Assembly (NCBI GenBank): GCA_030741055.1
Contig: JASLWC010000003.1
Location: 1-49,007, forward strand
Direction of reading: 5' to 3'
Length of the DNA stretch: 49,007 nucleotides
From: Prochlorococcaceae cyanobacterium ETNP18_MAG_14
GTDB taxonomy: Bacteria > Cyanobacteriota > Cyanobacteriia > PCC-6307 > Cyanobiaceae
The notes below the pieces were generated by a model. The model did no database searches and was not told the origin of the DNA. It saw only the letters and a list, made by a program, of their open reading frames with translations. The translations under genes were made by a program, and so were the position numbers. Of the stretch, positions 1 through 49,007 are shown in pieces (position 1 is the first letter of the stretch; the number at the start of each line of letters is the position of its first letter).

Positions 1-42
1 GATTGCAACGGCAACCAATGCGCCCAATCAACGCAGAGTGAA

Positions 43-324
43 ATGACCACAACTAAATACGGGACAAATCAGCAAGTAGCTGTAGAACCTGGCCAGAGCG
101 AGCTGATGATGCTCAAGATTGCCCGCAAACCTGCCCCTGACTCACTTATCGATGATCTATGCAGCTTCAGGAGTGTTCAGAGTCAAAAGGCTGATTTGCC
201 ATCCGATTGGCTGAAAGAGCCCTACATATGCTTAATCTCAAATCGATCGAGCTCACAACAAAACGGTCATAGCAACAAGCCATTTCAAGGCATCGCAGCT
301 CGAGAGCGCCTGGACTTTGCATAA
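43..324 (+). CDS. Hypothetical protein, 93 aa (doubtful)
   Basis: This open frame starts with ATG and has fairly ordinary codon use for the region, but I recognise no domain. It lacks a convincing Shine-Dalgarno sequence. The product would be soluble, with no signal peptide or membrane segment. It lies upstream of glnA on the same strand and ends about 200 bases before the glnA start. It could be a lineage-specific gene or a chance frame. Confidence 0.25.
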   Translation: MTTTKYGTNQQVAVEPGQSELMMLKIARKPAPDSLIDDLCSFRSVQSQKADLPSDWLKEPYICLISNRSSSQQNGHSNKPFQGIAARERLDFA

Positions 325-441
325 TCTCAAATATCCCTAGCAGCGATCTCTACAAAAAGATCTCGAGCAAAAGACCAGATCGAAATAAAAGGAACCGTTA
401 CGGAATCAACGCACAGGCAAGCCAGCGTTAAGACAGAAGAG

Positions 442-484
442 GTGCCTGTTGCTACAAAAATAAGGTCATGCGACTCATTAAGGT
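442..484 (+). promoter_or_regulatory. Candidate NtcA-type promoter of glnA
   Basis: GTG-N8-TAC at 442-455 differs by one base from the NtcA core GTA-N8-TAC. It is followed after 23 bases by TAAGGT at 479-484, which fits the TAN3T -10 element. That spacing is the one known for NtcA-activated class II promoters. Transcription would begin near 490, about 30 bases before the ATG at 520. NtcA control of glnA is well established in cyanobacteria, but this site is imperfect. Confidence 0.4.
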
Positions 485-519
485 CGCTTCCTTACCGCCG
501 GCTCGGCCTTATCTTCGCC

Positions 520-1941
520 ATGGGCAAATCACCCCAAGACGTCCTCCGTCAAATCAAGGACGAAGGCATTGAACTTATTGACCTGAAGTTCACTGATCTG
601 CACGGCAAGTGGCAGCACCTCACCGTGTGTTCTGACTTGATTGACGAGGAAGCCTTCGACGAGGGCTTGGCCTTCGATGGCTCATCCATCCGTGGATGGA
701 AGGCCATCAACGAATCTGATATGGCCATGGTGCCCGACGCAAGTACGGCATGGATAGACCCTTTCTATCGTCACAAGACTCTTAGCTTGATCTGTTCCAT
801 TCGCGAACCTCGTAGCGGTGAACCATATGAGCGATGCCCTCGGGCCCTTGCCCAAAAGGCCCTCGTCCACTTGGCTGGCACCGGTCTTGCGGATACCGCC
901 TTTTTCGGCCCTGAGCCAGAGTTCTTCCTCTTTGACGACGTTCGCTACAACTCAGGGGAAGGTGGCTGCTTCTACAGCGTTGACACGATAGAAGCGCCCT
1001 GGAACAGCGGCCGCATCGAAGAAGGCGGCAACCTTGCCTACAAGATCCAGCTAAAAGAGGGCTACTTTCCGGTCCCCCCCAACGACACAGCCCAGGACAT
1101 TCGCTCCGAAATGCTGCTGTTAATGGGACAGCTAGGTATCCCAACTGAGAAGCACCACCATGAAGTAGCCGGTGCCGGCCAGCATGAACTGGGTATGAAG
1201 TTCGCTGAGCTGATTGAAGCTGCGGACAACGTGATGATTTACAAGTACATCGTCAGAAATGTGGCCCGTAAATACGGCAAAACGGCAACATTCATGCCCA
1301 AGCCAGTGTTCAACGACAACGGCACAGGAATGCATGTACACCAAAGCCTCTGGAAAGGAGGTCAGCCGCTGTTTTTCGGGGAAGGTACCTACGCAAACCT
1401 GTCTCAAACAGCACGCTGGTACATCGGCGGCATCCTTAAGCATGCACCTTCCTTCCTGGCCTTCACCAACCCCACGACCAACAGCTATAAGCGTCTTGTC
1501 CCAGGCTTCGAAGCACCTGTAAACCTGGTTTATTCAAAGGGCAACAGGTCTGCTGCTGTTCGCATCCCACTCACTGGCCCAAACCCTAAAGCAAAGCGCC
1601 TGGAATTCCGCCCAGGCGATGCCCTGGCAAATCCTTATCTAGCTTTCAGCGCAATGATGATGGCGGGCCTCGACGGCATCAAAAACCAGATTGACCCAGG
1701 CGAAGGATTTGATGAGGACCTGTTTGAACTGCCAGCAGATCGTCTCGCCAGTATCCCCACAGTGCCAGCATCACTTAATGGTGCCCTAGAAGCCCTAAAT
1801 GCTGACAAGAACTACTTAATGGAAGGCGGAGTCTTCACCGAAGACTTCATCAATAACTGGATTGAGATCAAGTACGAAGAAGTTCAGCAACTGCGTCAGC
1901 GACCCCACCCCCACGAGTTCACCATGTATTACGACGCTTGA
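520..1941 (+). CDS. glnA: Glutamine synthetase type I
   Basis: This 473-residue protein catalyses ATP-dependent condensation of glutamate and ammonium to glutamine, the entry step of nitrogen assimilation in the cytoplasm. The N-terminal beta-grasp domain contains [15 protein letters not shown]. The catalytic domain shows [11 protein letters not shown], the [11 protein letters not shown] metal and glutamate loop, [10 protein letters not shown], and the FEAPVN and [13 protein letters not shown] active-site segments. Length matches bacterial GSI-beta enzymes. The frame is open back to a GTG at 442, but MGKSPQDV at 520 is the typical N-terminus and the candidate promoter lies inside the extension. 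A GSI-beta adenylylation-type Tyr segment near residue 397 is not clear ([17 protein letters not shown] lacks it), as expected for cyanobacteria, which use small inactivating factors instead. Confidence 0.97.
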
Positions 1942-2241
1942 GCCAAAGCGCTTATCAATAGGCTGGTAGTGGATAAAAATAAAATTTATGCTCATAAGCC
2001 TCTGCGATAGCAGAGTCGACCCGAGCCAACCTAACGAGCTACTTCTAGCCCCTCGCGTTCTAGGCCTCAATCGCAGGCTGGTTCATGGGTGGGCTTTTCT
2101 TTATCAAGAAGCTTGCAGCTTGGCCTCTATCAATTCAGCGAGAACATCTCGTCTAATCCACGAACGATGCGGCAGCTATTGCCGAAACCAATTCAAAACC
2201 CATGCACCCCAAAGGGTTGACAGCGCTAAGCTCTACCTGTT

Positions 2242-2255
2242 AGTACGTGTGTACT
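2242..2255 (+). promoter_or_regulatory. LexA (SOS) box, perfect consensus match
   Basis: AGTACGTGTGTACT satisfies every position of the cyanobacterial LexA consensus RGTAC-N3-DGTWCB and is symmetric apart from its four central bases. It lies 33 bases before the ATG at 2289 and 11 bases before another ATG at 2267. A promoter is expected to overlap it, though I see no strong -10. Confidence 0.6.
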
Positions 2256-2288
2256 GCATTAGATCTATGGCACTTGTCTCCTCTCCAT

Positions 2289-2579
2289 ATGCCACCTTCA
2301 AAGCTGAAGACTGGGCTGATGCATCAGCTCAGTCAACTTCCCAACAATATGCAAGAACGCCTGGGCACAAAATCCAAAAACGACTTACACAAAGCAATCC
2401 CAAAGTGGCTAAAAGAGCTAGAAACAATCTCCAGTGGTACGACTCGATACAGGGAGACCTCTTCCAAAATATCCAGCATTAATAGAAGCAATGCATTGCC
2501 TAACCAACAACAAGGCACAAGAGCAAAAGAAAAAACCAAGACAAAAAGAGCGGCATCTAATCAAGCAATTAATGCTTAG
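2289..2579 (+). CDS. Hypothetical small basic protein, possibly SOS-controlled
   Basis: The frame encodes 96 residues starting MPPSKLKTG. It is predicted to be helical in the first half (LMHQLSQLPNN, KAIPKWLKELE) and very Lys/Arg/Gln-rich in the last 30 residues. Codon choice resembles that of neighbouring genes, which favours this frame over the overlapping one that starts at 2267. No Shine-Dalgarno sequence is obvious. I recognise no family. The LexA box just upstream is the main reason to take it seriously. The C-terminal basic tail could bind nucleic acid, but that is speculation. Confidence 0.4.
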   Translation: MPPSKLKTGLMHQLSQLPNNMQERLGTKSKNDLHKAIPKWLKELETISSGTTRYRETSSKISSINRSNALPNQQQGTRAKEKTKTKRAASNQAINA

Positions 2580-2904
2580 TGATGACACAACTGAACCAAG
2601 GCACTGTCATGCAGATGCTGCTCACAGGGATAAGTAATCAGAGCAAAAGCAAAACTCTGCAGCCGCCTTACAACGACCACTGAGCAGATTTAATTCCGAA
2701 GCAAAGCCGCTTCGTGTAATCCTCGACGCCCCCAAACTGAGCTGAGAAGGAGATCAAGCCCTTAACCATCTACTTCAAGCTCACTGCAAGTGTCTTTTTT
2801 AACCGTTGCTACGCAATGATTGCTTAATAGGAAAAAGTTATGTCAGCACTAGGCCGCAACACAACGATCAATCCGCTGAAATAGAACAAACCTCGCCCAG
2901 GTTC

Positions 2905-3978
2905 ATGGCGCCGCCAAACCTCACCAAGTTCGCTTACCAGACCCTTCAGCAGAGCAAGAGTTTGGCGGGTCTAGCCCATAAAGAAGTGAGCACAAAGCTG
3001 ATGGAATTGCTGGCTCCTGGAGCCATGCCCAGCATTGAAAAGGTTCCAGCAGAAATGATTAAAGAGCTGCGCCGCTCAATGGCTGATCTCGAACAAATCG
3101 ACTGGCAAGAAGCCGAGCAAGGCATTTACCCAAAAACACAACTCTTCGATGCCCCTTGGCTGGAATGGGCCCAGCGATACCCATTGGTCTGGCTAGATCT
3201 TCCCTCAACCTGGCAACGGCGCCGAGCCCAGAACATCCACGACTTGCCAAATGAGGTCGATCCAGAGATCTATCCCGATTACTACCTACAAAACTTTCAC
3301 CACCAAACCGATGGTTACTTAAGCGACCATTCCGCAGAGCTCTATGACCTGCAGGTTGAGATCCTGTTCAATGGCACAGCAGATGCAATGCGGCGACGTG
3401 TTTTGGCACCTCTTAAGCGAGGGCTAAAACGCTTCCAGCTGCGTAATCCCTCCAGCCTTCGCGTGCTGGATGTGGCAACTGGTACTGGCCGAACCCTGCA
3501 GCAAATCCGCAGCGCTCTACCCAAAGTTGAACTGCTGGGTTTAGATCTCTCCGCGGCCTACCTACGACAGGCAGGTCGTTGGCTTAATAGCCGCTCAGGT
3601 GAACTGGCCCAACTGGTGCGAGGTAACGCTGAGGATCTGCCATTTGCCAATGGCAGTATGCAAGCAGTCACATGCGTTTTTCTGTTTCACGAATTGCCGC
3701 GCTCAGCGCGACAAAACGTCCTCAACGAATGCTGGCGAGTGCTTGAACCAGGGGGAGTTCTGGTGCTAGCCGATTCGATACAACCAAGTGACTCACCACA
3801 ATTCAATACAGCCATGGAAAACTTCCAGCGAGTATTCCATGAGCCTTACTACCGCGATTACATCTCCGACAATATTGATGAGCGGCTACATAGCAGCGGT
3901 TTTGAGGGCATCACAGCCGAATCCCACTTCATGACAAGAGTTTGGACAGGCTTTAAACCCCTCAACGACAAATCTTAA
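2905..3978 (+). CDS. Class I SAM-dependent methyltransferase
   Basis: The product has 357 residues. A cyanobacterial N-terminal region of about 170 residues precedes a UbiE/COQ5-like Rossmann domain. SAM motif I is VLDVATGTGRTLQQI near residue 190, followed by LGLDLSAAYL (acidic loop), GNAEDLPFANGSM, and the post-motif LNECWRVLEPGGVLVLADS. The substrate cannot be told. Prenylquinone or another lipid-like acceptor is suggested only by general similarity to UbiE. I chose ATG 2905 (MAPPNLTKF) because the 33 upstream codons of the open frame have atypical composition. Confidence 0.85.
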   Translation: MAPPNLTKFAYQTLQQSKSLAGLAHKEVSTKLMELLAPGAMPSIEKVPAEMIKELRRSMADLEQIDWQEAEQGIYPKTQLFDAPWLEWAQRYPLVWLDLPSTWQRRRAQNIHDLPNEVDPEIYPDYYLQNFHHQTDGYLSDHSAELYDLQVEILFNGTADAMRRRVLAPLKRGLKRFQLRNPSSLRVLDVATGTGRTLQQIRSALPKVELLGLDLSAAYLRQAGRWLNSRSGELAQLVRGNAEDLPFANGSMQAVTCVFLFHELPRSARQNVLNECWRVLEPGGVLVLADSIQPSDSPQFNTAMENFQRVFHEPYYRDYISDNIDERLHSSGFEGITAESHFMTRVWTGFKPLNDKS

Positions 3979-4075
3979 GCGGATTCCCTGACACACTCAT
4001 GCCTATGGGTGCGTAACACATAAGGTGCGCACATTCGTTGCATAACTCTGTGCATTTCTTCTCTGAAGGGACATC

Positions 4076-4396
4076 ATGAGCAATCCCTTCCGGTTGCGGT
4101 GGTTAGAGGGTTGGACCTTCCAAATTGTTTTTATGGAAGGCAAAGTGCAAATTGAAGCTCATGGTTTTGGTATCTGTCTCCATACAGCATTACTAGCCAA
4201 TGAAAGCCCAAGTGCAGCGGCAGATCGACTCGTACTTGCAGAAGATCAGCGACGACGCAGCCTGCGCAATGCTTGGATTCGCGGTCAAGGAATTCAACAG
4301 CCTGCCAAGATCACGCTGCCTCCGCTGGAGCAAGCCATTCCTGATAGCCCTAGATCCCTAGTTATGGTGAAGCAGGAAGTTCCAGTAGGAGTCTGA
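4076..4396 (+). CDS. Conserved-type hypothetical protein, 106 aa
   Basis: The ATG follows GAAGGGACATC, a good ribosome-binding context. The protein is soluble, with a beta-rich start (RLRWLEGWTFQIVFMEGKVQIEAHGFGICL) and an Arg-rich helix (EDQRRRSLRNAWIRGQG). It looks like the small proteins typical of marine picocyanobacteria. I assign no function. Its 3' end faces the convergent gene at 4417. Confidence 0.65.
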   Translation: MSNPFRLRWLEGWTFQIVFMEGKVQIEAHGFGICLHTALLANESPSAAADRLVLAEDQRRRSLRNAWIRGQGIQQPAKITLPPLEQAIPDSPRSLVMVKQEVPVGV

Positions 4397-4416
4397 ATCC
4401 AATCCCCTAAAAGAAA

Positions 4417-4686
4417 TCAGCGCTGACTGAGCCACCAACCAAGAGCAAGTGCTGGGCCACCCCAACGCAAGGAGCGCCATAGCCATCCCCCGGATGGTTG
4501 TGGCCACAACCATCCCTCTAAAGGCATTTCCAGAATCTGACGAGCCAAATGCTGCCTTTGTCTGCTCCGCCGAGCCTGCAGCGCCTGAGAAGAACGTGCA
4601 AGTCGCTCCTGGCGCTGCCCTTGAAGCATCAACCTGGATACTCCATGCAGCCAGCGCAGCGGAATCTGACGTGGCTTTCTCGCCAT
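4417..4686 (-). CDS. Hypothetical Arg-rich protein with C-terminal hydrophobic segment
   Basis: This 89-residue frame starts MARKPRQIPLRW. It has a highly basic middle (RQERLARSSQALQARRSRQ) and ends in a Trp-rich amphipathic or membrane segment (GWLWPQPSGGWLWRSL, GPALALGWWLS). The open frame runs 50 codons further upstream, but that part overlaps the divergent gene at 4741. The start at 4686 leaves 54 bases for divergent promoters. The function is unknown. It may be a small membrane-anchored protein. Confidence 0.55.
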   Translation of the reverse strand: MARKPRQIPLRWLHGVSRLMLQGQRQERLARSSQALQARRSRQRQHLARQILEMPLEGWLWPQPSGGWLWRSLRWGGPALALGWWLSQR

Positions 4687-4740
4687 GCAGACAGCTTGAA
4701 TTAACGCAAGCAAAATAGACCAGATGATCCACAGATAGCG

Positions 4741-4995
4741 ATGGAAAGCAAACAACCTCAATGGCCACTTGAAGTCCAACGTCAGGCCAGAGAGCTTCAT
4801 GCTCAGCTGAGCATCAATGATCACAACTGGCATCAACTAAAAGGAGATGCCGATCACCGCACTGCAGAGCTCCTGGCAGCAGCCTTAGTGCAACTGCTTC
4901 AAGGCGGAAAGCGCGAAGATGTTGAGGCTCTTACCGATCAGGGCCTGCACTGGATCAGACGAGAACTCAAAGCCCCAGGCTGTGGCAGGGAATAA
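4741..4995 (+). CDS. Small cyanobacterial protein, probably DUF6439 family
   Basis: The 84-residue protein has segments LARELHAQL-like (QRQARELHAQLSI), HQLKGDADHRTAELLAAALVQLLQGG and EALTDQGLHWIRRELKAPGC. From memory these match a short all-helical family conserved in cyanobacteria (DUF6439). No catalytic residues are apparent. It is transcribed divergently from the gene at 4417-4686. Its function is unknown. Confidence 0.75.
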   Translation: MESKQPQWPLEVQRQARELHAQLSINDHNWHQLKGDADHRTAELLAAALVQLLQGGKREDVEALTDQGLHWIRRELKAPGCGRE

Positions 4996-5145
4996 GACGA
5001 TTCTTCCAAGCCGTATTGCATTTGAAGCAATGGCCCAACTGCAGTCTCAAACTTGCATCCAATCCTCCTGCGCAATCCATTAGCTGGCCAATAACTATCG
5101 AAGCAACCCCAAGCGCCAAACCAGACAAAACATCATTAGCTTGCT

Positions 5146-5159
5146 AGAACTAACGTACT
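5146..5159 (-). promoter_or_regulatory. LexA (SOS) box, perfect consensus match
   Basis: AGAACTAACGTACT is, read on the minus strand, AGTACGTTAGTTCT. This fits RGTAC-N3-DGTWCB at every position. It ends 12 bases before the ATG of the DUF3104-type gene at 5172, so bound LexA would block its promoter or early transcription. Confidence 0.6.
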
Positions 5160-5171
5160 AGCCGTGGCAAG

Positions 5172-5444
5172 ATGGGTGCCCTGCCGAGAACCGCAGAAGC
5201 AGGTGCAGTTATTTCGCCTGAAGAGTCAATCTTCCTTGCTGTTGCCAGTGGAGATGTGGTGATTGTTCAAGACAATCAAGGGAATGCCAAGGAGAGCTGG
5301 TGGATGGGAGAAATTATCCATATTGTTGCTGGAGCTAGAGGGCCTGAACCGTCCCTATTCCAGGTGGCATGTATCGATACAGGTGTAATCAAAACCGTAA
5401 ATGCTGATCAAGTAACAAAGGTGGTCAAAGCAATCCATTCCTAA
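5172..5444 (+). CDS. DUF3104-type small protein, likely SOS-controlled
   Basis: The 90-residue protein carries SGDVVIVQDNQGN, a WWMGEIIHIVAGARGP segment and LFQVACIDTGVIKTVNADQVTKVV. These resemble DUF3104, a small family I know from Prochlorococcus and Synechococcus. It looks like a compact beta-barrel (SH3-like) fold with no membrane segment. The function is unknown. It stands alone, with a perfect LexA box directly upstream. The first dozen residues are poorly conserved-looking, so a later start is possible. Confidence 0.75.
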   Translation: MGALPRTAEAGAVISPEESIFLAVASGDVVIVQDNQGNAKESWWMGEIIHIVAGARGPEPSLFQVACIDTGVIKTVNADQVTKVVKAIHS

Positions 5445-5571
5445 CAAGAAAGAGCTCTCCTACTAGGCATTTGGCCAACCTAATTAACCAGGCCTTAAAG
5501 AGACCTTACTTGCAGGCCCTAATAAAACTATGAGCAAAATCAAAGGCAGATTTGAAGTCAATTCAAGTAAC

Positions 5572-6060
5572 TCAAGGCTGCAGATCACCGACAGCTTTAA
5601 GCGCCCTGGGACGACGGCAAGCAAGTTGAAGGCGATTACCGCGACGGCTCCAACGCACATCATCAAAACACTGATGAATCAGAAATAATCCACGACCACT
5701 GTTTGACTCCAGCTGGGCTGGAAGGCAGCCCACTCGAGCATGATCCGGCATGCCTGCCCCTTGATCCTGGATCTGCCAAATCATCCAGTTAGGCGTAAAA
5801 ATCCGACGAACCCTCAAGGATTTGTCTGGATCTCCATCATTGCCATGGCGCACTGCATTCACCAAAGCTTCCTGCAGGCCTAACTGAAGGCGATGGCTGG
5901 TGTCCTGGCAATCAACAGGCTCAAGCAGTATCTCCAACAAAGGAGTGAGCTGCAGGGTAGAAGGAAGCGTGAACTCGGCCCAACGAAAAAGTGGTGCAAC
6001 CCCTGACGGGCCTTCGCCAAACAAATGCCTTGCAGCTGTCAAGGACCAGAAAGGCATCAA
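5572..6060 (-). CDS. Anti-sigma-factor-type Ser/Thr kinase (RsbW-like ATPase)
   Basis: The 162-residue protein has a GHKL ATPase fold. The N box is LGLQEALVNAVRHGN near residue 65, the G1 box is IQDQGAGMPDH, and the G2 region is SNSGRGLFLIHQCFDDVRW. RsbW/SpoIIAB-type proteins bind a sigma factor or other partner and phosphorylate a STAS antagonist on serine. A STAS protein with the required serine is encoded at 37129-37485, so the two may form one partner-switching pair. No sigma factor gene lies nearby. It is alone on the minus strand. Confidence 0.85.
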   Translation of the reverse strand: MMPFWSLTAARHLFGEGPSGVAPLFRWAEFTLPSTLQLTPLLEILLEPVDCQDTSHRLQLGLQEALVNAVRHGNDGDPDKSLRVRRIFTPNWMIWQIQDQGAGMPDHARVGCLPAQLESNSGRGLFLIHQCFDDVRWSRRGNRLQLACRRPRALKAVGDLQP

Positions 6061-6132
6061 GACTGCTTAGACCTACTTTGAACATAACCGCTAGCGAGTT
6101 CAACGCCACTGAATTCAGCCTGAAAACCTGAA

Positions 6133-6849
6133 CTAACGACGGGCTACAAGTGATGGATGATTCAACACCGCATCCATCAAGCGGACACCCCGTAGCTGAT
6201 TAATCAAAGGCATATGCCCCTCAGGAGCTAAGAGAGACCACGTAAAAGATCCTGGATAGCGAGTCCAATTAGCCTCTTGTTTCCAGCCGATACGAGGCCA
6301 GAGGCTGTGATACCTACCATCTAGAGCATTGAGTAAGCGTGCCTGGGCAGTAAAGCCAAACCTTCCCTGGGAATAAGCAGTCCATAGACGATCCAAGGTG
6401 ACCAAATCAAGGCCATCAATCGCAGCCACCTCACTGAAATAAACGTAGCCTCGCTGCTCAGCTCCAGGCCCTGCAAGCTTGCGTAGCGTTGCACTGGTGA
6501 AGCGATCAGCCTCCTCTAGGCGTTCTTCGAGGAGATCGCGCTGCAAAGCTCCATAGTCAATACCGACAGCAGAGGGAGTCGCAAACCAACCACTGGAATC
6601 GCTACTCAATAAGCTGGTTAACGCCTGCGGCTGATGCCGCTGAAACACTTGCAATATCCAACCAGCCGCCCAGTCATCCCCTTCTGGGTCAAAAGAGGCA
6701 AGGGCAGCACTCCCTAACGCTGCAAGCTCTTCAGCCCTTTCTTCTACAGGCTTGATAAGGCTCAGTCGCTGACGCGTTGAGCCACTACTGAATCGCTCAA
6801 GCAGTTGATCAACGCTGAGGTTATTAACAGGGGAGGGACCGGAGAGCAT
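6133..6849 (-). CDS. gun4: GUN4 domain protein
   Basis: This 238-residue protein has a helical N-terminal domain of about 85 residues and a C-terminal GUN4 domain. The GUN4 domain is recognised by DYGALQRDLLEERLEEAD, TLRKLAG, IDGLDLVTLDRLWTAYSQGRFGFTAQ, the IGWK segment and FTWSLLAPEGHMP. GUN4 binds protoporphyrin IX and Mg-protoporphyrin and stimulates Mg-chelatase (ChlH) at the start of the chlorophyll branch. It starts 39 bases from the divergent mnmH, so the two probably share a promoter region. Confidence 0.93.
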   Translation of the reverse strand: MLSGPSPVNNLSVDQLLERFSSGSTRQRLSLIKPVEERAEELAALGSAALASFDPEGDDWAAGWILQVFQRHQPQALTSLLSSDSSGWFATPSAVGIDYGALQRDLLEERLEEADRFTSATLRKLAGPGAEQRGYVYFSEVAAIDGLDLVTLDRLWTAYSQGRFGFTAQARLLNALDGRYHSLWPRIGWKQEANWTRYPGSFTWSLLAPEGHMPLINQLRGVRLMDAVLNHPSLVARR

Positions 6850-6888
6850 GAATCTAAACCGGCTCTTCTGGCTCGGCGCTGGCCCACT

Positions 6889-7962
6889 ATGTCAGGAATG
6901 GGTACCCCAACTCCTTTTTCGATCGAAAGATTCCGTCAGGCCACTGGTCCCATCGTGGATGTGCGTAGTCCTGCTGAATTCAGCAAGGGGCATTGGCCAG
7001 GGGCAATCAACCTTGCCCTGTTCAACGACGAACAACGAGCGCAAGTCGGCACCACTTACAAGCAAAAAGGTCGTCAGCAAGCGATCAGACTGGGACTGGA
7101 GATCACAGGTCCAAAGCTGACAACACTGGCTGACACCCTGGAAGAACTCAAAAAAGCAACAGCAGCTGAATCACAAGACGACTGTGCATCTGATCTGCGG
7201 ATTTACTGTTGGCGCGGCGGCATGCGCTCTGCAAGCGTTGCTTGGCTAGCTGATCTACTTGATCTCAAGCCTGTGCTTTTAGAGGGTGGATACAAAACCT
7301 ATCGGCGATGGGTGCTGCAACAATTTGAGAAACCCTGGCCCCTGCGACTGTTGGCAGGGCGCACAGGTACGGGCAAGACTGATCTGCTTTTGGCCCTGGC
7401 AAAACGAGGGGTTGCAGTAGTCAATCTTGAAGGTCTAGCGAACCATCGAGGTAGCAGCTTCGGGGGTCTGGGCTTGCCACCACAACCAAGCAGCGAACAC
7501 TACGAGAACCAGCTTGCTGAGGTCCTAAACAGCTGCGTAAAAACTGTTAATGCAGAAGTCTGGCTGGAAGCGGAAAGTTCACTAGTAGGTCGCTGCCGGA
7601 TCCCCCGAGCACTTTTCCAACAGATGCAAATGGCACCAGTACTGGAGATCAGCAGGCCCGTTAAGGAACGGGTAAATCAACTCGTTGACGTTTATAGCCA
7701 GCATGGAAGTGAGGCTCTAAAGGAAGCCACCGAACGCATCAGCCGCCGTTTGGGCCCACAGCGCACCAGGCAAGCCTTAGATGCACTAACTCTTGAAAAC
7801 TGGGACCATGCCTGTAGAGCCATGCTGGATTACTACGACCGCTGCTATGACCACGAACTGACAAGGGCTCCTCAACGCCACTGCGTTGATCTTTCCGGAC
7901 TCACCGTAACCAAAGCCGCTGAGATGCTGATTGACCAACAGCTTGTGAGACCAACCATCTAG
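6889..7962 (+). CDS. mnmH: tRNA 2-selenouridine/geranyl-2-thiouridine synthase
   Basis: The 357-residue protein is a rhodanese-P-loop fusion. The N-terminal rhodanese has [17 protein letters not shown] and the active-site loop YCWRGGMRS with its Cys near residue 106. A Walker [12 protein letters not shown], follows near residue 155. MnmH (SelU, YbbB) geranylates 2-thiouridine at tRNA position 34 and exchanges sulfur for selenium. The start at 6889 (or ATG 6898) is chosen because the open frame upstream overlaps the divergent gun4 start. No selD is in the window, so whether selenium is used here cannot be seen. Confidence 0.92.
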
Positions 7963-8014
7963 CCACGGCTGGGCATCCGGTCGACGTAAGATTCACTTTT
8001 TGTCGCAGCGATCC

Positions 8015-8368
8015 ATGGCTCAAGCGAACAAAGCTGCGGCAATCCAGTTCACACGTGGCATCGATGAACCGGTCATACCAGACATCCGAGTAACACGCAG
8101 TAATGACGGTCGAACTGGTAGGGCTCTCTTCGTCTTTGATCAACCAGAGATTATGGCCCCAGAAACTTGGGCTGGCATCACCGGCATGATCATGATCGAT
8201 GAAGAAGGTGAACTCTCTACTCGCGAGGTAAATGCTCGTTTTGTGAACGGCCAACCAAGCGCACTAGAAGCCATATACGTCTGGAAATCAGAAGAGGACT
8301 TTGAGCGCTTCATGCGCTTTGCCAAACGCTATGCCAATTGTCACGGGCTGGGCTACTCCGGGAACTAA
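8015..8368 (+). CDS. psb28: Photosystem II assembly factor Psb28
   Basis: The 117-residue protein matches Psb28 along its length: [52 protein letters not shown] and [23 protein letters not shown]. Psb28 is a cytoplasmic-side assembly factor that binds CP47-containing PSII intermediates. It is absent from mature PSII. The ATG at 8015 is preferred over the TTG at 8000 because it gives the normal N-terminus. It lies 52 bases after mnmH and may be co-transcribed with it. Confidence 0.96.
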
Positions 8369-8400
8369 CGCGAGAATGTAAAGACTGCAGCTAAATACGG

Positions 8401-9483
8401 GTGAAATTCTCCCAATGGCTAGCTCTGACTGCACTAGTGGCCTCAGGAGTACTGCTCTGGAGCCTTAGAGAAGTAGTAATTCATCTCTTTGCAGGCATTG
8501 TTCTAGCCATGGCTCTGTGCACCTTGGTGGGTGAGCTGCGCTCAAAGAAATCGATGCCACGCCCAGTAGCCCTACTGATCTGCTTGATAGGGCTTGCGCT
8601 TGTCGTGAGTATTGCAATAGCGATTGTAGTTCCCCCATTTACAGAACAGTTCCACCAATTGCTATTACAACTTCCCGCCGCCGCAAAGGAGCTCTGGAAG
8701 TTGGCCATCGGCGCTATCAACCAAACTTCAGAGATGGTCTATGGAGTTGGCAATAGCAAGGGTGAATGGGAGAAGCAGCTGTTTGCCGATGGATTTAATC
8801 CCCTACAAGATGGTTCGGGATTGGCCTCAGGCCTAAGTGAAGGTCTTCAGAAACTTCTTGGCCTTGCAGGCAATCTCGGCAGTGGCGTGGTGCAACTTCT
8901 TTTTGTGTTGGCCATGAGCTTGATGATTGCAGTGCAGCCAACTGCATACCGAGAAGTAGCCATCTTGTTATTGCCTTCGTTTTACAGACGACGGGCCCGT
9001 TCAATCCTGAGCCAATGTGGAGAAGCCCTAAGCAGCTGGATGGTTGGCGTATTGGTCAGCTGTTTTTGTGTAGCCCTGCTTGCTGGAATCGGTCTTTCAC
9101 TTCTTGGGGTAAAGCTAGTAATGGCAAATGCCCTGCTAGCTGGTCTGCTCAATGTGATCCCAAACGTGGGTCCCACATTGAGCACCATCTTTCCGATGTC
9201 GGTAGCACTACTTGATGCCCCCTGGAAAGCAGTTGCAGTGCTTGGTCTCTACGTGGTGATTCAGAACCTAGAGAGTTATGTGATCACGCCATCAGTGATG
9301 CACCACCAGGTGAAATTGCTGCCAGGTCTCACCCTTACCGCCCAATTTGTTTTCACAGTGGTGTTTGGCCCTCTCGGCCTACTGCTAGCGCTGCCACTAG
9401 CTGTAGTGATGCAGGTTTTAATTCGCGAAGTGATCATCCACGATCTGCTTGATCCCTGGAAGAAACAGCGCCTGGCTCGATGA
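8401..9483 (+). CDS. AI-2E family (UPF0118/PerM) permease 1
   Basis: The 360-residue inner-membrane protein begins with GTG. Hydrophobic helices cover about residues 5-60 and 65-85, a soluble insert follows, and the conserved C-terminal helices include LLNVIPNVGPTLSTIFP, VVIQNLESYVITPSVM and LLALPLAVVMQVL. Members of this family include AI-2 exporter TqsA and putative Na+/H+ antiporters, so the substrate is uncertain. Its stop overlaps the next gene's start in ATGA. The two paralogues are therefore translationally coupled and may form a hetero-oligomer. Confidence 0.88.
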   Translation: MKFSQWLALTALVASGVLLWSLREVVIHLFAGIVLAMALCTLVGELRSKKSMPRPVALLICLIGLALVVSIAIAIVVPPFTEQFHQLLLQLPAAAKELWKLAIGAINQTSEMVYGVGNSKGEWEKQLFADGFNPLQDGSGLASGLSEGLQKLLGLAGNLGSGVVQLLFVLAMSLMIAVQPTAYREVAILLLPSFYRRRARSILSQCGEALSSWMVGVLVSCFCVALLAGIGLSLLGVKLVMANALLAGLLNVIPNVGPTLSTIFPMSVALLDAPWKAVAVLGLYVVIQNLESYVITPSVMHHQVKLLPGLTLTAQFVFTVVFGPLGLLLALPLAVVMQVLIREVIIHDLLDPWKKQRLAR

Positions 9484-10481
9484 ATGCCCGCACTCTGCTA
9501 GTCGCACTCACTCTGGTGATGCTGGCGCTGCTCACCTGGCAGCTGCGCTGGGTGCTGTTAGTGCTCTTCGGGGCAGTGGTATTGGCAGTAGCGCTTGATG
9601 TTCTTATCGAGAAGCTACAGAAACGGACCTCCTGGCCTCGCCCTCTTTCGCTTGCAGTGGTGCTGTTAGTGCTGCTGCTTGTCGGTGGCGTGGTGTTCCA
9701 ACTGCTAGTGCCGGAGTTGATCACCCAGGTGCAACAGCTAGGCAGCCTCGTACCCACTGCGATGGAGAAGCTGAAATCAATGCTCTCCAGCAATCCTCGT
9801 CTAATCAATCTAGAAGAGTCCTTTACTGAACTGTTCAGCTGGGAACGCATCCAACCCTTGGGTTCCCAATTGCTGGGTTTTGCCGGCGGAGCGGCCAACA
9901 GCCTGATTCAGTTGCTTTTGATGAGTCTGCTGGCAGTGTTGCTTGCCTTAGATCCTGACTCCCACCGGCAGATGGTGATTGCTGTGACACCACGTCCGGC
10001 AAGACAAGCGATGAATGAGTTGCTGACTAAATGCCGAATGGCCCTAGGTGGCTGGCTTACTGGCATGACAATCTCTGCAAGCACTGTGTTTGTGCTCACC
10101 TGGGGTGGACTGGCACTGCTCAAGGCCCCCCTGGCCTTATTAAGTGCCTTGTTATGTGGCCTGCTTACCTTCGTTCCCACCATTGGCCCGACAGCCGCCT
10201 CACTGCTGCCGCTCGCACTGGCGCTGACTGTATCCCCCGTGCTGATGATTCAGGTGCTGGTGCTGCGGTTGATTTTGCAAAACCTAGAGGCCTTCCTACT
10301 CACCCCCCTATTACTGAGTCGCACAGTAAATCTCCTGCCGACTGTGGCATTAATGGCTCAACTGAGCTTGGGCGCCTTGCTGGGTCTACCTGGCGTATTA
10401 CTCGCCCTACCCCTTGTAGTGGTTTTGCAAGTGGTTATGGAACAAGTCGTTGTTGAGCAGATCATGGATCGCTGGGCATGA
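9480..10481 (+). CDS. AI-2E family (UPF0118/PerM) permease 2
   Basis: This 333-residue protein is a paralogue of the preceding gene. It has the same layout: N-terminal helix pair, soluble insert (about residues 90-130), and conserved LLTFVPTIGPTAASLLP, LILQNLEAFLLTPLLLSRT and LLALPLVVVLQVV. The ATG overlaps the upstream stop by 4 bases. The pair probably arose by tandem duplication. The substrate is unknown. Confidence 0.88.
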   Translation: MNARTLLVALTLVMLALLTWQLRWVLLVLFGAVVLAVALDVLIEKLQKRTSWPRPLSLAVVLLVLLLVGGVVFQLLVPELITQVQQLGSLVPTAMEKLKSMLSSNPRLINLEESFTELFSWERIQPLGSQLLGFAGGAANSLIQLLLMSLLAVLLALDPDSHRQMVIAVTPRPARQAMNELLTKCRMALGGWLTGMTISASTVFVLTWGGLALLKAPLALLSALLCGLLTFVPTIGPTAASLLPLALALTVSPVLMIQVLVLRLILQNLEAFLLTPLLLSRTVNLLPTVALMAQLSLGALLGLPGVLLALPLVVVLQVVMEQVVVEQIMDRWA

Positions 10482-10634
10482 TCTACAGACAAAAACAAGC
10501 CCAAAGCTTTCTATGCCTTCTTTAAACAACCTCCCGGCATCTGTGAAGAGCCCATAAAACTCAAGCTTCACATTTTTCTCTTAACCAATTGATTTGGGCT
10601 AACAACTGCTACCAAGCCTTGGCGATTAAAACCC

Positions 10635-10650
10635 TGTGAGCAAGATCACA
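10635..10650 (+). promoter_or_regulatory. CRP-type operator upstream of the M10 peptidase
   Basis: TGTGA-GCAAGA-TCACA is a perfect match to the CRP/SyCRP1 half-site pattern TGTGA-N6-TCACA. It lies 89 bases before the peptidase ATG. A second near-palindrome, GGTTGATCTAGATCACC, follows at about 10656-10672. The spacing suits activation from upstream. The rest of the 10482-10739 gap shows no gene. Confidence 0.5.
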
Positions 10651-10739
10651 GATGTGGTTGATCTAGATCACCGCATTAGATGCTGAGAAAAGCGATGTTA
10701 TCTGCATCGAGGGAATAATCCCCACAATCAATAGCATCA

Positions 10740-11501
10740 ATGACTATCTCCGCCAATGGTCTTATCAGTGAGAGTTTTGGGAATCACACACTCAATGCAC
10801 TCAATGGCTCTGAAACTCTCAACTACTACATTCACCAAACAGCAGAAGAAAGTTTCGCTCTTGATTACTCAACAAGTATAAATAGCGTTGGTCATTCCTT
10901 CGAAGACAATGTCTTCATTCAGGGTGTCTTCAACAATCTTGATCCATTAATCGACCTAGACTTTGTACAGCAATCTACCTACGAAGAAACTCAGATTGAC
11001 ATCTATTCTGTTGATTATGTCAGCAGCTGGACTGAGGGCATTGTGGGGCAGGTTTTTAATCAATACGACTCAGGTCAGTATTGGGATGTCGTCTGGAAGG
11101 ACACGGATATGGAAGATTCATTAAATGATTTTGACAGAAACTCAATCATCCATGAGATCGGTCATGCACTAGGTCTTTCTCACCCCTATGAAGATCCCAC
11201 AAATGGAAACTGGGACACTGATGACACAGTGATGTCATACAACCAGAGCATTGATGGTTGGGATTACTGGTTTAGCGATTCTGACATTGCTGCCCTTCAA
11301 GCAATCTGGGGAGTGGAGGATGATTACAGTGGATCTTACAAAGAGCTAGCACAAGCAGGCGAACTTCTATTCACTGAAGAAGCTGGCAGTATGTTCGCCA
11401 TGCAATCTGCAAATAAAAGTGAAGTCGCCACTGCTCTAGAGACTAACTTCATGGCCGCTGTCAACCCCCACATTGGCTGTTCCTGCTGCTCGTCTTGTTA
11501 A
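10740..11501 (+). CDS. M10 family (serralysin-like) zinc metallopeptidase with Cys-rich tail
   Basis: The 253-residue protein carries the metzincin zinc site HEIGHALGLSHP near residue 138 and the Met-turn TVMSYNQSID. It fits an N-terminal M10 fold ending in a helix (ALQAIWGVEDDY). There is no Sec signal peptide. Serralysins leave the cell by type I secretion through C-terminal RTX repeats, but no GGxGxD repeat is present here. The last residues instead are HIGCSCCSSC, five Cys in the final eight. It stands alone, with a strong terminator behind it and a CRP-type site ahead. Secretion is inferred only. Confidence 0.85.
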   Translation: MTISANGLISESFGNHTLNALNGSETLNYYIHQTAEESFALDYSTSINSVGHSFEDNVFIQGVFNNLDPLIDLDFVQQSTYEETQIDIYSVDYVSSWTEGIVGQVFNQYDSGQYWDVVWKDTDMEDSLNDFDRNSIIHEIGHALGLSHPYEDPTNGNWDTDDTVMSYNQSIDGWDYWFSDSDIAALQAIWGVEDDYSGSYKELAQAGELLFTEEAGSMFAMQSANKSEVATALETNFMAAVNPHIGCSCCSSC

Positions 11502-11570
11502 CCACCAGGCAACTTGGCAGAACTGGGTTCGGCGATCTTTTATAGATAGATAGATAACAAATCATCTTAA

Positions 11571-11605
11571 CTACAAAGCCCCGCTCGGCAGCGGGGCCTT
11601 GTTAT
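11571..11605 (+). terminator. Intrinsic terminator after the M10 peptidase
   Basis: GCCCCGCT-CGGC-AGCGGGGC forms a perfect 8-bp GC-rich stem with a 4-base loop at 11578-11597. It is followed by CTTGTTAT and preceded by ACAAA. It is the strongest terminator-like hairpin seen downstream of a gene in the window. Confidence 0.8.
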
Positions 11606-11685
11606 GCAAAAAACCAAGACCTAAAGCGAACTTGATATTCAACACATCTCTTACCTCAGCGTATTGATCAAAGCCTATACTCAAA

Positions 11686-11895
11686 ATGGCCCGCTATAAT
11701 GAGATTTGGCTATTATTTATCAGGGATCAGAGAATAAACAAAATAGCCAACCCAAGCAACGGAATAAGTAGTAAGAACCTCAAAGACGAAAGCATCAGAG
11801 CGGAACTGATAATTTTCCACCTTTCATCACTAGCTGACAATCAATCTGAGCAGAATCAAAAGCGCAGCAATGAGCTAATAGAGCAGTGGGTTTAA
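11686..11895 (+). CDS. Hypothetical protein, 69 aa (doubtful)
   Basis: The ATG lies just after CCTATACTCAAA. TATACT resembles a -10 element, so there would be no leader for ribosome binding. The product is polar and helical (NQSEQNQKRSNELIEQW) with no family I recognise. It converges on the minus-strand operon end at 11907. Confidence 0.25.
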   Translation: MARYNEIWLLFIRDQRINKIANPSNGISSKNLKDESIRAELIIFHLSSLADNQSEQNQKRSNELIEQWV

Positions 11896-11906
11896 ATCCG
11901 ATTCAT

Positions 11907-12164
11907 TCAAGGTGAGTCGTTAATGCCGTCTCCATCCTGTGATATCCGTCGAGAGGGCCTATACCGCCGCCAAAGCGATGGACTGCAAAACAACACGACT
12001 ACAGCCAAGCAATGGTGGCGAAGAGCAAAGATCAACTGCGTAAATGTGAAATGCTCTAAAAGCAAGCGAAACTCTGTTCGCAGATCCCAAAGGGAAAGAC
12101 CCAAAAGAACTAGTGGCAACCAACGTTCGCCAGAAAAGCCACGAGAGCGAACAGTTTCAGCCAC
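11907..12164 (-). CDS. Small membrane protein at the end of the secDF operon
   Basis: This 85-residue protein has two probable transmembrane segments, WLPLVLLGLSLWDL and FALRHHCLAVVVLFCSPSLW, and a basic tail. Its ATG lies 6 bases after the secF stop, which indicates co-transcription with pdhB-secD-secF. I assign no family. A link to Sec-dependent export is suggested only by position. Confidence 0.65.
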   Translation of the reverse strand: MAETVRSRGFSGERWLPLVLLGLSLWDLRTEFRLLLEHFTFTQLIFALRHHCLAVVVLFCSPSLWRRYRPSRRISQDGDGINDSP

Positions 12165-12170
12165 CAGAGC

Positions 12171-13241
12171 TCAGCTTGCCCCCTCACTCGGAGGTTGAGA
12201 CTCAGACAAAGGAGAAGATTGAGAAGCAGGGGTTGGAGTGATTTTCAAAGTTGTCGCAGGAGGACCACCCCCTTGCCAGAGACTCAGCAATGAAGGAGCC
12301 AGGGCAATACTTGACCAGCTGCCAACTATTACCCCTAGAGCAAGCGCTACAGCAAACCAATAAAGCGTTGCCCCACCGAAGATGATCAGAGCAAGCAGAG
12401 GAAGCAAGGTGGTGCCGCTGGTATAGAGAGTTCTTGTCAGGGTTGCAGACACGGCCCGATCAATCTGTTCTGTCAGTGGCAAGGTGGAATCCACACGACT
12501 GCGCTCACGTATACGGTCAAACACCACCACAGTGTCATTCACCGAATAGCCAGCAATCGTGAGCAGAGCTACAGCGAAAAGGCTGTCTACTTCAAGCGAC
12601 CGCAGCAAACCCAACCAAGCAAATACACCGCAAACAATGATCACATCATGGGCAAGTGCTACAAGAGCCAGCAAGGCATAACGACGGTCGTAGCGAAAGC
12701 TGATATAGATAGCGATCCCCGTGAACGCCACCAAAAGAGATATCAAGCTGCTGCGCAGCAATTGACCACCCAGGCTGGGGCCAATGGTGTCTACCGACTG
12801 GCCACCACTCTGAAGCGGCCCTGCTACCTGATTTATCCCCTCGATCACAGCCTGCCCTTGAGCGGCAGAAAGGAAAGGCAATCTCAATACCAGAGACTGA
12901 CCACCATCAAGAAGTTGCACCCTGGCTCGAGAAAGGCTTGGAGCAGCCTCGCTGTTGTTATCAGGCAAATCCAGCCCTGCCAAAACCTTGGCCACAGTGA
13001 CGGTATTAAGTGACTGACAGCTCTTGGTACAACTACGCTCTAACTGGATCTGAGTTCCACCAGTGAAATCGAGGCCTGGCCGAAGCGGAGCTCCAATCGA
13101 GGGATCCCGCCAACAAAGAATCAATCCCACAAGACTGATCACCACAACCACAGCAGAGATCCCCCAAACCCGACCTCGTTGACGACAAAGTTGAAATCTG
13201 AGTGGTCGCTGGGAAGACCCTATGGAAGATGAAACTGCCAT
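12171..13241 (-). CDS. secF: Protein translocase subunit SecF
   Basis: This 356-residue membrane protein has TM1 near residue 30, the conserved LDFTGGTQIQLE after it, a periplasmic domain, and five further helices containing SFRYDRRYALLALVALAHDV, AGYSVNDTVVVFDRIRE and the LTRTLYTSGTTLLPLLAL segment. SecF pairs with SecD to pull translocated proteins across the membrane using the proton gradient. The extra C-terminal 40 residues (Pro/Ser-rich) are unusual compared with E. coli SecF. Three bases separate it from secD. Confidence 0.95.
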   Translation of the reverse strand: MAVSSSIGSSQRPLRFQLCRQRGRVWGISAVVVVISLVGLILCWRDPSIGAPLRPGLDFTGGTQIQLERSCTKSCQSLNTVTVAKVLAGLDLPDNNSEAAPSLSRARVQLLDGGQSLVLRLPFLSAAQGQAVIEGINQVAGPLQSGGQSVDTIGPSLGGQLLRSSLISLLVAFTGIAIYISFRYDRRYALLALVALAHDVIIVCGVFAWLGLLRSLEVDSLFAVALLTIAGYSVNDTVVVFDRIRERSRVDSTLPLTEQIDRAVSATLTRTLYTSGTTLLPLLALIIFGGATLYWFAVALALGVIVGSWSSIALAPSLLSLWQGGGPPATTLKITPTPASQSSPLSESQPPSEGAS

Positions 13242-13244
13242 GAT

Positions 13245-14732
13245 TTAGGCGAAAGAAGAAGGCAACTGCTTGGCAGGCAAAAAATTGGTGGGACGCCTCA
13301 AAGCCTGATAACCCATCAAGAAACGCAGCAGTGTGCGAGTACAGCTAAGCGCCGTAAACAGACTCAGCAATACGCCGATACCAAGGGTGGCGGCAAACCC
13401 TTTAACCAAACCCGTACCAAGAAAAAAGAGTGCTGCACAGCTGATCAAAGTAGTGAGGTGACCGTCAACAATCGACGACAACGCCTCTGAGAAGCCTGTC
13501 TCTATCGAGCGAATCAGGGTATTGCCACGCCGCAATTCATCCTTGACACGCTCAAAGATCAGCACATTGGCATCTACCGCCATCCCAATACTGAGGATGA
13601 AACCAGCAATCCCTGGGAGGGTAAGGATTACAGGAATCAGGGAATAAACAGCAAGATTGAATAGGGCATAAAGGCTCAAGGCCATTACTGCAACCAAACC
13701 CGGCAGGCGATAGGTGAAGACCATGAAAATGGCCACCAAGGCCAGACCAGAAAGCGCCGCGATCAAACTACGGCGAATGTTTTCGGCGCCCAGGGTGGGA
13801 CCAATAGTTCGCACCTCGAGGATCTCCACGGGTAATGGCAGCGACCCACCCCGCAACTGGACTTCCAGATCGCGAGCTTCCTCTGCATTGAAATTACCGC
13901 TAATCGTGGCCGCCCCGCCAGTAATACCAGCGGCTCTGAACTGATCCCCAACACTGGCCTCACTAATAGACCTTCCATCAAGAACGATGCCGAGCAAACG
14001 ACTTGTACCAGCGATCGATTGAGTTAACTCAGCAAACTTATCTGCCCCCTCACGGTTGAAGGAGAGTGTCACCTCCCAACTGTCTGCGACGTTCTGCTGT
14101 TGATTACGCCCAGCTGTAACCAAATCCTTTCCTGTTAACGAAGTGGGCTTAAACAACTCAGCAATCTTGATGCTTGCCTGCTCCTCCAACTGTTCCAACT
14201 GCTCAATCTCACTACCAGCACTGCTCTGCAGGCCATAAGCCTTCTGTTCCTCAGCAAGTTGCTCGATATCTGGCTCATCCTCAGCTCGAGATTCTCCCGA
14301 CTTTGCTCGCTCTTGCTTCAACTTGAGAATGCTTTCAACCTGTCGCCTCAGCCTCTGTAAATTGCGAACCTCCTCTTCAGTGCCAGGCTTTTGAGCACGG
14401 AACTCAAGCAAAGCCGTCTCGCCTAGTACCTTGGCAGCCCGGGAGGGGTCTTGTTCTCCTGGTAACTGCAAAACCAACTGATCATCACCAATGGTCTGAA
14501 GGGTGGATTCGGCAACACCTAAGCCATTTACCCTGCGATCCAATACCGCCTTTACCGCCTCAAGCTGCTCCGACTTCACGCGAGTGATCTCGCCAGCGGG
14601 CTGCACTTCCAGAGTGAGTTGACTGCCACCTCGAAGATCAAGACCCAACTCAAGCGGGAAGTTGGCACATACAGATCCTGCTGCAATTGCAAGAGCAAGG
14701 ATCAGTGCAAACCAGCCCTGTTGACGTGCCAT
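13245..14732 (-). CDS. secD: Protein translocase subunit SecD
   Basis: The 495-residue protein has TM1 (LALAIAAGSV) and the LGLDLRGGSQLTLEV motif. A large lumenal/periplasmic domain of about 270 residues follows, with VNGLGVAESTLQTIGDDQLVLQLPG and GRSISEASVG. Five C-terminal helices carry FILSIGMAVDANVLIFERVKDELR and TTLISCAALFFLGTG. An acidic, Glu/Gln-rich stretch around residues 120-185 (EEEVRNLQRL to EQLEEQ) is a cyanobacterial-style insert. It acts with SecF after SecYEG. The ATG lies 3 bases from the pdhB stop. Confidence 0.96.
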   Translation of the reverse strand: MARQQGWFALILALAIAAGSVCANFPLELGLDLRGGSQLTLEVQPAGEITRVKSEQLEAVKAVLDRRVNGLGVAESTLQTIGDDQLVLQLPGEQDPSRAAKVLGETALLEFRAQKPGTEEEVRNLQRLRRQVESILKLKQERAKSGESRAEDEPDIEQLAEEQKAYGLQSSAGSEIEQLEQLEEQASIKIAELFKPTSLTGKDLVTAGRNQQQNVADSWEVTLSFNREGADKFAELTQSIAGTSRLLGIVLDGRSISEASVGDQFRAAGITGGAATISGNFNAEEARDLEVQLRGGSLPLPVEILEVRTIGPTLGAENIRRSLIAALSGLALVAIFMVFTYRLPGLVAVMALSLYALFNLAVYSLIPVILTLPGIAGFILSIGMAVDANVLIFERVKDELRRGNTLIRSIETGFSEALSSIVDGHLTTLISCAALFFLGTGLVKGFAATLGIGVLLSLFTALSCTRTLLRFLMGYQALRRPTNFLPAKQLPSSFA

Positions 14733-14735
14733 TAA

Positions 14736-15719
14736 TCAGAGCCCCTTACGAACAATCTGCTGAGCTGCCTCAACAATCTGATGGGGCTGAATAATCGTGA
14801 GATTTTCAAGCTTACCGTTATATGGAGTTGGAATATCCTGGCTGGAGAGCCTTACAGGCCGAGCATCGAGTTCATCGAAACACTGCTCAGTAATCAATGC
14901 GATCAACTCAGCAGCGATGCCACCAGTCTTCATACATTCCTCCACCACAATCACCCGATGAGTCTTGCGAATAGAGCGAGCAATTGTTTCCATATCAAAG
15001 GGTTTGAGACTGATTAAATCGATCAATTCTGCATCGATACCATCAGCCTCCAATTGCTCAACAGCCTTCAGACAGTGATGACGCATGCGCGAATAAGTGA
15101 GGATCGTCACGTCTTTGCCAGCACGAACCAGATCGGCCTGATCTAGAGCACAGACATACTCGCCCGAAGGTAACTCCTCAATGAGGTTATAGAGCAAAAC
15201 ATGCTCGAAGAAGAGAACCGGATTGTTATCCCGTATAGCAGCCTTCATCAAACCCTTGGCATTTGTTGGTGTGCTGCAGGCAACGATCTTGATCCCAGGC
15301 ACAGCATGGAAATAAGCTTCAAGCCGTTGACTGTGTTCAGCGCCAAGCTGACGTCCAACACCACCGGGTCCGCGCACAACGGTCGGCATCGTGAAATTGC
15401 CGCCACTGGTGTAGCGAAGCATCCCCATGTTGTTGGAGATCTGATTAAAGGCGAGCAACAAAAATCCCATGTTCATGCCCTCCACGATCGGCCGTAGACC
15501 TGTCATTGCAGCCCCCACAGCCATACCCGTAAAACTGTTCTCGGCAATGGGTGTATCAAGCACCCTGAGCTCGCCATATTTCTCGAAGAGGTCCTTGGTG
15601 ACCTTGTAGGAGCCACCGTATTGGCCCACGTCTTCGCCCATCACACATACAAGGGAATCCCTTGCCATCTCCTCATCGATGGCTTCCCGAAGAGCGTTAA
15701 AAAGAAGCGTACCTGCCAC
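14736..15719 (-). CDS. pdhB: Pyruvate dehydrogenase E1 component beta subunit
   Basis: The 327-residue protein follows the E1-beta pattern: [68 protein letters not shown], the [19 protein letters not shown] loop, and a C-terminal transketolase-like domain with [13 protein letters not shown] and [12 protein letters not shown]. With PdhA it decarboxylates pyruvate using thiamine diphosphate. I prefer the GTG at 15719 (giving [10 protein letters not shown]), the usual cyanobacterial N-terminus, over the ORF start 12 bases upstream. A weak ribosome-binding site precedes it. Confidence 0.95.
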
Positions 15720-15780
15720 GTTTCGCTGCAATCCCGGCCTTGCCGGCAGAAACCGCCAAGCTATCTCAGCCTGAGCAGCT

Positions 15781-15876
15781 TTAGCCCCCTGCGGCGAATG
15801 CTGAAAGCAACAGCACGGACAGCAGCAGCCCGGGACAAAGCAGCAGCACTAACTGACCTAGATCGTGAGGCGTCAT
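15781..15876 (-). CDS. 31-residue single-span membrane peptide upstream of pdhB
   Basis: This short gene reads [16 protein letters not shown] and continues [15 protein letters not shown] before a TAA stop. Residues 8-28 form one hydrophobic helix. A strong Shine-Dalgarno, CAGGAG, sits 8 bases before the ATG at 15876. It lies on the same strand as the operon, between the DUF3082 gene (45 bases away) and pdhB (61 bases away). Size and shape resemble the tiny subunits of photosynthetic or respiratory complexes, but it is not one I can name. The alternative is a leader peptide for pdhB. Confidence 0.65.
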
Positions 15877-15921
15877 CAGCAAAACTCCTGAATCACAAAG
15901 CAGACCGGAGATAACTAAACC

Positions 15922-16278
15922 CTAGGCAGCATCTGGCTCCTTGCCAGCAAACAAACTGCGAATAAACACAAGGGTCAAGCCAAAGCCAATAAAAGCAAAG
16001 CTGAATGTGGCAAGAAAACACATGCCAATCACCAGTGTTTTAAAGCCTGAAGCGATGCTCTGAGCAATCGCCGAGCTGTAGTTAGGAGAATGAAGACTGA
16101 AATAGACCACAACCTTTTGGCTTAAGGCCAAACACAGCCAAGCAAAAAGCCCACTTGTAATCGCCCCGGAAAGAAAACTCAGCGGCCCCTTGCGAGGAGT
16201 CGTAGGACTATCTGCATCTGATGTAGTTGAAGACAGTGAATCTGCGGCCTCGAACGACCTGGGTTTGGAATCGCTCAT
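15922..16278 (-). CDS. DUF3082 family membrane protein
   Basis: This 118-residue protein has a polar Ser/Asp-rich N-terminus of about 40 residues, then two transmembrane helices ([19 protein letters not shown] and [25 protein letters not shown]) separated by a loop with [19 protein letters not shown]. This pattern matches DUF3082, found in cyanobacteria and plastids. Its function is unknown. The ATG at 16278 overlaps the ispE stop (ATGA), showing translational coupling. The frame open to 16320 is not needed. Confidence 0.85.
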
Positions 16279-17234
16279 TGCTCCAGTTTGACTCCCTGCG
16301 CCCGCAGAGCAGTGCACCAACTAGTTAGACCAGCCTCAGTGAAAAGCTGCCGTTGTGAAGCCAACGCAGTCTGAGCTGAGTCGAAATCAGCAAAAAGAGC
16401 AAAGCAACTCGGACCAGATCCACTCATCGCCACAGCAAGAGATCCAGGCAAATCAGAAAGCAATTTCAGCGAGACCTGAACAGCAGCCACCTCTGGTGCA
16501 ACCACCTCTTGCAGATCATTGCGTAAAGGAGGTGGATCATCTACCCGCAAAGGTTTCAACCAAGACGCATCTCTAAGGGCCTGACGACGTTGCTCGAAAT
16601 CGCATTCCTGCTGAAGGTAACGACTGCCAGAAAGCTCCCGACAAAGGCCATAAGCCCAAGGAGTTGAAACGCTCACTGATGGATCCTTAACCAACACCAC
16701 AGCCATGGGTGCCTTGAGGGCTGGCAGCGGTTCCAACCGTTCACCACGACCGAAACACAATTGGCTGCCGCCTGCCAGACAAAAAGGCATATCAGAGCCA
16801 AGCTCAGCCGCAAAATCCTCAAGCTGATGCTGAGAAAAATCGAGCCCCCAGAGGGCATTGAGCCCCACCAGAGTTGCAGCACCATCGCTGGAGCCGCCCG
16901 CCAAACCAGCTCCAATCGGGATGCGCTTCTGCAAATCAATGGCCACTCCAAGTTCAGGAAAAGCCGAACGATCACGTAGTAACTGAGCAGCCCGCACGAT
17001 CAGGTTGTCGCCAGCAGTGCTAAGGCTCGAATCGTCACAGCCAAGGCTGATGGTGCCATCAGCAGTGCTGGTGAATTGAAGCTGATCAGCAAGTTCGATG
17101 CTCTGCATCACCATCGCTAGCTCATGAAAGCCATCCGGCCTGAGTCCAAGCACCTCCAGATGCAGATTGATCTTTGCGGGAGCCGTAACGCTGACGGAAT
17201 GCCCTAAAGCATCAGACCGCATCGAGATACTCAT
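16275..17234 (-). CDS. ispE: 4-diphosphocytidyl-2-C-methyl-D-erythritol kinase
   Basis: This GHMP kinase of 319 residues phosphorylates CDP-methylerythritol in the plastid-type MEP pathway to isoprenoids (carotenoids, phytol chain, quinones). Evidence includes [22 protein letters not shown] at the start, the ATP loop [17 protein letters not shown] near residue 110, and [12 protein letters not shown] near residue 270. The start overlaps the rsmA stop by 4 bases. MSIS at 17234 is used, though MRSDALGH 12 bases on is an alternative. Confidence 0.96.
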
Positions 17235-18073
17235 GACTCATGGCCGACGTCATCAGCCCGATTCAAACCCCTAGCCAACTCCACCCAGTGAGCAGGGGAC
17301 AGTTCTTGAGGTCGCTGCTGCAGGCTGATGCCAATAGCTTGTGCCAGAGCGTTCAGTTCGGCGGCAGGACGCAAGCCAGCAAGGGTATTGCGCAACATCT
17401 TTCGCCTAGCCAGGAAAGCTTGCCGCAACAATGCCTCAACTCGCCTAGCGAGAAGAGGTTCAAGACGCTGATCGGGTTCAAGAGGCTCTAAGGAAATGAC
17501 CTCGGACTGAACTTTTGGCGACGGCTTAAAACAGCGTGGTGGTACAAGGCAAACACTTGTGCAACGAGCCAGTAACTGAAGTCGCACGCTTAGAGCACTG
17601 AAACAGCTCTGTCCGGGTCGGGCGCGAATCCGTTCAGCAACTTCTTTCTGCAAAAGCAGTACAAGCCGTTGATAAGGCATTTCAACAGGTCGATCTAAAC
17701 GACCAACCAAACGCTCAAGCAAAGGACCTGTGATGTTGTATGGAATGTTGGCGACAACCTTGGTAGCAGCAGTGCCATCGGGAAAAGTTAACGGCACCGA
17801 CAACACATCCCCCTCCTGCAAAGTCAAACGAGGCTGATCAACAAAACGCTGTCTCAAGCCAGCGACTAGATCCCTATCCAACTCGATGGCATGAACCGCC
17901 ATAGCAGGAGAGGCCAGCAGGCGTTCCGTAAGCGAACCTCGCCCTGGACCTACTTCCAGCACTTGGTCATGGGGCTGCACATCAGCCGCATCGAGAATCC
18001 GATCCAACACAGCCGCATCGATGAGCCAATGCTGAGCAAAGCGTTTACGTGGTTGATGTCCGAGAAAGGCCAT
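17231..18073 (-). CDS. rsmA: 16S rRNA dimethyladenosine transferase
   Basis: The 280-residue enzyme (KsgA) dimethylates two adjacent adenines in the 3' hairpin of 16S rRNA late in 30S assembly. It begins [13 protein letters not shown] and has SAM motif [14 protein letters not shown], the acidic ELDRDL loop, and catalytic [11 protein letters not shown]. The helical C-terminus has [18 protein letters not shown] 18073 ([12 protein letters not shown]) gives the family N-terminus. The open frame to 18136 would overlap the upstream gene. Confidence 0.95.
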
Positions 18074-18111
18074 CGCCCAACTCTGCCCGAGCATGCCAAG
18101 GCAGCGTGCGA

Positions 18112-18528
18112 TTAACAGGAGCAACCACTCAGACACAACGTCTCAACACGAATCCAGCGCACCGGTCGACTGCGCAGTGTCCTCTGGTGGAGTGGTCTTG
18201 AGTGGAGTGGTAAAGGCACAAGAGCCAAAACCACCTCCAAAGTGTGTTCACTGAAGCGGGGATGCGCAGCTGACCAACAGTTCATGGCACGGCACAACCG
18301 CAAGCGCTTTGCCTGGTCAAACGCCCGTAATCCCCAGTCATCCAATCCACGACAACGTCGGGCCTTGACCTCCACCAGTAACAGTCGCGTTCTTTTATTT
18401 AAGAGAAGGTCAATTTCTCCATACCGGCAAAACCAGCGCTGACTAACTAACTGCCAGCCACTTCTATGCAACAGACGCAATACCAATTGCTCCGCCAAAC
18501 GCCCCTGCTGTATTGAATCCATCCTCAT
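18112..18528 (-). CDS. UPF0102 (YraN) family endonuclease-like protein
   Basis: The 138-residue protein carries the PD-(D/E)XK-like core GRLAEQLVLRLLHRSGW, CRYGEIDLLL and LLLVEVKARR. This fits the YraN/UPF0102 fold related to Holliday-junction resolvases. Its cellular role is not settled. The Cys-containing C-terminus LSGCSC is unusual. It heads the tight minus-strand operon leading into rsmA. The start could be at 18528 or 18522. Confidence 0.9.
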   Translation of the reverse strand: MRMDSIQQGRLAEQLVLRLLHRSGWQLVSQRWFCRYGEIDLLLNKRTRLLLVEVKARRCRGLDDWGLRAFDQAKRLRLCRAMNCWSAAHPRFSEHTLEVVLALVPLPLHSRPLHQRTLRSRPVRWIRVETLCLSGCSC

Positions 18529-18666
18529 GAACTACTCACAAGATGAGAGTTCCACCATCAGATCAATAACAGAAAGCCATTACCGCAGAGAGTGCTACTT
18601 CTCCCCAAATAAGCCAGCATTCCAATGCCAGCAGACCTAGGGTTTGCTTATTGCGTTTCTGTTCCA

Positions 18667-19143
18667 ATGCGTGCCCGCCTACTGGCCTTGGCCGCTGCTG
18701 CGCTTGTTTTTCTTGTGCCTTTGCAACCCAGCTGGGCAACCATGAATCATTCCCAGCAAGTGCTGATCAATTCAGACTTCTCTAATCAAGATCTCCGAGG
18801 CGTCACTTTTAATCTCGCCAACCTGCGCGAAGCCAACCTATCCGGAAGTGACCTCGAGGGGGCAAGCCTTTTTGGCGCCAAGCTTGACGATGCCAACCTC
18901 AGTAACACCAACTTGAGGGAGTCAACTCTCGACTCCGCCATATTCAATGGAACCGACCTCACTAATGCAGTTCTTGAAGACGCCTTTGCCTTCAATACCC
19001 GCTTCAAGAACGTAACCATCACAGGTGCCGACTTCACCAACGTGCCTCTACGCGGCGATGTGCTGACAACGCTCTGCGCAGCCGCTGAAGGAACCAACCC
19101 AATCACCGGTCGCGACACCCGCGACAGCCTTGATTGCAGCTGA
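18667..19143 (+). CDS. Pentapeptide-repeat protein, probably thylakoid lumenal
   Basis: The product has 158 residues. An N-terminal signal peptide (MRARLLALAAAALVFLVPL, likely cut after PSWA) is followed by about 13 pentapeptide repeats of the A(D/N)LXX type. Examples are NLREANLSGSDLEGASLFGAKL and ANLSNTNLRES. They would form a right-handed beta-helix of about three turns. A short C-terminal region with LCAAAEG and DTRDSLDCS holds two Cys that may form a disulfide in the lumen or periplasm. ATG 18667 is chosen because it begins the signal peptide. Confidence 0.88.
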   Translation: MRARLLALAAAALVFLVPLQPSWATMNHSQQVLINSDFSNQDLRGVTFNLANLREANLSGSDLEGASLFGAKLDDANLSNTNLRESTLDSAIFNGTDLTNAVLEDAFAFNTRFKNVTITGADFTNVPLRGDVLTTLCAAAEGTNPITGRDTRDSLDCS

Positions 19144-19165
19144 ATGTACCTCTCCTACCACCTCG

Positions 19166-19597
19166 ATGAGCTTTGACTCCCACAGTCTTGAACGTCTCCG
19201 TGAACTAGGCCGGCAACTCCCAAAGCCCTTACCAAGCCCAGACGTCCAAATCAGCGAAAACTCACCAGCCAACAAACGTCGCCATCGCATCGAAACCGAA
19301 GAAGATCCCCAGGCCCTTTTCAAGGAACTGATGCAAGTAAGCCCTGATGGGAATGTTCCAACCCATTTGATGGCACGTCTCAGAGAGATTGAAACGAAGC
19401 AAGAGAACAAGGAACAGCGCGAACGAAGTAGCCAACAAACAACTGAAATTGCTCAGGGCATTAACACGCCAACCAACAATGCCGGCAAGGGCAAAACCAC
19501 CCTTCCACAGAGACCTAGATCGACCCCTGGCAGCGAGGAAGAAAGTCTTTACGTAGCCTTCGGGCAACTGCTACTAGAAGATGAGGACGAGACTTGA
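19166..19597 (+). CDS. Conserved-type hypothetical protein, 143 aa
   Basis: The protein begins MSFDSHSLERLRELGRQLPKPLP. It has a helical middle (DPQALFKELMQVSPDG, LMARLREIET) and a low-complexity Gln/Thr/Asn region, and ends in acidic FGQLLLEDEDE. It has no signal or membrane segment. It starts 22 bases after the pentapeptide-repeat gene and is probably co-transcribed with it. The function is unknown. Confidence 0.7.
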   Translation: MSFDSHSLERLRELGRQLPKPLPSPDVQISENSPANKRRHRIETEEDPQALFKELMQVSPDGNVPTHLMARLREIETKQENKEQRERSSQQTTEIAQGINTPTNNAGKGKTTLPQRPRSTPGSEEESLYVAFGQLLLEDEDET

Positions 19598-19708
19598 ATT
19601 CTGCTCAAACTGCATCGGACGAGCAAAACACCACAGCTTTACGCATCATTGCTATGGTCAGGATTTCATAGGATAAGGTTTGCTAAAACCGTAGTCAGTA
19701 GAAGGGAT

Positions 19709-20146
19709 TTGAGAAGAGCCTTATCCTGCCGAATCATAGCCGTGGGCAAAGTGCGCAAGGGCTGGATTCAAGACGGCTTGTCGATGTATCTAAAGCGCCT
19801 GCCGGGCATAACGATCACAGAAGTTCGTGACACCTACCCCCTACGAGAGGCGGAAGCAATACGGGCAACACTGAACAATAAGGAATTAGTGGTAGCTCTC
19901 TGCGAAGAAGGAGAAGCATTGGCCTCAGTTCCCTTTGCCGAACGTCTACAGAAGTTTGGCTCTGAGCGTATTGCCTTTGTGATTGGTGGCGCTGATGGCC
20001 TGAGCAAAGAGCTGAAGAGCTCAGCCCACTGGCAACTCAGCCTGTCACCGATGACTCTCCCGCACGAACTGGCCCGCTTGCTGCTTGCGGAACAGCTCTA
20101 TAGAGCGCAAAGCATCACACAAGGAAGCAGCTATCACCGCCGCTAA
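19709..20146 (+). CDS. rlmH: 23S rRNA pseudouridine-1915 N3-methyltransferase
   Basis: RlmH is a SPOUT methyltransferase that modifies pseudouridine 1915 in helix 69 of assembled 70S ribosomes. Evidence is [46 protein letters not shown], the knotted SAM site [10 protein letters not shown] and [25 protein letters not shown]. The end, SSYHRR, is close to the usual YHR(E) end. No ATG start is available. I chose TTG 19709, preceded by AGAAGGGA, giving 145 residues. The frame is open to TTG 19649. Confidence 0.92.
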
Positions 20147-20173
20147 CAGCCCCAAAAATTCAACACATGAATT

Positions 20174-20187
20174 GGAACAGATGTACT
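20174..20187 (-). promoter_or_regulatory. LexA (SOS) box of umuD, perfect consensus match
   Basis: GGAACAGATGTACT is, read on the minus strand, AGTACATCTGTTCC. This matches RGTAC-N3-DGTWCB at all positions. It ends 25 bases before the umuD ATG at 20213, the expected place for a repressor of this SOS gene. Confidence 0.75.
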
Positions 20188-20212
20188 ATCAAGGCTGCTA
20201 TTGCGTGTCGCA

Positions 20213-20668
20213 ATGGATTTCACGCAGCACCCTTTGCCTCTGCGTTCTGAGCGCAAGCGACAGCCCCTGCCATTAGCAGGAGAGGACGTGGCAGCGGGAT
20301 TTCCCTCGCCTGCAGAGGATTACATGGAAATCGGCATCGACCTTAACGAACAACTAATTCGCCATCCGGCCAGCACCTTCTTCCTGCGTGTTAGCGGCCA
20401 CTCAATGACAGGTGTCGGCATCCACAATGGCGACCTATTGGTTGTAGATCGTAGCCTGGATGCACGACCCGGGCACATCGTGGTAGCAATTCTCGATGGC
20501 GCCTTTACGGTCAAACAACTTGTACGCCACCGTGGCGTACTGCGCCTAGAAGCTGCTAATTCCAAATACCCACCACTTGATCTAGTTCACTTCGGCGACG
20601 TGCAGATTTGGGGAGTAGCAGTGCATTCCATTCATAACCTCAGCACAGCTCGACAGGCTTCTCACTAA
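20213..20668 (+). CDS. umuD: DNA polymerase V accessory subunit UmuD
   Basis: The 151-residue protein is an S24 self-cleaving peptidase related to LexA. The cleavage site is Ala28-Gly29 in EDVAAGFPSP. The catalytic Ser is in SGHSMTG (Ser64) and the Lys in FTVKQL (Lys101). RecA-stimulated cleavage gives UmuD', which joins UmuC to form translesion polymerase V. A perfect LexA box precedes it. Unlike the E. coli layout, umuC is not the next gene but starts 1.2 kb downstream. ATG 20213 is preferred over TTG 20201. Confidence 0.95.
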   Translation: MDFTQHPLPLRSERKRQPLPLAGEDVAAGFPSPAEDYMEIGIDLNEQLIRHPASTFFLRVSGHSMTGVGIHNGDLLVVDRSLDARPGHIVVAILDGAFTVKQLVRHRGVLRLEAANSKYPPLDLVHFGDVQIWGVAVHSIHNLSTARQASH

Positions 20669-20848
20669 ATCTTGACGCAAACTTGCGCATAATTACACTA
20701 TTCAAAAGCGCAATGAGATTATCGCCAAGCACAAAGATAGTCATTTTGAATCTCCATAATAAAAAGGAAAAATGCAACAGATCCAATGCATAACGCATAA
20801 CTTTTATTCACCTAAATAGCGGAAGGCAACTGCACGATCAGATCAATA

Positions 20849-21370
20849 TCAACAAGAAGAATCTTTGATATCCCACAGCTTGTTAGTTAACCGACTAAGC
20901 CATTGGAGCCTCACTCGTTCTTCATCCGCCTCTTTATCTGAAGCCCAACTAGATATAGAGTGATGGAAAATGGCAGAGCACGCCTCATCAGGCCCCCTCA
21001 ACCAACCAAGGTCTTTAAGATAATCATGAACACACTCATCTACAAACAGAAACCAGTCTTGCAAACGGTTACTGCCATTGGCTTTAATTGCTTTCTGCTG
21101 GAGCGCCGAAGCTCCATCAGGCGACTCAATAAGACCATGTACAGCCAAGATCTCCTCCCTTAAATCGAGCCACTCGCAATCACCCCTTAATTGAAGATCA
21201 TAATAACGTTCACGGAACTGATTGTCTTCCTTACAAAGCCATTCTATCCACGCTTCTTCCATTAACTCCTTGATCTCTTGCTTATCTCCTCTAGATAGCC
21301 ATTCAGAAAAGGTTGTTTTATTAATTCTTTGGATAATGTTTTGCTGATGATTAGTCAAAGTTGGTGTCAT
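20849..21370 (-). CDS. Unknown protein between umuD and umuC
   Basis: This 173-residue protein is rich in Trp and acidic residues (FSEWLSRGDKQEIKELMEEAWIEWLCKEDNQF, LQDWFLFVDECVHDYLKDLGWL). It is predicted to be helical and soluble, and I recognise no family. It is transcribed opposite to umuD and umuC and is flanked by gene-free AT-rich DNA on both sides. That pattern suggests an insertion into an ancestral umuDC operon. The start ATG (MTPTLTNHQQN) follows a weak ribosome-binding site. Confidence 0.6.
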   Translation of the reverse strand: MTPTLTNHQQNIIQRINKTTFSEWLSRGDKQEIKELMEEAWIEWLCKEDNQFRERYYDLQLRGDCEWLDLREEILAVHGLIESPDGASALQQKAIKANGSNRLQDWFLFVDECVHDYLKDLGWLRGPDEACSAIFHHSISSWASDKEADEERVRLQWLSRLTNKLWDIKDSSC

Positions 21371-21667
21371 CTTAATCCTTTTGTCTTGTCAGTTTTTGCA
21401 TCAGCTCCGTCGAACACCTCCGCCCGAGAAAAGCTACTAAAGGCTAATCACATTAGCCACACACTACTTCGAGATCAGACACAACCGCATTAATGTGCAA
21501 AGGATAAACCAGTCAATAGTTGAGTGGAGCAGAGAGCGAAGCAACGCCTAGATCGCCATACACCACTAGCAATGTAGACATAAGCCTGGATTCACCTAAG
21601 TCAAACTTGACACCGAGCAGGCATCCTCTATTCCAAGAAGTCACCAGGCCACAACAACGGGTTTAAT

Positions 21668-21697
21668 GATGGCGGACTTGATGATGGCGGACTTGAT
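21668..21697. repeat. Exact 15-bp tandem duplication
   Basis: The unit GATGGCGGACTTGAT occurs twice head to tail with no mismatch, in the non-coding DNA between the unknown minus-strand gene and umuC. It looks like recent replication slippage. Confidence 0.85.
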
Positions 21698-21858
21698 GCA
21701 AACAAGTAATAACAAAACAATCAAACAACTAATCGAGAGCACTATTGAGCACAAACCTGCATACGCATTCTTCTGGCCACATAACCGACAACTATCACGA
21801 AGGGCACCGCAGCAGAGCGCCACTCCACCATCAGGCAACCCGCCATCAGTCGGTCTAT

Positions 21859-21872
21859 AGTACAATTGCACT
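21859..21872 (+). promoter_or_regulatory. LexA-like box of umuC (one mismatch)
   Basis: AGTACAATTGCACT is a near-perfect palindrome around CAATTG. It differs from RGTAC-N3-DGTWCB at a single position (C for T in the second half-site). It lies 38 bases before the umuC ATG. Because umuC has its own operator, it can be SOS-induced independently of umuD. Confidence 0.6.
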
Positions 21873-21910
21873 ATCCATAAGCATTGTTTGGCTAGTTTCC
21901 GCTCAACGCC

Positions 21911-23185
21911 ATGCCACAGGCCACCGCCTTGATCGATGGCAACAACTTCTATGCCGCCTGTGAGCAAAGCCTTGATGCCTCACTAGGTAATCGCCCCTTG
22001 GTAGTGCTCTCCAACAACGATGGCTGCATTGTTGCCCGCAGCGCCGAGGCCCGCGCTCTCGGCATCACCATGGGTACGCCCTATTTCAAGGTTCAAAGTG
22101 AACTGGAGAGATTGGGCGTAGTAGTGCGCAGCTCCAACTACGCCCTCTACGGAGACATGAGCCAACGGCTGATGACTTTGCTAGAAGCTCATTGCGAAGA
22201 ACTAGAGATCTATTCCATTGACGAAGCCTTCGCCCGCATCAGTCGACCCGCCGATTGCAACCTAAAGCCCTGGGCTCGTCAACTACGGGCCCGAGTGCAT
22301 CACAACCTTGGGCTGCCAATAGCCATCGGTCTTGGTGCCAGCAAAAGTCAAGCCAAACTCGCCAACCACCTAGCCAAGGCAATACCTGCTCATGCCGGTG
22401 TTTTCGACCTAACCACTACTAACAATCCAGATGCATGGCTCGAAAGCATCGCTATCGAAAATGTGTGGGGCATTGGCCGCAAACTATCCCAATGGTGTCG
22501 ACTTAAGGGCGTAACCAATGCCCGACAACTACGTGATATGCCACGCAGCCAACTTCACTCCCACTGCGGCGTAATCGGCTTACGTCTACAACGAGAATTA
22601 CAAGGCCACGCTTGCCTGCCTCTAGCCCTGGCTCCGTCGCCAAAACAAGAAACCTGTGTTAGCCGTAGTTTCAGCAGCCCAATCACAAGCCTGGAGGAAC
22701 TACGACAGGCAGTTGCAACCTACGTGGTGCGAGCCAGTGAAAAACTAAGGCGCCAACAGCAACAAACCAAATCACTAACCGTATTCACACGCACCAGCCC
22801 CTTCGCACCATCGTTTTATAGCCAAGCAGCTACGACCCAACTAGACCTGCCGAGCAACGACACTGCGGTCTTACTAGCAGCAGCGCTACCACTGGTAGAG
22901 CGAATCTTTCGTCCCCATCGCCGCCTAAGTAAAGCCGGGGTGCTGATGCAAAACCTACAGAGCACAGACCATCTTCAACAACACCTACTGGCAGCAGTCA
23001 GCACCGATACACAGCAACGCCGTGATCGACTAATGAGCGTCATCGACCAACTCAACTGTCGCTACGGCAGCGGAACTGTGCGCTGGGCCGCCTGCGGCAT
23101 GCAGCCAAGATGGAGCATGCGTCGTGACCAACTCAGCCGCGCTGCTACAACCCGCCTCAATGACCTGCCATTAGTTCTGGCCTAA
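21911..23185 (+). CDS. umuC: DNA polymerase V catalytic subunit UmuC
   Basis: This 424-residue Y-family translesion polymerase has ALIDGNNFYAACEQ (first catalytic Asp), VVLSNNDGCIVARSAEARALGI, the palm motif YSIDEAFARI, and helix-hairpin-helix elements around NVWGIGRKLSQW. The little finger domain follows, from about residue 235. Length equals E. coli UmuC (422). It acts with cleaved UmuD'2 at stalled forks. No partner gene follows on this strand. Confidence 0.96.
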   Translation: MPQATALIDGNNFYAACEQSLDASLGNRPLVVLSNNDGCIVARSAEARALGITMGTPYFKVQSELERLGVVVRSSNYALYGDMSQRLMTLLEAHCEELEIYSIDEAFARISRPADCNLKPWARQLRARVHHNLGLPIAIGLGASKSQAKLANHLAKAIPAHAGVFDLTTTNNPDAWLESIAIENVWGIGRKLSQWCRLKGVTNARQLRDMPRSQLHSHCGVIGLRLQRELQGHACLPLALAPSPKQETCVSRSFSSPITSLEELRQAVATYVVRASEKLRRQQQQTKSLTVFTRTSPFAPSFYSQAATTQLDLPSNDTAVLLAAALPLVERIFRPHRRLSKAGVLMQNLQSTDHLQQHLLAAVSTDTQQRRDRLMSVIDQLNCRYGSGTVRWAACGMQPRWSMRRDQLSRAATTRLNDLPLVLA

Positions 23186-23261
23186 AATCAAAACCAATCT
23201 TGTCGCTCCAATTACTTAGATATTCCAGCTAGATTTGGCTTGCTGGGTTCTATCCACACCT

Positions 23262-23522
23262 CTAAACCATGAAGGATGAAAAATGCAGAAGAGCAGAAAT
23301 AATAAAAAACGGAATTATCACTAAAAACAGAATCTTGGAGATAATAGGAATAACTTCAACCTCTCTAGATAAACCAAAAGAAAGGGGTTGAGGCTTCTCA
23401 TGAATCAAACAAGCAGAGCAAACTATTGATGTCCCTCCAGTTCGATGCACACTCTTCGCAAATGCTTCAGAAATTCCAACAGCCTTACCACAAAGTCTGC
23501 AGAAATGCCTAAATAACATCAA
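23262..23522 (-). CDS. Small zinc-ribbon membrane protein, possibly SOS-controlled
   Basis: The 86-residue protein has two CxxC pairs, CRLC at 8-11 and CSAC at 35-38, likely binding one zinc. A C-terminal transmembrane helix follows, about residues 59-82 (IPIISKILFLVIIPFFIISALLHF). The zinc-ribbon part would face the cytoplasm or lumen depending on orientation. I recognise no named family. A one-mismatch LexA box lies 16 bases upstream. Position next to umuC makes damage induction plausible but unproven. Confidence 0.55.
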   Translation of the reverse strand: MMLFRHFCRLCGKAVGISEAFAKSVHRTGGTSIVCSACLIHEKPQPLSFGLSREVEVIPIISKILFLVIIPFFIISALLHFSSFMV

Positions 23523-23538
23523 TACAAACTTAGAAGAA

Positions 23539-23552
23539 ATAACTGGTGTACT
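23539..23552 (-). promoter_or_regulatory. Degenerate LexA-like box (one mismatch)
   Basis: ATAACTGGTGTACT reads AGTACACCAGTTAT on the minus strand. It fits RGTAC-N3-DGTWCB except for A in place of C near the 3' end. It precedes the small membrane protein gene (start 23522) by 16 bases. A single box of this quality could be chance. Confidence 0.35.
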
Positions 23553-23608
23553 GAGACAAAAAAAGAAGAATGGCTCTTTTGTTTGAGCATCTGGTGTTGG
23601 CTAAAATC

Positions 23609-23944
23609 CTAAATTTGCTGCAAAAGCTGCACCGCTTCCTCCCGGCGGCTCAACAGCAACACCATACGGTCACCATGGCCAGCAAAACCAATCTGATGAC
23701 GCAACAATTCAGAGCTGGCAAGGGCCATGCCACAGGTCTCAACTAAAAGCACCGGAATAGTTCCGACATGACCTTGCATGCTCTGCAAATCAAGCGCCTG
23801 ATGCACGGCACGTTGTGCCTTATCCATACCTAGCCGTTCAACAAGCTGAGGCCAGAGATGATTCACCGGGGTGTACCCCACAAAATCAATAGACGTTTCA
23901 CTCATTACACATTGATTGCAGCGGTCCTCGGTTTGAAAGGACAT
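23609..23944 (-). CDS. Hypothetical protein, 111 aa
   Basis: This soluble protein contains WPQLVERLGMDKAQRAVHQALDLQ and a segment IPVLLVETCGMALASSELLRHQIGFAG that looks like a small alpha/beta fold. It directly abuts the stop of the upstream gene at 23945 (no gap), so the two form an operon. A later ATG at 23905 (MSETSIDF) is an alternative start and would drop a CxxC-containing N-terminus. The function is unknown. Confidence 0.65.
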   Translation of the reverse strand: MSFQTEDRCNQCVMSETSIDFVGYTPVNHLWPQLVERLGMDKAQRAVHQALDLQSMQGHVGTIPVLLVETCGMALASSELLRHQIGFAGHGDRMVLLLSRREEAVQLLQQI

Positions 23945-24199
23945 TCATGAAGAGAGTTGCTCTACAGCTCCAGTGATCATTGCCGGAGTCACCGAAATTG
24001 TCTCGATGGCATCGGCATTATCAAGGTAGGCGTCAAAAGAGGTGTAGTGATCAATATGGGGATTAGCTCCATCCACCGCACAGGCCTTTATCCAATCGCC
24101 ATCTTCAGGCTTCACCACAAAATATGCCTGGAGAGCCTCCTCTAGATCACCACCATCACCAATACCCTCACCGTGCCAAATCGCTTCGTAAAAGCCCAT
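23945..24199 (-). CDS. Hypothetical acidic protein, 84 aa
   Basis: The protein starts MGFYEAIWHGEGIGDGGDLEEALQ and is strongly acidic, with DGDWIKACAVDGANPHIDHY. It has no signal, membrane helix or catalytic motif that I recognise. It is the first gene of a two-gene minus-strand unit. A 13-bp inverted repeat lies 18 bases upstream of its start, in what would be its leader or promoter region. Confidence 0.6.
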   Translation of the reverse strand: MGFYEAIWHGEGIGDGGDLEEALQAYFVVKPEDGDWIKACAVDGANPHIDHYTSFDAYLDNADAIETISVTPAMITGAVEQLSS

Positions 24200-24217
24200 G
24201 TGATCAAGTGTAAGCAG

Positions 24218-24255
24218 ATTTCATCAGCTTAAGAAGTAAAGCGAAGCTGATGAAA
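24218..24255. repeat. Inverted repeat with 12-bp perfect arms
   Basis: TTTCATCAGCTT (24219-24230) is the exact reverse complement of AAGCTGATGAAA (24244-24255), with a 13-base spacer. The right arm is followed by ATTTGATTT. It could be a hairpin in the leader of the minus-strand gene, a terminator, or an element end beside the adjacent pseudogene. Confidence 0.7.
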
Positions 24256-24256
24256 A

Positions 24257-24681
24257 TTTGATTTCATCTTTCATAGCCAAAACCTATGCATTGTCACCAC
24301 TACCCCACAGAACATCCGACTAGGTATTGAAGTTGCGCTCGACTAGCTGATACGTGAAAACCAACCCTGAATGAGCAGTGCAGGGAAGCCTGGGTATTTG
24401 TGATCATTAAAGAAAGGATTTTGATTGTTCAAGCAACACTTTCTGGTGGCCAAAAATAACGAGTCGCGATTACACCTAGCCTTAGCTGCTAGCCCAAGCT
24501 ATTGCTTATCGAAGAACCTACCACTGCACTAAATAAAGCCTCCAAGCGATACGTAGTCGATCTATTCCAGAAGCCGGCCGAGGAAGAACAAGCGGGGAAC
24601 ATAGTGTTCACTCACTACAACAAGGTTCTCGACATAACTAATCCAATCGTGAAGCTGGTGGAGGCATCACTACTTAGCTGA
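24257..24681 (+). pseudogene. Decayed DevA-type ABC transporter ATPase
   Basis: Translation on the plus strand recovers the order of a DevA-like ATPase in two frames. From 24257 comes FDFIFHSQNL then TTPQNIRLGIEVALD, matching GFIFQAHNL...TAxQNV, before a stop at 24344. After a frame change near 24345-24372, TLSGGQK-stop-RVAI (ABC signature, 24439-24471) is followed by a second stop at 24490. Then come PKLLLIEEPTTALNKAS (Walker B and D loop), NIVFTHYNKVLDI (H loop) and a normal stop at 24679. Stops, a frameshift and changed key residues (Walker B Asp to Glu, H-loop region HDN to HYN) show long decay. The P-loop half is missing. Confidence 0.85.
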
Positions 24682-24712
24682 TCACTATTAAAAGTGGCGT
24701 CAGGTTGATTAC

Positions 24713-26767
24713 CTAAGCGGGGATGGCATCCTGACCCGAAAACCCACCACAACGTTGCTGATCTAGGTGGCCAATGTGTTTGCGTTCACTGTAATAAAGC
24801 TCCTGAAAACGCAATGCATCGCTGTTGAGCTCCTCGAACATCGCTTCTATACGCATTTCCATATCAACCGATTCAGCAGGTTGCCGACGCTCTTCTTCAA
24901 TCAGAACAGCAATGCAACGTTCAAGAGTTTCTAGCCGCTGACTTCCCCAAGCCTCAAGCAGATGGCGACAACGCTTAAGACATTTCTGGCGTTCTAGAAC
25001 TGCTGCCGTACCACGCAACTGAAGCATTGGTTTTGCCATAGCCGCCAACTGAACCTCGCCGGGCTCTAACAAAGGTGTAAGACGAGCCACAAGAGCACTG
25101 TTCTCCAATAACAACTGATCCGTTAGTAGCCGTGATAATTCGATGTGCTCCAAATCATCGCCAGCGTCTTTACCTCGAGTGATTTCCTCCAAACGGCCAG
25201 CACCAAGATTGGTTTCTTCTAGATCAGTAATTGCCGCCCAGAGCAAACGGTGATGCTGCAAGGCAAAATCCTCCAACTCCCGCTGTCGCAACTCCCTACG
25301 AATAGCAGCACGATGACGGGCGCAATGAATATATAAGCGCAAAATTTCCGCCTCACTGCGCTCTCTCTGACTAGCTTCTCCAGGTTGTTCATGACGACTA
25401 GAGCGGCCATGCCAACGCTGACCCTTCACCTGCTGACGCAGATCCTCCTCGAGCTGTAGTGCCAATCGACCCTGCCCACCGCTCAACCGTTCCGCAACCT
25501 GCTGCAGGTAGTGGGTGCGCACTGCAGACTGGGGCAGCTTGCCCAGCAAAGCCACTACACCACTGACCGCCTGTTGAAACTGATCTGCTCGACTCAGATC
25601 ACGGCCATCCAGCACCTGCTCAATCTGCCAGTCGAGCCAAAGCGGGGCTTGATCCAGTAACGCCCGATACTCGCCGACCCCATGGTCGGAGAGGAATTCA
25701 TCAGGATCCTTGCCTGAAGGCAGGTGCAGCACGCGTAATTCAAGTTGACCTTGCAGTGCCAACTGCTCAACCTCACCGATGGCTCGATTTGCCGCCCTAA
25801 CACCTGCACCATCGGCATCGAAGTTGAGAACGATCCGCTTGCTTTCAGTGCAACGGCATAGCTGTGTGATCTGCTGACTGCTTAAAGCAGTGCCAAGCGA
25901 AGCGACTGAATTGGTAATCCCAACAGCATGCAAAGCGATGACATCGAAATAGCCCTCAACAACAACAGCCCTATCGACCTTGCGGATAACGTTTGCAGCT
26001 TTATCTAGACCAAAAAGATTTTTACCCTTCTCGAATACCTCGGTTTCAGGTGAGTTGAGATATTTAGGCTCGCTGCCATCGAGGCTGCGCCCGCCAAAAC
26101 CAATCACCCGCCCCTGGCGATCATGAATCGGCACGATCACCCGATTCCTGAAGCGATCGTAGAAGCCTCCACCCCCCTTGCGAGGCACCACAAGACCAGC
26201 GGCCTCGAGAATCTCTGGCGTCACCCCCTCAACCTGTTGCAAATGCTGCAGCAGACCATCCCACTGTTCAGGGGCATAGCCGAGTTCGAAACTCTCCAGG
26301 GTGGTTTCACTAAGACCTCGCTTTTCCTTGAGATAAGAGAGTGCTGCAACACCTTCCGGTCGCTTTAAACAGCTGCGAAACCAACCGCTTGCAAGAGCAA
26401 GAGCATGATGCAATTTGTCCCTGCGCGTTAGCTGCTGCCGCAACCTCTCCTCCTGAGGCCCGTCCATCGTCTCGATGGGCAGTTGATATTTACGTGCCAG
26501 CTCCAGCACCACATCACCAAAGCTGAGGCGTTGAAACTCCATCAAAAACTTGATGGAATTGCCTCCAGCACCGCAGGAGAAGCAGTAATAAAACTGTTTT
26601 GCGGGCGACACCGTCATCGACGGCTTGCTGTCATCGTGAAAAGGACAAATGCCGACGAATTCACGTCCCTTCTTCTTGAGCACTACGTGCTCGCCGACCA
26701 CATCAACGATATCGGCCCTCTCCTTGACGGCTTCTATCGTTCGAGGATGGAGTCGAGGAAAGGACAT
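24713..26767 (-). CDS. dnaG: DNA primase
   Basis: This 684-residue primase has an N-terminal zinc domain with CPFHDD, YYCFSCGAGGNS. The polymerase core has GFGGRSLDG and a TOPRIM fold, with VVEGYFDVIAL (catalytic Glu) and LNFDADGAGVRAANRA. The C-terminal helicase-interaction domain is about 230 residues and begins near the Arg/Gln-rich linker at residue 445. It makes RNA primers at the fork with DnaB. It is a single-gene unit divergent from the EamA gene. Confidence 0.97.
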   Translation of the reverse strand: MSFPRLHPRTIEAVKERADIVDVVGEHVVLKKKGREFVGICPFHDDSKPSMTVSPAKQFYYCFSCGAGGNSIKFLMEFQRLSFGDVVLELARKYQLPIETMDGPQEERLRQQLTRRDKLHHALALASGWFRSCLKRPEGVAALSYLKEKRGLSETTLESFELGYAPEQWDGLLQHLQQVEGVTPEILEAAGLVVPRKGGGGFYDRFRNRVIVPIHDRQGRVIGFGGRSLDGSEPKYLNSPETEVFEKGKNLFGLDKAANVIRKVDRAVVVEGYFDVIALHAVGITNSVASLGTALSSQQITQLCRCTESKRIVLNFDADGAGVRAANRAIGEVEQLALQGQLELRVLHLPSGKDPDEFLSDHGVGEYRALLDQAPLWLDWQIEQVLDGRDLSRADQFQQAVSGVVALLGKLPQSAVRTHYLQQVAERLSGGQGRLALQLEEDLRQQVKGQRWHGRSSRHEQPGEASQRERSEAEILRLYIHCARHRAAIRRELRQRELEDFALQHHRLLWAAITDLEETNLGAGRLEEITRGKDAGDDLEHIELSRLLTDQLLLENSALVARLTPLLEPGEVQLAAMAKPMLQLRGTAAVLERQKCLKRCRHLLEAWGSQRLETLERCIAVLIEEERRQPAESVDMEMRIEAMFEELNSDALRFQELYYSERKHIGHLDQQRCGGFSGQDAIPA

Positions 26768-26943
26768 TTACGCATTCTGTAGGTCACGCCGAAATTGGTC
26801 CAGGTCAATTGCAAACGGCCTAGTTGTTTTCAAGGATGCAAATGCAGACCAATAGACAGCACGGATGTAATTCAATCCTGCTCAGCTCCCTGGTCTTTAA
26901 CCTGCTTCACTAGAAGATTTAGGGGAATTTATGCGGCAAAAAG

Positions 26944-27825
26944 TTGCCTGATATTGGCAGAGGCAACCTTGCCCTAATACTTGCTGCATTGGCCTTCAGC
27001 CTGATGACTGTCTGCGTCAAACACCTTGATGGTCGTTTGCCGGTAGCAGAGATTGTGTTGGCAAGGTCCCTAGTCAGTCTTGTAATTACCTGGTTCATGC
27101 TGAGGCGAGTTGGCATCTCACCCTGGGGACAACGCAAAGGTTTGCTTTTAGTGCGCGGTCTACTGGGAACCGCAGCATTGTTCTGCGTATTTCATGCCCT
27201 GGCATCTTTACCCCTAGCCGCCGCCACCATCCTTCAATACACCTATCCAACATTCACGACCCTTTCAGCCTGGCTGTTATTGGGAGAAGGGGTTCGTCGC
27301 CGCATTGGCATAGCCGTACTTCTCGGCTGGTTAGGAGTATCCATGGTTATGCAGCCGGAATGGTTGGGCCGCAGCATCGTTGGGCTGCCCTCATTAGACG
27401 TTTCAATCGCCCTGGCGGGGGCCCTGTTTACAGCTTTGGCCTACGTCTGCGTCCGTGAACTATCAAAGCGGGAACATCCAATGGTCATCGTCTTCTACTT
27501 CCCTTTGATTTCAGTGCCAATCACCCTGCCCTTCCTCTGGAATCAAGGAATAATGCCTATGGGAATGGAATGGATCTGGATCCTGGGCGTTGGATTATTC
27601 ACCCAACTTGGCCAGATCTGGATCACCGAGGGGCTAACTCTTTTGCCGGCAGCAAGAGCTAGCTCAATCGGCTATATCCAAGTTTTATTCGCAACTATCT
27701 GGGGCGTGCTTCTATTTGCTGAACCTGTAAATAGCAGAGTTGCACTTGGCGCACTATTTGTGCTGGGAGCAACCCTAATCAGCCTGAGCGCAAGGCAAGC
27801 CAAGACCCAGAATCAACCAAGCTGA
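26944..27825 (+). CDS. EamA/DMT family transporter
   Basis: This 293-residue protein has about ten transmembrane helices in two EamA repeats. The first holds LARSLVSLVITWFMLRR, AALFCVFHALASLPLAAATILQYTYP, the second LFTALAYVCVRELS and LPAARASSIGYIQVLFATIWGVLLF. The DMT superfamily exports or imports small metabolites, and this substrate cannot be told. The start is odd: only TTG 26944 is in frame, while a good AGGGGAA plus ATG at 26931 lies one base out of frame across an AAAAA run. Confidence 0.88.
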   Translation: MPDIGRGNLALILAALAFSLMTVCVKHLDGRLPVAEIVLARSLVSLVITWFMLRRVGISPWGQRKGLLLVRGLLGTAALFCVFHALASLPLAAATILQYTYPTFTTLSAWLLLGEGVRRRIGIAVLLGWLGVSMVMQPEWLGRSIVGLPSLDVSIALAGALFTALAYVCVRELSKREHPMVIVFYFPLISVPITLPFLWNQGIMPMGMEWIWILGVGLFTQLGQIWITEGLTLLPAARASSIGYIQVLFATIWGVLLFAEPVNSRVALGALFVLGATLISLSARQAKTQNQPS

Positions 27826-28143
27826 AAAAAGCGGCGGACTCAATGCTGCTTAATGCACTGCGAGGTGTGAGCGGCCTATCTGCGAGTGATTACATCTGAA
27901 CAGAATCCATAAGGCTCAGGCAAAAACCCAATCTGCTGCTGCTCATCAAACTCAACTAGCAATTAAAACGAACAATCCAAAGACAGCAGATGATCAGGCG
28001 CTGCTGATAACTGAGGAGAGTAAAACCTTCAACAAATCACAAAACCCAAAAAAAGCAGGAGAAGGAGCGGCTTGACACCCGCCAAAAGTTCAGAGCAAAG
28101 GCTGGACGTATCCGGCAGCATGGGAGAGATAAGGAGCAATCCC

Positions 28144-28821
28144 ATGATCGGCTGGCTGCAAGGGCAAAAGGTGGACGCCTGGCAGCAAGGAACTCGGCAG
28201 GGAGTAGTGCTGGCTTGTGGCGGCGTTGGCTATGAAGTTCAGCTTGCACAGCGCCATCTAAACCAGATGGAGGAAGCTCATAGCAGCTTCATCCTCTGGA
28301 TTCATCAAGTGCAGCGTGATGATGGAGCCAGCCTGTTTGGCTTCCCAGAACGAAGAGAACGGGACATTTTCCGCATCCTGATCGGGGTTAGCGGGGTAGG
28401 GCCTCAAGTAGCTCTAGCCCTTCTCGAGGAATGCCAAGTCGCAGAACTGATCGAGGCCATCGTGCAAGGAGACCTCCGCAAGCTCTGTAGAGCTCAAGGT
28501 GTAGGCAAGCGCACAGCCGAAAGACTTGCCGTGGAATTACGCACCAAACTGGCCGAATTAAGTGGCAGTGATCCTGGGATGTCCCTAGTGGACAACGGTG
28601 TTATCCAATCGCTTCAGATCAAGGAATCAAGCTTGCAAGAGCTGCAAACCACCCTCGAAGCTCTTGGCTACGAAGATCTTGAAATCCGTCGAGCCATAAG
28701 GGCTGTAGCCAACGGTGCAGCATCAGGAACCAAGGACAAGCCTGCGACTGCTCCCTCTCCAGATGACACTGATGCCTGGCTGAAAGCGAGCCTGCGCTGG
28801 CTGAGTCAGGAGGCCGCCTAA
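28144..28821 (+). CDS. ruvA: Holliday junction branch migration subunit RuvA
   Basis: The 225-residue protein shows the OB domain ([19 protein letters not shown]), tandem HhH motifs [17 protein letters not shown] and [20 protein letters not shown], and the C-terminal RuvB-binding domain ([23 protein letters not shown]). RuvA tetramers load RuvB onto Holliday junctions. ATG 28144 follows AAGGAG with suitable spacing, so the 24 extra codons of the longer frame are rejected. The 318-base gap before it (27826-28143) shows no gene. No LexA box is visible. Confidence 0.95.
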
Positions 28822-28879
28822 CAAGGGGATCGTAAGGAGTTAAAGTGGTTGTTTGCTCTAATTGGGCTAAACGCCACGC

Positions 28880-29149
28880 ATGTCGCTCGATACAACAGAA
28901 AAGCAACAACTGATCAATGCTCACCAAACCCACGGCACCGATACGGGCTCTGTGGAGGTGCAAGTAGCAATGCTTAGCGAGCGTATTTCCAAGCTCAGCT
29001 TGCACCTGCAGGAGAACAAGCAAGACTTCTCCTCTCGTCAGGGACTGCTCAAGATGATTGGTCGTCGCAAGCGTCTACTCAGCTATGTCCGCGAAAAAAG
29101 CGAACAGCGCTATACAGGCCTGATCACCAAGCTAGGTATCCGCGGCTGA
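28880..29149 (+). CDS. rpsO: 30S ribosomal protein S15
   Basis: The 89-residue sequence matches bS15/uS15 throughout: [50 protein letters not shown] and the C-terminal [12 protein letters not shown]. It binds the central domain of 16S rRNA early in 30S assembly. It starts 58 bases after ruvA. S15 often represses its own mRNA, but I see no recognised leader structure. Confidence 0.98.
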
Positions 29150-29184
29150 ACCCTTTTGGCGATTTCCCTCTAAACCTTTTGCAT

Positions 29185-29667
29185 ATGGCCGAACGCAGCA
29201 GTGCTATCCCTTTCGAGCCAAAAAAGAGTGAAACGGCCAAAAAAAAACCACCCAAACTACCCAAAAAGGGACCTAAAGCTCCACTAACCAACAAAGCAGC
29301 TGCAAAGTCGCAAAATGGCATTCCAAAACCGGTTGCCAATCGCATGCTGCGGCGGGTGATCTTCGCCTCAGGTCTGCCCACTGCTTCAGGGATGGGAGTT
29401 TTTGTAGCCAGTTATCTGATCGTGAGCCGCGGCATTGCTGAAATCTCACCTTTCATCACCTTGATCAGCTCAGCTGCCTGCTTCGTCGTTGGCTTGATGG
29501 GACTGAGTTACGGCGTTCTATCTGCCAGTTGGGAAGAAGCGCCTGGCAGCCTACTTGGACTAGAACACATTCGACCAAACCTGGGCAGGATGCGAGATTC
29601 ATTCAAAAGCAATCAGCGCAGCTCAACAGCTGAATCAAAACCATCAGAACAAACTTCAGACCAGTAG
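29185..29667 (+). CDS. PAM68-like photosystem assembly protein (DUF3464)
   Basis: This 160-residue protein has a Lys/Pro-rich N-terminus (about residues 10-45, with [13 protein letters not shown]) and two transmembrane helices ([14 protein letters not shown] and [20 protein letters not shown]). The conserved [23 protein letters not shown] follows, typical of the PAM68/DUF3464 family. PAM68 assists photosystem II assembly, and CP47 insertion in plants. It follows rpsO by 35 bases, and its end overlaps the convergent dnaE end by 12 bases. Confidence 0.87.
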
Positions 29668-32600
29668 TCGATCGCTGCAATGGGCTGTAAAAGACTGCTG
29701 ATGAAGAGAGCTAACTGCAGCTGAAGCGTCGCGAACGCAGAACTGTTGACCTAGGCATACGTATCGAACCTGAGGGCCATCACGAACCGCTGCAATCACA
29801 GGCACTCGCACACCAAACTCATCCTTAGCGGGTCGATGCTGCTGCAAACATTCCCGAAGCCTGTGCTGCACGGTGATATCACAAGCTTCATCTGGCATTA
29901 ACTCAACCAATAACAATCTCAGGTCATCAATGGCGCGGCAATCATCAATAATCAACTGGGTGCGGTCGTCGCGACGATCAACAGAAGCCCAGATAAGCAA
30001 TCGTGCTTCCAACATGAGGTGATCTGATAGGCGCGCGTAACTCTTGGGAAAAACCACTGCTTCGCAGCTACTGGTGAGATCCTCAAGCTGTAGAACTGCC
30101 ATACGATCACCTTTACGCGTGGTCACTTGTCGCATCTCCGTTACCATCGTGATCACACTGACCTTGGCCTTATCGGCCTGATCATCAAGGCTGGCCAAAC
30201 CAATGGGCGCAAGCAATTGAGCTGGAGCAGTGAGCTGCTTGAGAGGGTGATCGGAAAGATAAAAACCAACCAGATCCTTCTCTAGTCGCAGTTTTTCAGT
30301 CGGTGGATAATCAGGAACAGGTGCCGCCTTGGGAGCCGTGCTGAGCTCATCAGGCTGCTGATCATCTGAGGCTTCAGCTACCAGATCAAACAGATTGCCC
30401 TGGCCACTGAGCCGATCACGAGCACGAGAAGCCGCCCAGTTGATCAGCAGCTCGAGATCGGCAATCAACTGGGCCCGGTTCGCCTCAGGATCCATGGCAT
30501 CAAGGGCACCACAATGAATAAGCGATTCCAACCCCCGACGATTGAGAACATTGGAAGGAAGGCGATCACAAAGATCGGCGAGGGATCGAAAGGGACCATC
30601 ACTATCGCGACTAGCGATCAGCTGCCTGATTGCACCATCGCCAAGATTACGCACAGCAGAAAGACCAAATAAGATGCGATCACCAGCTGGAGTGAAATCA
30701 ATACCTGAAGCATTCACATCGGGTGGCATCACCTCAATGCCCATCGAATTGCAATTAGAGATATAGCGCTGAACCTTGTCACTTGAGCCAGCATTAACTG
30801 TGAGCAATGACGCCATATAGGCGACTGGGTAATGCGCTTTCAGATAGGCAGTTTGATAAGTTACTGCGCCATAAGCCGTCGAATGACTCTTGTTGAAGCA
30901 ATACTCAGCGAACAAAACCATTTGATCAAAGAGTTCATCAGCAACTCTCGTATCAACACCACTACGACTTGCCCCTTCAACAAAAATACTGCGATGTTTT
31001 TGCATTTCTGAAACCTTCTTCTTACCCATGGCACGGCGTAATAAGTCAGCTTCACCAAGGGAATAGCCAGCAAGATCCTGAGCAATCTTCATGATTTGCT
31101 CCTGATAAACCATAATTCCGTAAGTCTCCTTAAGGATTGGTTCAAGGGCTGCATGGGCAAAATCAATCGCCTCTCGACCATGCTTTCGGTTGATGAACTT
31201 TGGAATTAATCCAGCATCAAGTGGGCCCGGTCTATACAACGCCAAAATCGAGGAAATATCCTCCAAAGATGAGGGACGCAGATCACGCACGATCTGCCGC
31301 ATGCCACTAGATTCGAGCTGAAAAATACCTTCAAGATCACCTCTTGCAAGTAAAGCAAAAGTCTCAGGATCTTCTGGAGGCAAGCGATCTGGATCAATGC
31401 GCTCACCACTATTAACTTCAACAAGCTCAAGTGTCTTATCAATCATAGTAAGATTCTTGAGACCAAGAAAATCCATCTTCAACAACCCCATCGACTCCAC
31501 ATCCTCCATGAAGTATTGAGTAATTACCTGCCCATCATTATTACGTTGAAGCGGAACAAAATCATCAAGCGGTTCAGCCGCAATCACAACCCCTGCCGCA
31601 TGTACACCAAAGGTTTTATTTGTACCTTCAATGCGCATCGCCATATCTACCCATTTAGTAACTACCGGATCGTTTTGATACTTCTGCCTGAATTCATCAT
31701 TCGGAGATTCCTCACCAATCATCGCCGCCAACTTTGCTGGTTTTCCCCGTACAACCGGAATAAGTTTGGCTAATCGGTCAGCATCTCCGTAGGGAATATC
31801 AAGTACTCGTGCCACATCTTTTAAGACAGCCTTTGAGGTCATCCGATTAAAAGTGATGATCTGAGCAACCTTGTCTTCTCCATAACGACGGGTGACATAA
31901 TCGATAACCTCACCTCTACGCTCAATGCAGAAATCTGTATCAATATCAGGCATCGACTTACGTTCAGGATTGAGGAATCGCTCAAACAACAAGCCGTTTT
32001 GAACTGGATCAATATTGGTAATCCCAAGCGCGTATGCCACCAGTGAACCAGCAGCCGAACCACGACCAGGACCTACTGGTATTCCCTGTTCACGAGCAAA
32101 GCGGATGTAATCCCAAACCACCAGGAAATAAGTAGGGAAACCCATTTGCTCCATCACGCCCAATTCATAAGTGAGCCTCTCGCTGTAGTGCTCATCAATT
32201 TGATCTGCTGTCCCAAGTTCCAACCTTGTGCGTAGCCCCTGCTCAGACACCTCCTGCAAGTAACTCACGGATGTATATCCTTCCGGGATCGGAAAACGGG
32301 GCATCTGATAACCGCCGAGGATCGAATATTCCTCAACCTTTTCAGCAACGGCTGCTGTATTAGCGATGGCCTCTTTGACTACCTCAGGCTCAAGATGATC
32401 AACAAACAGCCTTACCATCTCCTGCTCAGACTTGATGTATTCAGTGCCCGTATATCGCAAGCGCTTTTCATCGCTAATCAACTTGCCTGTAAGCACACAA
32501 AGCAGCGCATCATGAGCCTCTACATCGTTCTTGCTTAGGTAATGGGCATCATTGGTGGCAATCAAGCCAATGCCTAGCTCCCTAGCGATATTGACAATCT

Positions 32601-33171
32601 CCACGTTGACAATGCGATCTTCTGGTGAGCCATGGTCCTGAATCTCGAGGTAGAAGTCGTCACCAAATACCTCCTGATACCAACTAGCTACATCCTTTGC
32701 CTCATCAGGACGACCGCGCAAAATGGCCTGAGGAACCTCCCCTCCCAAACAGGCGGTAGCAACAATTAATCCCTCGCTGTGGGCCCTAAGTTTTTCTTTA
32801 TCAATGCAGGGCCTGGCAAAGATGCCCCTACCGCGCATCCCTTGCAGATGGCTGATACTAGTTAGCTTTACAAGGTTGCGATAACCAATAGCGTTCTTAG
32901 CCAGCACCACCAGGTGATTACGACGCTCCTTCTTCGGCTGCGGATCCTCAATGGAGCCGTTAATCACATACATCTCATTGCCAATAATCGGCTTGATATC
33001 AGCGTTCTTGCAAAGCTTTAGCAGCTCGATGGCGCCATACATCACCCCGTGATCGGTGAGCGCCAAAGCAGGCATCCCCAACTCCTTAGCCCGCTCAACC
33101 ATCTGCGGTAGCTGAGTGGCTCCGTCGAGAAGGCTGTAGTCGCTGTGATTGTGGAGTGGAACGAATGCCAT
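29656..33171 (-). CDS. dnaE: DNA polymerase III subunit alpha
   Basis: This 1171-residue replicative polymerase begins with a PHP domain ([28 protein letters not shown]). The palm has [17 protein letters not shown] and the catalytic [10 protein letters not shown]. The fingers (tandem HhH) and an OB-fold domain ([30 protein letters not shown]) follow. It is one contiguous gene without an intein, unlike the split DnaE of many freshwater cyanobacteria. ATG 33171 ([13 protein letters not shown]) gives the family N-terminus. It lies 73 bases downstream of gatA. Confidence 0.97.
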
Positions 33172-33244
33172 ACCCAAGCCTAAAGGCAGGCGCAAGATAG
33201 GGCGTGTGGCAAGAAGTTAAACGCTACATATAGCGCTGCCAGGT

Positions 33245-34705
33245 TCAGGGGATGAGGTCGCTCTGCGGCCGGTCTGCCATTACATCGGCGGCTTGCTCAT
33301 AGTGAAAAGCCACCTGCAGAAGTCGCGACTCCTCCAAAACATTGGTAATCAACTGAACACCGATCGGAAGACCAGCGTGATCAAAACCACAAGGAAGACT
33401 GATGGCAGGCAACCCAGCCAAGTTGGCTGGAATGGTGAGTAGATCAGCCAAATACATGGCCAGGGGGTCATCCGCGTGGGCTCCCACTGAGAAAGCAGTT
33501 GTAGGCGAAGTAGGTGTGAGCAACACATCAACCGTCTTGAACGCAGCCTCAAAGTCTCGGCGGATCAACGTGCGGACCTGTTGAGCTTTCTTGTAGTAAG
33601 CATCTACATAACCAGCAGATAGGGCATAGGTGCCGATCAGGATGCGTCGCTGAACTTCGCTACCAAAACCTTCAGCACGACTAAGCGCTGTCATCGCAGC
33701 CAGGCTCTTTGCTCCTTGCGCTCGGTAGCCATACTTCACGCCGTCATAACGGGCCAAATTGGCGGAAGCCTCCGACGGTGCAATGACGTAGTAAGTGGCG
33801 ATGCCATCACTAAAGCGTGGGCAACTCACCTCAACCAATTCCGCTCCCAGGGATTGCAACTGTTCGGCAGCCGCCAGAACCGATGCCTTTACTTGTGAAT
33901 CCAAGCCGTTTTGCTCAAAGCATTCGCTGATCAAACCAACGCGTACTCCAGATAGAGGCTCCGAAATGGCAGAGCAGTAATCAGGGACAGCCACATTCAA
34001 ACAAGTGGTATCACGAGGATCTGGTCCTGCTATTACCTGCAAAAGCTCAGCCGCATCGGCCACGTTGGTAGTGAAAGGGCCAACCTGATCTAGAGAGCTC
34101 GCAAAGGCCACCAAACCCCAGCGACTGACACGGCCATAAGTGGGCTTAAGCCCCACAACCCCACAAAATGAAGCGGGTTGACGAATCGATCCCCCTGTAT
34201 CCGAACCCAAAGCGGCCATGCATTCACCTGATGCAACTGCTGCGGCACTGCCACCGGAACTACCACCCGGCACACGGCTTAAATCCCAGGGATTAGAAGT
34301 AGCCCCAAACGCAGATGTTTCGGTTGAGCTACCCATCGCGAACTCATCGAGATTCGTTTTGCCGAGAAGCACAGCACCGGCCTGCCAAAGTCGTTCGGTG
34401 ACAGTGGATTCATAAGGCGGCACAAAGTTCTCCAGCATTCGACTGGAACAGGTGGTGCGTATTCCTTTCGTGCAGAGATTGTCCTTAATCGCCAAAGGCA
34501 CTCCTGCCAAAGGCGGAAGTGACTCACCTGCTGCCCGGGCCTCATCGATGCGATTGGCATCGGCGCGAGCCCTATCTGCAGTTACATCCAGATAAGCGTG
34601 CAGCGAAGGATCTACCGCTGCAATACGTGCCAACTGGTGATCTATAAGCTCCCGGGCGGAAACTTCGCCGAGCTTCAATTGCTGACGCCATTCGGCGATG
34701 GCCAT
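33245..34705 (-). CDS. gatA: Glutamyl-tRNA(Gln) amidotransferase subunit A
   Basis: The 486-residue amidase-signature protein has the catalytic Lys in [10 protein letters not shown], the cis-Ser in [16 protein letters not shown] and the nucleophile in [18 protein letters not shown]. It also has [23 protein letters not shown]. GatA supplies ammonia from glutamine so GatB can convert Glu-tRNA(Gln) to Gln-tRNA(Gln). It lies between the DUF1816 gene and dnaE in the minus-strand series. gatB and gatC are not in the window. Confidence 0.97.
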
Positions 34706-34748
34706 CTGCTTACGGTGCTATGCAGAAGCGACGCTATCAGCCGTCCGA

Positions 34749-34994
34749 TCAGCTTTCGACAGAGATCGTGAGAGGCTCACAACGACGGCAACGCAACAAG
34801 GTTTGATTAACCGAAGCAGGACCCTCAGCAGACAAATCCGCAAGGAAAGCTGGCAGCTGGGTTTTAAGACTTTTTCTAGTCACAAAAGGCCCGTACCAAT
34901 AGGTGACATCTGGGTCTCGTGTTTCAACCCTGGCCCACCAAGCCCAGCCAAGGTTATTGACGAGGCTACGTAACGGCCTGATCAATAGGCCCAT
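34749..34994 (-). CDS. DUF1816 family protein
   Basis: This 81-residue protein has WAWWARVETRDPDVTYWYGPFVTRKSLKTQLPAFLADLSAEGP. That matches the DUF1816 pattern of an aromatic strand, YxFGPF-type turn and EAxxxxxGFxxDLxxEG. These short cyanobacterial proteins have been noted near CpcD-like phycobilisome linkers, but the function is not firmly known. It ends with a CRRCEP pair of Cys. The distance to gatA is 43 bases. Confidence 0.75.
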   Translation of the reverse strand: MGLLIRPLRSLVNNLGWAWWARVETRDPDVTYWYGPFVTRKSLKTQLPAFLADLSAEGPASVNQTLLRCRRCEPLTISVES

Positions 34995-35129
34995 GATGAG
35001 CTGGCGAATGCATACATTTTGCCTTGCCGAGTTCCAATTTGCCTTCCCCTAACGCTTGTAAAGGAAACTTTTGGATCAACGCTAAACCATTCCCAGGCAA
35101 GGAGATTGATCTTCCAGAGCATCCAAGTC

Positions 35130-36710
35130 TCAACTCTGATCAGTCAGCGAATCCTCATCCCCCATAGGTGTCAGATCAACTTGTAGCTCACCTGTCTTGA
35201 GATCCGTAGCCGGCTGAACATCTTCGGAACAACCCTGCTGGTCGACCAGTGTGGAAGACAACTCCTTCCCAGGCAGCTCAAAATCATCCTGCAGAGAATT
35301 TGATGAATCGCTGGCCTGAACAATGAGCTCTGATTCCATGGGACTTGAATCCTCAGAGCTGTCCTGCGCAGCACATTGAGGGCGCACGATCCTGGGGGAT
35401 GGAGCCTGGCCATGAACCCCCTCCATCCAGCTGCGACGAGCCACCTCGTACAAACACATCGCAGTAGCAACAGAAGCATTCAAGCTGGGGGTAACCCCCC
35501 GCAAAGGAATGCGTACAAGTTGATCGCAATGGCGGCGAGTTAACAAAGAGAGCCCCTGGTCTTCGGATCCTGTTACCACCACCAAAGGTCCTTCAAGATC
35601 AACATCAGGAAGAGTGATATCCCCCTCATCCGCCAGGCCAATAACGCGATAACCCGCCTGCTTAAGTGCTTCCAAAGAGCGATTGAGGTTTACTACACGT
35701 GCGACTGGCAAATGCTCCAAAGCACCTGCCGCCACCTTGGCGACTGAACCAGTAAGGCCAGCACTACGTCTTTGTGGCAAAACAACACCATGAGCACCAA
35801 GAGCCTCTGCAGAGCGAACAATGGCGCCGAGATTGTGCGGATCTGTGAGACCATCTAACGCCAACAACAGGGGTGGTTCCCCTAGAGCCGCACATCCCTC
35901 GATCAAACTTTGAAGGTCAAGGGTCTCAGCGGCAGCAGTCTGCAGAACAATCCCCTGATGTACAGCACCACCTGTGAGCTGACCAAGACGTGCCCAGGTG
36001 ACCTCTTCAACAAGCACTCCGGATGATTTGGCCTCGCGAAGCAAGCGCAGAAACTTTGGCGCGCTTCGCAAGTCGGATGTACACCAGATGCGATGTATGG
36101 GCCGCCCAGCTTCAAGTGCAGCTTGAGTGGCATGGCGTCCCCAAAGCAAATCATCAGCAGGGGCTGGACCAAATGCCTCAGCCTCTGGAGCACGAGCTGA
36201 TGTTGATTGCTCCAGCCTGGGTGTAGGTGGCTGTTTATCTGGAGAACGCGATCTTCCTCCCCAAGAGGGTCGTTTCCCAAACCGTTCATCTTCAGTGCGA
36301 TCTGATGGCCTGGTTCCTCGGAATTGACGAGACCCCTCCCTACTAACTGGACGGCCTTGATCAGAACGAGGGCGATCACGACGATCACGGCTGAAACGAC
36401 CCTGCTGGGAGCGGCCAGTATCAAATCTGCCTGCAGAGCCATCACCCGCATCCTCATCACGCCCGATGCGATAGACACTGCCCTGTCTTGAAGCGCGACC
36501 ACTAGAAGAACTACTGCTGGATGATCGACTGCTGTAGCCAGATCGGCCGGAAGCCCCATCTCCATCACGTCGGCCACCATCTCGACGGCTGCTACCTGGG
36601 CCACCGCCCCTAGTAGGGCCTCCCCTAGAAGGACCACCCCTAGAAGGACCACCCCTAGAAGGGCCTCCAGGAGAGGATTTGCCAGGACGGCGATCGAAGC
36701 GGGAGCTCAT
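35130..36710 (-). CDS. rlmB: TrmH-family rRNA 2'-O-methyltransferase with long disordered tails
   Basis: The catalytic part lies at about residues 185-425 of 526. It has a substrate-binding domain (DLLWGRHATQAALEAGRPI) and the SPOUT knot with LALDGLTDPHNLGAIVRSAEALGAHGVVLP, VVVTGSEDQGLSLL and IPLRGVTPSLNASVATAMCLYEVAR. RlmB methylates G2251 of 23S rRNA. A 180-residue N-terminal tail rich in Arg, Gly and Ser opens with RGGPS repeats. A 95-residue acidic tail follows the catalytic domain. Both look disordered and could bind RNA (RGG part). It lies 14 bases after the mini-RNase III gene. Confidence 0.88.
   Translation of the reverse strand: MSSRFDRRPGKSSPGGPSRGGPSRGGPSRGGPTRGGGPGSSRRDGGRRDGDGASGRSGYSSRSSSSSSSSGRASRQGSVYRIGRDEDAGDGSAGRFDTGRSQQGRFSRDRRDRPRSDQGRPVSREGSRQFRGTRPSDRTEDERFGKRPSWGGRSRSPDKQPPTPRLEQSTSARAPEAEAFGPAPADDLLWGRHATQAALEAGRPIHRIWCTSDLRSAPKFLRLLREAKSSGVLVEEVTWARLGQLTGGAVHQGIVLQTAAAETLDLQSLIEGCAALGEPPLLLALDGLTDPHNLGAIVRSAEALGAHGVVLPQRRSAGLTGSVAKVAAGALEHLPVARVVNLNRSLEALKQAGYRVIGLADEGDITLPDVDLEGPLVVVTGSEDQGLSLLTRRHCDQLVRIPLRGVTPSLNASVATAMCLYEVARRSWMEGVHGQAPSPRIVRPQCAAQDSSEDSSPMESELIVQASDSSNSLQDDFELPGKELSSTLVDQQGCSEDVQPATDLKTGELQVDLTPMGDEDSLTDQS
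36602..36668. repeat. 15-bp tandem repeat encoding RGGPS units in rlmB
   Basis: The unit CCTAGAAGGACCACC, with minor variants, repeats about four times and encodes the RGGPS/RGGPT series at residues 17-40 of the protein. Two units are identical, implying recent slippage. The unit length keeps the frame. Confidence 0.85.
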
Positions 36711-36724
36711 GACGAGAAGAGAAG

Positions 36725-37132
36725 CTATGTCAGGTCGTTTTCGGTCTCATCCAGTCGATCCAAGAGCTGCGCGAGCCGCGCCGGATTCTGCAAAAAGAGC
36801 CAGCCAACCATTGTCTCAAATCCCGTGGCCTTGCCATAGGTCGCGGCATCACCCCGACGTGGTCCTCGTCCGGACTTGTTGCGACCTCGCCGCACTAGGT
36901 CCTTCTCAAAATCGGAGAGATGGACATCCAAGCGAAGCAGCACTTCCGCCTGCGCAGCAGCCTTCACCTCTGCCACAACAGCCTGATGGAGATCTACTGA
37001 GCGCCCAGGCTGATGACAATGTCGCAGGCGCTGGTGCAATTCCCAAACTGCATCACCAAGCCATGCCAATTGCAACGGTCCCAGTTCATCAGCACCACCG
37101 CTAACCGACTGACTACGAATCCAGTCGTTCAA
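36725..37132 (-). CDS. mrnC: Mini-ribonuclease III
   Basis: This 135-residue protein is an RNase III catalytic domain without the dsRNA-binding domain. It has LQLAWLGDAVWELHQRL, a VRRGRNKSGRGPRRGDAATYGKATGFETMVGWLFLQ segment, and conserved Asp/Glu positions. Mini-III matures the ends of 23S rRNA in Bacillus, and cyanobacterial copies are known. Its 5' end overlaps the STAS gene by 4 bases (ATGA), and rlmB follows. Two 23S-directed enzymes are thus together. Confidence 0.92.
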   Translation of the reverse strand: MNDWIRSQSVSGGADELGPLQLAWLGDAVWELHQRLRHCHQPGRSVDLHQAVVAEVKAAAQAEVLLRLDVHLSDFEKDLVRRGRNKSGRGPRRGDAATYGKATGFETMVGWLFLQNPARLAQLLDRLDETENDLT

Positions 37133-37485
37133 GCTGTTAACTGACTCAGAGCCGCGCGCAAATCAGCTGCCAGATGAAGGAAATCCTCAAGCCGCACTAA
37201 CTTCACGGTCTGGACTACCCGCGCATTGCCCACTACCGCAAACGAACGCTTGGCATCAATGCATTGCTTAGCAGTTTGCACTAAGGCGCCAAGGCCAGAG
37301 GAATCGAGGAAGTCGATCTTGCTCAAGTCAATAACCATGGGAGAGGGATTGGACTGGAGCACATCCGCCACATAGGTCATGAACTGCTTCTCGGAATAAG
37401 CATCTAGCTGGCCAGTGAACTGAAACACCAAACAGCCCTGCCGCCGTTCGAAACCACCTCTTAGTGAAACGGTCAGTCGCTGCAA
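37129..37485 (-). CDS. STAS-domain anti-anti-sigma-type protein
   Basis: The 118-residue protein is a single STAS domain with LVFQFTGQLDAYSEKQFMTY, VIDLSKIDFLDSSGLGALVQTAKQC and FAVVGNARVVQTVKLVRLEDFL. The DSSGLG motif holds the serine phosphorylated by RsbW/SpoIIAB-type kinases. The unphosphorylated form releases the kinase's target. A matching kinase-like ATPase is at 5572-6060. Overlap with mrnC suggests translational coupling, but the functional link is unclear. Confidence 0.9.
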   Translation of the reverse strand: MQRLTVSLRGGFERRQGCLVFQFTGQLDAYSEKQFMTYVADVLQSNPSPMVIDLSKIDFLDSSGLGALVQTAKQCIDAKRSFAVVGNARVVQTVKLVRLEDFLHLAADLRAALSQLTA

Positions 37486-37558
37486 TTCGGTGATGGGACC
37501 AGTCCCCCGGGTGCTAATGGCACGAAGTGTAGTGATACTGCTCGATGCGCACCACGCT

Positions 37559-38698
37559 TCAGCGACGTTCTGCCATCAGCTCCACAAAATGACCAAAGTG
37601 GTGGTCGGCATCATGAGGGCCTGGACTGGCCTCCGGGTGATACTGCACACCAAAAATCGGTCGATCCCGATGAGCTATCGCTGCAACAGTGCGGTCGTTG
37701 AGATTGAGATGGGTCACAACCACACTGGTCTGCGGCAGAGACTCAGCATCAAGCGCAAAACCGTGGTTCTGACTGGTGATCTCCACACGACCAGTGGTGC
37801 CGCAAGGATGGTTAAGTCCTCGATGGCCATAGGCCAATTTGAAAGTGCGTCCACCCATTGCTAGGCCAAGAATCTGATGCCCCAGGCAGATGCCAAACAG
37901 TGGTATATCAACTTTATTTAATAAGTCGCCAACCAAGGAAATACCAGCAGACACTGCAGCGGGATCACCTGGTCCGTTGGATAAAAACACCCCCTCTGGA
38001 TTTGAGCTCAACACAGTGGTCAAGTCGGTGCTAGCTGGCAGCACGGTGACCTCACAACCGTGAGCAACCAAACGATCGAGGATGGCCCTCTTGATACCGA
38101 AATCAATTGCGACAACGCGATAGGGCGAATCAGTGCGTCTCTTAAGCCTTTGGTCAAAGGCCACAGCACAAGTCGAGGTCCAGGTGTAGGAATCTTTTGT
38201 GGAAACCTTTTCGGCGAGGTTCAACCCCTCCATGGATGGAGCCTGCTGCAACTGCTCAAGTAGCTGCTGAGCAGAACAGCCATCGCCACTAATCACCCCA
38301 TTCATGGCTCCAGCCTCGCGAAGATGTCTTACAAGCGCTCTGGTGTCAACGCCAGAAATGCCCACAACCCGCTGCTGCTCAAGCCAACTCTGCAGCGACT
38401 GTTGGCACCGCCAACTGCTGGGCAGCGGAGAAAGCTGACGAGCAATGACACCTCTGGCATGGGAAAAGGAAGATTCCTGATCATCAAGATTGACTCCTGT
38501 ATTGCCCAACTCCGGATAGGTGAACGTGACTAACTGACCGGAATAACTGGGATCAGTAAGCACCTCCTGATAACCCGTCATGCCTGTGTTGAAGACCACT
38601 TCACCGATCGCACTACCGCGATATCCAAAGGCCATTCCCTCCAGCACCGTGCCATCAGCAAGCACCAATAGCGCCGAATTTCGGGATGAAGCAGACAT
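37559..38698 (-). CDS. carA: Carbamoyl-phosphate synthase small subunit
   Basis: This 379-residue glutamine amidotransferase subunit supplies ammonia to CarB for carbamoyl phosphate (arginine and pyrimidine synthesis). The N-terminal half has [25 protein letters not shown]. The class I GATase domain has nucleophile [13 protein letters not shown], and [12 protein letters not shown] with the His and Glu of the triad. ATG 38698 ([11 protein letters not shown]) is preferred over the slightly longer frame. carB is not adjacent. trpD lies 30 bases upstream. Confidence 0.96.
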
Positions 38699-38728
38699 CA
38701 GCGGAAGCACACCGAACTCATCGCAGTT

Positions 38729-39784
38729 TCATTCTCCAATTTGATGCTCAAGTGCACCACGAAGCTCTTGTAGCCGCTGCCAAGGGCGACCCTGTTGCAA
38801 ACAGTCCTGGGCAGTAGATACACCAACCTTTAGATCATCTTGCAGTCCAGCAGCCCAGAGCACTAGAGCAGTATTCAATGCCACCACATCCCGCTGGGGA
38901 TTGGTTCCACCACCTTGAAGTACAGCGGTAAGAATCGCTTGATTCGTTGCCAGATCACCACCCTTAAGTGCTTGCAGAGAAGCGGCCTCAAGCCCGAGTT
39001 CCGCCGAATCAATCGAAGATTGCCTTAGCTCACCATTCTCAAGTAAACGCAACGAATTAACTCCCTCCAAGGAGGCTTCATCAAGACCACCAGCACCATG
39101 AACAACAACGGCCCGCTGCAAACCAAGTTGCTGTAACGCTTCCGCCATCGGATCTAGTAACTCTGCCTTTGCCACCCCAAGCACTTGAGCCTGGGGCTGT
39201 AAAGGGTTCACCAATGGGCCGAGAAGATTGAAGATAGTTCGTACTCCAAGGCTTCGCCTCAAAGGCGCCAGGTTGACCAAAGCTGGATGCCAGGCAGGGG
39301 CAAATAAAAATGTGACACCTACCTGAGAGAGCGCCGCCACCACAGTGGCCAGAGGTGCATTTAGCTGCAGCCCCAAACCCTCGAGAACATCGGCGGAACC
39401 AACCTTGCCACTTGCGCTGCGATTTCCATGTTTGGCCACATTTACCCCGCAAGCAGCGGCTGTAAAAGCCACAGCGGTTGAAATATTGAACGTGTCAGCA
39501 CCATCGCCACCAGTCCCACAGGTATCGACCGTAGGGATAGCCGGCAATGGACATGGCAGAGGACAAGCCCCTCTCAACACCTGAGCCATGCCAGCCAGCT
39601 CACTACCGGTCACCCCCTTTGCCCTTAGAGCCGCTAGGAATGCCCCTGTCTGCACAGGGGTTAGCTGTTCCGCCAGCCATGCCTTCATCAAGGCAGTAGC
39701 TTCCGCAGCGGGAAGGTTCTCTCCTTCAAGCAACATCTCGAGGATTTGCGGCCATGAGGGAGAAGCAACAGTAGAAGCAGACAT
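38729..39784 (-). CDS. trpD: Anthranilate phosphoribosyltransferase
   Basis: The 351-residue enzyme transfers the phosphoribosyl group from PRPP to anthranilate, the second step of the tryptophan branch. The N-terminal helices are followed by the PRPP loop [20 protein letters not shown], the [21 protein letters not shown] anthranilate region, and [19 protein letters not shown] 39784 is preferred. The open frame to 39850 runs through a terminator-like hairpin and so is unlikely to be coding. Other trp genes are not present. Confidence 0.95.
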
Positions 39785-39793
39785 CGATGCAGT

Positions 39794-39821
39794 AAAAAAC
39801 CCGGGTGCGATGCACTCCGGG
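39794..39821 (-). terminator. Terminator-like hairpin 9 bases before trpD (attenuator candidate)
   Basis: On the minus strand CCCGG-A-GTGC-ATC-GCAC-CCGGG forms a 9-bp stem with one bulged A. It is followed at once by TTTTTT, the full shape of an intrinsic terminator. It lies upstream of the trpD start, with no minus-strand gene before it, so it is placed to stop or regulate trpD transcription. Confidence 0.65.
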
Positions 39822-39852
39822 CCGGGTGATGGGGACGACACCACTATCACCT

Positions 39853-39871
39853 AAAAAATCGCCGCTGGCGA
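39853..39871 (-). terminator. Second, weaker terminator-like hairpin in the trpD leader
   Basis: On the minus strand TCGCC-AGC-GGCGA is followed directly by TTTTTT, a 5-bp stem with a six-T run. It lies 31 bases upstream of the stronger hairpin. TAGAAT at 39893-39888 (minus strand) may be the -10 of the promoter, placing both hairpins inside a leader of about 100 bases. Confidence 0.5.
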
Positions 39872-39996
39872 GAACTACAACAAGCCGATTCTATTTTTTT
39901 ATTAGCGCAATGTTTGATGATCACAGCTTCCCAAGAATCCCTCTAGGCTCGCGCTGCAGACTGGCTGCATAGGTTGAACCATGTAGCGATACCGGC

Positions 39997-41748
39997 ATGG
40001 CTGCATTCCGCCTCGATCTAATTGGCCGTTACCTGAAGCCCCATCGCCGCACTGTGCTGATGGGAGCAATGGCTCTTGTGGTGGTGAACGTTCTAAGCGT
40101 CATCATCCCTCTAGAAGTGAAGCGCATTGTCGATGAGCTTCAAGGAAGCTTTGCCATAACAGAAGTACTGCGTCAGGCGGGTTTGATTGTGGTTCTAGCC
40201 AGCGCCATGGCGATCGTGCGCCTGATTTCCAGACAAATGGTTTTCGGAGTAGGGCGTCAGGTTGAAGTGGAACTGCGCCAGCGGTTGTTTGACCACATGC
40301 TCCAGCAAGAAACTAGCTGGGTACAGGAAACCGGAAGCGGTGAAGTTATTAGCCGAGCAACCAGCGATGTGGAGAACATTCGCCGCTTACTTGGATTCGC
40401 GATTCTGAGCCTTACCAACACTGTGTTGGCCTACTGCTTCACTCTGCCGGCAATGCTGGCCATCGACCCATGGCTAACCCTGGCGGCAATCTCCCTCTAC
40501 CCAGTAATGCTGGGCACAGTGCGCCTCTTTGGGGGGCGAATGATGCGGCAACAAAAACGCCAGCAAGAAGCCCTTTCAAGCCTCAGCGAACTAATTCAGG
40601 AGGACCTTTCAGGCATAGGGGCCATCAAGATCTACGGCCAAGAGCAACCTGAGCAGGAGGCGTTTGCCGAGCTCAATAACTCCTATAGAGACTCGGCCAT
40701 TCGCCTGGCGCGTACACGCAGCACCTTATTCCCGCTATTAGGGGGAATCTCCTCGTTTTCACTACTAACGCTATTAGCTCTAGGCAGTGGCCAACTAGAG
40801 CGAGACAGCCTCACCGTCGGCGGATTGGTGGCCTTGATCATTTTTGTGGAGCGTCTAGTTTTTCCTACCGCTCTTCTGGGTTTCACCCTGAACTCTTTTC
40901 AAATCGGCCAGGTGAGTTTGGAGCGTGTGGAAGAACTGCTCAAGCGCGTACCCATAATCGGCAATCCCGCCTCCCCGTTAACTCTAGAAAAACCACTTCA
41001 GGGGCTAATCGAAGCACGTGAACTTCGGGTGCGATACGACGACAGCAACCGCGACACACTTGCGGGACTGAGCTTTGTAATCAAACCAGGGGAACTTGTT
41101 GCTGTAGTGGGACCAGTTGGATGTGGAAAAACAACCCTGGCTCGAGCCCTAGGACGCATGGTGGCGGTTCCAAGAGGCCAACTATTCGTAGATAACCACG
41201 ACGTAAATGATCTACTGCTTGAAGATCTCCGCAGCAGCGTGGCCCTTGTCCCACAGGAGGGATATCTGTTCACGAGCAGCCTCGCCGACAACCTTCGCTA
41301 TGGCGATCCCAAAGCTTCTATAGAGCGCATTCAGAAAGCTGCTGAGCAAGCCCACCTGATGGACGATGTGCGCGGCTTTCCAGATGGCTTCGACACGCTG
41401 GTAGGGGAAAGAGGCATAACACTCAGTGGTGGCCAACGCCAACGCACGGCACTTGGCAGAGCCCTTCTGGTACCAGCACCTGTGTTGGTACTTGATGATG
41501 CACTAGCAAGTGTGGACAACAAAACAGCTGCAGCAATCCTCAGCTCTATTCGAAGCCAACAGAGTCGAACAATCCTGATGATCAGCCACCAACTCTCTGC
41601 AGCTGCAGCCTGTGATCGAATTCTGGTTATGGAGCAGGGGCGCCTTGTTCAACAGGGCCACCACACCGAACTAGTAAATATCCAGGGGCTCTACCGAAGT
41701 CTTTGGGAACGAGAGCAAGCCAATGAAAAGCTAGATGCCGTTGCCTAA
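39997..41748 (+). CDS. ABC exporter, MsbA/MdlB-like half transporter
   Basis: The 583-residue protein has six membrane helices (about residues 1-310) fused to an ATPase domain. The latter shows Walker A VGPVGCGKTTLARAL, Q loop VPQEGYLFTSS, signature LSGGQRQRTALGRALL, Walker B VLVLDDALASVD and ISHQLS. The residue after the Walker B Asp is Asp, not the catalytic Glu. This is common in one half of heterodimeric exporters such as MdlAB. No partner gene lies nearby. The substrate is unknown: lipid or drug. Confidence 0.93.
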   Translation: MAAFRLDLIGRYLKPHRRTVLMGAMALVVVNVLSVIIPLEVKRIVDELQGSFAITEVLRQAGLIVVLASAMAIVRLISRQMVFGVGRQVEVELRQRLFDHMLQQETSWVQETGSGEVISRATSDVENIRRLLGFAILSLTNTVLAYCFTLPAMLAIDPWLTLAAISLYPVMLGTVRLFGGRMMRQQKRQQEALSSLSELIQEDLSGIGAIKIYGQEQPEQEAFAELNNSYRDSAIRLARTRSTLFPLLGGISSFSLLTLLALGSGQLERDSLTVGGLVALIIFVERLVFPTALLGFTLNSFQIGQVSLERVEELLKRVPIIGNPASPLTLEKPLQGLIEARELRVRYDDSNRDTLAGLSFVIKPGELVAVVGPVGCGKTTLARALGRMVAVPRGQLFVDNHDVNDLLLEDLRSSVALVPQEGYLFTSSLADNLRYGDPKASIERIQKAAEQAHLMDDVRGFPDGFDTLVGERGITLSGGQRQRTALGRALLVPAPVLVLDDALASVDNKTAAAILSSIRSQQSRTILMISHQLSAAAACDRILVMEQGRLVQQGHHTELVNIQGLYRSLWEREQANEKLDAVA

Positions 41749-41851
41749 CCAACTGGTAACAAATACCTAAGTACTGAAACGGTTAAGCACAAATGCAAGA
41801 CAATTACATCGCAAGCGGCTTAGCTATAAGGGTGAGCTAGAGGGACATGAC

Positions 41852-42103
41852 ATGACAGGCGGAACCGGATACTCCTTACGCTGCACCCTCACCTTTGGCG
41901 ACATCTACGGCCAGATTTTGGCCTGGATGGCAGTGATCTTCGTAAGCCTTGCCGCAGGGCTAGGCCTAATGGGCTCAAGCAGGCCACTCTTCGCTCTTGT
42001 CGGCGTGGGGTTGATCCTGGTGCTAAGTCTGCCCTTCCTCCTATTTGCATTCGTCACAACGCTGCTCAACCACATCCAGCTGGAACCAAAAGGAACTGCC
42101 TAG
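41852..42103 (+). CDS. Small two-span membrane protein
   Basis: This 83-residue protein begins MTGGTGYSLRCTLTFGDIYGQ and has two helices, ILAWMAVIFVSLAAGLGLMG and LFALVGVGLILVLSLPFLLFAFVTTLL. It follows the ABC exporter by 103 bases and precedes msrA by 24 bases. The GAGGGACATGAC context before ATG is a fair ribosome-binding site. It looks conserved-type but I cannot name the family. Confidence 0.75.
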   Translation: MTGGTGYSLRCTLTFGDIYGQILAWMAVIFVSLAAGLGLMGSSRPLFALVGVGLILVLSLPFLLFAFVTTLLNHIQLEPKGTA

Positions 42104-42127
42104 GGTTGGCAAACTTTCAAAAATGTG

Positions 42128-42847
42128 ATGTTCCCTTCCTGGTTGTCAGCCAAGGCTTCTAACCAAGAACCAGGCCACTCAACAGTTGAGCAACATGCCG
42201 TTCTTGGTACAGCGCTGCAGGCTCAAATCACAACAGACCAAGAAGTTGCGCTATTTGCTTGTGGCTGTTTCTGGGGCGCCGAAAAAGGCTTCTGGAAATT
42301 GCCTGGGGTTGTGACCACAGCAGTGGGATATGCCGGGGGTCAAAAAGATAAACCGACCTACCAGGAAGTCTGTTCAGGACGCACTGGACACACGGAGGCC
42401 GTACGGGTGGTGTGGAACAAAACCACTATTGATTTCAGCGACCTGCTGAAACTGTTCTGGGAATGCCATAACCCAACCCAAGGTGATCGACAGGGTAACG
42501 ATCGTGGCAGTCAGTATCGATCGGCTATTTACACCACCACAGCACAGCAAGCAGAGCTGGCCCAGGCCAGTCGAGATAGCTTCCAGCAACTCCTAAGCCA
42601 ACAAGGCCTTGGGCCAATCACAACAGAAATCAAAGCCGATCAACAATTCCACTACGCCGAGTCATACCACCAGCAATACCTTGCAAAACCCGGTAGTCGT
42701 CCTTACTGCTCTGCCATGCCTACCCAGGTGGCACTAGGTGCCTTCCCTGGCGCGAACTACAAACTCCCCACGAGTATCTGGGACAACTACGACTGGTCAA
42801 TTCAGCACTGTGTTCTACGCAGCAACAACGCAGCGATCAAGCTTTAA
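42128..42847 (+). CDS. msrA: Peptide methionine-S-sulfoxide reductase
   Basis: The 239-residue protein has the catalytic motif [28 protein letters not shown], then [46 protein letters not shown] and [12 protein letters not shown]. It repairs oxidised methionine S-sulfoxide in proteins. It is longer than the E. coli enzyme at the C-terminus, with further Cys in YCSAM and IQHCVL that may be resolving residues. ATG 42128 follows a GTG 3 bases earlier. Confidence 0.96.
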
Positions 42848-42874
42848 ACAGGCATCAGTTTTGAACAGGCATCA
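42843..42874. repeat. 15-bp direct repeat after msrA
   Basis: TTTAAACAGGCATCA (42843-42857) and TTTGAACAGGCATCA (42860-42874) differ by one base and lie 2 bases apart, overlapping the msrA stop. A third partial copy, TTTTGAACAGCAACTA, appears near 42940. The rest of the gap to 43118 shows no gene. Confidence 0.7.
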
Positions 42875-43118
42875 AGCTTCATCTAGTGCCCAGCAACTTC
42901 TATGCCAATCAGCAGCAACAAGCAAATCCAGCTAGCTAATTTTGAACAGCAACTAACCTCAACAATCAAAACAAGAGCGACTCCTGAAAAGCTGCTCTTT
43001 GAGTAGGAATCAGACTGACCACAGTAATAAGTGCAAGCAGAGAAGCTACGCGACGACTCAATCGCCATTAGCGACCACAGCAGGCAGAATTTCTACCTGC
43101 TGTGGTGGAATCCTGAGC

Positions 43119-44303
43119 ATGACCAGATTCATCCACACCGCTGATTGGCAGATCGGCAAGCCCTACAAGACGATCACTGATGAGCACAAACGTTTCGAGT
43201 TGCAGCAGGAAAGACTCACTGCCATAGGACGTATCCGTGATATTGCTCGGATGCAGTCGGCAGAATTTGTTCTAGTGGCCGGCGATCTATTTGACTCGCC
43301 AACACCACCTACCAATACTGTCCTAAAGGTGCTGGAAGCCATCGCAGAGATGGAACTACCCGTGCTGGTAATACCCGGCAACCACGATCACGGTGCACTT
43401 GGCACTGTGTGGCATCGCGACGACTTCCAACGCCATCAACAGCAAATGGCTCCCAACTTGCAACTGCTGCTGGAACGGCAACCAGTAGAACTTGATCAGG
43501 CAGTAATACTGCCGTGCCCGTTGCTGCGCAATAAAGACAACAACGACCCCACCCTCTGGCTGCGCAGCTTCAACTGGAGTTCACTACCGCAGATGAAGCC
43601 TCGAATCATCCTTGCTCATGGGGGGGTGCATGGCTTTGGGGGGCGTGATTACGACCTAGATGGTGAAGCTCAGAGCAATGCAAACAATCTGATCGACTTA
43701 GATGGTTTACCGGCGCAGGAGATCGACTACATCGCCCTGGGAGATTGGCACAATCTCAAACAAGTCAATGTCAATACTTGGTATCCAGGCACGCCAGAAG
43801 CAGATCGCTTTGATCAAGGGGAAAACAACCAAAGAGGACAAGTCTTGCGAGTAGAGGTCAGCCGCGGTGGTATGCCCCAGGTCGAACCAGTTTCAACGGG
43901 AAGAATTCGCTGGCACAACATCAAATTTAACTTCAACAACGATGCAGACCTAGATCGTTTCGAACGTCAGGTTGAGGAGCTCACCGCCGGTCGTATCTCG
44001 AGAGATCTACTACGAGTTGAGGTAAGTGGAAGCCTCAGCCTGGCAGGTCACCATCGCTACGAAAAAATAGTGGCTGATTTGAATAACAAACTACTGCGCT
44101 TAAGACTAAAAGGCGTATGTCAACAGGCGCCTGAAGCAGAGGAACTTGAACAGCTCACAGGTCGCATCGATGATCCACTTATAGCTCTTGTTGCCAATCA
44201 ACTGAAGCAGCGCATCGATCACGACGACAATCCAGATTCCGAGCAAGCTGCCATCACGCGGGTTGCTCTCTGTGAGTTGTTCCGCTTTGCCGGCAGCCGC
44301 TGA
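43119..44303 (+). CDS. SbcD/YhaO-like DNA repair nuclease
   Basis: This 394-residue calcineurin-like phosphoesterase has FIHTADWQIGKPYKTI, LVAGDLFDSPTPP, VIPGNHDHGALGT, ILAHGGVHGFGG and ALGDWHNLKQV. These are the Mre11/SbcD metal-site blocks. The first block has DxQ where Mre11 has DxH, a change I also associate with some bacterial relatives. ATG 43119 gives the family start. Its partner ATPase follows after 6 bases. The pair probably processes DNA ends or hairpins. Confidence 0.88.
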   Translation: MTRFIHTADWQIGKPYKTITDEHKRFELQQERLTAIGRIRDIARMQSAEFVLVAGDLFDSPTPPTNTVLKVLEAIAEMELPVLVIPGNHDHGALGTVWHRDDFQRHQQQMAPNLQLLLERQPVELDQAVILPCPLLRNKDNNDPTLWLRSFNWSSLPQMKPRIILAHGGVHGFGGRDYDLDGEAQSNANNLIDLDGLPAQEIDYIALGDWHNLKQVNVNTWYPGTPEADRFDQGENNQRGQVLRVEVSRGGMPQVEPVSTGRIRWHNIKFNFNNDADLDRFERQVEELTAGRISRDLLRVEVSGSLSLAGHHRYEKIVADLNNKLLRLRLKGVCQQAPEAEELEQLTGRIDDPLIALVANQLKQRIDHDDNPDSEQAAITRVALCELFRFAGSR

Positions 44304-44309
44304 GTATCA

Positions 44310-46997
44310 ATGCGTCTTCTTAGCTGCCAGCTCCAAAACATTCGCTTGCATAGGGATCTTGCCCTGGAGTTTTCGCCACGTATTACTTTGATCGGCGGCA
44401 CAAACGAAACTGGCAAGAGCACGCTGGTGGAAGCGCTGCATCGGGGCTTATTCCTCAGAGCATCAGCGAGCGGTGCACCCGTCGAGGCTTTGCGATCGCG
44501 CCTCTCTCTTGGACAGCCCACAGTACAAGTTAATTTTGAGGCAAAGGGAGATAAATGGCTCTTGCATAAGCGCTTCAGCGGTACCACTGGCCAGGTAACA
44601 CTCCGCTCTGAGGCCAGCGGAAAACAGCTCTCAGGTGATGATGCAGAAGACCTGCTCGCTCAACTAGTTGGCGTAAAAAAAAGCTTAGGCAGTAAGCAAG
44701 CAAGCTCAGTGTTGCCAACCCGTTGGGCCCACCTCTGGGTAATGCAAGGATCTGCCGGCAATAACCTGCTCGATGCAGGCAAAGCGAGCTACGACTTCGA
44801 TGCATTGGTTGAGCAGTTAGAACATGGCGGTGGAACCGTTGTGCAGCAATCGATTCATGATCAATACGTAGCTAAACAAATCAATACTGCGATCGAGGAG
44901 AACTTCACTACACGTGGGTTAAAGAAAAATTCAGCACTATGGCTACGTGAGCAAAAACTAAATACTGCCAAAAGCGAGCTTGAACAGGCCGAAGCAAAAC
45001 TCCTGGCTTATGAGCAGGCAAGTGAAGAGTTAGTAGAAATCAATGAGCAGCTTGAAAAGCTTCAAAACAAAGATCTACCAGCACTTCAAGAACGCAAAAA
45101 GAGGATCGCAATAAGCACTGAGGAGCTCAGCAAACTTGAGATTGCAATCAAACTAGCCAGCAAAGAACTCGAACCAATACGGCTACGCCGTAAAGGATTG
45201 GGTAAGGCAATGCAAGATATCGACAACCTCAAGGTAGAAGTCAAGAATCGCGAGCAACGACAGAGCCAACTGCAAAAAGACGAAGCCGAGGCTGAAAGCA
45301 AAGAACAAGCATTAGCGCAAGAACTACAGAGCAAACAGACTGCGCGTCAGCAGCTTGCTGCACAGAAACAACAACTAGATAAACGCAATCAGCTATTACA
45401 AGCACTATCTGAGCAAGCACGCACAGGCGAAGCCATTGCCAAGCTCAATAAGCGAAAGACGTTGACTGCACAACTCTCCAAGTTGGCACCGATTGGACGA
45501 GAGCAACTGCAGCAGCTACGCGACCTGCAGCAATTACTACTTGATGCTCGCACTCGGCAACAAGCGATGACAACAGGAGTAAAAGTGCTGAGAACCGATA
45601 AGCAAATCCGTGTTGACAACGAAGTTCTTGAGGCGGGGGATCAAAGACAATTCAGCGAAACCTTTGAGGTGCTGATTGGAGATGGTGTTGCTTTGCAGAT
45701 CAGCTCTGGTGGTCATGAAGCTCTGGATGATCTGCAACGAAAATTTCAGATGGCCCAACAAAACCTTAATAGTGCGCTCTCAAGCCTCAAAGTGACATCA
45801 CTGAAAGTTGCCGAGCAAAGATATGAGCAACGCATACTTTTGACGCAACAGTTGGAGGCGATAGGGGCATCACCGCTTCGAGCTAATGAGGATTTAAACG
45901 AGAGGTTGGACTCACTAACTAAGCGATCATGCGAGCTTAAAAAGAGGCTTATGGACCTGAGTGAGAGTCGAGAGGAGATGGAACAAAAACAACAATTGCC
46001 TACTTCGACTAGTGAGCTAACTGAACTTCAAGATCATCTTGCACTGACAACTAATCAAACTGCACAAACCCTTTCTCAGGCGGAAAGTGAACTGGAAGAC
46101 ACAAGGTGCATTATTGAACAGTTCAAGACATCCCGTATTGAGAAGACTAGTGAACTCAAGACACTTAAAGAACAGCAAAAATATCAAAACAAAAAGCTGG
46201 GTGAACTTTTTGAAGATCATGGCAACCAAGAGACATTGGCTCTACAACTTACCAACCTAGAAAAACAAATTATCAACGGTGAGCAACAATTAGTAGAGCT
46301 AAATAAGCTGAAGGAATCAATGACTAATGATGATAGAGACGCTGACCTAACAAGCATAGACAACCAAATCTCAAGGGCAAAAGAACAACTCAATCAACTG
46401 ATCACACAAAATGGTGCGGCAAAACAACGCTGCGACAGCATCAGCATTGAAAACCCATATGCCTCAGTAGAGCAGGCAAGAGTTCAATTAGAGACCACCA
46501 ATAACGATTATCAAAACATCAAACGAATCAGTGATGGTCATAAACTATTGCAGCAGCTTTTCCTTGATGCTCAGGCAGATCTTTCTAGCCGTTACACAGA
46601 ACCACTAGCGAAAGCAATCGGAAGCTACCTAAGGCCTTTAGTACCGGAAGGAAATATAGTCCAACTTAAATATGATCAAAGCACTGGTTTTAGCGGTTTA
46701 CAGCTAAAACGTGGAGAGAACTTCTTTAACTTTGATCAGCTAAGTGGCGGCATGCGTGAGCAGCTAACTGCAGCGTTAAGGCTAGCGATGGCAGATGTAC
46801 TTAAAGAAGGGCATGACGGATCACTGCCATTGATTTTTGATGATGCCTTCACTAACTCTGACCCAGAACGTATTTCTATAGTAAAACAGATGCTCAATAC
46901 AGCAGCCAACCGGGGGCTACAAGTAATCCTGTTGAGTCACGATCCGTCTGCTTATGGCTCACTTGTTGACCATGTAACTCAGCTAAGGGCGATGTGA
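44310..46997 (+). CDS. SbcC/YhaN-like SMC-type ATPase
   Basis: The 895-residue protein has N-terminal Walker A LIGGTNETGKSTLVEALHRG near residue 33. Two long coiled coils follow (about residues 215-395 and 475-720), separated by a globular insert around residues 395-470. The C-terminal lobe has the signature LSGGMREQLTAALRLAMAD and Walker B LPLIFDDAFTNSDPERI. No CxxC zinc hook is present, unlike Rad50/SbcC, so it is closer to the YhaN type. It is coupled to the nuclease gene and would drive its action at DNA ends. Confidence 0.88.
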   Translation: MRLLSCQLQNIRLHRDLALEFSPRITLIGGTNETGKSTLVEALHRGLFLRASASGAPVEALRSRLSLGQPTVQVNFEAKGDKWLLHKRFSGTTGQVTLRSEASGKQLSGDDAEDLLAQLVGVKKSLGSKQASSVLPTRWAHLWVMQGSAGNNLLDAGKASYDFDALVEQLEHGGGTVVQQSIHDQYVAKQINTAIEENFTTRGLKKNSALWLREQKLNTAKSELEQAEAKLLAYEQASEELVEINEQLEKLQNKDLPALQERKKRIAISTEELSKLEIAIKLASKELEPIRLRRKGLGKAMQDIDNLKVEVKNREQRQSQLQKDEAEAESKEQALAQELQSKQTARQQLAAQKQQLDKRNQLLQALSEQARTGEAIAKLNKRKTLTAQLSKLAPIGREQLQQLRDLQQLLLDARTRQQAMTTGVKVLRTDKQIRVDNEVLEAGDQRQFSETFEVLIGDGVALQISSGGHEALDDLQRKFQMAQQNLNSALSSLKVTSLKVAEQRYEQRILLTQQLEAIGASPLRANEDLNERLDSLTKRSCELKKRLMDLSESREEMEQKQQLPTSTSELTELQDHLALTTNQTAQTLSQAESELEDTRCIIEQFKTSRIEKTSELKTLKEQQKYQNKKLGELFEDHGNQETLALQLTNLEKQIINGEQQLVELNKLKESMTNDDRDADLTSIDNQISRAKEQLNQLITQNGAAKQRCDSISIENPYASVEQARVQLETTNNDYQNIKRISDGHKLLQQLFLDAQADLSSRYTEPLAKAIGSYLRPLVPEGNIVQLKYDQSTGFSGLQLKRGENFFNFDQLSGGMREQLTAALRLAMADVLKEGHDGSLPLIFDDAFTNSDPERISIVKQMLNTAANRGLQVILLSHDPSAYGSLVDHVTQLRAM

Positions 46998-47159
46998 ATA
47001 AGAATTGGAGCCATAGAAAAGTAATCATATATTGAATGGAAGCAATGACAAATATCAGAGCAGAAGACTGACTAAAGAAAGCAGTTAATTAATGCTATTT
47101 AAAAACTATTGAGCAGGTCATATGCTAGTTAGAGTATGCCAAAATGAATAAGGCTAGGG

Positions 47160-47945
47160 TCATAAGTCACCCAAAAATCCAGCAGAATAACCAAGGCTTG
47201 CGGAGATCGAGCGTAGATGAGATTGAGGTTTAGACAAGTCGATGCCTTCTGCAGACCTCTTAGAAGCAAGCTTTTTGAATACAGGATCCTTGATTTTATT
47301 CAGGGAAAGCTTTTCCATGTCACTAGTAGAACATGTGATCTCTGCCGATAGGCCAAAGCCTGCATAAACCGCATATGCCCTTTGAGCCCCACTGCCGTGA
47401 TCTGGATCACCAATCGTGTAGGCAGCTTGAGACATATTGATCATATCTCTGGAGGTAATCCCCAGTTCACTTGCTCCTTGGCCAAGTATTGCACCAGACA
47501 TGCAATCAGCTTGAAGTTCAGAAACAACTTTCTTATAAGGGATCTGAAATACAGTTTGGAGATAGTGCCCATACTCATGGGAAATAACATATGCTATTGA
47601 TGTTGGTCCAAAATATTTAAATAACGGAGAAAGCTGATCCTGAACCACATAAATTGTATTCGACCTTGAGCAGTATGAAGTACCTCCCACATCTTGGGCA
47701 ATCCGGCCGTTGTAATTAGAAACGCATGCCCCAAGTACTTTGGTTTTGGAGTCGACATTGGTGATAATTTGAGGTGGATTGAACTTACTTAGCTCTGGAT
47801 CCTTTTGCCAGTGATAAAGGATGTAATTACCAAAGGTCTCCACACTATTATTTATGTCCTTTGCGTTAGTTGCCACTGGCGCAACACCAATAGCACCCAC
47901 GGCTGCACAAAACGTGAGTAAGATTCGACGAATGTTTCTGTACAT
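47160..47945 (-). CDS. Secreted neutral zinc metallopeptidase-like protein
   Basis: The 261-residue protein has a signal peptide (MYRNIRRILLTFCAAVGAIG, cut after TNA). The zinc site is ISHEYGHYLQTVF near residue 130, and SELQADCMSGAILG supplies a further ligand Glu/Asp as in the YpfJ-type family (PF04228). Cys pairs (GACVSN, SYCSRS, ITCSTS) suggest disulfides in the periplasm. ATG 47945 starts the signal peptide. The longer frame to 48020 is rejected. It is a single gene with AT-rich flanks. Confidence 0.8.
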   Translation of the reverse strand: MYRNIRRILLTFCAAVGAIGVAPVATNAKDINNSVETFGNYILYHWQKDPELSKFNPPQIITNVDSKTKVLGACVSNYNGRIAQDVGGTSYCSRSNTIYVVQDQLSPLFKYFGPTSIAYVISHEYGHYLQTVFQIPYKKVVSELQADCMSGAILGQGASELGITSRDMINMSQAAYTIGDPDHGSGAQRAYAVYAGFGLSAEITCSTSDMEKLSLNKIKDPVFKKLASKRSAEGIDLSKPQSHLRSISASLGYSAGFLGDL

Positions 47946-48131
47946 AAAATATTTTGAGCTGAAATTTAATATAGCACCATTTAATCTGATTAGACCAGGG
48001 TGGCTGGCTATATTAACCATGTGTTATTTTTACAAGCGATAAATTATCAGTTCAAAATACAAACAAAAGACTCGCAAAAATGCTGAGAAATGCCGACAGA
48101 CGTTTCTCTTCAACTGAAAGGTAACTAATAA

Positions 48132-49007
48132 TTAAAAATCAATAGCGCTCCAGTCACCGACCAGTTGAAATGCTGCCCATATATAAGGATTCCGCCAACC
48201 TGCAATTGGGTGCTGCCGGAATTCCTTCTGCGTTGCTGCCAACGCATCCGCTCTACCTTCACCATCCATCAATCGTTGATAATAACTAACCATGAAAGCC
48301 TTAGTCCCCTCATCATTCACAGACCACAAACTCAACAACGTACTACGACTTCCCGATACAGTTAAAGCACGTTGAAGACCATACACCCCCTCACCTGTAT
48401 GTAAATCACCCAAACCTGTTTGACAAGCAGAGAGAGTTACCAGTTCAGTGCCTTCCAGATTCATCCCTGTGACTTCTGCGGCAGTTAGGTAGCCGTCATC
48501 CATCGGATCCGCATCCGGATAATTAGCACCTGCCAGCACAAGACCGCTGCGCAGCATGGGATCCTCCTGATGCCTACTACCTGCAACTTGATTGGGCTGG
48601 AAGAACCCATGCGTAGCAATGTGAAAAATACGTGGCGAGATCTGCTTTAGAGCAAATGAGGCTGTCGCCTGATTGCCCATAATTGGCTCTTGAATATTGA
48701 GCAACTGCGCAAGCGATACCGCTTCCTTTGCTGTGGCAGGTAAAGGCATCCAAACCTTATTAGCACTTAATTCTCCAGACCGGTGTTGCCGTTGGCCCAT
48801 GCCGCGGGTTCTGCTCAAAGTAGTAGTAGTAGTAGTTGTTGTTGTTGTTGTTGACCGCCCCTTTGACTCGTAGTTGGGATCAGCCATCACGATCGAACCT
48901 CGACCTACAACTCCAGGCTTTTGCAGATTTAACAAATCACGGCCGGTGGTGAGAATTCGCAACTTAAAAGCCTCATTGAGCATCAGTGGCTGTGCACCAC
49001 CAGAAAC
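48132..49007 (-). CDS. CHAT-domain protease-like protein, 5' end outside the window
   Basis: The frame remains open to the window edge and its start is not visible. The visible 291 residues are most of a CHAT (caspase-like) domain: KEAVSLAQLL, the catalytic His in RIFHIATHGFF, LTAAEVTGMNLEGTELVTLSACQTGLGD with the catalytic Cys, VYGLQRALTVSGSRSTLLSLWSVND, and the end RNPYIWAAFQLVGDW. Such domains usually follow TPR repeats, which would lie beyond the edge. A run of 11 Thr sits before the catalytic part. Substrate and role are unknown. Confidence 0.9.
   Translation of the reverse strand, partial: VSGGAQPLMLNEAFKLRILTTGRDLLNLQKPGVVGRGSIVMADPNYESKGRSTTTTTTTTTTTLSRTRGMGQRQHRSGELSANKVWMPLPATAKEAVSLAQLLNIQEPIMGNQATASFALKQISPRIFHIATHGFFQPNQVAGSRHQEDPMLRSGLVLAGANYPDADPMDDGYLTAAEVTGMNLEGTELVTLSACQTGLGDLHTGEGVYGLQRALTVSGSRSTLLSLWSVNDEGTKAFMVSYYQRLMDGEGRADALAATQKEFRQHPIAGWRNPYIWAAFQLVGDWSAIDF
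48821..48853. repeat. Trinucleotide repeat encoding poly-Thr in the CHAT gene
   Basis: Five TAG and six TTG units on the plus strand read on the minus strand as five ACA and six ACT codons, giving 11 consecutive Thr. Length changes would keep the frame and alter only the linker length. Confidence 0.9.

Follow-up and report, generated by a model that had tools for sequence, protein, structure and literature searches.

A small LexA-boxed protein family with a clamp-type tail motif in marine picocyanobacteria

The locus downstream of glnA

The window analysed in this study is a 49,007-nt stretch of contig JASLWC010000003.1 from Prochlorococcaceae cyanobacterium ETNP18_MAG_14 (genome G000). Between glnA, which ends at 1941, and a methyltransferase-like gene (gene names by inspection) lies a LexA-type box, which overlaps the probable -10 element of a promoter with TTGACA at 2217 and precedes a small gene (Table 1). 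The gap up to the next gene carries nothing else, as an earlier note on this DNA had observed, and an Rfam search of the window gave no RNA family match.

Table 1. Coordinates of the features at the locus, in window positions
Feature	Position	Strand	Basis
-35 element TTGACA	2217..2222	+	pattern search; also seen upstream of family members
Probable -10 element TAGTAC	2241..2246	+	by inspection; 18 nt spacing from TTGACA
LexA-type operator AGTACGTGTGTACT	2242..2255	+	pattern match, exact AGTACN4GTACT
Gene for the 71-aa small protein, putatively LexA-controlled	2267..2482 (stop codon included)	+	homologue searches, dN/dS
Codons of conserved N-terminal block SPYATFKAEDW (residues 6-16)	2282..2314	+	comparison of family members
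Codons of clamp-type motif QGDLF (residues 62-66)	2450..2464	+	comparison of family members; compared with DnaE
96-codon frame of the earlier note, rejected as gene	2289..2579	+	stops in congeners, dN/dS
N-terminal peptide of the 71-aa protein, SSPYATFRAEEW			
C-terminal peptide of the 71-aa protein, SIQGDLFQNIQH			

The box is the sole zero-mismatch AGTACN4GTACT within the window, and the assembly (1.54 Mb) holds three exact matches, namely this site, one on contig C55 and one on contig C92. The arrangement TTGAC-N16..19-TAGTACN4GTACT was found a single time in the window and never in 100 shuffles. The cyanobacterial LexA consensus is given in the text of PMC3091678 as AGTACWNWTGTACT; the arms of AGTACGTGTGTACT match it perfectly and the core GTGT departs from it, so that the perfect box claimed earlier is perfect in its arms and not in its core. 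LexA bound at this operator would cover the -10 element. The C55 copy of the gene adjoins a second glnA and encodes a protein identical to that of the congener G001, and the glnA locus is present in two versions, on contigs C55 and C74 of the same assembly; the bin thus probably mixes two strains.

The frame that the earlier note took for the gene, 96 codons beginning at 2289, is indeed open in the window. The frame from the ATG at 2267 encodes 71 aa and runs one base out of phase with it, and the note had proposed a substitution test of both frames and a search in relatives. Both were run. Between the window and G001, 16 of 30 differences fell at third positions of the 71-aa frame, with a dN/dS of 0.233 as compared with 0.74 in the 2289 frame; the corresponding values between G003 and G004 were 0.226 and 0.79. 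When the 96-aa protein was searched in six relatives, its frame was open but ended early in G001, its matches in G003 and G004 were interrupted by 2-3 internal stops, and the other three relatives gave no match. Because dN/dS is low in the 71-aa frame, a sign of purifying selection, and the 2289 frame is stopped or absent in relatives, the gene is placed at 2267-2482. The matches to the 96-aa frame are best read as a shadow of the 71-aa frame. A weak resemblance of the 2289 frame to phrog_5818, of function unknown (E 0.0034), can be set beside its being open here, and we give next to no credence to its being the gene. Once the frame is exchanged, the earlier view holds: a LexA-type operator precedes a gene for a small basic protein such as SOS effectors often are.

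Distribution, conserved blocks and upstream boxes of the family

The single-sequence search with the 71-aa protein found a match in 8 of 60 genomes. With a nine-row profile, matches were found in 212 of the 400 genomes of the cyanobacterial family (E 0.01), and with a fifty-row profile in 264 of 400 (E 0.001), covering 46 of 59 genera and 177 of the 251 good genomes; the protein is thus not the orphan that it had been taken for. Among 291 genomes drawn from the class, 30 were positive, and all 30 were its own or belonged to the same genus or the same family. The named matches (27 loci) came from Prochlorococcus, Synechococcus, Vulcanococcus and uncultured relatives. A family under purifying selection across marine picocyanobacteria is well supported by these sequence comparisons.

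Searches of Pfam and NCBIfam gave no match above the curated cut-off and no SulA-like family up to E 1, PHROGs and PADLOC gave nothing for the 71-aa protein at E 0.1, and no chain among the PDB sequences matched it at E 1. A phage origin was considered and rejected, with no relative in phage records, in viral contigs (searched with profile A1 or the protein itself) or among the PHROGs.

A total of 119 unique proteins were read, namely the part of the nine-row-profile matches that came with loci together with 80 more; a further sequence was discarded for its internal stop, and the match at G018:C9 gave no motif. One of the 119 (L031:2349-2663) is a spurious frame, which leaves 118 genuine members. 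The conserved blocks are two, the N-terminal SSPYAxFRAxxW and a Q-motif close to the C-terminus, and the rest of the protein drifts. Conservation of the N-terminal block equals or exceeds that of the tail (S, P and Y in 119/119, W in 114/119). The Q-motif reads [IV]QG[DE]LF in most Synechococcus and in the relatives of the window, and QLAFA or QLVFA in most Prochlorococcus. By these motifs 64 proteins were classed as A-types and 51 as B-types, four of the 119 (the spurious one included) being neither.

Qx[DESN]LF is present in 58 of the 64 A-types, mostly as IQGDLFQ, and in the remaining six the motif is damaged, with L replaced by H in five and the sequence IQGVLS in one. Among the B-types, all from Prochlorococcus, 50 of 51 end in [VIF]QL[ASTV]F plus one residue, 34 of them as HVQLAFA; the remaining one (L156) has QLTL followed by a longer tail. 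At least three members have no Q-motif of either kind. Two members of genus g18, found as weak profile matches, read SSSPYA[TP]FNSKEW...QMQLVF[AG] behind two near-boxes; their tails end in QLVFA or QLVFG, and no Cys-rich domain (see below) was seen in the sequence of one. In five proteins (L008, L016, L019, L041 and L043), IQGDLFQ is accompanied by a later RQLSFG[GE]L ending, giving two Q-motifs per protein. The family structure model has low confidence throughout (pLDDT 57), and on that ground the 71-aa protein is probably disordered.

For the box test, members were picked by the N-terminal motif, blind to the presence of a box. A relaxed LexA-type box was found in the 75 nt upstream of 117/117 such members, and a box with no more than one mismatch in 88/117, counts over proteins linked by descent and hence not independent events. 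Random 75-nt windows of the same loci, boxes included, gave 1.7% and 1.3%, respectively. The earlier note had named, as what would refute it, conservation of neither frame, or frame-destroying changes in close relatives together with loss of the box; the 2267 frame is conserved across the family, and a relaxed box accompanies it in every selected member. By type, the relaxed box precedes the start in 64/64 A-types and 51/51 B-types, and TTGAC[AT], one mismatch being allowed, lies upstream in all of the same 64 and 51, a figure for the -35 element that has no chance control. Counted from the first base of the box, the start codon is most commonly 25-28 nt away, and farther where there is a second box or another start; several Synechococcus carry a tandem pair of boxes. 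Predicted LexA control of the small gene is well supported at the sequence level.

In 44 of 51 B-types and in 0 of 64 A-types, the stop of the small gene overlaps, in another frame, the CMTCQHF stretch of a Cys-rich domain (VCMTCQHF...LIPHGEHL...CPLW...EIGWCPEAA), of which an EEWDYLE..L..SRSA stretch extends back into the small gene. An example is L032:4001-4198 with 4081-4359, which, like 43 other B-type loci, shows an ATGA-type stop/ATG overlap. Across the last seven codons of the B-types, the codon-position entropies are 0.31/0.24/0.63 and follow the small-protein frame, and over the ten codons that precede the tail they are 0.69/1.23/0.87 and follow the Cys frame. Both overlapping frames therefore appear to be selected, in different stretches. 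The idea that the QLAFA tail is a by-product of the overlap was set aside as unlikely, the last seven codons varying at their own third positions and the ten before them at second positions, where the Cys frame has its wobble; because the variation of the last seven follows the small-protein frame, the B-type tail seems to be kept for its own sake.

The Cys-rich family on its own was matched in 124 of 151 genomes, with up to eight matches per genome, and among the 26 copies read, 23 lie within 450 nt of a box that has no more than one mismatch. To judge by these boxes, it is a second unannotated LexA-boxed family. Its pattern is EEWDYLE..SRSxxVCMTCQHF..LIPQGEHL..CPxW..EIGWCPEAA (L003:1527-1805, L158-L187 and B-type loci such as L032:4081-4359), and its structure model reached a pLDDT of 45. 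In the genome of the window, the Cys-rich gene (L003:1527-1805) lies on C92 behind an exact box.

In G244, which we tentatively take to be strain CC9311, the small-protein gene is at 1.635 Mb, umuC is at 1.477 Mb, and a Cys-family gene is found 12.5 kb from umuC (G244:C1:1477175-1489938). In the text of PMC3744912, where umuC is sync1607, the genes that mitomycin C switches on include recA, lexA and umuC as well as unnamed ones. If our identification of G244 holds, its Cys gene is close to the cluster described there as mitomycin-induced, downstream of umuDC. The mitomycin-induced sync1474/SYNW1405 of the same text was considered as a member of the small-protein family; if G244 is CC9311 and numbers follow position, a gene numbered 133 below umuC would be expected on the other side of umuC, which would speak against membership. 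The text of the literature on picocyanobacterial LexA regulons, regulon tables aside, yielded no paper naming such a protein.

The tail motif and its possible function

DnaE of six related genomes reads QGNLF (five genomes) or QGNLL (one) at the place of the clamp motif, and UmuC of the window reads TTQLDLPSND; both places are presumed, from position, to be clamp sites. The QGDLF tail is one residue off the replicase QGNLF. The bacterial clamp consensus is QL[S/D]LF, often C-terminal, as described in PMC3716654 and PMC9690074; QLAFA fits it less well and departs at positions 4 and 5. Across the family, Qx[DESN]LF is found in 58 of the 119 unique proteins, as compared with a mean of 0.12 and a maximum of 2 when C-terminal parts were shuffled, most Prochlorococcus having QLxF tails instead and six A-types the damaged forms. 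The codon-position entropies across [IV]QGDLF are 0.14/0.06/0.98, which points to selection on the peptide itself. A motif of five residues is a weak sign of the partner, and clamp binding by the tail is the likeliest reading of it.

The reading we prefer is that of an SOS-induced protein occupying the beta clamp and thereby restraining or redirecting replication. That the gene is LexA-repressed and its protein made during the SOS response, taken jointly with clamp binding, may well be true, though we stop short of calling it probable. SOS derepression would supply a bulk of short, free, basic protein after damage; its QGDLF-type tail would bind the clamp in competition with Pol III, and this competition would slow forks and so allow repair or Pol V both time and access.

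An adaptor would also use the clamp: the Q-motif would hold it, and SSPYAxFRAxxW would recruit Pol V, RecA or a nuclease to damaged forks. The strong conservation of the N-terminal block counts in its favour, as does the presence of umuD and umuC in the same window with a near-box before umuD, but the block has no known partner motif and umuDC is 18 kb away and not in an operon with the gene; we regard an adaptor as rather unlikely. In the umuDC region itself (20174-23185), the near-box GGAACAGATGTACT precedes umuD (ATG at 20213), umuC follows at 21911, and a minus-strand frame at 20849-21370 splits the pair. Between the two uses of the clamp, we lean somewhat towards inhibition over recruitment, given that the protein is short, free and expected to come as a burst. 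SocB, as described in PMC9690074, offers a precedent for a replication inhibitor that binds the clamp.

A division inhibitor or nucleoid binder, as guessed in the earlier note, would have the tail as a docking or stability signal for a non-clamp partner. The protein is indeed small, LexA-boxed and basic, with a net charge of +1 to +11 in 118/118 members. Inhibitors of the YneA, SidA and SosA type carry a membrane-spanning helix, and a membrane-grade segment (19-residue Kyte-Doolittle mean of at least 1.6) was found in 0/118 members; moreover, outside the N-terminus it is QGDLF and not a basic stretch that is most conserved, which points rather to the beta clamp and makes this role improbable. 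SOS effectors are often short-lived, and the B-type end QLAFA/QLVFA could be a degradation signal for a short life, with QGDLF as a separate A-type feature. Such a signal would suit the B-types that stop one residue after QL[ASTV]F (50/51), but the residues past QGDLF vary in A-types, so that the function shared by all members cannot be that of a degron at the C-terminus, and we think there is little chance of it.

Returning to clamp occupancy, the fuller proposal is that a dedicated SOS protein, produced in free form, takes over the clamp with a motif borrowed from the replicase (QGNLF/QGDLF) and thereby restrains replication after UV damage, which we advance tentatively and as the less likely outcome. 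Few photosynthetic cells are as abundant as picocyanobacteria, which are exposed to strong UV, and a protein so widespread, LexA-boxed and ending in a clamp-type tail, would be a possible protein-level brake and would add an unannotated family to the regulon. UV delays chromosome replication and S phase in Prochlorococcus, a delay which the text of PMC2921402 ties to lower dnaA, ftsZ and sepF transcripts, the lower dnaA being offered as a sufficient cause. The 71-aa protein, if the proposal is true, may be one cause of this delay, a link put forward as a hypothesis only since those authors deem the dnaA drop sufficient.

Comparison with known systems

The 71-aa gene shares its operator type with the predicted cyanobacterial LexA regulons (PMC3091678, PMC3744912), in the text of which, tables aside, the family is not described. 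UmuD and UmuC are LexA-boxed and clamp-directed, as is proposed for the 71-aa protein, the clamp motif of Escherichia coli UmuC being QLNLF in the text of PMC3716654, whereas the 71-aa protein has no polymerase or peptidase domain. Like SulA, YneA, SidA and SosA, as these are described, it would be a small SOS-induced effector, but, unlike them, it matches no known family, lacks a membrane helix and has a clamp-type tail.

SocB of Caulobacter crescentus stops elongation through the clamp cleft with a clamp-type motif (text of PMC9690074), much as is proposed here. The two are likened by description, and SocB belongs to a toxin-antitoxin pair, as its toxin, whereas the 71-aa gene lies behind a LexA operator and no neighbouring antitoxin was seen. 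Eukaryotic p21 is induced by damage and is unrelated in sequence to the 71-aa protein, and its clamp is a different one. As an analogy only, p21 also acts through a short motif on the sliding clamp, and p21 peptides bind PCNA (text of PMC9690074); if the proposed clamp occupancy is true, the picocyanobacterial protein would be a bacterial counterpart of p21 on PCNA.
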